Shown here one piece after another: positions 1-34,188 of a stretch of DNA of 34,188 bases. The stretch comes from Candidatus Doudnabacteria bacterium (lineage in GTDB: Bacteria; Patescibacteriota; Doudnabacteria; UBA920). The position numbers and the translations under genes were made by a program. Within the stretch, counting starts at the first letter, position 1. Each line of letters begins with the position of its first letter. The notes beneath the pieces were generated by a model that worked only from the letters and a program-made list of their open reading frames with translations, was not told the origin of the DNA and searched no databases. The stretch spans positions 1-34,188 of the forward strand of contig CAIVSE010000022.1 of NCBI GenBank assembly GCA_903908535.1, written 5' to 3'.

Positions 1-2637
1 GTTTCCGCCACTTCCAATTCTTCTTCGTATTGTGTTTATAGCAACGGCCAACAGGCTAACGATACCCCCAGCTGGACCGTAACCGGCAGTACCAACTTAG
101 CCGGTGATGATATTGTCTGGTCTTCCACTAAGAATGGCGTTAGCACCGGTGAAAGCAATTCTTATTATGGTCAAAACTTAAATTCCAGCGGTTTTTGGAG
201 CGATCAAAACAGCAGCCCCTGGACTGTGAGTGAAATTGGCAGCTGGACTAAAACCGCTTCCATTTTTGCCAATGGCCAAATCTTGGCCACCGCGGCTCCC
301 ATCAATTTTACTATTAGGGATTGTTCTACAGTTACTCCTCCGCCCACTTATACCCCCGTCATTTGTTCCCCTCATACCCAGAGCGACCAGACTGGCCAGA
401 CGGTTTATTTTACCGCTTCCCAGGGCAACGGCCGTTATAGCTGGTTTGGGAATGGCTTAACACAAATTACAGGCAATACCAATTCGGCGATTTATTACAA
501 TGCCGGTACCTATAGTGTTTCTGTTACCGATGGCCAGAGTTCCGATACCTGTAACGTGACAGTTACTGCCGCTCCGCCGGTGAACCAGCCGGTGCAGTGC
601 ACTCCGCCCAGCCAAACTATAAATGCCGGCTCTTCTGCCAGTTTTTCCGCCACCGGCGGCAATGGCCAGTACTCCTGGACTTCCACTTCCGGAGCCATCG
701 GCAACGGCAGCGCTTTTAACGCGGCCTTTAACCAAAGCGGCACAGCTACCGTAACCAGCAACGGCCAAAGCGCCACTTGCGCGGTGACTGTAAATCAGCC
801 AATCCAGCAGGTTAGTACTTATACAGCTACGGCTTCGGCCACGGCCAGCGCCAGCGCCAATGCCTCGTGCTCTAATGGCACTTCGGCTTCGGCCACGGCC
901 AGCGCCAGCGCTTCTGCCACGGCTACCAGCAGCATCAGCCAGCAGGACGCCCAAAATAAGGCCCAGACCCAGGCCCAGCAACAGGCCCAGGCCCAGGCGC
1001 AAGCTAACGCCACAGCCCAGGCTAATGTCAGCTGCCCGGCCTCTACACCTACCGCGGAAAATTTTGTGGTCAACGTCACCAACTTCTGCGTCGGCAGCGC
1101 AGCGAACTATCAGTTTACTGGTACTGCCAATTTAGCCGGGCAGAACATTTCCGGTACCACGGTATTTACTCCCATTAACGGCAGCGCGCAAAATATTAAT
1201 AATGGCGTAGTTGGCGCTATGTCTTTAAATGGCAGCCTTTCCGGCGCCACTTTAACCGGCCATGTCTGGCAAACTTCCGATATCGGTTCTTATTCCCGCA
1301 CCTTTAGTATTGGCACCGCGCCCAACCAGACCGCGACCTTCCAGGTTATTAACTGTAACCCGGTGACTCCGCCGGCCCAGTTAATGTGCAACCCCAACAC
1401 CACCCAAACCGCCAATGTCCAACAGAATGTTAATTTTAATGCTACCGGCGGCAGCGGCAATTATACCTGGTCCGCGCCGAGCTCCAACATTAGCAGCGGC
1501 AATGGCGCCAGCTTTAACACTTCTTATTATGCCAGCGGCACTTACACGGTTACCGTCAATGACGGTACCAATACCGCTTCCTGCAATGTTGCTATAAACA
1601 CGCCCGTGCAACCGCAAACCCTCCAGTGTACTCCGCCCAGCCAAACCGCCAATGTTAACCAAACGGTTTACTTCGCGGCCATTGGCGGTAACGGCCAATA
1701 TACCTGGTCAGCTCCGGGTTCCAGCGGCCAGCAGTACGGCAGCGGCAGCAATTTTACCACCACCTATTATAATTCCGGCTATCAAACCGTAACCGTACAA
1801 AGCAACGGCCAAACCGCCAACTGTAATGTACAGATTATCAACACCGTGCCCCAGCAATTAATTTGCAGCCCGCCGAACCAAACGGCCTACGCCGGCCAAA
1901 CGGTCTGGTTTAGCGTCTATGGCGGCAATGGCCAATATAACTGGTCGGCTCCCACGGCCAGCGGCCAGCAATATGGCAGCGGCAGCAGCTTTACCACGAC
2001 CTTTAATAACATAGGCAACCAGCAGGTAACCGTTACGGGTAATAACGGCCAAACCGCCATTTGTTACGCGCAGATTAACCAGCAATACACCCCGCCCTAT
2101 GTGCCGCCGTATACACCCCCGTATGTTCTGCCGAGCAATGCCAGTATTACTTTAAGCAAGAGCGCCATTAACAACACCAAGGGCGGCGATGCCACCCAGG
2201 TGGTGGCTTCTCCGGGCGACACTATAACCTACACCTTAAACGCTTCCAATAGCGGTAACGCCGCGGCCACTAACTTTGTGGTCACCGACGACTTGTCCCA
2301 GGTTTTGCCTTACGCCTCTGTAATTAATTATGGCGGAGGCACTATGAGCGGCAACGTCATTACCTTCCCGTCCCAGACTGTTCCGGCCGGCGGCAACATC
2401 AGCGTCAGCTTTCAGGTGCGCGTGAACAATACTTTGGCCAATAACCTAACTTATACCATGACCAACACTTATGGCAACACGGTAACCATCCGCATTAACA
2501 CGCCCCAGGTTTTGGGAGCCTTTACGGCCCCGACTACCGGTGCCAATACCGATGCTTTCGTCTTTGGCGGCTTGTTAATGGCCGGCTTTGGCATCTACAA
2601 AAAGCGTTCGTTCCTGACAAAGTTGATCCTCAACTAG
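1..2637 (+). CDS. Large repetitive surface protein, 5' end cut by window edge
   Basis: The frame is open from base 1, so the GTG at 226 offered by the ORF track is not the start and the protein is N-terminally truncated here. Visible parts in order: an Ig/PKD-like region; about five related 70-80 residue repeats, each opening with a Cys-Pro-Pro type motif (CTPPSQT, CSPPNQT), then GGNGQY.WSAP and a closing Cys; between repeats two and three a low-complexity Ala/Ser/Gln stretch (SATASASA, QAQQQAQAQAQ); a Pro/Tyr hinge (YTPPYVPPYTPPY); a DUF11-like beta domain (SPGDTITYTLNASNSG); and a tail with APTTGAN, a hydrophobic segment and KKR. The tail resembles an LPXTG-type sorting signal with a changed first residue. 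The paired cysteines suggest disulfides, hence an exported protein. Probably a cell-surface or adhesin-like protein; its ligand is unknown. Confidence 0.75.
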   Translation, partial: VSATSNSSSYCVYSNGQQANDTPSWTVTGSTNLAGDDIVWSSTKNGVSTGESNSYYGQNLNSSGFWSDQNSSPWTVSEIGSWTKTASIFANGQILATAAPINFTIRDCSTVTPPPTYTPVICSPHTQSDQTGQTVYFTASQGNGRYSWFGNGLTQITGNTNSAIYYNAGTYSVSVTDGQSSDTCNVTVTAAPPVNQPVQCTPPSQTINAGSSASFSATGGNGQYSWTSTSGAIGNGSAFNAAFNQSGTATVTSNGQSATCAVTVNQPIQQVSTYTATASATASASANASCSNGTSASATASASASATATSSISQQDAQNKAQTQAQQQAQAQAQANATAQANVSCPASTPTAENFVVNVTNFCVGSAANYQFTGTANLAGQNISGTTVFTPINGSAQNINNGVVGAMSLNGSLSGATLTGHVWQTSDIGSYSRTFSIGTAPNQTATFQVINCNPVTPPAQLMCNPNTTQTANVQQNVNFNATGGSGNYTWSAPSSNISSGNGASFNTSYYASGTYTVTVNDGTNTASCNVAINTPVQPQTLQCTPPSQTANVNQTVYFAAIGGNGQYTWSAPGSSGQQYGSGSNFTTTYYNSGYQTVTVQSNGQTANCNVQIINTVPQQLICSPPNQTAYAGQTVWFSVYGGNGQYNWSAPTASGQQYGSGSSFTTTFNNIGNQQVTVTGNNGQTAICYAQINQQYTPPYVPPYTPPYVLPSNASITLSKSAINNTKGGDATQVVASPGDTITYTLNASNSGNAAATNFVVTDDLSQVLPYASVINYGGGTMSGNVITFPSQTVPAGGNISVSFQVRVNNTLANNLTYTMTNTYGNTVTIRINTPQVLGAFTAPTTGANTDAFVFGGLLMAGFGIYKKRSFLTKLILN

Positions 2638-2640
2638 TGA

Positions 2641-2657
2641 ACAATGGGTCCCATTGT
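2641..2657. repeat. 17-bp palindrome ACAATGGG-T-CCCATTGT after a stop codon
   Basis: A perfect 8-bp inverted repeat around one central base begins three bases after the surface-protein stop. The same palindrome with a central A occurs at 25846-25864, also directly after a stop codon. It is too tight to be a good hairpin loop by itself and has no T-run, so a binding site or mobile palindrome is as likely as a terminator. Confidence 0.7.
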
Positions 2658-2659
2658 GC

Positions 2660-2694
2660 AAAAATCCTCTTTCTTAACGGAAGGAGGGTTTTTT
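2660..2694 (+). terminator. Rho-independent terminator of the surface protein gene
   Basis: AAAATCCTC pairs with GAGGGTTTT (one G-T wobble), the stem continues inward through TTTC/GGAA with one bulged base, and a T-run follows. Confidence 0.75.
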
Positions 2695-2696
2695 GT

Positions 2697-2724
2697 TTGC
2701 CATTTTTTGTAAAGATGTTATGAT
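2697..2724 (+). promoter_or_regulatory. Promoter for the galE-like gene
   Basis: TTGCCA, 16-bp spacer, TATGAT. It lies directly after the upstream terminator and predicts a leader of about 50 nt before the ATG at 2783. Confidence 0.55.
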
Positions 2725-2782
2725 AACAAAAACAGAACTTTCTGCAAAAACCAAAAGCCACTTATCATTAAATGCCTAATTT

Positions 2783-3928
2783 ATGGATAAAGCTTATTTG
2801 CAGGAACTTATTAAAGAAGCCGAGCGCCGCGGCGGGGGATTGGTTATTAATCAAAATGATAAGCCCGCGGTAGTAATCATGACAGTAGATAAATATAATC
2901 AAATCCTTGCCGATAAAACCATGCCTCAAACCCAAACCGAAGATTTCCACAGCAATAACAACAAAACCATTTTAGTTACCGGCGGTGCCGGCTATATTGG
3001 CTCCCACACCTGCCGCGAACTTATCAAGGCCGGCTATAGTGTAGTGGTTTTAGATAACCTGTCCACCGGCAAAAAACAAAATATTCCGCCGGAAGCTAAA
3101 TTTATAGAAGGCGACACGGCCGACAAAAATTTACTTTTAAAGATTTTTACGGATGAACACATATACGCAGTTTTGCACTTCGCGGCCAGTATAGAGGTGG
3201 AAGAATCCGTGCGTGAGCCGCAAAAATATTTGCAAAATAATGCCCTTAACACGGCCAATGTCCTGGCGGCCATGGCCGAAAGCAAGGTCAAGAATTTTAT
3301 TTTTTCTTCCACGGCCGCGGTTTATGGCGACCAGAGCCTGATGCCCATTCCGGAAACAGCCAGAGCCAAACCAAACAACCCCTACGGTTATGCCAAATTT
3401 GTGGCCGAGAAAATTATCAAATACCACGCCCAGTTTATGGGGCTAAAGGCCGTTATCTTCCGTTATTTTAACGCCTGTGGCTGCGACTTCGACGGCACTA
3501 TTGTACCAACCCACCATTCCCACTTAATTCCCATTGTTATGCAGGCCGCGGCAGGGGATATACAGGCCTTAAAAGTTTATGGGAACGATTACAACACGCC
3601 CGACCACACCTGCGTGCGCGATTACGTGCACGTTTTGGATATTGCCCGCGCCCACGTGGTGGCCCTGGAAAAACTGGACGGCATAGAAACCTTTGAGGTT
3701 TTTAACATCGGCACCGGCACGGGCGAGAGCGTTCTGGACGTAGTTAATGCCGCAAAAGAGATCTTAAAAAAAGACATCCCGCTGGAATTTTTGGCCCGCC
3801 GGCCCGGCGACTCGGTTATCACCGTAGCCGACAACCGTAAAATCAGCCAAGCTTGGGGTTTTAAGCCCGAATTCAGCGATTTGGAAACCATAATAAAAAC
3901 CACCTGGAGGCAAATGTACCATGAATAA
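2783..3928 (+). CDS. galE: UDP-glucose 4-epimerase-like enzyme with Phd/YefM-like N-terminal extension
   Basis: Extended short-chain dehydrogenase that would interconvert UDP-glucose and UDP-galactose (or the N-acetyl forms) with bound NAD. Residues from about 60 onward are a full GalE: TGGAGYIGSH Rossmann motif, SSTAAVYG with the catalytic Ser/Thr, YGYAK with the Tyr/Lys pair, and RYFNACG. The first 60 residues are not part of GalE. They read like a Phd/YefM antitoxin N-terminus (LVINQNDKPAVVIMTVDKYNQIL, compare 'I.rnGkPvAVLvs.eeY..L'), joined by a Gln/Thr/Asn-rich linker. No internal ATG with a good ribosome site separates the parts, so a fusion is the simplest reading. It starts an envelope-polysaccharide cluster and overlaps the downstream glycosyltransferase by 8 bases. 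GalE assignment is firm; exact sugar specificity is not. Confidence 0.85.
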   Translation: MDKAYLQELIKEAERRGGGLVINQNDKPAVVIMTVDKYNQILADKTMPQTQTEDFHSNNNKTILVTGGAGYIGSHTCRELIKAGYSVVVLDNLSTGKKQNIPPEAKFIEGDTADKNLLLKIFTDEHIYAVLHFAASIEVEESVREPQKYLQNNALNTANVLAAMAESKVKNFIFSSTAAVYGDQSLMPIPETARAKPNNPYGYAKFVAEKIIKYHAQFMGLKAVIFRYFNACGCDFDGTIVPTHHSHLIPIVMQAAAGDIQALKVYGNDYNTPDHTCVRDYVHVLDIARAHVVALEKLDGIETFEVFNIGTGTGESVLDVVNAAKEILKKDIPLEFLARRPGDSVITVADNRKISQAWGFKPEFSDLETIIKTTWRQMYHE

Positions 3929-4712
3929 AGGTATTGAACCTGTATTAACTCCTCGGCTCGCTTATCCTTTGCAGACAAAGGATAGACTCGCCTACGTCGT
4001 TAATAAACTTTCCGTAGTCATCCCGGCCTATAACGAAGAGCAAAGGATTGCCAAAACTTTGGAAGATGTGGGGCAATTTTTATCGCGCCAAGCTTATGAC
4101 TATGAAATTTTAGTTATAGATGACGGCTCTAAAGATAAAACCGCGGAAGTAGTGCGGCAATTGGGCATAAAAAATTTAATTTTGGTTGATAATAGAGAAA
4201 ATCACGGCAAAGGCTGGGTGGTAGGGCAGGGAATGCTTCAGGCCACGGGGGACGTTAGGGTTTTTATGGATGCGGATAATTCCACTAAAATAGATGAGAT
4301 TGCCAAGTTTCTGCCGGTGTTCGCCCAGGGTTTTGATATTGTTGTTGGTTCGCGTCGCATTAAAGGTTCTCATGTGCCCCAGGACCAGGGAGGCTTACGG
4401 GAATTTTTAGGTTGGGCTTTTAGGACTATTGTCCATATTATTGTGCCTGTCGGCGTTACCGATACCCAGTGCGGCTTTAAAGCCATGACCGCCAAGGCAG
4501 CCCAGCAAATTTTTCCCAAACAGACTATTTTCCGATGGGCCTTTGACGTGGAAATTTTGGCCCTGGCCCGCCGCAGCCATCTAAAAATTGCCGAAGTCCC
4601 CATTACCTGGGTTAACGACGCGGCCAGCCACGTAAAATTGGGCGGTATGTTAAACATGCTGCTGGAAGTTTTAACGGTCAGGTGGCACTTAATGACGGGA
4701 AAATACAAGTAA
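3921..4712 (+). CDS. Family 2 glycosyltransferase (dolichyl/polyprenyl-phosphate sugar synthase-like)
   Basis: A GT-A fold glycosyltransferase: LSVVIPAYNEEQRI opens the domain, then IDDGSKDKTAEV, NHGKGWVVGQGM, MDADNST (the DxD-type metal site) and DTQCGFKAM. This pattern is typical of enzymes moving a sugar from a nucleotide donor to polyprenyl phosphate. It has no C-terminal membrane helices, so it would act at the inner face of the membrane. The start at 3921 has GGAGG 10 bases upstream, inside galE. Residues about 8-28 are encoded by a palindromic element (see repeat at 3945-4000) and have no counterpart in the family, where the domain starts at KLSVVIP. Its stop overlaps the next gene as TAATG, so galE, this gene and the subtilase look cotranscribed. 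Confidence 0.85.
   Translation: MNKGIEPVLTPRLAYPLQTKDRLAYVVNKLSVVIPAYNEEQRIAKTLEDVGQFLSRQAYDYEILVIDDGSKDKTAEVVRQLGIKNLILVDNRENHGKGWVVGQGMLQATGDVRVFMDADNSTKIDEIAKFLPVFAQGFDIVVGSRRIKGSHVPQDQGGLREFLGWAFRTIVHIIVPVGVTDTQCGFKAMTAKAAQQIFPKQTIFRWAFDVEILALARRSHLKIAEVPITWVNDAASHVKLGGMLNMLLEVLTVRWHLMTGKYK
3945..4000 (+). repeat. Palindromic element inside the glycosyltransferase reading frame
   Basis: A perfect 9-bp hairpin, TATCCTTTG-caga-CAAAGGATA, is flanked by CTCGGCTCGCT and GACTCGCC. The left 23 bases (3945-3967) recur at 22090-22112 with a single mismatch. Here the element is translated and supplies most of the N-terminal extension of the enzyme. Confidence 0.65.
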
Positions 4713-6349
4713 TGCAAAAATACACTGTAAAAATAATTTTTTTTATTTCCCTGGCCGCGCTGGCTTTTCCGTTTTCCGCGCTGGCACTGCGCGCCCCGGT
4801 CTATCAGTACCAAATTGATACTGTAATTGTCAACGACCCCGGCTTTACCGTGAATGCCCAGGATATAGACAAAGAGTGGGGCCTTATTAAGGCCGGTTTT
4901 CCCAATGCCTGGAGCCAGACCACGGGCAGCGCTTCTACCACCGTGGCCGTGATAGATACGGGCGTGGATGCCACGCACCAGGATTTGCAGGCTATGAATT
5001 TGGTGGATGGCTATGATTTTATTAATAATAAACCTTTAAGCGGCCGAATTGACAGTGATGATAACGGCCACGGCACTTTGGTAACCGGGGTGCTGGCCGC
5101 CACAGCCAATAACGGCGTGGGTATTGTGGGTACCAATTGGCATATTTCCATTATGCCCATTAAGGCTTTAGACAGCACGGGCAAGGGCGATTCCAACACC
5201 ATCTCCCAGGCCATTATGTGGGCCACGGACCACGGCGCCAAAATTATCAATTTGAGCTTTGGCGGTATTGGCCTGGACCACGATACCACGCTTTCCGCAG
5301 CCATCTCCTATGCTTTTAACAAAGGGGTATTAATTGTAGCCGCGGCCGGCAATGACGTAGCCAAAACCGGCGGCAATTTGGACCAAAACCCGGTATTCCC
5401 GGTCTGCGACGATAACGGCAGTAATATGGTGCTTGGTGTGGCCGCTACTGACCAGAACGATGTTAAAGCCGATTTTTCCAATTATGGCAAAGGGTGTATA
5501 GATATCGATGCCCCTGGCGTGCGCATCCTTTCTACCATTAATTTTGATCCCGTTACCCACCAGCCGGCGCCAAATTCCTATGCTTATGGCAGCGGCACCA
5601 GTTTGGCCGCGCCGTTTGTGTCCGGCGAAGCCGCCTTAATTTGGGCGCTCCATCCCAACCTGACTAATGCCCAGGTCCGCGATATTATTATTTCTTCTGC
5701 CACTAACATTGACGGCCTAAATTTGTCCCAGTGTAATGGTTCCTGTGCCGGACTTTTGGGCAGCGGCCGCATTAACGCGGAGCAGGCTTTGGGTATTGCC
5801 ACAACTTCACCGGCTATTGCGGACGGTGAATTAGTGGAAGGGCCGGGCAGTACGCAGGTTTACGAAATTTTAGGCGGCCAAAAGCGGCCGGTTTCGCCAT
5901 TCGTGCAAAACCAGCGTTTTCCCGGCATCTTACCCCAAGCTGTCAGCCAACAGCAATTGGCCGGTTTTCCCACCGGACCTTATGCCGTGCCCACGGACGG
6001 CACCTTGGTGAAAGATAATGGCGACAATACTGTATTTATTATTAGTCAGGGACAAAAGCTGCCTATTAGCGCCCAGGTTTTCAATCAGCGTAAAATGTCT
6101 TTCAGCAGTATTAACACTGTCAGCTATACCGAATTAAATTCCTGGGTCACCGGCAGTTTTTTGCCGCCGTTGGACGGCACGGTGCTGAAAGCGGCCAAAA
6201 ATCGGACCGTCTTTTGGGTGGTGGGGCAGGCTCTGCACCCCGTGAATTACAATTTTTACCTTTACGACGGTTTAAATAAGTTTCCTCTTATGGTCGTGCC
6301 GGACGCGGATTTTTCCAGCTATCCGCAGGGCAGCGCGTACATAAGATAA
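4712..6349 (+). CDS. Secreted subtilisin-like serine protease (S8) with three C-terminal repeats
   Basis: Start chosen at ATG 4712 (TAATG overlap with the previous stop), giving 545 residues beginning MQKYTVKIIFF with a clear signal peptide ending near ALALR. The track's start at 4682 would bury the signal. The whole subtilase site is present: Asp82 in VAVIDTG, His120 in NGHGT, the oxyanion Asn214 in AAGND and Ser297 in GTSLAAP, so it should be active. No long separate propeptide domain is obvious. After about residue 385 come three roughly 60-residue repeats (DGTLVK...VFIISQGQKLPIS; LPPLDGTVLK), the same unit that fills the next protein. The two genes are 3-15 bases apart and probably form one secreted pair anchored or targeted by this repeat. 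Substrate unknown. Confidence 0.9.
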   Translation: MQKYTVKIIFFISLAALAFPFSALALRAPVYQYQIDTVIVNDPGFTVNAQDIDKEWGLIKAGFPNAWSQTTGSASTTVAVIDTGVDATHQDLQAMNLVDGYDFINNKPLSGRIDSDDNGHGTLVTGVLAATANNGVGIVGTNWHISIMPIKALDSTGKGDSNTISQAIMWATDHGAKIINLSFGGIGLDHDTTLSAAISYAFNKGVLIVAAAGNDVAKTGGNLDQNPVFPVCDDNGSNMVLGVAATDQNDVKADFSNYGKGCIDIDAPGVRILSTINFDPVTHQPAPNSYAYGSGTSLAAPFVSGEAALIWALHPNLTNAQVRDIIISSATNIDGLNLSQCNGSCAGLLGSGRINAEQALGIATTSPAIADGELVEGPGSTQVYEILGGQKRPVSPFVQNQRFPGILPQAVSQQQLAGFPTGPYAVPTDGTLVKDNGDNTVFIISQGQKLPISAQVFNQRKMSFSSINTVSYTELNSWVTGSFLPPLDGTVLKAAKNRTVFWVVGQALHPVNYNFYLYDGLNKFPLMVVPDADFSSYPQGSAYIR

Positions 6350-6364
6350 AAGTTGAAAGTAAAA

Positions 6365-8239
6365 ATGACTCACAAAAGTTTTAAAATTATCGCCGCTGTT
6401 TTTATCTTTTTATTTCTGGCCCCGCCGGCTTTTGCCCAAATTCCCGGCGGCTTTGTGGACCCCGCGTTTAACCCAAATTTACTTATTCCGGACAGCGCTT
6501 TTAGCGATACCCAAACTTTTGGGGGAGCGGCTGGCATCCAAACCTTTTTGCAAACCAAAGGTTCTGTTTTGGCCAATACCACCCCGGCGTTTTTGGATAT
6601 GCTGAAAGAGCCGGACGTAATCCTGCTTAAGCAGGGCCTGGACGACCCGGAGCCAAATTTAAGCCAAAAGCGCACGGCCGCGCAGTTAATTTGGGACGCC
6701 TCGCAGTCCAGCGGCTTAAACCCCCAGGTGATTTTAGTGACCCTAAATAAGGAGCAGGGGTTGATTACCTCATCGCAGTCGCTTTCCGGCGGCGCTCTGC
6801 AGACCGCGCTGGACCACGCCATGGGTTTTGATTGTCCGGACGGCACCGGTTGCGGCAATTTGTTCCCGGGTTTTTACTATCAGCTGTTCGGCAATTTTGA
6901 CTCCAGCGGCAACCGCTATTTGGGCGCGGCTAAAAGTTTAATGAAGTCTTTTACCACGCCGGGCGGCCGCGGGCCGGACGTTAACGGCAGCCCCAGCCAA
7001 GTGGGGCAAATGATTACCCTGCAAAATACCATGGGCGGCTATACCGGTATTTTGCCGGTGCAAAGCGTACAATTAAGCAATTTAGCCACAGCCGCGCTGT
7101 ACCGTTTTACGCCGCACATTTTTAACGGCAATTATAATTTTTGGCTGTATTTTACTTCCTGGTTCAAATATCCCAATGGGACCCTTCTCAAATTAGCCAA
7201 CGCTACCGACACCTACATTATTCAAAACGGCTTAAAGCAGCTGGTGCCGCCGTTTGTGGCCCAGGCGCGTGACCTGAATTTAGCCAGCGCCATTACGATA
7301 TCCCCTACGGAATTTACTAATTACCAGACAGATGTCGTTTTGGGTCCCACCGACAATACCGTGGTCCAGGTGCCGGGACAAACCATCGAATATGTGTTTA
7401 TCAATAACGTGGCCCACCAGGCTTCGGACCTGGTTATTAAACAGCGCGGCCTGGCCACGTCCACGATTTTATCGGTCGCGCCAACAGACTTGAGCCTGTT
7501 TACCATCGGTTCGGTTTTGCCGCCTAATGACGGCACTATCATCCGCAGTACCACTAATCCGGCCGTGTATTTAGTCCAAAACGGGCAGATTAAACTGTTC
7601 TCGGCTTATACTTTTGCCCAGCACAAAGTTACCGGCAAGCAGATTGTCACTGTGCCGGACGCGGAAATTGCCAGTTATACCCAAAACGGCTTTGTGCCGC
7701 CGCTGGACGGCAGCTTGGTCAAAGCATCAAACGACCCGACTATCTATTTAGTTTCCGCCGGGCTGAAACAGCCGGTATTGGGTGACATCTTTAAAAACCA
7801 GGGCTACAGCTACCGGAATGTCGGCGTTATTTCCGCCGATGAAATAAACGCCCTGCCCACAGGCTCTTACGCGCCGCCTAAGGATGTAACCTTCTTTGCC
7901 GTAGACAGCAAAACCGGCCAGCTTTATGACTATAAAGAGGGGACTATCCATGCTATTTCCGCCTTTGTGGCCAAGCAGCGGGGGATTACGCCGGACTATG
8001 TCTTTAGCAATAACGTGGTTTCCCAGTGGTATGTTGGCATCCCGGTGCCGCCCCGCGACGGTACTATTGTGGAAGGCGACAGTCCATCCGACAAAACTAT
8101 TTATTTAGTGGAAAACGGCCAGCTAGACCCGCTGACTTACCAGGCTTTTGTTAACCGCCGCATCCGCCAGAGCCAAATTAACACTTTGCCGGAATTGGAA
8201 GTTTTGGCCTACGCCAAGGGGAATGCGATAGCAAAATAA
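6365..8239 (+). CDS. Secreted lysozyme-like domain protein with six C-terminal repeats
   Basis: ATG 6365 gives a clean signal peptide (IIAAVFIFLFLAPPAFAQ); a TTG at 6353 in the same frame is an alternative and neither has a strong ribosome site. Residues about 25-260 resemble an N-terminal module seen in cell-wall proteins of several bacteria: NPQVILVTLNKEQGLI (a candidate catalytic Glu), MGFDCPDGTGC, and ALYRFTPHIFNGNYNFW. This looks like a lysozyme or transglycosylase fold acting on peptidoglycan, but the family call is from memory of the motif pattern. The rest is six about 60-residue repeats of the type PPLDGSLVKASNDPTIYLVSAGLKQPV, shared with the subtilase upstream. A wall-remodelling or wall-binding function is an inference. 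Confidence 0.7.
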   Translation: MTHKSFKIIAAVFIFLFLAPPAFAQIPGGFVDPAFNPNLLIPDSAFSDTQTFGGAAGIQTFLQTKGSVLANTTPAFLDMLKEPDVILLKQGLDDPEPNLSQKRTAAQLIWDASQSSGLNPQVILVTLNKEQGLITSSQSLSGGALQTALDHAMGFDCPDGTGCGNLFPGFYYQLFGNFDSSGNRYLGAAKSLMKSFTTPGGRGPDVNGSPSQVGQMITLQNTMGGYTGILPVQSVQLSNLATAALYRFTPHIFNGNYNFWLYFTSWFKYPNGTLLKLANATDTYIIQNGLKQLVPPFVAQARDLNLASAITISPTEFTNYQTDVVLGPTDNTVVQVPGQTIEYVFINNVAHQASDLVIKQRGLATSTILSVAPTDLSLFTIGSVLPPNDGTIIRSTTNPAVYLVQNGQIKLFSAYTFAQHKVTGKQIVTVPDAEIASYTQNGFVPPLDGSLVKASNDPTIYLVSAGLKQPVLGDIFKNQGYSYRNVGVISADEINALPTGSYAPPKDVTFFAVDSKTGQLYDYKEGTIHAISAFVAKQRGITPDYVFSNNVVSQWYVGIPVPPRDGTIVEGDSPSDKTIYLVENGQLDPLTYQAFVNRRIRQSQINTLPELEVLAYAKGNAIAK

Positions 8240-8257
8240 AATAATTGTGGTGTTTTG

Positions 8258-8338
8258 ATGATGGATTTAAGAACCAGGGTGGAAAAAGTGAAAACAAACG
8301 TAGCAGGACTTAAATTGCACAAAAAGGCGTTGGCCTAA
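8258..8338 (+). CDS. Possible 26-residue small protein
   Basis: An ATG-ATG start 18 bases after the previous stop opens a frame reading MMDLRTRVEKVKTNVAGLKL and ending in TAA, just before the terminator hairpin. It is basic and could be helical. No ribosome site is convincing, so it may be chance. Confidence 0.2.
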   Translation: MMDLRTRVEKVKTNVAGLKLHKKALA

Positions 8339-8359
8339 AAAAAATTGATAATAAAAAAT

Positions 8360-8389
8360 AGGCGTCCTGACTGTGAAGTCAGGACGCCT
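8360..8389. terminator. Bidirectional terminator between convergent operons
   Basis: A perfect 12-bp stem, AGGCGTCCTGAC with GTCAGGACGCCT, loop of six. On the minus strand it is followed by TATTTTTTATT, a good T-run for the GHKL ATPase operon; on the plus strand the T-run is poor. Confidence 0.85.
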
Positions 8390-8400
8390 TCGTTATAGCT

Positions 8401-10005
8401 CTAGCTCGTGGCCGGCAAGTTTGCCTTCCACAAAGCCATAAACCTCCTCTCAAAAATATTTCCAAAACTATTGCCGGTTGTGGGGTCCTCGCCCACAACC
8501 ACCAACTCCTTGAGGATCAACATGAACAGGTATTCGGAGACCTTGTTCTGACCCACCAGCTCGGACCGAACGAAGTCGAGGTGGCCGGAGTTGATTTCGA
8601 TAATGCCCGCGGGGCTGATGCGGGAGTGCCAGCTCTGCTCTTCCTCACTCTTGGGATAAACAAAGTCGACTTGCAGGCCGGGGCGCGGCTTGCTGGCCAT
8701 AACCTGATCTTTGTCGCGCTTGCCTACGGGGATGCCGGAAGCCTTGTTTTTCTTGTGTGTGGCCGCCTGGTCAACCAAAGCGGTCTTGGACAGCTTGCGT
8801 TTGCGTCCGCCCGGCGTGGAAACCTTTGAGGTCTCTTCCTCTTCCGTAACGCTGCCGACGGAGGCTTTAGACATGGCCCGAAGCCGCGGCGGAATGAGGT
8901 GTGGATTCTCCTTAAACAGCAGTTGGATCTTTTTCAAGACCCCCAAAGCTATCCGGTTGAGTTTGTCAGAGCGTTCGCTCTGGTCGAAATTGTCGATTAT
9001 GGGTTTGAGTACTCCCATGACAAAATCCTTTACAACAGAGGCGAAGACCTGACACTGGTCGTCCAGTTGGAAGGAATCCTTGCCGGGATTAACGGTACAG
9101 AATCCCAGCCGGATTTCTCCGTCAAAGAAGCCGCGGTTGATGACGTTTTTGACGTCATCGTCAAGCAGGCTCCTCATAAAAAAGTTGTGCAGCGGCATGG
9201 TATTAACGCCCTGGTGCAGGACGTAAACACGCTGATGCTCTTTGTGAGGTTCGGCCGAATAGTAGAATGCAAATTCGACCTCGCCGAGCGGAGTTTGCTC
9301 CTTTACTGACTGGAGTAAATCGCCGCGGTACAGCACGGGTTTTACCAGGTACTCTTGGGCAGTGGAGCGGGCATCTTTTTTGTAGACGATGCGAACATCC
9401 ACTCCGCGGGTCCGGAGAATCGGATTATAAGCGTCGAGAATTGACCGCTCAATGAGCTTAATGTTGCTCAGCCTCGCCATGGCGATGTCGCTTACTCCCC
9501 GCAGCCACAACATCACGTTGGGTTTAAAGTGGAGCTTGTTGGTGATTTCCTTGCCCTGAAAGGGCTCGGAATGGAGGCTAATGCCGTCACGTTTTGCTAG
9601 CTCGCTTTTTTCCAACCGATGGACCCAAATGCTGGCGGGCTTAGAGGTGAAATCTTTGGCGATCATTTGCCATATTTCGGCAATGGTCATACCGGCCAAA
9701 TTACCGATGCCTTTTTCGCCGATAGCGGAAGCGTCGGCGAGTTTGTTGCTCTGGGCGATGTTTCGGAACTTCGCCGTGACTTCTTCGCAGCTGGCGCTTT
9801 GACCGTCATCAAAAATCTTGATGTAACGTTCAGGGACGTTTATTTCGATCAGGGCGTGCTTAGCGTGTTTGTCGATGGAGTTCTGTAAAGCTTCCAAGAT
9901 GGCCTTGAACGCGTCCCCATAATGCTGGGACAGGTACAAGATAGTGTTGCCTTGGTGGAAGCCAAGCGGGGTTGTGATAAAACCTTCGTTTTTTTCGGGC
10001 ATCAT
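8401..10005 (-). CDS. Stand-alone GHKL-type ATPase (Hsp90/MutL/MORC-like N-domain)
   Basis: 534 residues. The N-terminal 200 residues carry the Bergerat fold motifs: N-box with Glu38, Asn42 and Asp45 (ILEALQNSIDKHA), DDG at 66-68, and the G-loop GEKGIGNLAGM at about 96-106. There is no histidine phosphoacceptor, no MutL endonuclease motif and no topoisomerase domain. The middle part (about 210-370) resembles the transducer-type region of such proteins only in a general way. A charged Lys/Arg linker (about 390-440) leads to a C-terminal domain with WHSRISPAG and ILKELVVVGED that I do not recognise. It is the last gene of a three-gene operon, 10 bases after the XRE regulator. The role is unknown; GHKL proteins of this kind occur in DNA-repair and antiviral modules, which is only a hint. 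Confidence 0.75.
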   Translation of the reverse strand: MMPEKNEGFITTPLGFHQGNTILYLSQHYGDAFKAILEALQNSIDKHAKHALIEINVPERYIKIFDDGQSASCEEVTAKFRNIAQSNKLADASAIGEKGIGNLAGMTIAEIWQMIAKDFTSKPASIWVHRLEKSELAKRDGISLHSEPFQGKEITNKLHFKPNVMLWLRGVSDIAMARLSNIKLIERSILDAYNPILRTRGVDVRIVYKKDARSTAQEYLVKPVLYRGDLLQSVKEQTPLGEVEFAFYYSAEPHKEHQRVYVLHQGVNTMPLHNFFMRSLLDDDVKNVINRGFFDGEIRLGFCTVNPGKDSFQLDDQCQVFASVVKDFVMGVLKPIIDNFDQSERSDKLNRIALGVLKKIQLLFKENPHLIPPRLRAMSKASVGSVTEEEETSKVSTPGGRKRKLSKTALVDQAATHKKNKASGIPVGKRDKDQVMASKPRPGLQVDFVYPKSEEEQSWHSRISPAGIIEINSGHLDFVRSELVGQNKVSEYLFMLILKELVVVGEDPTTGNSFGNIFERRFMALWKANLPATS

Positions 10006-10015
10006 TTTCTAGTAC

Positions 10016-10570
10016 CTATCCTTTCGGTTTTTTTTCAGAGTTCAGTTCACCTTCGCGGGTCACAACCTCCAGGGCCTTTTCATTTCGCATGGCCCGGATT
10101 AAGGAGGAGAACCATTCAAAGTCGGGACCGAGAGAGGTGCGAAAACTTTCGCGTTCTCTTGGCCCGGCGGCCAAAAACCATTCCAGGTAGTCTCGCAGGC
10201 TGCGGATCAGTTCTCGGCTGCGAAAAATCCGCAGTTTCAAATCCATCTCGTCAGTCTGCTTCCCGGTATCATTTGCTGGTTTACTACTTGGCCTAACCAG
10301 ACGTTTGATCTGGCTTACAATTGGGCCGGCAGAAATATCTTCGGCTTTGGGAATTATCGGGTCGGTGTTGGTGCGACCAGCTTCCAAGGGCGGGATTTTG
10401 TCGCCAAATCTGGCAGTCAGTTTAGTGTGAGTGCTCAATCTGGCTTTCTTATTGTTTCCGCTCAGCAAAGAACTCATTGTCTTTCGGGGAATTCCGACTT
10501 CTTGCGCTAAACGGGTGATGTTCAGACCCTCTTGGGCCATGATTTCTTTTAACGCTTCGTCCAGTTTCAT
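10016..10570 (-). CDS. XRE-type helix-turn-helix regulator with helical C-terminal domain
   Basis: ATG 10570 is preferred to the GTG at 10576 because GAGGAG sits 5 bases upstream, inside the end of the previous gene; the GTG would overlap that stop as GTGA. Residues about 1-55 form an XRE/Cro-like domain (ITRLAQEVGIPRKTMSSLLSGNNKK). A low-complexity linker follows, then a helical C-terminus (LIRSLRDYLEWFLAAGPRERESF) I cannot assign. Position between two operon genes, and a palindromic operator at the operon promoter, suggest it represses its own operon. It could instead be an adaptor for the ATPase. Confidence 0.7.
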   Translation of the reverse strand: MKLDEALKEIMAQEGLNITRLAQEVGIPRKTMSSLLSGNNKKARLSTHTKLTARFGDKIPPLEAGRTNTDPIIPKAEDISAGPIVSQIKRLVRPSSKPANDTGKQTDEMDLKLRIFRSRELIRSLRDYLEWFLAAGPRERESFRTSLGPDFEWFSSLIRAMRNEKALEVVTREGELNSEKKPKG

Positions 10571-10572
10571 GC

Positions 10573-11376
10573 TCACTCCTCGCCTTTCTGGGAAGCATAG
10601 GCTTCTATGCTGGTGCGAAATCTTTTTTTCTCATCGATATCCGCGTTGATTTTTTTGACCGTTTGTTCAAGCTCCTGTTCCAGAGCCAGAATTTCTCCGT
10701 CGATCCTTTTCAGAATCTTACTCACAGAAATTTTACCCAAATCGTGCTTGGCTTTTTCGTCTTTGTGAGCAAACGGCGTGGTTTGGGGCTCGAAACTAAT
10801 AGTCATTCCCTTTCCGGCGCCGAGTCTGTGGATTGAGCACAGTCCTTTCTTCTCAAACTGTCTCAAAGCATCCCAGGGAAAACTTTTTATTACGTGCAGT
10901 CGCTCCTGAACCTCGCGAGCCGAATCCGCATTAAAGAGGATTGAAGGCCCGACTTTTTGCTCCATAAGAAGAGCCCAAAACTCCGCACGCTTTCCGGTGA
11001 GCGATTCCCAGCCGGTCTTGATGTTGGTTTTGGGCGGGGACGAGGGGAGTCCAAAAAGTTCAAAGGACTTGTGGGTGAATTCCCAAACCCCTGGCTCTGA
11101 CGCTTTTTGTACCAGCTTGAATCTTGCCAAGTGCCAGAGATTGGCATCGTTTATACCAATTCCTTTGAGCCGTTTCCCGATGCTGTGAGCTTGGGGAAAA
11201 GTGCCTTGTTCAATACTAAACCGCAGCATCTCCTGAAAAGCCCGGAGATATTTGGGAGTTAAACCCCAATTTTCTCCCGTGACTTCGCCGTTTTTAACCC
11301 GCTCGTAAAATTCTGTGAGCGGGTCGTTTTTTGGTGCCGTCTCTACTATAGGCGTTTCCGCCGTATTTGTCTGCAT
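10573..11376 (-). CDS. Unknown protein with C-terminal coiled coil, first gene of GHKL operon
   Basis: 267 residues, not recognised. A strong AAGGAGG lies 4 bases before the ATG. Residues about 18-110 are helical and could hold a winged-helix-like unit (NLWHLARFKLVQKASEPGVWEFT); a second such segment is at 140-200 (FPWDALRQFEKKGLCSIHRLGAGKGM). The last 55 residues are a coiled coil (ILKRIDGEILALEQELEQTVKKI). No catalytic motif or signal peptide is seen. The arrangement suggests a DNA- or partner-binding scaffold working with the XRE protein and the GHKL ATPase. Confidence 0.65.
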   Translation of the reverse strand: MQTNTAETPIVETAPKNDPLTEFYERVKNGEVTGENWGLTPKYLRAFQEMLRFSIEQGTFPQAHSIGKRLKGIGINDANLWHLARFKLVQKASEPGVWEFTHKSFELFGLPSSPPKTNIKTGWESLTGKRAEFWALLMEQKVGPSILFNADSAREVQERLHVIKSFPWDALRQFEKKGLCSIHRLGAGKGMTISFEPQTTPFAHKDEKAKHDLGKISVSKILKRIDGEILALEQELEQTVKKINADIDEKKRFRTSIEAYASQKGEE

Positions 11377-11399
11377 AGTGCCTCCTTGAAATTCATATT

Positions 11400-11435
11400 A
11401 ACATATCACAAATGGCTAATTGTGTCAATATTGAC
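11400..11435 (-). promoter_or_regulatory. Promoter and operator-like palindromes of the GHKL operon
   Basis: On the minus strand TTGACA (11423-11428), 17-bp spacer, TATGTT (11400-11405). The perfect 12-bp palindrome GTCAATATTGAC (11424-11435) overlaps the -35, and an imperfect one, CACAAAT-ggct-AATTGTG (11407-11424), fills the spacer. Both are well placed for repression by the XRE protein of this operon. Confidence 0.7.
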
Positions 11436-11457
11436 TATTTAGGCGTATTATCTTATA

Positions 11458-11497
11458 AAAAAAAGCCGTCCACACAAATTTTATACGTGTGGACGGG
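11458..11497 (-). terminator. Terminator of the 435-residue orphan gene
   Basis: Perfect 10-bp stem CCGTCCACAC with GTGTGGACGG, followed on the minus strand by eight T. It separates the orphan gene from the operon promoter downstream. Confidence 0.85.
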
Positions 11498-11518
11498 CAA
11501 AAAGAAAGTTCGGTGAAG

Positions 11519-12826
11519 TTAGTTGTTTTTGCGGCGTGCGACCGCAATGTGGGCGGCGGCAGATTTGCGAATCTTTTCATTTTCGCTAAGGCTTTTTGGC
11601 AGGAGCGCCAAAATTTCCTTAACCGTGTAATCACGGTGTTGCTTGGCAAGAAGTTTGATTTTACCGATTCCTTCTTGCGTGAGTTCATTCTCATGGATGT
11701 AACGAGTCGTCTTTATGGCCATCTGCATCTCCTTGTTTTGGGTAACTTCTTTGTGTCTGAACCTTAAGTACAATCCAGCATCGTCCCAAAGGATAATATT
11801 CCTGTCCTTCGGGATAATGGTTACAGTTTCATCTATTTTGTGTTCAGCGCCCTCCTCTGTGATATAACTAAATGGAGCGGACAGCATTAAAGCGCAGGAT
11901 TTTTCTAGCCACCACTTGGCGCTAATCGGTGTTTGTCTGACTGTAAAACGCGCAAAGTGGCAGAGCTGTGATAGCGATGTTTCGTTTTTATAAACAAGTC
12001 GTTGCAGGGAGCTTATATCCAGCAATTGCTGCACCCAGTGATTTGCCAAATTTTGGACTAGTTTCAGATTTGCGGATCTAAACTCTTCGACAAAACCTAG
12101 TAAGTCCTCTAAACGTAAGGGTGCCTGACACTTTATTGATATAAAATCCCATAGTTTGGTTACGGCGGCATTCCAGTGCTGGAAGCCATAGGGAGAGGAC
12201 TGCTCGGCAGTTGCTGAAATTACGAAGCCGTTCTCCATTATACTGTAGAGCCAAAAAATGTCGCGTAATGCCAGGTGAAAAGGTTCGGTGTAGCCAGCAC
12301 GTTCGTAACGTCTTGACAGCGAATAAAAAACCGGCAAAATATCCTCGGGCGAAATCAGCACAAATATCGCTAATGCCCGTATGCCTTCCCAAATCATTTC
12401 TGTATCGCGTCCCACGCTGGAATATGTCGCCACGACAGTTCCGGAGTTTTTCAGGCAGGAGCAGAGCACCTCACCCATAACTGAATGGGTTTGGCTTAAG
12501 TAGCTGCCCATAACATCCAGGTTGAATAAGCAAAAGGTTTTTTCCGGCTTTATGATTTTTGGCAATTCGTCGTAGAGAAAGCCGTGGTGAATCTTAACCC
12601 CCCATCCCTGAGTTTTTTGCCATTCAGTTATAGATTGGTCAGACTCTAACGAATTAACGTGCCCCCTTGTAAAACCAGCTTCATCCATTAAATATAGCTC
12701 GCTGGGGCTTTTGCCTAGCAGGCCGATGACGTGGTTGGTGCGGATTTGCTCTGTAGAGAGCCAAGAGGGGATAATGCGACGGTAAAAATAATTTCGGGCA
12801 AACCGCTTACCGGCCGAATCTCTCAT
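11519..12826 (-). CDS. Unknown 435-residue protein, possibly Rossmann/methyltransferase-like
   Basis: Not recognised with certainty. The N-terminal 170 residues alternate strands and helices (ELYLMDEAGFTRGH; FCLFNLDVMGSYLS; NSGTVVATYSSVGRD) in a way that recalls a SAM-dependent methyltransferase lacking a classical glycine-rich motif I. The middle is helical and rich in aromatic residues. The C-terminus is a basic helical tail (KEILALLPKSLSENEKIRKSA) of a type that often binds nucleic acid. AAGGAGG lies about 9 bases before the ATG. It has its own promoter and terminator, so it is a neighbour of the GHKL operon rather than part of it; joint function is possible but not shown. Confidence 0.6.
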   Translation of the reverse strand: MRDSAGKRFARNYFYRRIIPSWLSTEQIRTNHVIGLLGKSPSELYLMDEAGFTRGHVNSLESDQSITEWQKTQGWGVKIHHGFLYDELPKIIKPEKTFCLFNLDVMGSYLSQTHSVMGEVLCSCLKNSGTVVATYSSVGRDTEMIWEGIRALAIFVLISPEDILPVFYSLSRRYERAGYTEPFHLALRDIFWLYSIMENGFVISATAEQSSPYGFQHWNAAVTKLWDFISIKCQAPLRLEDLLGFVEEFRSANLKLVQNLANHWVQQLLDISSLQRLVYKNETSLSQLCHFARFTVRQTPISAKWWLEKSCALMLSAPFSYITEEGAEHKIDETVTIIPKDRNIILWDDAGLYLRFRHKEVTQNKEMQMAIKTTRYIHENELTQEGIGKIKLLAKQHRDYTVKEILALLPKSLSENEKIRKSAAAHIAVARRKNN

Positions 12827-12867
12827 CGAACAAATCCTCCTTCCTTAATTTTAAAGTTCAATACTTC

Positions 12868-12895
12868 AGTTTACCTAAACTCGCAAGTTTGTCAA
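12868..12895 (-). promoter_or_regulatory. Promoter with iterated AAACT/AGTTT half-sites
   Basis: Minus-strand TTGACA (12890-12895), 16-bp spacer, then TAAACT. The spacer and -10 contain alternating half-sites AAACT-tgcg-AGTTT-aggt-AAACT, each separated by 4 bases, a plausible operator for the 11519-12826 gene. Confidence 0.5.
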
Positions 12896-12918
12896 GAAGA
12901 CATTTTATTAGCTATAAT
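12889..12918 (+). promoter_or_regulatory. Promoter of cysteine desulfurase, leaderless
   Basis: TTGTCA (12889-12894), 18-bp spacer, TATAAT (12913-12918). The predicted start of transcription is about 12925, the A of the ATG. Its -35 overlaps that of the divergent minus-strand promoter. Confidence 0.65.
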
Positions 12919-12924
12919 AAGTAC

Positions 12925-14109
12925 ATGTTTCCTCTTATCAAACCTTCCAAAAAACCTATCTATCTCGATAACGCCGCGACTACGCCGGTGGACCCTTTAG
13001 TCATAAAAGCCATGGCGCCTTTTTGGCGCGAAAAGTTTGGCAATCCTTCTTCTCTTTATAAGCAGGGGATAGAGGCCAAGCGGGCCGTGGAGGGCAACAG
13101 AAAAACCATCGCGGACTTGCTTGGCGCTCGGCCGAGCGAAATTATCTTTCCGGCCGGCGGCACCGAGAGTATTAATTTGGCAATCTTAGGGGTGAAGGGT
13201 AAACATATTGTTACCACAAAAATAGAACACCACGCCGTGCTAAAATCCTGTGAAGCTTTGGCAGAGCAGGGGAATACAGTTAGCTATGTTGTCGTGGATA
13301 GGGAAGGCTTTGTAAATTTAGAGGAGCTAAAAAAATCAATTAAACCGCAAACAGTTTTGGTTAGCGTTATGTATGCCAATAACGAAGTTGGCACAATTGA
13401 GCCTATAGCGGAAATTGGAAAAATACTTCGGAAGATAAATGTTGGCCGCGCTGCAAAAAAACTCCCGCCAATTTTATTTCATACCGACGCCTGCCAGGCA
13501 GCAGGCGCGCTGGATTTAAATGTTAACCGTTTGGGCCTGGATTTAATGACGCTTAACGGCAGCAAAATTTATGGCCCCAAGCAAACCGGCTTGTTATATG
13601 TCCGCGCCGGTATTCAATTACGGCCGCTAATTTATGGCGGGGGACAGGAACAAGGTTTAAGGTCTGGCACAGAAAACGTCCCTGGCATTGTTGGTTTAGC
13701 TACAGCGCTGGACTTGGCAGAGCGCGGTAAGGCTAAAGAAAATTTGAGACTGACCAAGTTGAGAGATTACTTTATCCAAAAGTTGTTAAAGTTGCCGGGG
13801 GTAAGTTTAAATGGGCCGCAAAGGCAGGGGAGACTGGCTAATAACATAAATATTTGCCTAGAGGGCGTGGAAGGCGAGGCCTTAATGCTCTACCTGGACG
13901 GTTACAACATTGCCGTATCTACGGGTAGTGCCTGCGCCACCTCGCTAACCGACCCTTCTCACGTAATAATGGCTTTGGGTAAATCCGCGGTAGAAGCCCA
14001 AAGCAGCATCCGCATGACACTTGGCAAATTTACCACTAAACAGGAGTTGGATTATGTGCTCAAAGTTTTGCCCGGCGTAGTGGCGGAATTAAGGCGTGTT
14101 AAGAAATAA
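12925..14109 (+). CDS. nifS: Cysteine desulfurase (NifS/IscS type)
   Basis: PLP-dependent class V aminotransferase fold enzyme that takes sulfur from cysteine for iron-sulfur clusters and tRNA thiolation. 394 residues from ATG 12925 (IYLDNAATTPV near the N-terminus); the track's start at 12889 lies inside the promoter and is rejected. Motifs: GGTESINLAI, KIEHHAVLKS, HTDACQAAGAL, LNGSKIYGPK with the PLP lysine, RSGTENVPG, and STGSACATS with the catalytic Cys in a longer loop typical of group I. It stands alone: no scaffold (IscU/NifU) is next to it. The 3' end overlaps by 21 bases the convergent flavodoxin remnant. Confidence 0.93.
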   Translation: MFPLIKPSKKPIYLDNAATTPVDPLVIKAMAPFWREKFGNPSSLYKQGIEAKRAVEGNRKTIADLLGARPSEIIFPAGGTESINLAILGVKGKHIVTTKIEHHAVLKSCEALAEQGNTVSYVVVDREGFVNLEELKKSIKPQTVLVSVMYANNEVGTIEPIAEIGKILRKINVGRAAKKLPPILFHTDACQAAGALDLNVNRLGLDLMTLNGSKIYGPKQTGLLYVRAGIQLRPLIYGGGQEQGLRSGTENVPGIVGLATALDLAERGKAKENLRLTKLRDYFIQKLLKLPGVSLNGPQRQGRLANNINICLEGVEGEALMLYLDGYNIAVSTGSACATSLTDPSHVIMALGKSAVEAQSSIRMTLGKFTTKQELDYVLKVLPGVVAELRRVKK

Positions 14110-14453
14110 TTTGGCCCAGTCCACCAGGCCGTCAATGTTTTGGCCGCTGTGGTAATTATCAAAAGTAAAAGCCGGGGACAGCACGTTTGCTCCCAGGCTT
14201 TTTAATTTAGCTTCTATAATAGGCAGGGCCGCGCAAAAGATCAGGAATTGGGAATCGCCCAGGCCAAACAAAGCAAAGCGCTGGCCGTTTAATTCTACAC
14301 GTTTTGGCAGTTTAGGAGTTTATCGGGATCCATATCCCGCGCATTCATCAATTTAAAGCTTTCTTGGGTAAAGCCCGCGGTTAAGTTTTTATATAAAAGT
14401 TCGGCAGCTTTCTTGGTATAACCGGTATATGTGGCATATAAAATTAAGATCAT
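14089..14453 (-). pseudogene. Flavodoxin remnant with central deletion and frameshift
   Basis: Translation from ATG 14453 gives a flavodoxin N-terminus (MILILYATYTGYTKKAAELL, then LMNARDMDPDKLL) that stops at a TAG soon after. In another frame the homology resumes with PKRVELNGQRFALFGLGDSQF and runs to the proper flavodoxin end (VDWAKLFLNTP, stop at 14089). The central piece that holds the second FMN-binding loop, normally about 30 residues with a WNWG-like motif, is missing. The ORF track shows only the last 60 residues. A functional flavodoxin cannot be made from this copy. Confidence 0.75.
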
Positions 14454-14501
14454 ATAGGTATTATAACAGCCTTAGGGGATTGTGATTTGTCTTTATATAC
14501 A

Positions 14502-14529
14502 ACGTCGTATAATGTAGCTTAATAGACGA
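14502..14529 (+). other. dif-like XerCD-type recombination site
   Basis: 28 bp with 11-bp arms ACGTCGTATAA and TTAATAGACGA around the 6-bp centre TGTAGC. The arms are inverted repeats at 7 of 11 positions, and the inner bases (ATAA-TGTA..-TTA) resemble the E. coli dif core. It lies 34 bases before a complete Xer-type gene, the usual place of dif in single-recombinase systems. It could alternatively be an integrase binding site. Confidence 0.4.
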
Positions 14530-14551
14530 CATATATGTAATATGCTATAAT
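14523..14551 (+). promoter_or_regulatory. Promoter of the Xer-type recombinase
   Basis: TAGACG, 17-bp spacer, TATAAT (14546-14551). Transcription would start about 5 bases before ATG 14563. The -35 overlaps the right arm of the dif-like site, so recombinase binding would block it. Confidence 0.45.
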
Positions 14552-14562
14552 ATATACACTAT

Positions 14563-15552
14563 ATGATGAATGAATCCCCTAGGCCCATAATCAGTCATTT
14601 CACTAATTTTTTCGATTATTGCGATGTTGTAAAAGGTTTATCTTCCAAGTCGGTTGAAAACTATGGACGGTTTTTAATTCCGTTTAAAAATTGGTTAATT
14701 AAAGAAAAACTGGAAAATCTTAAACCTCACGAGTTAACCAGTGAACACATCTACCAGTACAGGCTATACCTCTCCAGGCAGCTAAGCGCTAAGGACGGCA
14801 AAAACTTAAAAAAGAGCACCCAGAATTATTATCTTATTGCCTTAAGGTCGCTGCTAATTTATTTTACTAAAAATGATATCTTAAGTTTGCCGGCGGACAA
14901 GATTAGCTTAGCCAAAGACGAAAAGGTTAAGAAGGTTAAATTTTTGAATTTGGACCAGTTGGAAAAATTGCTTCTCTCCCCTGCTACGGATACAATGAGC
15001 GGCCTGCGGGACCGCGCCATTTTGGAAGTTTTATTTAGCACGGGTCTGCGCGTGGGAGAATTAGCTTCGCTGAACCGCGACCAGATTAACTTGCCGTATA
15101 TTAAAAAGAACGCTATTAAAGAATTGGAATTACCCATAACCGGTAAGGGCGGCTACATCCGTACTGTTTATTTTTCCCAGCGGGCAATTTCGGCGTTAGA
15201 CAAATATATAACCAACCGCGCGGATTTAGACAAAGCTTTGTTTGTAAATTTTAAAAAAGATAATGGCCAGGATACCAAAAGGTTAACTATCCGTTCCATC
15301 GAACGGATTATTAAAAAATATGTGTGGTTGGCAGGGTTGCCGGTGGACACCACGCCCCACACTCTGCGCCATTCTTTTGCCACAGATTTGCTGGAGCAAG
15401 GCGTGGATTTAAGGACTATCCAGGAATTTTTGGGTCACAGGAATATTGTTACGACGCAAATTTATACCCACGTGACTAACAAGCACCTCAAAGACGTACA
15501 TATGTCGTTCCATAGCGGTAAAAAATTAAAAAGTAAAAATAATGAAAAATAA
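14563..15552 (+). CDS. xerC: Xer-type tyrosine recombinase
   Basis: 329 residues with an N-terminal SAM-like DNA-binding domain (about 10-110) and the catalytic domain. All catalytic residues are visible: Arg in STGLRVGEL, Lys in GKGG, His and Arg in HTLRHSFAT, His in LGHRNIVTT, and Tyr in TQIYTHV. Such enzymes resolve chromosome dimers at dif or integrate mobile DNA. Length and close spacing of motifs fit Xer better than phage integrases. It begins ATGATG with a leader of only a few bases. A dif-like 28-mer sits just upstream and a broken paralogue just downstream. XerC versus XerD cannot be decided from the sequence alone. Confidence 0.85.
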   Translation: MMNESPRPIISHFTNFFDYCDVVKGLSSKSVENYGRFLIPFKNWLIKEKLENLKPHELTSEHIYQYRLYLSRQLSAKDGKNLKKSTQNYYLIALRSLLIYFTKNDILSLPADKISLAKDEKVKKVKFLNLDQLEKLLLSPATDTMSGLRDRAILEVLFSTGLRVGELASLNRDQINLPYIKKNAIKELELPITGKGGYIRTVYFSQRAISALDKYITNRADLDKALFVNFKKDNGQDTKRLTIRSIERIIKKYVWLAGLPVDTTPHTLRHSFATDLLEQGVDLRTIQEFLGHRNIVTTQIYTHVTNKHLKDVHMSFHSGKKLKSKNNEK

Positions 15553-15679
15553 TTTTTGTTTACCTTGGGATGAGGTGGAGAGTGCAATAAAAAAGGAAAC
15601 TCAATGGTTGAAAAACACCATACCTGTTCGACGTGATCAATCAATGTTTGCAGAATTGGAACGGACAAAGTATTCTTGA
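15542..15679 (+). CDS. Possible 45-residue ORF between the two recombinase genes
   Basis: ATG 15542 overlaps the end of the recombinase gene and opens a frame starting MKNNFCLPWDEVESAIKKE that ends at TGA 15677-15679, exactly where the truncated recombinase homology begins. The sequence is not related to recombinases and I do not recognise it. It may be a real small gene or foreign sequence joined during the rearrangement that removed the 5' half of the second recombinase. Confidence 0.35.
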   Translation: MKNNFCLPWDEVESAIKKETQWLKNTIPVRRDQSMFAELERTKYS

Positions 15680-16134
15680 GAATTTCGGAACTGGTTAATC
15701 TTAAGATAAACCAAATTAATAAAGACGGCCAGATATTTTTGCTGGGCAAGGGCAAAAAGGAGCGTTTTGTTTATTTAACGCCGCGGGCTAAAAAGTTTTT
15801 GCAGGTCTACCTGAATAACAGAACTGACAGTTCGCCTTATGTCTTTGTACCGTTTAAAGGCAGGAATGCCCACGATAAGGACAAAAAAATTTCGCCGAAT
15901 TATATCCAGTTTAAATTAAAAAAATACCGGGAACTTTTGGGGATTGTCATCCCAACCTCACCGCACTCTTTACGCCACGGTTTTGCCACCTACCTGGCCG
16001 AAGCCGGCGCCAGTGCGGCCGCCATCCAAATTTTACTTGGCCACGAATCTTTGGATACCACCACCAGGTACGTTAATACCTCCCAAAGGTACGCAAAAAA
16101 AGTTCAGGAAGAATTCCATCCGCTGAAAGATTAA
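15676..16134 (+). pseudogene. N-terminally truncated tyrosine recombinase
   Basis: Homology starts abruptly at LRISELVNLKINQIN, the first catalytic Arg box, and continues through GKGKKERFVYL, HSLRHGFATYL, LLGHESLDTTT and the Tyr in TRYVNTS to a normal end. The whole SAM-like domain and the residues before the Arg are absent; upstream codons in this frame run into a stop without homology. The only start is a TTG without a ribosome site. All catalytic residues remain, but DNA binding would be lost, so this is most likely a gene fragment. Confidence 0.7.
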
Positions 16135-16138
16135 AATA

Positions 16139-17131
16139 TTATGGCGCTACGTGAATGTTGGCTCCGTCGGTTGTTGCGTAAGTTTGAAAGGTTGGACAAG
16201 CCGTAGCTCCCACACTAGCTTCATTTAAAATTGTACTAAATCCTGCGGCGCGGGCTGCTGTACACACCGCAGACCAACTGGCATTGGTTGCCGGGCTGAC
16301 CACCAAATCCGCGCAGGCGCCGGTGTTGTGGCAGTCGCTGGCCGTAGGCCGATAATCGTAACCGGAGCTTACCGACCAGCTAATACCGGAAAGTGTGGCT
16401 TGTTGGCTCATAGTCTGTAGTTTAGTTGCCACAGTTTGCGAAACGGAAATGTTGGTCCCATTGAGAGTTGGTACTGAAACAGTGCTTAAGCTGACGCAGT
16501 TATTACAGGAGCCTTGAGGCGTGGTGCCACCAGCTGTTGTTGACGCGCCGGTTGTCGGATTGGTTACGCTTGTTGACGGCGGTGCTACCGTTGTAGGCGT
16601 CACGCTGGGCGGCTGGATGTTTTGGAACTGGATTAAGTCGGGGTTTAAGAAGCGGAGTATAATATAACCGGCAAACAAAATCGCCAGGGCGGTAATAGCC
16701 GTGGTCACGTAGCTTTTGGCCTTATCCACCATTTCCTGATTGCCCTCGGCCGACATATACAAATAGCCGGCGATGACAATATATAACACGGCGCCCACGG
16801 ACGCTAAAATAATGGCAAAGCGGTAAATTTTGTTGATGCAGGTATACAAATCTCCTGCCGCCGGGTTGGTGGCTCCGGCCGGAGCGGCCGCTGTCCAGGA
16901 AGAGCTGATGCTGCTGCCGCTGGTGGTTGTCACCGGACCTGTGTAGGGAGTGCATAAATAGGCTTCTATTGTGGCTTGCGGACCGGAAGTCGGGTAATTC
17001 CCATATTGGTCCGCTATGCTTTGGACTTGCCCTGTTGTGCCCTGCGTAGTTTGCGCCAAAGCTGCCTGGGCGGTAAAAAATTCCACCAGAATTATAACTA
17101 ATAAAAATAATTTTATTTTGTTTCGGTTCAT
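16139..17131 (-). CDS. VirB2/TrbC-like membrane protein with C-terminal M15-like peptidase domain
   Basis: 330 residues. Signal peptide (about 1-27), a short Thr/Ser-rich exported part, then two hydrophobic helices (IYRFAIILASVGAVLYIVIAGYLY at about 103-127 and ITALAILFAGYIILRF at about 143-160) around a short polar turn, the layout of VirB2/TrbC-like pilins common in these bacteria. After a Pro/Thr linker (about 170-215) comes a domain with SGYDYRPTASDCHNTGACADL and a terminal NIHVAP. His268, Asp275 (HxxGxxxD spacing) and His327 match the zinc ligands of M15 D-Ala-D-Ala peptidases; Glu304 could be catalytic. The neighbour is an M23 wall peptidase. A wall-cutting, membrane-anchored protein is likely; the pilin-like part may be only an anchor. 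Confidence 0.65.
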   Translation of the reverse strand: MNRNKIKLFLLVIILVEFFTAQAALAQTTQGTTGQVQSIADQYGNYPTSGPQATIEAYLCTPYTGPVTTTSGSSISSSWTAAAPAGATNPAAGDLYTCINKIYRFAIILASVGAVLYIVIAGYLYMSAEGNQEMVDKAKSYVTTAITALAILFAGYIILRFLNPDLIQFQNIQPPSVTPTTVAPPSTSVTNPTTGASTTAGGTTPQGSCNNCVSLSTVSVPTLNGTNISVSQTVATKLQTMSQQATLSGISWSVSSGYDYRPTASDCHNTGACADLVVSPATNASWSAVCTAARAAGFSTILNEASVGATACPTFQTYATTDGANIHVAP

Positions 17132-17140
17132 CGTTCTTTG

Positions 17141-17146
17141 ATTATA
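17141..17146 (-). promoter_or_regulatory. Candidate -10 box of the VirB2/M15-like gene
   Basis: TATAAT on the minus strand, 9 bases before the ATG at 17131, would give an almost leaderless mRNA. The -35 (TTTTTA) is poor, so the call is weak and the gene may also be read from the upstream operon. Confidence 0.35.
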
Positions 17147-17154
17147 TTTTAACC

Positions 17155-18462
17155 CTATTTTCCTAAAAAGTCCAATGGATTATAAGTATAACCGTACGGG
17201 ACTTTATATGGCCCATAAATTTTAGTATAAGCGCCTTCGGCCACGCCAAAACCATCCGCGTCATAAACCCCAAAATGCACGTGGTATCCCCTTTCCGGCC
17301 CGTATAATTTGGCCGTAGTATTGCCAGTGTTGCCTTCGTATCCAATTAAATCTCCCTGCTTAACGCTTTGTCCAGGAGTGACAATAAAACTGCGCAAATG
17401 CCCATATAAAGTTATTATATTAACCGGGCCGTTCGTGCCGGTTAAAGAGTGTTTAATGGCCACCCAGTTGCCAAATTCCGCGTCCGACTGGTCGGTATCA
17501 AAAATTACGCCGTCAGCCGCGGCATAAACCGGCGCGCCGGCCGGGCCGGCTACATCTATGCCGTTATGAAAAGTGTAACCCAATGCCGTAAATCCGGTGT
17601 TGCCATACCCTTGCGTGACCACGCCGTCCACCGGCCAGGCCAAAATGCCCTGCGAGGGCGGCAAAGTTTTGTTGCCCAATTCCGCCCGGATTTTGTTGTC
17701 CAAATCGTTAACTTCCTTTTGTAAATCTGCGGCGCTGGCCTGGCTGGATGCCAGCAGTTTTTGGTAATTGCTTTCTATGCCGCGGGTTTGCTCCAGCAGG
17801 GTCTGTTTTTGTCCGGCCTGTTCAGTTAAGGAGTCCTGGGTTATTTGCAGTTCGTTTTGCAGGGTTTGTAAATTAGCCAACTGGACCTGCAAATTAGTTT
17901 GCTGGGTTTCGAGCTGTACCTTTAAAGTTTTAATCTTGTCCACCAGCTGGTTAATTTTGTCGCTGTAGCTGCTGGCATACTGGATTTGGTCCAAAAAATC
18001 GGAAAGGTTGCTGCTGCCCAGCGTGGTCTGCAGGGCGTATTCATTGTCGTAATTGTTAAGTTCCACAATCAGCTGGCCCAGCACCTGCTGGTTTGCGGTA
18101 ATGTCCAGTTGTTTTTGCGCAATCAGCATCCGAACTTCCGTTATCTGCAAATTGGTGTCTTCAATTTGCGTTTGTTTGGCCTGCAGCGCCAGCTGGGTGG
18201 AAGCGGCTTCATCATCCAAAATGGTAATCTCGTTTTTTAATGTATTGGCTTTGCCCTGGACCTGGGAAATTTGCGACTGGTAAGTTTTTATCTGGTTATT
18301 GATGCCGCCCAGCTGGTTTTGCAGGGCGGTTTCCTGGTTGGTCAAATCCGTGGCAGAGGTCGTGGCGGATGAGTCGGCCAGCGCAACCGAAAAACCCAGG
18401 CTTAAACAAAAAGATAGCCCTAATGCGATTGTGGTTTTGGTTTTAAAGTTTTTCCACGGCAA
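17155..18462 (-). CDS. Exported coiled-coil M23 (LytM-type) peptidase, EnvC/NlpD-like
   Basis: 435 residues with signal peptide (IALGLSFCLSLGFSVALA), a long coiled coil (about 35-260, for example LQNQLGGINNQIKTYQSQISQ) and an M23 domain from about 276. Zinc and catalytic residues are all there: His299 and Asp303 in HNGIDVAG, His355 in LYGH, His394 and His396 in YHVHFG. It should therefore be an active endopeptidase cutting peptidoglycan cross-links, unlike EnvC itself, which is degenerate. The start is a TTG at 18462 inside the end of gltX (20-base overlap), with AAAGG 7 bases upstream; no in-frame ATG or GTG exists before the signal peptide. Translational coupling to gltX is probable. Confidence 0.88.
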   Translation of the reverse strand: MPWKNFKTKTTIALGLSFCLSLGFSVALADSSATTSATDLTNQETALQNQLGGINNQIKTYQSQISQVQGKANTLKNEITILDDEAASTQLALQAKQTQIEDTNLQITEVRMLIAQKQLDITANQQVLGQLIVELNNYDNEYALQTTLGSSNLSDFLDQIQYASSYSDKINQLVDKIKTLKVQLETQQTNLQVQLANLQTLQNELQITQDSLTEQAGQKQTLLEQTRGIESNYQKLLASSQASAADLQKEVNDLDNKIRAELGNKTLPPSQGILAWPVDGVVTQGYGNTGFTALGYTFHNGIDVAGPAGAPVYAAADGVIFDTDQSDAEFGNWVAIKHSLTGTNGPVNIITLYGHLRSFIVTPGQSVKQGDLIGYEGNTGNTTAKLYGPERGYHVHFGVYDADGFGVAEGAYTKIYGPYKVPYGYTYNPLDFLGK

Positions 18463-19990
18463 TTTTTAGCCTTTTGATAATTTCTGTTTTTCCTAAGCCA
18501 ATAGCCAAAGTGGATGCCACTTCAAACGGACCCGGACTTTTTTCCAGGCCGGTTAGAGCCACGCGCAGCGGCCACAGCACGCTACCGTTGTCAAAGTGAT
18601 GTTCGTCTATAAAGTTTTTGATAATTTCTTCCAAATCTTCTTTAGTCAGGCGCGTTTCGTTGAGAGTTTCAAAAAGCCCGGCCAGCATGGTTAATTTAGT
18701 TTTGGCGTCTGCAGCGTCGGATCCACCTTCGCCAGAGGCTTCGGCGGACTTACGTTTTTTCCAAACCAATAAAGCCGCTTCATATTCCGGCCGCGCAAAA
18801 AAATAATGGGTCCTGTCCCCTATCTCGCTAAGTTTTTTTAACCGCTCGCGTTCCAGTAAAGCAATTGACTCTAAATATTTTTCTGTGTATTTTTCTGTGT
18901 CCACTCCGGCCTGCCGCCAGTAAGGAATTAAGTCTTTTACCAGCTCCCCTACTTCCATGTTGCGGATGTATAAACCGTTAATCCAATCTAGTTTGTTAAT
19001 GTCAAAAATCGCGCCGGATTTATGGACATTTATTAAGTCAAATTCCTTAATCAACTCATCCATAGTAAAAATTTCCTGCTCAGTTTTGGGGTTCCACCCT
19101 AGGAATGCCACAAAGTTAATCAAAGCCTGGGGTAGGTACCCCTTTTTTAAAAAGTCTTCGGTCGCAACATCGCCTTGACGTTTGGAAAGTTTAGATTTAT
19201 CCGGGTTCAGTAATAGCGGCATGTGGGCAAATTTTGGAGCTTCCCAGCCAAAAGCTTTATAAAGCAAAATGTGTTTTGGTGTGGAAGGAATCCATTCTTC
19301 TGTTCTCGTTACATGTGAAATCTCCATATAATGGTCGTCCACCACTACTGCTAAATGATAGGTCGGGAATCCGTCAGACTTTAGTAAAACCTGATCGTCC
19401 AACAGACTGTTGTCGTAACTAATGTCGCCATAAATTAAATCGTTGATGACGGTTTGCCCTTGTTCGGGTATAGCCTGGCGCACTACCGGATTACGGCCTT
19501 CGGAGCGGCATTTCTCCATTTCCAGTTGCACTTGTTCCTTGGTCAGATTCCGGCAATGGCGGTCGTACATGGGCGGCTTCTTTAAGGCCGTTTGTTCTTT
19601 GCGAAGTTCGTCCAGTCTTTGTTCACTGCAAAAACAATAATAAGCCCTGCCTTTTTCAATAAGCTCCAGGACATGTTTTTGGTATAATTGCAGGCGTTCC
19701 GATTGTAAATATGGTCCCAGCTCCCCTCTTTCTTTAACCTGATCATTTTTGTCTAAGTAAAAACCTTCATCCGGCACAATTCCCAGCGTTTTCATAACGC
19801 GTAAAAGATTATCGACAGCACCTTCAACCAACCTGGCACGATCGGTGTCTTCAATGCGTAAAATAAAAGTTCCGTTATTATGTTTTGCAAATAAATAACC
19901 AAACAAGGCGGTGCGGATATTACCAATATGAACATACCCCGTGGGACTGGGCGCAAAACGCGTGCGGATTTTTTTAGTGGTTTGGTTCAT
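18443..19990 (-). CDS. gltX: Glutamyl-tRNA synthetase
   Basis: 515-residue class I synthetase charging tRNA-Glu (and perhaps tRNA-Gln, if an amidotransferase exists elsewhere). HIGH motif in APSPTGYVHIGN, KMSKS counterpart KLSKRQGD, and the editing-free catalytic core with RIEDTDRARLV. The C-terminal anticodon-binding region contains an odd low-complexity insert, KSAEASGEGGSDAAD, which is encoded by a palindromic element (see repeat at 18722-18748). The ATG overlaps the ArsR gene stop as ATGA, and its 3' end overlaps the M23 gene, so all three are coupled. Confidence 0.95.
   Translation of the reverse strand: MNQTTKKIRTRFAPSPTGYVHIGNIRTALFGYLFAKHNNGTFILRIEDTDRARLVEGAVDNLLRVMKTLGIVPDEGFYLDKNDQVKERGELGPYLQSERLQLYQKHVLELIEKGRAYYCFCSEQRLDELRKEQTALKKPPMYDRHCRNLTKEQVQLEMEKCRSEGRNPVVRQAIPEQGQTVINDLIYGDISYDNSLLDDQVLLKSDGFPTYHLAVVVDDHYMEISHVTRTEEWIPSTPKHILLYKAFGWEAPKFAHMPLLLNPDKSKLSKRQGDVATEDFLKKGYLPQALINFVAFLGWNPKTEQEIFTMDELIKEFDLINVHKSGAIFDINKLDWINGLYIRNMEVGELVKDLIPYWRQAGVDTEKYTEKYLESIALLERERLKKLSEIGDRTHYFFARPEYEAALLVWKKRKSAEASGEGGSDAADAKTKLTMLAGLFETLNETRLTKEDLEEIIKNFIDEHHFDNGSVLWPLRVALTGLEKSPGPFEVASTLAIGLGKTEIIKRLKIAVEKL
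18722..18748. repeat. Palindromic element inserted in-frame in gltX
   Basis: 27 bp: outer arms TCCACC/GGCGGA, unpaired TTC/TTC, inner stem GCC/GGC, loop AGA. It resembles part of the element at 34028-34060 (TCCACC-TTCG-TCC-taat-GGA-CTTC-GGCGGA). At exactly nine codons it keeps the reading frame and encodes SAEASGEGG. Confidence 0.55.
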
Positions 19991-20301
19991 GGTAATATTT
20001 TAGCATTTTTCCAGATTGATTTTAAGGGGCCGTTTTGTCGCTCCCATTGTTTAATAATATTAGCGAGCCAGCGTTCTGTTTGTGCGACAGTATGGGGATT
20101 TAGCCGGTAGGTGTGGTGGTTGCCTCGTCTGCTGTGGTAAACAAAACCGTGTTGTTTTAAAACTTTTAAATGTTGGGAAATAGCCGCGCCGCTGATTTTA
20201 AAATGGGCTTTTAATTGATGCGGCGCCAAGGATTTATTAAGGGATAGAAGACGGATAATTTCGCGGCGAGTTTCGTCGGATAATGCGTTGATGGGGTCCA
20301 T
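19987..20301 (-). CDS. ArsR-family transcriptional repressor
   Basis: 104 residues forming a winged helix: INALSDETRREIIRLL, then the recognition helix region ISGAAISQHLKVLKQHG and the wing VYHSRRGNHHTYRLN. No cysteine pair for metal is visible, so the signal is not a classical ArsR metal site; it resembles the SdpR/autorepressor-like branch. It heads the operon with gltX (ATGA overlap) and very likely controls it through the large inverted repeat at its own promoter. An ArsR gene fused to a tRNA synthetase operon is unusual. Confidence 0.85.
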   Translation of the reverse strand: MDPINALSDETRREIIRLLSLNKSLAPHQLKAHFKISGAAISQHLKVLKQHGFVYHSRRGNHHTYRLNPHTVAQTERWLANIIKQWERQNGPLKSIWKNAKILP

Positions 20302-20307
20302 GGAGGT

Positions 20308-20354
20308 ATTTTAGCTATGTAGGCGAATTAAGTCAAAGCTTAAATCACCTACAT
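20308..20354 (-). promoter_or_regulatory. Leaderless promoter and ArsR operator
   Basis: Minus-strand TTGACT (20331-20336), 17-bp spacer, TAAAAT (20308-20313); predicted transcription start coincides with the ATG at 20301. An inverted repeat with 16-bp arms, ATGTAGGCGAATTAAG and CTTAAATCACCTACAT (14 of 16 paired, 6-bp centre), covers 20317-20354, that is, the -35 and spacer. This is the expected place for an autorepressor. Confidence 0.75.
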
Positions 20355-20355
20355 G

Positions 20356-20381
20356 TACAAAAACCCTCCCCCGTCCGGACG
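20356..20381 (-). terminator. Weak candidate terminator after the WecG-Nudix gene
   Basis: CGTCCGGACG palindrome followed on the minus strand by GGGGGAGGG and five T. The stem is short, so termination may be inefficient. Confidence 0.25.
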
Positions 20382-21689
20382 CTAGGTCACTTTTGCCAAA
20401 TCCTTCAAATCTTCCTGGACAATAGCAGCCACCTTAAGACGGTTTTCCGTGACAGTTGCGGCCAGCTCACTGATCGGCGTCCAGCGAAAATCAACCAGCT
20501 CCCAATTATCAAGCTTAATCTCGTCATTATTACCTGTAAATTTAAAATAAACTATGTGCTGTAACTGACCTTTATATTGGTAGCGACGGCTTGTAAAAAA
20601 AGGTGGAAATTTTTTCCAAATATATTCGTGGCGTTTATCGGAAATTTTGAAAAGTTCGATATCTTTTATACCAGTTTCTTCTTGGACTTCTCTGGCGGCT
20701 GCCTTTACTAATTCTTCTCCGTCAGTTCCACCCTGCGGAAAAGTCCAGTAGTTTTCCGGAAAGCGCCCGAAAGTTTTGGCTGCGGGATGACTATCGGTAG
20801 GGTTAATTTTAACCAGCAAGGCTTCATTGTTTTTATTAATAACAATCCCGATGACGTTTGGTCTGTATGGTAAGGACATAAAGACTTTATATTTTATTAA
20901 AGCAATTACCAGCCCAAAAGTAGCCTGCCAGATCCTTTTTCCCCTTTTGGGCTGGGTAACCAGGCGAAATAGCCATTCCAGGCCCATAGTACGCATAAAA
21001 CGCGGCGGACTGGGCTGTTTTTGGGCAATATAGTCAAAGCTGCCGCCCAGGCCAATATAGAGCTTACAGGGCAATTCCCCCATATTTTCTACAATCCACT
21101 GTTCCTGGCGGATAGGGCCAAAAGCCACGAACAAAAAATCGGCTCCCGACCCCTTTATATCATTTATAATAGATTGGTCATCGGGATTTTTGGAAGAGTG
21201 CTCCACCTGCGCGCCCAAACTTTTAAATTTATCAGCCACAATTTTTGGCGTGTCCCCAAACCCGCCCAGCAAATAAATTTTTTTCTTTTCGCGCGCGGCC
21301 AGTTTAGCTAAGTCCCAAATTAATTCCGAGCCGGAAATTTTTTCCTTAAACGCCGAGCGGATAAATTTTGGATAAAATAAAATGGCCCACAAAGTGTATT
21401 TGGCCTGCCACCAGGCCTGCAGAATTTTACCGTAATAACTTTTGGCGGTTAGTGGGATGGATAAAAACTTAGCCGCCCAAAAAATGCCGATGCCGTCAGG
21501 CACAGCAAAATCAGCCTGGTTTAAAGTTTCTAAAAGCCTGGGGTCGCGCAAACAGCGGTACAAAAATTCCGAGTATGGGGTGGTGATGAAAGTCTTGCCG
21601 CCCAATTTTAATCTGGCGGTAAGTTGGTCCAATAATTCTTGCTTGGACAGGTTGTCTATTTTTAGCCCCGCCGCATCTATTTTATTCAT
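20382..21689 (-). CDS. WecG/TagA/CpsF glycosyltransferase fused to a Nudix hydrolase domain
   Basis: Residues 1-240 are a GT26 enzyme: TPYSEFLYRCL, DFAVPDGIGIFWAA, LLGGFGDTPKIV, FVAFGPIRQEQWI, GLGGSFDYIAQKQ and GLEWLFRLVTQPKR. These transfer ManNAc or a related sugar to GlcNAc-diphospho-undecaprenol in wall polymer or glycan synthesis. From about 275 a Nudix domain follows (WTFPQGGTDGEELVKAAAREVQEETGI begins at about 315 of 435). Its Nudix box keeps RE..EE.G, but the stretch between the first Gly and the Arg is one residue shorter than the consensus. The ATG at 21689 is preceded by a promoter giving a leaderless mRNA. The fusion could couple sugar transfer to hydrolysis of a nucleotide-sugar by-product; that is an inference. 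Confidence 0.85.
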   Translation of the reverse strand: MNKIDAAGLKIDNLSKQELLDQLTARLKLGGKTFITTPYSEFLYRCLRDPRLLETLNQADFAVPDGIGIFWAAKFLSIPLTAKSYYGKILQAWWQAKYTLWAILFYPKFIRSAFKEKISGSELIWDLAKLAAREKKKIYLLGGFGDTPKIVADKFKSLGAQVEHSSKNPDDQSIINDIKGSGADFLFVAFGPIRQEQWIVENMGELPCKLYIGLGGSFDYIAQKQPSPPRFMRTMGLEWLFRLVTQPKRGKRIWQATFGLVIALIKYKVFMSLPYRPNVIGIVINKNNEALLVKINPTDSHPAAKTFGRFPENYWTFPQGGTDGEELVKAAAREVQEETGIKDIELFKISDKRHEYIWKKFPPFFTSRRYQYKGQLQHIVYFKFTGNNDEIKLDNWELVDFRWTPISELAATVTENRLKVAAIVQEDLKDLAKVT

Positions 21690-21695
21690 GCCCTT

Positions 21696-21724
21696 AGTAT
21701 AGCGGTTTTTTCTTGACTTTTCAA
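21696..21724 (-). promoter_or_regulatory. Leaderless promoter of the WecG-Nudix gene
   Basis: Minus-strand TTGAAA (21719-21724), 17-bp spacer, TATACT (21696-21701); start of transcription predicted at about 21689, the ATG itself. Confidence 0.6.
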
Positions 21725-21741
21725 GAGTTTTATTTTAAAAT
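21713..21741 (+). promoter_or_regulatory. Promoter of the small membrane protein
   Basis: TTGACT (21713-21718), 17-bp spacer, TAAAAT (21736-21741). It is interleaved with the divergent promoter; the two -35 boxes lie in the palindrome CTTGA-cttt-TCAAG. Confidence 0.6.
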
Positions 21742-21758
21742 GCTGGCGAGGAGGAAAT

Positions 21759-21995
21759 ATGATCTGCGGTGTAGTGGCGACTGTAGTTGAAGATATCGTC
21801 AGTGAATTCCGGGGGTTTTTATCAACCCTAATGCTTGTTGTTGGCCTGGTAATGGTAACGTCTGCCGCGCTAGCGTTTTGGTTCGGCGTCTTGCCCATCC
21901 TGGCATTGATAGTTGGGCTAATGGGAACCAATTTTTTTATTAGCGGCGTCGCCCGTCTGCACTTAATCCGCCGTTTTCCGGAACTGCTGAATTAA
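21759..21995 (+). CDS. Small two-helix membrane protein
   Basis: 78 residues, strong GAGGAGG 5 bases before the ATG. Two hydrophobic helices (FLSTLMLVVGLVMVTSAALAF and VLPILALIVGLMGTNFFISG) and a basic end HLIRRF. The size and layout recall DUF2892-type proteins, but the typical CP motif is missing. Own promoter and terminator. Function unknown. Confidence 0.65.
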   Translation: MICGVVATVVEDIVSEFRGFLSTLMLVVGLVMVTSAALAFWFGVLPILALIVGLMGTNFFISGVARLHLIRRFPELLN

Positions 21996-22016
21996 TGCAC
22001 AAAGGGTCGCCCAGCG

Positions 22017-22049
22017 GCCGGCAACTTAAGACTTGCCGGCTGTTTTTTT
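22017..22049 (+). terminator. Terminator of the small membrane protein gene
   Basis: Perfect 8-bp stem GCCGGCAA with TTGCCGGC and seven T. Confidence 0.85.
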
Positions 22050-22063
22050 ATCCTAAAATCCTA

Positions 22064-22069
22064 TATAAT
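22064..22069 (+). promoter_or_regulatory. Candidate -10 box before the def operon
   Basis: TATAAT 51 bases before ATG 22120; no good -35 is present because the expected place lies in the preceding terminator T-run. Confidence 0.3.
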
Positions 22070-22089
22070 GTATACTGAAGTATAGATTC

Positions 22090-22125
22090 TTAACTTCTCG
22101 GCTCGCTTATCCGCCTCAGATGGAA
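22090..22125 (+). repeat. Partial copy of the palindromic element at a gene start
   Basis: 22090-22112 matches 3945-3967 at 22 of 23 positions (CTCGGCTCGCTTATCC is the shared core). The right part is degenerate (TCCGCC...TGGA). The start codon at 22120 falls inside the element, so the element probably supplies the first codons of the gene. Confidence 0.6.
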
Positions 22126-22416
22126 TCCATTTCAAAAATCGTTAAAGTCAGCGGCAAATCCAAGGCGGAAAAGGTTAGAGTTAACCAGCACCTCCACTCT
22201 CCCGCCCATTTGCTGGCCGACGAACTGTGCCAAAAATTCAACGACAAAAAACATTTTGGCTTTTATTTAAAAATGGCCACGCTTTATGACCATGGCATGC
22301 TGCGCGCATTGGCCGGCCAGGTTTTGGAAGGCAAAAATGTGCAAACCCCCGGCAGACTATTTGCCTATTTAATTAAAAAGAATAACGCCTCCGCCAAGGA
22401 AGCGGAAAATTTATGA
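22120..22416 (+). CDS. Conserved-looking small protein of unknown function, first gene of def-fmt operon
   Basis: 98 residues, no recognised family. It is soluble and mixed-charge, with a distinctive core NQHLHSPAHLLADELCQKF...KKHFGFYLKMA and a C-terminal PGRLFAYLIKK. The core looks constrained, and the ATGA overlap with def argues for a real gene. The first residues come from a palindromic element, so the true start may have been remodelled. Placement with def, fmt and exonuclease-like genes hints at a role in RNA or translation, without direct evidence. Confidence 0.7.
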   Translation: MESISKIVKVSGKSKAEKVRVNQHLHSPAHLLADELCQKFNDKKHFGFYLKMATLYDHGMLRALAGQVLEGKNVQTPGRLFAYLIKKNNASAKEAENL

Positions 22417-22913
22417 TCCTCCCCATATTAACTTATCCTAATCAGGTTTTGCGCAAAAAGACCGAGCCGGTGGTTTTTCCGCTGTCCAAGGAAATTAAAA
22501 AGCTGACGCGCGACATGCTGGAAACCGTGCATAAGGCCGACGGCATCGGCCTGGCCGCGCCCCAGGTGGGCAAATCGGTAAAAGTCATTGTCGTCAATTT
22601 GGAAAAAAATGAGCTTCCCCCGTTTCCTCTCTATAACGCAAAAGTCGTCAAAAAAGGTTTTAAAAAAATAGAAGTAGAAGAAGGCTGCCTGTCCCTGCCC
22701 GGCGTGTTCGGCAACGTCAAGCGCCCCAAGCAGGTGACTATAGAAGCCCAGAACCAGGACGGTAAAATTATCCGCATTACCGACGACGGCTGGGTCTCGC
22801 GCGTGGTCCAGCACGAAATAGACCACACCAACGGGGTGCTGATTATAGACCTCATTAAGAAATATACCGGAGGAGAGGAAATAGCCAAGCAGTGGAAAAA
22901 AATCAAACTATGA
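22413..22913 (+). CDS. def: Peptide deformylase
   Basis: Metalloenzyme removing the N-formyl group from new proteins. 166 residues with all three motifs: GIGLAAPQVG, EGCLSLPG (metal Cys) and QHEIDHTNGVL (two metal His and the catalytic Glu). The third motif has Ile instead of the usual Leu (HEIDH), a conservative change. Overlaps the genes before and after by 4 bases; fmt is three genes downstream. Confidence 0.96.
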   Translation: MILPILTYPNQVLRKKTEPVVFPLSKEIKKLTRDMLETVHKADGIGLAAPQVGKSVKVIVVNLEKNELPPFPLYNAKVVKKGFKKIEVEEGCLSLPGVFGNVKRPKQVTIEAQNQDGKIIRITDDGWVSRVVQHEIDHTNGVLIIDLIKKYTGGEEIAKQWKKIKL

Positions 22914-23446
22914 AGTTCATTAAAGATTTATTATTTTTTGAAATCCAAACCACGGGCCTTGAGCCGGACAAAGATTACATTATCCAGCTGTCGGCGCTTC
23001 TTTTAGATAAAGATAACCTGCTGGAAAAAGGCAATTACAACTGCCATGTGCGGGTAAGTTTTTTGGATGGCGTCATCCGCGACCATTCCCAAAAATTACA
23101 TATTGAATTCGACCAGCTGAAAAAGAGCCCAAAAATTTATGATGCCGTCAAGCAGTTCCGCCAAAAGTTTGAGCCGGACTTGTTACTCTGCACCCATAAT
23201 ATTAACAACCTGTTATTTTTGCGTGCGGCCTTTAAGCGTTCATCCATAAAGTTTGATTACGATCCGCACGTGCTGGAGCTGTGGACTTTGGGCTACATTT
23301 ACACTTTAAATTATGGCCTGCGCAAAATGCCGACATTCAGCACTTTTTTGGACCACTTCCGTTTGGCGCAGCAGCGGCCCTGGGACAGTATGGAAAAGGT
23401 GCGTTTGGAGGCTGAAGTTTTTAGAAAAATTATTAAGGAAGCATAA
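22910..23446 (+). CDS. DEDD exonuclease-fold protein with lost catalytic residues
   Basis: Start ATG 22910 forms an ATGA overlap with the def stop; the GTG at 22892 is less likely. 178 residues with the RNase T/DnaQ-like fold: LLFFEIQTTGLEPDKDYIIQL corresponds to the usual 'fxDxETTGL..' but the metal-binding Asp and Glu are replaced (FEIQ). The second block reads THNINNLLFLRAAF, where the expected Asp is absent, and the final block DSMEKVRLEAEV lacks the His...Asp pair. It is followed after 1 base by an intact paralogue, so it is probably a non-catalytic partner or substrate-binding subunit. Confidence 0.75.
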   Translation: MKFIKDLLFFEIQTTGLEPDKDYIIQLSALLLDKDNLLEKGNYNCHVRVSFLDGVIRDHSQKLHIEFDQLKKSPKIYDAVKQFRQKFEPDLLLCTHNINNLLFLRAAFKRSSIKFDYDPHVLELWTLGYIYTLNYGLRKMPTFSTFLDHFRLAQQRPWDSMEKVRLEAEVFRKIIKEA

Positions 23447-23447
23447 C

Positions 23448-24017
23448 ATGAATTTTAAAAAAGACATTTTATTGGTAGATACCGAATTCGGCGGTTTTGA
23501 TATAAATAAGCATGAGCTGTTCCAGCTGGCCGGCGTACTGCTGGACCGGAAAACGTTAAAAGAGAAAAAGTTTTTTAGCAGCTACATTCAGCCCACTCCC
23601 GGCCGCTGGAAAAACCGGCAGGCTGATGCCATGGCTGTCAATAAGATTACTCTGGACCAGCTTAAGGGAGCGCTGACTTTAAAACAGGTTATTTCTAAAT
23701 TTGATAAAACTTTTGGGCACGACGTAATACTTTCCGCTTACGTGGGCTATAACGACAAAAGGTTTTTAATAGAATCTTACCGTCGCGCTGGTGTAAAATG
23801 GAAGTTTGATTATCATTATTTTGATGTCTGGGCTTTATTTTACGCTTATCTGGCATCAAAAAATAAATTAAAGTCCGCTAAGGATTTCGCCGGTTTTGGC
23901 ATGGAATATATGCTTAAAGATTTTAATATGGAAATTCCCAAGACTTTGCACGACGCCTTAACCGATGCGCGGGTGGAGGCCGAGGTCCTGCGGCGCGTCA
24001 TGAATGAACTGAAATGA
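23448..24017 (+). CDS. DEDDh 3'-5' exonuclease (RNase T/DnaQ-like)
   Basis: The track start at 23313 lies inside the previous gene; ATG 23448 is used, giving 189 residues. Active-site residues are intact: Asp and Glu in LLVDTEFGGFD, Asp in YVGYNDKRFL, and His and Asp in LHDALTDARVEAE. Such enzymes trim single-stranded DNA or RNA 3' ends. Same length and order as the degenerate copy upstream, so the pair arose by duplication. Its stop overlaps the fmt start as ATGA. Substrate not known; RNA or tRNA ends are plausible in this operon. Confidence 0.85.
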   Translation: MNFKKDILLVDTEFGGFDINKHELFQLAGVLLDRKTLKEKKFFSSYIQPTPGRWKNRQADAMAVNKITLDQLKGALTLKQVISKFDKTFGHDVILSAYVGYNDKRFLIESYRRAGVKWKFDYHYFDVWALFYAYLASKNKLKSAKDFAGFGMEYMLKDFNMEIPKTLHDALTDARVEAEVLRRVMNELK

Positions 24018-24961
24018 AGATAGTTTTTTTTGGCAGTGGAAGTTTTGCCATTCCGATTTTAGAACAGCTTAATGGGTTCCATCAGGTTTTGGCCGTGGTA
24101 ACCACGCCGGATTTGCCGGCCGGACGCGGCCAGGAATTAAAAGAAAATCCGGTGTCGGTTTTAGCCAAGCAATTAGGGTTGCCGGTTTTGAAGCCCTTAT
24201 CCGTTAAAAACAATCCGGAGTTTGCGGCACAACAAAAAAATCTGGGTTCGGATATTTTTATTGTTTCCGCTTACGGCCTGATTTTGCCGGAAGATATTAT
24301 TCATTTACCAAAATTAAAAACTTTAAACACCCATCCCTCCCTGCTGCCAAAATACCGCGGCCCATCGCCTATCCAAAACGCGCTTAAGGATGGTTTAAGC
24401 CAAACCGGGACAAGTCTTATGGTTTTGGATTCTAATATGGATACCGGGCCAATTTTGGCCCAGGAATCCTGCGTTATTGAGCCGTCTGACAATTACATTA
24501 GTCTGTCTGAAAAGTTGGCGCTGATTTCAGCCAATCTTCTTATTAAGACTTTGCCGGATTACGCGTCCGGGACGCTGTCTCCTGTCCCCCAAAAAGACGC
24601 CGACGCTACATATACTAAGATTATTTCCCGGGACGACGGCCGCGTGGATTGGCAAAAATCGGCGACAGAAATTTACAATATGTATAGAGCCTTTATTCCC
24701 TGGCCCGGCATTTGGACGACTTGGGATGGGAAAAAGTTGAAAATAATTGACGCAGGCGTTTATAATCCGGATTTACGGATGCTATCCGGATTTACGGATA
24801 TCTACGGATATGGAACGGTTATAAAAGACGGGGTTATAGCTTGCGGTCAAAACAGTTTTTTACAGATAAATAAACTCCAACTGGAAGGAAAAAAAGAAAC
24901 CGACATCGCCAGTTTCTTAAATGGCTACAAAAATTTTATCGGAACAGTTTTACTGCCCTAA
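24014..24961 (+). CDS. fmt: Methionyl-tRNA formyltransferase
   Basis: Formylates initiator Met-tRNA with 10-formyl-THF. 315 residues: FFGSGSFAIPIL, the formyl-transfer site in LNTHPSLLPKYRGPSPIQ (Asn, His) and DTGPIL (Asp), then the OB-like C-terminal domain. In that domain a 19-bp tandem duplication (24765-24799) adds the odd segment NPDLRMLSGFTDIYGYG. The 3' end overlaps the convergent mltG by 12 bases. Together with def it completes the formylation/deformylation cycle in one operon. Confidence 0.95.
   Translation: MKIVFFGSGSFAIPILEQLNGFHQVLAVVTTPDLPAGRGQELKENPVSVLAKQLGLPVLKPLSVKNNPEFAAQQKNLGSDIFIVSAYGLILPEDIIHLPKLKTLNTHPSLLPKYRGPSPIQNALKDGLSQTGTSLMVLDSNMDTGPILAQESCVIEPSDNYISLSEKLALISANLLIKTLPDYASGTLSPVPQKDADATYTKIISRDDGRVDWQKSATEIYNMYRAFIPWPGIWTTWDGKKLKIIDAGVYNPDLRMLSGFTDIYGYGTVIKDGVIACGQNSFLQINKLQLEGKKETDIASFLNGYKNFIGTVLLP
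24765..24799 (+). repeat. 19-bp tandem duplication inside fmt
   Basis: The 16-mer ATCCGGATTTACGGAT occurs at 24765-24780 and again at 24784-24799, in two different frames, followed by a further partial ACGGATA. It inserts extra residues between two strands of the C-terminal domain. Confidence 0.75.
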
Positions 24962-25801
24962 ATATTTTTGCTGGTTATCCAGTTGTTCCTGGAATGTTGT
25001 GGCAAATATAGCTTTGCCGGTGGCGGGATCGGTAAGAAAATACAAATAATTTGTCTGCGTGGGGTAAATAGCGGCCATGAGCGAAGACAAAGAGGGGTTG
25101 CAAATGGGCCCGGGCGGCAGGCCTTTGTATAAATAGGTATTGTATGGCGAATCGATTTTAGTGTCCGCAATGCTCACGGACGGGCTGGTGCCTCCGGTAA
25201 CAAAATTGACCGTAGCGTCGCTTTGCAGGGGCATACCCGCGTTGAGGCGGTTGTAAAATAACCCGGCCACCACTCCCCGCTCGGTATCCAGACCGCTGGT
25301 TTCTTTTTCTATAATGGAAGCCATGGTGACAATTTGGAATACGGTCATCCCCTGCTTTTGGGCATCTGCCTGCATTTGCGGCGTAAATTTAACGCTAAAG
25401 TTATCCAAAGCTTTGGTAATTAAAATGGCGCTTTCGTCCGTGTTCGTTGCAGGTTCCGGTAAAAAGTAGGTATCCGGAAATAAAAAACCTTCCAAATCGG
25501 CGGAGGCCGGTTTGGATGCCAATAACGTATAAGCTGAAACATCAAAGTTTTTTTGTTCCGCGAGAAAATTAGTAGAGGTGGCCAGGTGCGGCGCGTCCGC
25601 GCGGTTGGCGTTATAATCTAAATCCGACGCAATTTGGTTATTGTTCCAGCCTTCTATAATTGTGACCCTGGTCTGCGGTGCTTCTGCAGGAACTTGGGCT
25701 GCCGGCGCCGGAGACCTAAATATATGCCGCGTGGCAATCAAAATAATAACTATTAAAACAATAATCCCGCCGGTAATAATGGAAAGAAAGAATTTTTTCA
25801 T
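24950..25801 (-). CDS. mltG: Endolytic murein transglycosylase MltG
   Basis: Start ATG 25801 gives a 283-residue protein with N-terminal membrane anchor (FFLSIITGGIIVLIVIILIA); the track's longer start runs back through the intergenic hairpin and is rejected. YceG/MltG motifs: LEGFLFPDTYFLP, ASIIEKET with the catalytic Glu, NRLNAGMPLQSDATVNF, and SPYNTYLYKGLPPGPICNPS. The enzyme cuts nascent glycan strands and sets their length. It is convergent with fmt and downstream of the TM-helix protein. Confidence 0.93.
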   Translation of the reverse strand: MKKFFLSIITGGIIVLIVIILIATRHIFRSPAPAAQVPAEAPQTRVTIIEGWNNNQIASDLDYNANRADAPHLATSTNFLAEQKNFDVSAYTLLASKPASADLEGFLFPDTYFLPEPATNTDESAILITKALDNFSVKFTPQMQADAQKQGMTVFQIVTMASIIEKETSGLDTERGVVAGLFYNRLNAGMPLQSDATVNFVTGGTSPSVSIADTKIDSPYNTYLYKGLPPGPICNPSLSSLMAAIYPTQTNYLYFLTDPATGKAIFATTFQEQLDNQQKYLGQ

Positions 25802-25807
25802 AAAACT

Positions 25808-25840
25808 AAAACGCCCTAGTATTATATACCAAGGCGTCTT
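25808..25840 (-). terminator. Hairpin with TATAAT in its loop, between TM-helix gene and mltG
   Basis: AAGACGCC pairs with GGCGTTTT on the minus strand (7 of 8), with T-rich sequence after it, so it can terminate the upstream gene. Its loop contains TATAAT (25821-25826), which could serve as the mltG -10 with a leader of about 13 bases. Confidence 0.5.
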
Positions 25841-25845
25841 AACTG

Positions 25846-25864
25846 CACAATGGGACCCATTGTG
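25846..25864. repeat. Second copy of the ACAATGGG-W-CCCATTGT palindrome
   Basis: CACAATGGGACCCATTGTG, a perfect 19-bp palindrome, starts one base after the stop of the TM-helix gene. Same 17-bp core as 2641-2657 apart from the central base. Confidence 0.7.
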
Positions 25865-25865
25865 A

Positions 25866-26549
25866 CTACTGTTTATGTGTAAAGCTGTTTTCCACTTCGT
25901 CCAAAACCCTTTTAGCATGGTCCCTGCCGCCCAAGCCAAAGGCCAAACCTCCGGCAATAGCCAGCATGGCCACTACGGCGCGGAACAGGTCCTGCAGGAA
26001 TTCCGTGGCAATCTGCAGTTGCGACAAAGCGGCGATCATGGTAAAAATGATGATAGCCCATTTGGTAATAGTGGCCAGAGCGTGGGCCGAGGCGTGCATA
26101 CCGCTGGCTTTAACCGTGGATTTTACCAAATCGCCAAAAAAGTTGGCGGCGAGAATGCCCAGGAACAAAATGGCTACCGCGATAATGACGTTGCCGGCAT
26201 AAGTCAGAACCTGGTTGTTAAAGAAGTCAGTAACCTCGGTGAGGCCTAAGATGTTGGCTGCGGCCATAATGCTGCCCAAAAAGAAGAACCACTTTACCAG
26301 CCAACCGCCCAAAGCGGAAAGGCTTAACGGCCGGCCGGTGCGTTCGGCTAATTGGCGCATACCCAGCTGGTTGGCCAAATGGTCCAGCTTAATGGCATCT
26401 AAAATCTTTTTTACCAGCTTGCTTAAGAACACTCCAATGACCCAGCCCAGAATTAACACAATAATAGCCGCGATGAGATTGGGCAGCCAGGCCGCGACTT
26501 TATCGTACAGGGTCTGCAGGGCGCTTACGATGGTAAGAGAATAGTTCAT
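25866..26549 (-). CDS. TM-helix-repeat membrane protein related to small-conductance channels
   Basis: 227 residues with about five hydrophobic helices. The pattern LPNLIAAIIVLILGWVIGVFLSKLVKKIL and the closing AIAGGLAFGLGGRDHAKRVLDE are typical of the TM_helix (CmpX/YnaI-like) family that surrounds MscS channels. The cytoplasmic MscS beta domain is missing, so it is not a full MscS. A role in osmotic or envelope stress is the usual guess for the family. No clear ribosome site; the leader after the HU terminator is A-rich. Confidence 0.8.
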   Translation of the reverse strand: MNYSLTIVSALQTLYDKVAAWLPNLIAAIIVLILGWVIGVFLSKLVKKILDAIKLDHLANQLGMRQLAERTGRPLSLSALGGWLVKWFFFLGSIMAAANILGLTEVTDFFNNQVLTYAGNVIIAVAILFLGILAANFFGDLVKSTVKASGMHASAHALATITKWAIIIFTMIAALSQLQIATEFLQDLFRAVVAMLAIAGGLAFGLGGRDHAKRVLDEVENSFTHKQ

Positions 26550-26577
26550 GGTTTTTTGTTTTGTTAACTTTTTTTTA

Positions 26578-26604
26578 AAACTCCGCCAAATTAAAGCGGA
26601 GTTT
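26578..26604 (-). terminator. Terminator of the HU gene
   Basis: Perfect 9-bp stem AAACTCCGC with GCGGAGTTT, loop of nine, T-run on the minus strand. Confidence 0.75.
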
Positions 26605-26610
26605 CAGTTA

Positions 26611-26883
26611 CTATAGAATTGAATCCTTAGCCTGCTTGGCCACGCGGAATTTAATCACGGTTTTGGCCGGAATTTGGATGGTCGCGCCGGTGGCGGGGTT
26701 CCTGCCCTGGCGCGCGTCGCGGTGCTTTTTTTGTAATTTGCCGAGTCCCGGAATGGTAAACTCGCCTTCCTTCTTAGTCACGGCGTAAGCCATTTCAACA
26801 ATGGCGTCCATGATCTCACTCATTTCTTTCCTGGTTTTGCCCAGCTTGTCGGCAAGCTGCTGCAAAAGTTCTGACTTGGTCAT
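26611..26883 (-). CDS. hup: HU-family DNA-binding protein
   Basis: 90 residues, full length for HU/IHF. The beta-arm motif GRNPATGATIQIPAKTVIKFRVAK is the family signature and N-terminal helices match (TKSELLQQLADKLGKTRKEM). It bends and packages DNA as a dimer. The ATG has AAGGGAG about 8 bases upstream, behind a hairpin in the leader. Confidence 0.95.
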   Translation of the reverse strand: MTKSELLQQLADKLGKTRKEMSEIMDAIVEMAYAVTKKEGEFTIPGLGKLQKKHRDARQGRNPATGATIQIPAKTVIKFRVAKQAKDSIL

Positions 26884-26901
26884 ACTTTTTGTCTCCCTTT
26901 G

Positions 26902-26922
26902 AGCTTTCTTAAAAAGAAAGCT
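26902..26922 (-). promoter_or_regulatory. Hairpin in the HU mRNA leader
   Basis: Perfect 9-bp stem AGCTTTCTT-aaa-AAGAAAGCT placed just upstream of the ribosome site. It could stabilise or regulate the HU mRNA. Confidence 0.5.
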
Positions 26923-26943
26923 TAAGTTATTAAGTTCAATAGT

Positions 26944-26971
26944 ATCTTAACAAAATCCCCAATAAAATCAA
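26944..26971 (-). promoter_or_regulatory. HU promoter
   Basis: Minus-strand TTGATT, 16-bp spacer, TAAGAT; leader of about 55 bases. Confidence 0.45.
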
Positions 26972-26980
26972 GTAATTTTT

Positions 26981-27058
26981 ACAAGGGCGCCCCTTGTTTT
27001 GAGGTTTGTAAAGTGTTTTTCTCTTAAATAAGGGTAAATTAACTCACAGGGGCGCCCT
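26981..27058. repeat. Pair of GC palindromes in inverted orientation
   Basis: ACAAGGG-cgc-CCCTTGT at 26981-26997, and AGGGGCGCCCT at 27048-27058, which is the exact reverse complement of the 11-mer AGGGCGCCCCT in the first. The 53 bases between are AT-rich and hold no ORF. Together they may form the end of the queA transcript or a protein-binding site. Confidence 0.55.
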
Positions 27059-27070
27059 ATGAATTAAGGT

Positions 27071-27079
27071 TTATCCACA
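27071..27079 (+). other. DnaA-box consensus match
   Basis: TTATCCACA, identical to the high-affinity DnaA box, in the space between queA and HU. A single box; not an origin. Confidence 0.35.
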
Positions 27080-27081
27080 GG

Positions 27082-28113
27082 CTAAAGTATTAACATACCG
27101 TCGCCAAAGGAAAATAAGCGGAAATTTTTAGCCATGGCTTTTTGGTAAAGCTCCAGCAGTTTTTTCCGTCCGGCCAGGGCCGAGACCAGCATAAGCAGGC
27201 TGGATTTGGGCACGTGGAAGTTGGTGACCATGCCGCCGATCATGTGAAATTTGTAATTTTCGCAAATAAACAGGTTGGTTCGGCCGCGAAGTTTTTTTAA
27301 CTGTCCGTTTTCCGCCGCGGATTCCAGAGTGCGGACAACGGTCGTGCCCACGGCGATAATCGGCCTGCCCTGCTGTTTAGCCAAATTTAGTTTGGCTGCT
27401 GTCTGCTTATCAATGTTATAATCTTCAATGTGGAGGGCCCGGTTTTTAATATTTTTTTCCCGGAGCGGGGCAAAAGTGCCTAAGTTAACATTGAGCGTGA
27501 CAAACTCCGTCCCTATCCCCTGCTTCCTAAGCTTCGCAATCAGCCTTTTGGAAAAATGCAGGGATGCGGTCGGCGCGGCCACGGACAGGCCCGTTTTGGC
27601 GAATACGGATTGATACTCTGTTCTTAACCTATTTTCTTTTAGCACAGGATGTTTAATGTACGGCGGCAAAGGGGTTTTGCCGAATTTGTTTAATATCGCG
27701 CTGATTTTATTGATTGGAAATAATGGTTTAAGAAGATAAAACTGTTCCTGTCTGGACAGAACCCGAAAATAGGGTTTGGATTTTATGCTTAAGGCGTCCC
27801 CGGTATTTAATTTTCTGTCCGCTAAAATTTTCACCGATTTTTTATTGTGCCCGATATACAAAACTTCTGCCTTGCCGCCGGTTTCCTTAGTGACCAGCAG
27901 GCGCGCCGGTACGACTTTGGTTTGGTTAAAGACCAAAATGGCATTTTTGGGCAGGTATTTGCCCAAATTGGCAAAGGTATCAAAAAGCACCTGTTTGCCT
28001 TTGAGGCGATAAATTAACAGCCTGGCGGTGTCGCGCGGATGCGCCGGAGCCTGGGCGATTAGCTGTTTGGGGAAACTGTAACCGTATTGGGAGAGAAGCT
28101 TATTAAAATTCAT
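27082..28113 (-). CDS. queA: S-adenosylmethionine:tRNA ribosyltransferase-isomerase
   Basis: Transfers and rearranges the ribose of SAM to make epoxyqueuosine in tRNA. 343 residues from ATG 28113 (MNFNKLLSQYGYSFP); the GTG at 28152 only adds residues without homology. Signature motifs: DTARLLIY, VFNQTKVVPARL, PTASLHFS, AVGTTVVRTLE, TNFHVPKSSLLMLVSAL and FSFGDGML (usually FGDAML). No other queuosine gene (tgt, queG) is nearby. It is preceded by 262 bases without a gene. Confidence 0.95.
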   Translation of the reverse strand: MNFNKLLSQYGYSFPKQLIAQAPAHPRDTARLLIYRLKGKQVLFDTFANLGKYLPKNAILVFNQTKVVPARLLVTKETGGKAEVLYIGHNKKSVKILADRKLNTGDALSIKSKPYFRVLSRQEQFYLLKPLFPINKISAILNKFGKTPLPPYIKHPVLKENRLRTEYQSVFAKTGLSVAAPTASLHFSKRLIAKLRKQGIGTEFVTLNVNLGTFAPLREKNIKNRALHIEDYNIDKQTAAKLNLAKQQGRPIIAVGTTVVRTLESAAENGQLKKLRGRTNLFICENYKFHMIGGMVTNFHVPKSSLLMLVSALAGRKKLLELYQKAMAKNFRLFSFGDGMLIL

Positions 28114-28375
28114 AATGATATTCCGCCAGACTGTTAATTTTTCCTTTAGCACCTCACCAAGTCCTTTTTCCAGACACGTTCGGTTTTCTCCAGCGGAAAA
28201 CCTCTCTCATAACTTTGTCCAAAAACTTTATTTTACAGCTTCAAAATAAAGACCAAGCTTTTTGGCCAAAGTTAAGGTCTGGCTTCATTTTCCCTGTTAC
28301 AGCAGGAGCCGAATTCATTTTTAAGAACGTGTTCTGAAAAATGAGACGGCGACAAATTAGAGAAAAATGAGGGCG
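28114..28375 (-). other. 262-base gene-free stretch with several inverted repeats
   Basis: No ORF of note. On the minus strand there are, in order: the hairpin CATTTTTcAGAAC-ac-GTTCTtAAAAATG (28316-28343), CCTG-ctgtaa-CAGG, AGACC...GGTCT, and GGTTTTC...GAAAACC, a density of pairing that suggests an RNA leader or small RNA. The first hairpin may end the upstream gene. No match to preQ1 riboswitch, SRP, 6S or RNase P consensus was recognised. Confidence 0.4.
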
Positions 28376-29056
28376 CTATTTAAAGGTCGTTGATTCTGCC
28401 ATGCTTTCAAAATCGTTTATGGACTCAAAGTCCTTGGCCTCAAATGTCCCGTACCAAACAAAGCTGTGGCCGGATTTAACAAAACTGTAGACTATAATCT
28501 GCGAAGACTGGTATTGCGTCTCCTGGCTGGACAAAATTTCCTTGGACATTTTCAGCCCGTTGACTGTGGCTGTGGAAGACGCCGTCACCGTAGTGCTGGC
28601 CACGCTGAAATCCGGGTCATCCATCAGAAGTAAAAAATACGAATTGTTTTGCCCCTGCATGATAATTTGGAAGGTATCCCGCGAGCCTTTGTAGGCCTGG
28701 GAAGGCGGCAGCTGGTAGCCCAGACTTTCCGTGTTATCCAAAATTTTATCAGCGGGCGGAAAAATAAAACTAAAACCGTATTCCTGGCTGGTGTAGAGGT
28801 CCCAGCCGGAAGCCGCGTCAGCGCCGATGACCGGCTTTTGGACAATCCGGTATTTAATGTCCCCGCCCGAAGGCGTGTATGAGGCCACCCGCTGGGCGGC
28901 TGTACTCAATTGCGGCAGTGGCCGGCCCTGCAGAGCCGGTTGTGCTCCTGCGGCTGAAGGGCCATGGATTTGGGCGCGGAACCTGGACCCTAAATAGATG
29001 AGGCCGGCGGCAACAACGGCTAAAATAATTATGACTATAATTTTATTTTTGTTCAT
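28376..29056 (-). CDS. Membrane-anchored exported protein, PsbP/'YGFSF'-like domain
   Basis: ATG 29056 gives 226 residues with an N-terminal anchor (KIIVIIILAVVAAGLIYLG); the track's start at 29173 lies in the preceding receiver gene. A Pro/Ala/Gln linker leads to an outside domain with WDLYTSQEYGFSFIFPPADK, a pattern seen in small exported domains of these bacteria that resemble PsbP-type folds. Function unknown. It follows the two-component pair on the same strand and may belong to that transcript. Confidence 0.65.
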   Translation of the reverse strand: MNKNKIIVIIILAVVAAGLIYLGSRFRAQIHGPSAAGAQPALQGRPLPQLSTAAQRVASYTPSGGDIKYRIVQKPVIGADAASGWDLYTSQEYGFSFIFPPADKILDNTESLGYQLPPSQAYKGSRDTFQIIMQGQNNSYFLLLMDDPDFSVASTTVTASSTATVNGLKMSKEILSSQETQYQSSQIIVYSFVKSGHSFVWYGTFEAKDFESINDFESMAESTTFK

Positions 29057-29111
29057 AATGGGCTTTTTTGTCCGTACAAATAGTGTGTCAAGGGCAAAAA
29101 TTTGCTCCAGC

Positions 29112-29120
29112 TGTGGATAA
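29112..29120 (-). other. Second DnaA-box consensus match
   Basis: TGTGGATAA, reverse complement of TTATCCACA, in the short gap between the receiver gene and the anchored protein gene. Confidence 0.3.
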
Positions 29121-29126
29121 CTTGTT

Positions 29127-29513
29127 TTAAAATAATACCCCCAACGTTTCCTTAACTTTTTTAACCACGTCATCCAGTCCCCAGTTGCTTTTTATCAGAT
29201 AACCCAGGCGTTTGTCCGTGGCCAGAAGGCTTTCATTCTCTTCGGAATCGCTCAAATTGCTCAAAATTAAAACAGGGACGTTTTGGCCCCATTTGTTTTC
29301 GCGCAGCTTTTTGAGCATCTGCAGGCCGTCCATGGAAGGCATAATAATGTCCAGCACGATAATGTCTGGTTTATGTTTTAGGGCGGCTTTCAGGCCTTCG
29401 CTCCCGTCGGCCGCGGTCAGCGCCAAGAAACCCTCGCGCGTGAATTTATCGGCCAATACCTGAAGCAGAGCCCTTTCATCTTCCACAATAAGTATGCTCA
29501 AGCCTTTTTTCAT
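29127..29513 (-). CDS. Stand-alone response-regulator receiver (CheY-like)
   Basis: 128 residues, only a receiver domain: acidic pair in IVEDERALL, phospho-acceptor Asp in VLDIIMPSMDG, Ser/Thr switch in ILSNLSD, Lys in LIKSNWG. No DNA-binding output. It lies 12 bases after the histidine kinase gene, so the two form a pair. It must act by protein contact or as a relay. Confidence 0.92.
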   Translation of the reverse strand: MKKGLSILIVEDERALLQVLADKFTREGFLALTAADGSEGLKAALKHKPDIIVLDIIMPSMDGLQMLKKLRENKWGQNVPVLILSNLSDSEENESLLATDKRLGYLIKSNWGLDDVVKKVKETLGVLF

Positions 29514-29525
29514 GGTCTGGTAGTA

Positions 29526-31148
29526 TTATACACTATGTTTGATTGGGAGAGTAACGGTAAAAGTCGTCCCCTCATCTTCTTTTGACGTAAAGGAAATTTT
29601 GCCCTGGCAGAGGTCTACAAACGATTTGACCAGGTAGAGGCCCAGGCCGCTGCCTCCGGCATCCAGTTTGGCCACGTTGTCGGCGCGGAACAGCTTGGAA
29701 AAAATTTTGGGTTGCTGTTGTTTGGGGATGCCGTGGCCGTTGTCCTTGACTATCAGCCGCAACAGGCCGGGTTTTTGTATATCCATGCTTAGTTCAATTT
29801 TACCGCCTGGCGGCGTGTATTTGATGGCATTGGTTATCAGGTTCTGTAAAATTACGCGCAATATTTTTTGGTCGGCTTCCAAACAGCCAAGGCCTTTGCC
29901 ATAAGCTTCCTTCAAGGCCTGTTTTTTCTCCCGCAGCAGCGGCTGGATTTCCCGTACGACTTCTTTACCCAGTTCCATGGCATCAATGCTCGAGAGTTTT
30001 ATGGTCATGGTCCCCAGCTCAATGCGGGAAACGTTCAAAAAGTCGTAAATCATATGGATCATTTTTCGATTGGTGTCCCTAATTTGATGAAGATATTTTT
30101 TTTGGGCCCGGTTCAGGCTGCCCATTTCTTCCTTGACCAGCGCCTCGGTATACCAGTTGATGGTCGAGAGCGGCGTGCGCAGCTGATGCGAGGCAAGGGA
30201 GATAAGCTCGGTCTTGGCGCGGTCAACTTCCCGTTCCTGGCTGATGTCGCGGAAGACCTGGATGGAGCCGATAATCCTGTCGTTTAAAATAATGGGCGTG
30301 GCCGTGATGGAACACGGAATTTGCCTGCGGCTGTTTGTGATAAAGGAATAAGCACTGGTGGTTATACGGCGGCCTCCCTTCAGCGACAGATAAGTCGGGC
30401 GGTGTTCCATCGGGACCGGCTGGTTTTTGTGGTCGACCAGTTTTTGAGAATCATAAAGCGACTTGCCCAGAATTTCATTTTTGTCCCGGTCGAGAAGTGC
30501 CACTGCCGCGGGGTTGGCCAGCACAACCACACCGGCCCTGTCCGTGGCAATTAGACCTTCGCCAATACTGGTTAAAATGGCTTTGTTGCTGGCCTTGTCG
30601 CGCTTGAGTTTTTTATTAATACTTTTGAGCTGACTGGTTTTTTTGTCCACCAGGTTTTCCATATTTGTATAAAGGCGGTTAATGGTAATGGCCTGGGCCG
30701 CGCCCGTGCCCAAAGCCGCGCATAGGCTTTTTTCTTCTTCAGAAAATTGGTGCGGTCCGCGGTAACACAAAATAATGTTGCCATAACTGCGGTTTTTATA
30801 AATCATTGGCACAGCCGCCACTCCGCGCATATTGGTAAGAGCGTCTTTTTTTATATAAGGGGCGGTTTTCACGTCCATGACAAAAATTGGCCGGCCCTTT
30901 ATCTGGACGCGGGCGTTTATGCCTCCGGTTTTCCGGGGTGGCCTGGGCACATAGGGCGTCTTGGGGCTGGTGTAAGCCAAATTAAAATCATTTTTGCCCT
31001 GGCTTTTGTACCAGCCAAAACCATAAGCCGCGCCAATAATTTTTATGCCTGCTTTAGCAAATTTTTTTATAATTTCAGCTTCATTTTTGGCATTTAAAGA
31101 TTCCAACGAAGCGTCATTTAAAATCTTAATTTTTCCTGCGATAGTCAT
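29526..31148 (-). CDS. Cytoplasmic GAF-PAS sensor histidine kinase
   Basis: ATG 31148 (MTIAGKIKILNDAS) is chosen; upstream codons of the track start run through a terminator. 540 residues: GAF domain (about 10-165), coiled-coil linker, PAS domain (about 195-320, LTSIGEGLIATDRAGVVVLANPAA), HisKA with phospho-His in LASHQLRTPLS, and HATPase with N-box NLITNAIKYTPPGG, G1 DNGHGIP and G2 GGSGLGLYLVK. No membrane helix, so it senses an internal signal. The partner receiver follows directly. Confidence 0.93.
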   Translation of the reverse strand: MTIAGKIKILNDASLESLNAKNEAEIIKKFAKAGIKIIGAAYGFGWYKSQGKNDFNLAYTSPKTPYVPRPPRKTGGINARVQIKGRPIFVMDVKTAPYIKKDALTNMRGVAAVPMIYKNRSYGNIILCYRGPHQFSEEEKSLCAALGTGAAQAITINRLYTNMENLVDKKTSQLKSINKKLKRDKASNKAILTSIGEGLIATDRAGVVVLANPAAVALLDRDKNEILGKSLYDSQKLVDHKNQPVPMEHRPTYLSLKGGRRITTSAYSFITNSRRQIPCSITATPIILNDRIIGSIQVFRDISQEREVDRAKTELISLASHQLRTPLSTINWYTEALVKEEMGSLNRAQKKYLHQIRDTNRKMIHMIYDFLNVSRIELGTMTIKLSSIDAMELGKEVVREIQPLLREKKQALKEAYGKGLGCLEADQKILRVILQNLITNAIKYTPPGGKIELSMDIQKPGLLRLIVKDNGHGIPKQQQPKIFSKLFRADNVAKLDAGGSGLGLYLVKSFVDLCQGKISFTSKEDEGTTFTVTLPIKHSV

Positions 31149-31176
31149 AAGCGATGTGAGTGAAAAAAGTTTATTT

Positions 31177-31210
31177 AAAAAAATGGGGCGGAGACAGTAT
31201 GCCCCCGCCC
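31177..31210 (-). terminator. Terminator of the methyltransferase-like gene
   Basis: Stem GGGCGG with CCGCCC and seven T on the minus strand, 3 bases after the stop. It separates this gene from the histidine kinase gene. Confidence 0.7.
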
Positions 31211-31212
31211 GG

Positions 31213-32025
31213 TCAGTCCGGTTGGCCAATGGCCAGCCAGGTTAGGTTCTGACAGTCAAAATATCGCCACAGTGTATCCTTATCAAAGGTTTTGGCGTTC
31301 AGTATCCGGGCTCCCGGCGCCACTTCCTGGATGGGCTCCATAATATCCAACAACGTGTAAGGGAAGCTGGTCTTATACTGGTAGCCGTAATTGAGATCCG
31401 GGACGTGGTGGATGAGGATAATTAACCGGCCCGATTCCGTGATCAGCGTGGCCATATTCCTTAAAATTTTATCCAGCCGCTTTTTGCCGTAGTGGTAGAG
31501 TAACCGCCCGACTTTGCACCCGGAATAGAGCCTGGGATTGAAGCTTCCGGAAGCCACAATTTCTTCCAGATCGCCGAATTCAACAAAGTGCCGGGGATCC
31601 CTTAATTCAAGGCCACACAGGTCCTTGCGGCGATAGGTATTTTTGATGCGCCTAATAGTTTTGTCCCGCGCCGGTTTGACAATATCCCTGATTTCCAAGT
31701 CAAAGCCTAGCTTGAGCGCGTCCGCCACATAGCCGCTGTCATCGCCGTGGCCGCAACCAGCATGAAGAAAGGTCTTATCCCTGACTGTATCGCCCTGATG
31801 CTGTTTCATAAAGTGCAGGTATGGCAACATGAATTTGCGGTCATGCATGAAGTAGCGCGTGCCCTCCCTCTGGTATTCAAGCGGGGTTATCCCCTGTTGC
31901 CTTCTGGTGGTCGGAGCCATGGCAAATGGCTCGGTTACATAAGGCGTCCAATACTCTATGGCCTTCTGTAGATCCGCAGAAATCTCCATTGTCTGTTCAA
32001 CAGTCTGTATTAATTGAGCCTTCAT
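31213..32025 (-). CDS. SAM-dependent methyltransferase-like protein
   Basis: ATG 32025 has GGAGGAA directly upstream; the track's start at 32181 is rejected. 270 residues. Motif I reads FLHAGCGHGDDSGYVADAL with an acidic residue at the end of the next strand (LEIRDIV), and a later strand LIILIHHVPDLNYGY fits the class I fold. The N-terminus is helical. Substrate unknown. It is divergent from the phosphatase-like gene with about 130 bases between, and a joint job is possible. Confidence 0.65.
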   Translation of the reverse strand: MKAQLIQTVEQTMEISADLQKAIEYWTPYVTEPFAMAPTTRRQQGITPLEYQREGTRYFMHDRKFMLPYLHFMKQHQGDTVRDKTFLHAGCGHGDDSGYVADALKLGFDLEIRDIVKPARDKTIRRIKNTYRRKDLCGLELRDPRHFVEFGDLEEIVASGSFNPRLYSGCKVGRLLYHYGKKRLDKILRNMATLITESGRLIILIHHVPDLNYGYQYKTSFPYTLLDIMEPIQEVAPGARILNAKTFDKDTLWRYFDCQNLTWLAIGQPD

Positions 32026-32103
32026 TTGTTCCTCCATTTTCGCGCTTTCCGCGCGCGATATCGTATTTATAGTGACATATTCCGCTTTCGCAGTCAATGA
32101 GTA

Positions 32104-32132
32104 TGGACATGAGCAAAAAATCGTCTTATAAT
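32104..32132 (+). promoter_or_regulatory. Promoter of the phosphatase-like gene
   Basis: TGGACA, 17-bp spacer, TATAAT (32127-32132), followed by AAGGAGGT and ATG 32154. Confidence 0.7.
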
Positions 32133-32153
32133 TATATTTCTCAAGGAGGTTAA

Positions 32154-33155
32154 ATGTATACAAAGATTCACCGTCTCCCAATTAGTTTTCGCACTCTTCG
32201 GCGTAACGATTTTTCCAAAGATGCCCTCTATGTTCTTAAAACGGCAATTGATGCCGCTTATTTGGCCATATGGGCGCGCAAAAGATGGATGGGCAAGAAC
32301 CTTAATTTCATTAGAATCAAAGCCGACAAAACTTACGCCACCTGGGGCGATGTCCTGGTCGCGCACCATGTTGTAGGCAGGCTCAAAAGGCGTTTTAATG
32401 TCTTTGCTATTACCGAGGAGTTTCCCGGCCGAAAATTCAAAAGCATTTGTGCCACGGAAATTAACTATGATCGCCTCTTTTCGGCCCAGGTCGGTGGGGT
32501 ACTGGACGGCATTGACGGTACGCTGTTTTATATCCTCAACAGTGGCAGGCCGTTTAACTTCAGTATTTGGTTTGGTTTGGCCCGTCGCGGCCAGCCGTGG
32601 TGCAGCGTCTTTGTGGAAGTTGGTTCGGGCATGACGGGGATTTTGGAAATAGCCATAGCCGAGTCCAGCCGCGGGGCCTGGCTTTATAAACCCGATTGCC
32701 TATGGAAAAGGCTGCGGGCCGCCCCATGGGATGGCCGCCAAACCGTTAATATTACCCATGGCTTGCCTTTTCGCGATAAGAGGTTTGACCGATTTGCCGA
32801 TTTCCTCTCCGGACCGGCTTTTCGTGGTCAGCCGCCCAAAGTCAGGGAAATTATTCCCATTGGCCGGGCGGTCATTGATGTCATCACCGGCAAGGACCAA
32901 TTGTTTTCACACGCCCTGTTGCCTCCATGGGATTGGTATCCGGCCTGCTTGTTCCTTAAAGAAGCCGGTTACTCACAGCATTGGTACCGGATTGACCGTT
33001 TAGGCGTCCCCTATTCTTTAGAGGGACATCCCAGACAGTCTGACTACGCCCCGGCCAGCAGGCTGTGCATGAATATTGGTGTTAAGGCATTTGTAAAGAT
33101 TGTCAGGAATTTTTTGTCGAAGGAGGCGGGGAAACCATTTTTTGCTTCGGAGTAA
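32154..33155 (+). CDS. Inositol-monophosphatase-superfamily protein
   Basis: 333 residues with a strong ribosome site. The metal-site motifs of the IMPase/FBPase superfamily are visible: KADKTYATWGDVL (compare 'TkaDl..E'), ITEEF with Glu88/Glu89, LDGIDGT with Asp118 and Asp121 (compare DPIDGT), and near the end WDWYPACLFLKEAG (compare WDxAAg..l..eAGG). It should be a magnesium-dependent sugar or nucleotide phosphatase. The segment between the motifs is divergent and has a Trp/Arg-rich insert, so the substrate cannot be named. Confidence 0.72.
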   Translation: MYTKIHRLPISFRTLRRNDFSKDALYVLKTAIDAAYLAIWARKRWMGKNLNFIRIKADKTYATWGDVLVAHHVVGRLKRRFNVFAITEEFPGRKFKSICATEINYDRLFSAQVGGVLDGIDGTLFYILNSGRPFNFSIWFGLARRGQPWCSVFVEVGSGMTGILEIAIAESSRGAWLYKPDCLWKRLRAAPWDGRQTVNITHGLPFRDKRFDRFADFLSGPAFRGQPPKVREIIPIGRAVIDVITGKDQLFSHALLPPWDWYPACLFLKEAGYSQHWYRIDRLGVPYSLEGHPRQSDYAPASRLCMNIGVKAFVKIVRNFLSKEAGKPFFASE

Positions 33156-33170
33156 TTTTTTCCGGGGTTG

Positions 33171-33199
33171 CCAGGCTGCTTTTGCAGCCTGGTTTTTTT
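33171..33199 (+). terminator. Terminator of the phosphatase-like gene
   Basis: Perfect 9-bp stem CCAGGCTGC-tttt-GCAGCCTGG and seven T. The convergent receiver gene ends within the T-run. Confidence 0.9.
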
Positions 33200-33599
33200 A
33201 CGCTTGTAACAGCTCGTAAACTTTTAAAGTTTGGTTAATCTTATCCACTAATTCGGCCATGGACCAATGGCTTTTTACAATATGTTCTATGACGCCTTTT
33301 TTGGCCTGTAAAATGTGGGTAATTTTTTCCACTTCGCTCAGGTTGGAGATGATAATAACCGGGATGTTTTCCGTCTGCCTGTTGCCGCGGAGTTTTTTCA
33401 GCATGCTCACGCCGTCCATGTCCGGCATAATAATGTCCAGTAAAATTAAATCCGGCATATGCCGGTTAACGGCCTGCAGGCCTTCCAGGCCGTTTTTGGC
33501 CTGCCATACCAAAAAGCCTTCCCGGGTTAATTTCTCGGCCAACACGCCGAGCAGGGCGGCTTCATCTTCTACAATCAAAATATGTTTTTTTCTCTCCAT
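33198..33599 (-). CDS. Second stand-alone receiver protein (CheY-like)
   Basis: 133 residues, close paralogue of the receiver at 29127-29513: IVEDEAALLGVLAEKLTREGF, LLDIIMPDMDG with the phospho-Asp, IISNLSE and IVKSHWS. No output domain and no kinase beside it, so it may share the kinase at 29526-31148. A TATATT box (33605-33610) would start transcription at the ATG; the -35 is poor. Confidence 0.9.
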   Translation of the reverse strand: MERKKHILIVEDEAALLGVLAEKLTREGFLVWQAKNGLEGLQAVNRHMPDLILLDIIMPDMDGVSMLKKLRGNRQTENIPVIIISNLSEVEKITHILQAKKGVIEHIVKSHWSMAELVDKINQTLKVYELLQA

Positions 33600-33677
33600 G
33601 GGTTAATATATTTAAATTCAAGTATATGTTATATGGGACGCTGGGGTTTTGGGAAACTGTCGGTTCTATAACATAAA

Positions 33678-33695
33678 TCCCGACCAAAGTCGGGA
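33678..33695 (-). terminator. Hairpin after tRNA-Trp
   Basis: Perfect 7-bp stem TCCCGAC-caaa-GTCGGGA, four bases past the CCA end, with a short T-run; a likely terminator. Confidence 0.5.
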
Positions 33696-33699
33696 CTTA

Positions 33700-33773
33700 T
33701 GGCGGGGGCGGAAGGAGTCGGACCCTCGCACTTGGTTTTGGAGACCAATGTACTACCGTTATACGACGCCCCC
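33700..33773 (-). tRNA. trnW: tRNA-Trp (anticodon CCA)
   Basis: Minus strand: acceptor GGGGGCG/CGCCCCC, anticodon arm TTGGT-CTCCAAA-ACCAA (anticodon CCA), T arm GAGGG/CCTTC, discriminator G and an encoded CCA. The T loop is TCCGACT rather than TTCGANT, an unusual C at position 55. Confidence 0.9.
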
Positions 33774-33794
33774 AGAAAGTAACTGCTAAGGCCT

Positions 33795-33950
33795 TTATTT
33801 GGTTTCTTTGTGCAAGGTCTGTTTTTTGCAGAACTTACAGAATTTTTTAAGCTCCAAACGTTTTTGGGTGTTTTTTTTGTTCTTTTTGGTCTGGTAATTT
33901 AAATTGTGGCAGACCGTGCATTCCAGGTTGATGAGATTGTCTTGGGACAT
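33795..33950 (-). CDS. rpmG: Ribosomal protein L33
   Basis: Absent from the ORF track (51 residues). The protein starts [20 protein letters not shown], then [18 protein letters not shown] and [13 protein letters not shown]. The two Cys pairs (CTVC and CKFC) form the zinc site of the C+ form of L33, and the K/T/H-rich end is typical. It is a large-subunit protein. It lies between tRNA-Trp and tRNA-Thr, a common tRNA/L33 arrangement (often trnT-rpmG-trnW-secE-nusG), so the window probably cuts into that locus. The usual downstream secE is not here. Confidence 0.92.
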
Positions 33951-33969
33951 AGGGATAAATTAATTATGT

Positions 33970-34075
33970 GTGGAGCCGGCTGTCGGACTCGCCTGTCCTC
34001 CGAAGGGGGAAATCGACCACCTACGGTTTATCCACCTTCGTCCTAATGGACTTCGGCGGATCTTCGACAAAACCG
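33970..34075. repeat. Palindromic element between rpmG and tRNA-Thr
   Basis: Contains GGACTCGCC, hairpin TCCTCC-gaa-GGGGGA, and TCCACC-TTCG-TCC-taat-GGA-CTTC-GGCGGA (about 34028-34060). The last part has the same architecture as the insert in gltX, and GACTCGCC recurs at the element in the glycosyltransferase gene. Its left end (33971-33989) also resembles the tRNA-Thr 3' end. Confidence 0.5.
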
Positions 34076-34087
34076 TTGCCGATTTAG

Positions 34088-34163
34088 TGGAGCCGATGGT
34101 CGGGCTTGAACCGACGACCTGCTGTTTACAAAACAGCTGCTCTACCAGCTGAGCTACATCGGC
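34088..34163 (-). tRNA. trnT: tRNA-Thr (anticodon TGT)
   Basis: Minus strand: acceptor GCCGATG/CATCGGC, D arm with AGCTGGTAGAGC, anticodon arm GCTGT-TTTGTAA-ACAGC (anticodon TGT), T loop TTCAAGC, discriminator T and an encoded CCA. Confidence 0.95.
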
Positions 34164-34188
34164 ACTTACCGAACTTGGCTTATTTTAA

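Follow-up and report, generated by a model that had tools for sequence, protein, structure and literature searches.

The operon and its transcription signals

The window considered here is the whole stretch of DNA that was analysed, a complete contig of 34,188 nt from a Patescibacteria MAG of 1.04 Mb (the named genomes of its phylum met in this analysis are a Saccharibacteria and a Parcubacteria MAG), and on its minus strand, at 8401-11435, lies a discrete operon of three genes. A 267-aa first gene (10573-11376) is followed by an XRE/HTH gene for 186 aa (10016-10576), which starts with GTG and overlaps the upstream stop by 4 nt, and then, 10 nt past the XRE stop, by a GHKL (Bergerat-fold) ATPase gene for 534 aa (8401-10005). 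A previous sequence-only reading of this DNA had placed the three genes under one promoter, and the signals agree: all three minus-strand frames are open, a sigma-70-type promoter precedes them (11428-11400; TTGACA-17-TATGTT, with TG before the second hexamer as in an extended -10), and an intrinsic terminator with a 13-bp stem and a T run lies just past the ATPase stop (8389-8360, minus strand). Judged by these consensus signals, the operon is a bounded transcription unit.

Upstream of the operon, on the same strand, a 435-aa protein (11519-12826) matches no family in Pfam, NCBIfam or PADLOC. A 10-bp inverted repeat with a T run in its sequence (11466-11496) lies between this gene and the operon promoter and is probably a terminator that parts the two. 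Moreover, a perfect 12-bp palindrome, GTCAATATTGAC (11424-11435), overlaps the -35 hexamer and had been taken as a sign of self-control. The palindrome is exact and sits where claimed, but shuffling the promoter region yields its equal in 82 of 2000 trials (about 4%) and the whole window holds 17 palindromes of this length, so that by itself it is weak evidence, and we treat it simply as a weak candidate operator.

The GHKL ATPase

Three domains can be placed on the ATPase, all on the minus strand: the GHKL domain (9589-9909, about residues 33-139; PF13589), an S5-like domain assigned from motif alignment and low-confidence fold matches (9046-9528, about residues 160-320), and a C-terminal 'IN..H' domain recognised by its signature (8413-8688, about residues 440-531), which is also common to several other Patescibacteria GHKL proteins. 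The match to PF13589 (HATPase_c_3) lies above the curated cut-off (E 9.9e-10, 39 bits), and a profile of the protein's relatives, with the window copy left out, recovers it at 93.9 bits (E 6.8e-28). Of the ATP-binding motifs, which had been described as intact, the N-box (E-x-x-x-N, then D; E38, N42, D45) and the G2 loop GxxGxG (G96, G99, G101) are kept, but the G1 box DxGxG reads DDGQS. Serine thus replaces the second glycine, which is glycine in all relatives aligned, and ATP turnover could therefore be impaired. In the alignment, the basic S5-like residue is the lysine of 'NPGKDSF' in the window protein and arginine in its relatives.

The GHKL-S5 architecture is common to the ATPase modules of MutL, MORC and topoisomerases (PMC2292703), and the window protein appears to share it with MutL, HtpG/Hsp90 and GyrB/ParE. 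A match to a housekeeping family such as HtpG or MutL had been named in advance as a result that would speak against an undescribed module; the NCBIfam models of HtpG, MutL and gyrase all miss the protein. Only sacsin-like and BbrUII-like ATPase domains match it in NCBIfam, below threshold, and in PADLOC it matches TmtA and a type II restriction enzyme over the generic domain only. No family in PADLOC, Pfam or NCBIfam describes the operon. The structure prediction that had been suggested gave a poor model (pLDDT 38), which matches Hsp90, SMCHD1, MLH1 and GyrB over GHKL and S5 with Hsp90 proteins first; since this model and that of the first gene (pLDDT 50) are both poor, fold matches serve here as consistency only.

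Relatives and the HTH-GHKL pair

Among 49 genomes of the order to which the window belongs, one has the intact ATPase and two others (G040 and G003) have relics. Full-length relatives were found elsewhere in the phylum in five genomes, namely G382, G334 (Saccharibacteria UBA6572), G054 (a groundwater Parcubacteria MAG), G535 and G964, and a further copy in G411 is cut at a contig end. The reading frame of the G054 GHKL gene (L015:7695-9410) shifts close to the N-terminus, through either an assembly error or a real change. A tree of the six placeable ATPases together with restriction-modification (R-M)-linked Patescibacteria GHKLs, MutL and a second Patescibacteria GHKL clade unites the window ATPase and its five divergent relatives in one clade (support 97/99), with the R-M-linked proteins, the tested MutL and the second clade all outside it. 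The window ATPase shares just 18-22% identity with the others, stands on a long branch and has the lowest conservation in the clade.

Directly upstream of all six clade ATPases, on the same strand, lies an HTH gene, and the contig-end copy of G411 is arranged likewise, so HTH and GHKL genes occur together in seven of the seven genomes found. Because an HTH gene directly precedes every clade ATPase, the HTH-GHKL pair is the stable unit, not the trio that had been proposed: of that expected co-travel the pair is upheld, and the first gene is missing or substituted elsewhere, save for a decayed copy in G040. G964 provides a fair test of the pairing, since it was found in a different class by a five-member profile search and its neighbours, which include the HTH gene, were read only afterwards. 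The sample is partial, with the pair in only seven genomes and relics in two more; the recurrence of the pair in distant relatives nevertheless means that a two-part machine is probably real. We found no description of an HTH-GHKL pair in the open-access literature, and with no library family for the operon and an ATPase distinct from HtpG, MutL and gyrase, the module can be called undescribed, as had been supposed.

The pairing does not extend to a rule that all Patescibacteria GHKLs adjoin HTH genes; this was rejected, as the neighbours in other clades are Fic or nucleotidyltransferase genes or show no consistency. For example, in the second clade (L061, L062, L063 and L064; about 500-550 aa) the copy in the window's own genome adjoins a Fic-like protein, and that of G330 lies near nucleotidyltransferase/HEPN-like genes. 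Another GHKL ATPase, of 514 aa, in G123 (L016:7278-13085) is preceded by two large proteins with apparent repeated winged-helix units and coiled coils.

The first gene survives in the G040 relic (L010:11303-12167) as its N-terminal portion, fused to GHKL residues 332-530, the middle of the operon being gone, and in G003 the ATPase C-terminus stands alone. It might be supposed that the window copy too is decaying or non-catalytic and has persisted by chance, given its serine in the G1 box, its long branch, its lowest conservation in the clade and the two relics in its own order. We consider this very improbable: the three open frames, overlapping starts, consensus promoter and terminator are all present, and the N-box, the G2 loop and the basic S5 residue (as lysine) are kept.

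The XRE/HTH partner

The second gene product matches PF13443 (HTH_26) above cut-off (E 1.4e-5), in agreement with its earlier assignment as an XRE protein. Its C-terminal helical segment (10061-10225, minus strand; about residues 118-172) had been called an orphan, but it resembles the C-termini of the GHKL-linked HTH proteins. The HTH proteins of G334, G535, G411 and G054 form one family, which G964 joins at E 1.9e-9, and they carry the C-terminal motif ER..lR.l.G.d.mF..SN....LCSE.AR (in a looser form, ER..fR...G.d..F..SN...lCSE.AR); the window protein ends in PRERESFRTSLGPDFEWFSSLIRAMRNEKALEV and a short tail. Against a PSSM of the five partner C-termini the window C-terminus scores 32.5, a value reached by 0 of 1000 shuffles, and among 322 ORFs outside the HTH family it ranks best, with the HTH protein of G382 next. 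A whole-protein profile of the five partners recovers the window protein at E 0.0033, but a broader ten-sequence profile does not, and full-length hhalign against the family is not significant; significance is confined to the C-terminal and five-sequence profile tests. A C-terminal segment common to the window protein and the HTH partners is thus likely, if unproved.

The HTH profile, run over 334 Saccharibacteria-class genomes, additionally returned five HTH genes that adjoin DGQ-R proteins instead of GHKLs (L110:2554-4610, L112:2527-4316, L113:3041-5016, L114:2871-4644 and L111:4337-5900), so the family serves at least two partners. The HTH proteins of these pairs are homologous to those studied here and the partner differs; the DGQ-R proteins are weakly similar to DndB, DpdB and GmrSD-N, and in the genomes carrying such pairs no GHKL of the window clade was found.

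This second partner bears on a second rival explanation, in which the GHKL protein is a nucleotide-dependent switch on an XRE transcription factor, a signalling or chaperone-like regulator that does not clamp DNA. The strict HTH-GHKL pairing would suit such a regulator, as would the Hsp90 proteins heading the structural matches, and the occurrence of the HTH family beside DndB/ParB-like DGQ-R proteins points to a DNA-binding factor whose control subunits can be exchanged. However, no receiver, phosphotransfer or sensor domain is present, GHKL-S5 characterises both Hsp90 and ATPases that act on DNA, and the structural ranking comes from a low-confidence model, which leaves the switch unlikely.

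The first gene

Searches of Pfam, PADLOC and NCBIfam return no family for the 267-aa first gene product, which accordingly is as unrecognised as had been stated. Its designation as a coiled-coil protein holds for the C-terminal helix of 47 residues (218-264; 10585-10725, minus strand), which is well scored in an otherwise low-confidence single-sequence model. In the same model this helix is preceded by two helix/strand units in winged-helix order (about 11077-11256 and 10792-10989), an addition to the earlier description, and the product is probably a tandem winged helix with a C-terminal coiled coil. Its sole sequence relative (p 0.003) is the decayed copy in G040, a genome of the same family. 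In G382 and G054, genes resembling wHTH/coiled-coil proteins follow the ATPase gene; homology of these to the window first gene was rejected (p 0.25-0.63). Since its one copy elsewhere in the family is decayed and the wHTH/coiled-coil genes beside two other members are unrelated to it, comparison of sequences indicates that the first gene is accessory rather than core.

Genomic context and spread

In at least seven same-family genomes a backbone running from cysteine desulfurase to pilin, M23 and gltX is conserved, together with WecG, def and fmt where the compared stretch reaches, and window positions 1-12.8 kb, including the operon, are missing at that place. The operon is therefore lineage-variable yet sits beside housekeeping genes. 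An XerC/D-like tyrosine recombinase (14563-15552) lies between the cysteine desulfurase and pilin genes of the window and has no tblastn match at that place in the compared same-family genomes. An integrative element was considered and rejected, the recombinase being of XerC/D-like type and the region having no flanking direct repeats. Elsewhere in the window, residues 4-48 of an NAD-dependent epimerase (2783-3928) resemble the Phd/YefM antitoxin (E 1.5e-6, just below the curated cut-off).

In two Saccharibacteria genera the pair occupies one locus, between groEL and a sugar-phosphate isomerase gene. Their GHKL genes (L014:8347-10050 and L055:6109-7809) share 87% protein identity with dS 0.68, while dS is saturated for groEL, the HTH gene and the downstream isomerase gene, and the high-identity block has the extent of the ATPase gene. 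This points to the ATPase gene alone having apparently been exchanged in place between the two genera, and a dN/dS of 0.13 for this gene indicates purifying selection.

Such a distribution, together with kinship to paraMORCs, makes phage or plasmid defence the main rival explanation: the GHKL protein would act as sensor or effector, in the manner of paraMORC, MzaB or TmtA, and the XRE protein as repressor or activator. Presence in about 1% of genomes, the decayed copies in G040 and G003, the absence of the 1-12.8 kb region beside a conserved backbone and the apparent swap between Saccharibacteria genera all fit a conflict gene, and do not prove one; R-M and Shedu systems linked to GHKL proteins have been described (PMC2292703, PMC12137116). 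On the other hand, the Saccharibacteria copies keep a constant place, and beside the window operon and every other clade member no effector, nuclease, methylase, helicase, NADase or membrane partner was found, whereas helicase, methylase or restriction-nuclease genes do adjoin other Patescibacteria GHKLs. Single-sequence scans of genome contigs, viral contigs, phages and plasmids likewise gave no convincing relatives of the window proteins.

Among known systems, prokaryotic MORC/paraMORC proteins (Iyer, Abhiman and Aravind 2008, PMC2292703) are alike in their N-terminal GHKL and apparently S5-like domains, C-terminal extension, patchy distribution and probable link to DNA, but the window operon has no SFII helicase, methylase, Vsr or restriction nuclease, its partner being an XRE/HTH protein, and its ATPase falls in a clade separate from the R-M-linked Patescibacteria GHKLs tested. 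The weak GHKL-domain similarity to type II restriction-enzyme models and to the MZA ATPases MzaB and TmtA (PADLOC; NCBIfam NF041932) concerns the generic ATPase domain only: MzaB/TmtA matches span about 60-110 residues at 12-21 bits (19.9 bits to TmtA and no match to MzaB for the window protein), none is full-length, and no MZA/Tmt partner genes lie beside the operon. Type II toxin-antitoxin loci with an XRE antitoxin share the XRE protein, the operon and a possible operator at -35, but searches returned no toxin family, the other products here being an ATPase and a probable DNA-binding protein. The conflict role proposed in the sequence-only reading thus finds no backing in the housekeeping surroundings, the neighbouring genes or the viral, phage and plasmid scans, and we regard defence as possible but rather doubtful.

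A putative DNA clamp guided by an HTH protein

The gene order, the core ATP-binding motifs and the conserved pairing lead us to favour, tentatively and with somewhat less than even confidence, an ATP-driven two-part DNA-binding machine in which the XRE/HTH protein recruits a GHKL-S5 ATPase that closes on DNA; by analogy, a MORC/MutL-like clamp guided by the HTH protein is the most likely form. The XRE/HTH protein would bind DNA, its own promoter probably among the targets, and may recruit the ATPase through its conserved C-terminal helical segment, which a weak but tested similarity suggests is common to the HTH partners. On binding ATP, the ATPase would dimerise and close on DNA as MutL and MORC do; MORC2, for instance, clamps DNA and compacts it while hydrolysing ATP (PMC12216690). 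Closure could compact or silence the marked DNA, or register foreign DNA, and the first gene product may be an accessory DNA-binding subunit or adaptor used in this lineage only. Docking, clamping, autoregulation and outcome are what we infer from these likenesses, with DNA binding by the ATPase assumed. Against the clamp speak the 18-22% identity, long branch and G1 serine of the window ATPase, the borderline XRE similarity, the DGQ-R pairs in genomes where no clade GHKL was found and the pLDDT of 38. An extension to a Patescibacteria-wide class of DNA-clamping ATPases, loaded by the docking domain of an adaptor for MORC-like silencing while the adaptor family alternatively serves ParB/DndB-like DGQ-R proteins, is more speculative and on balance improbable.

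Significance

Prokaryotic MORC-like and paraMORC ATPases are known mainly from restriction-modification loci; what directs them to their targets is the question at stake. A clade that has one DNA-binding partner and lacks a nuclease would isolate this question in a two-gene system. It also offers testable partners: an HTH family whose C-terminal domain is a candidate for docking, and the two proteins with which this family alternatively pairs. If silencing or recognition of foreign DNA should prove true, it would amount to a strategy of defence, or to one resembling chromatin, in bacteria whose genomes are about 1 Mb.
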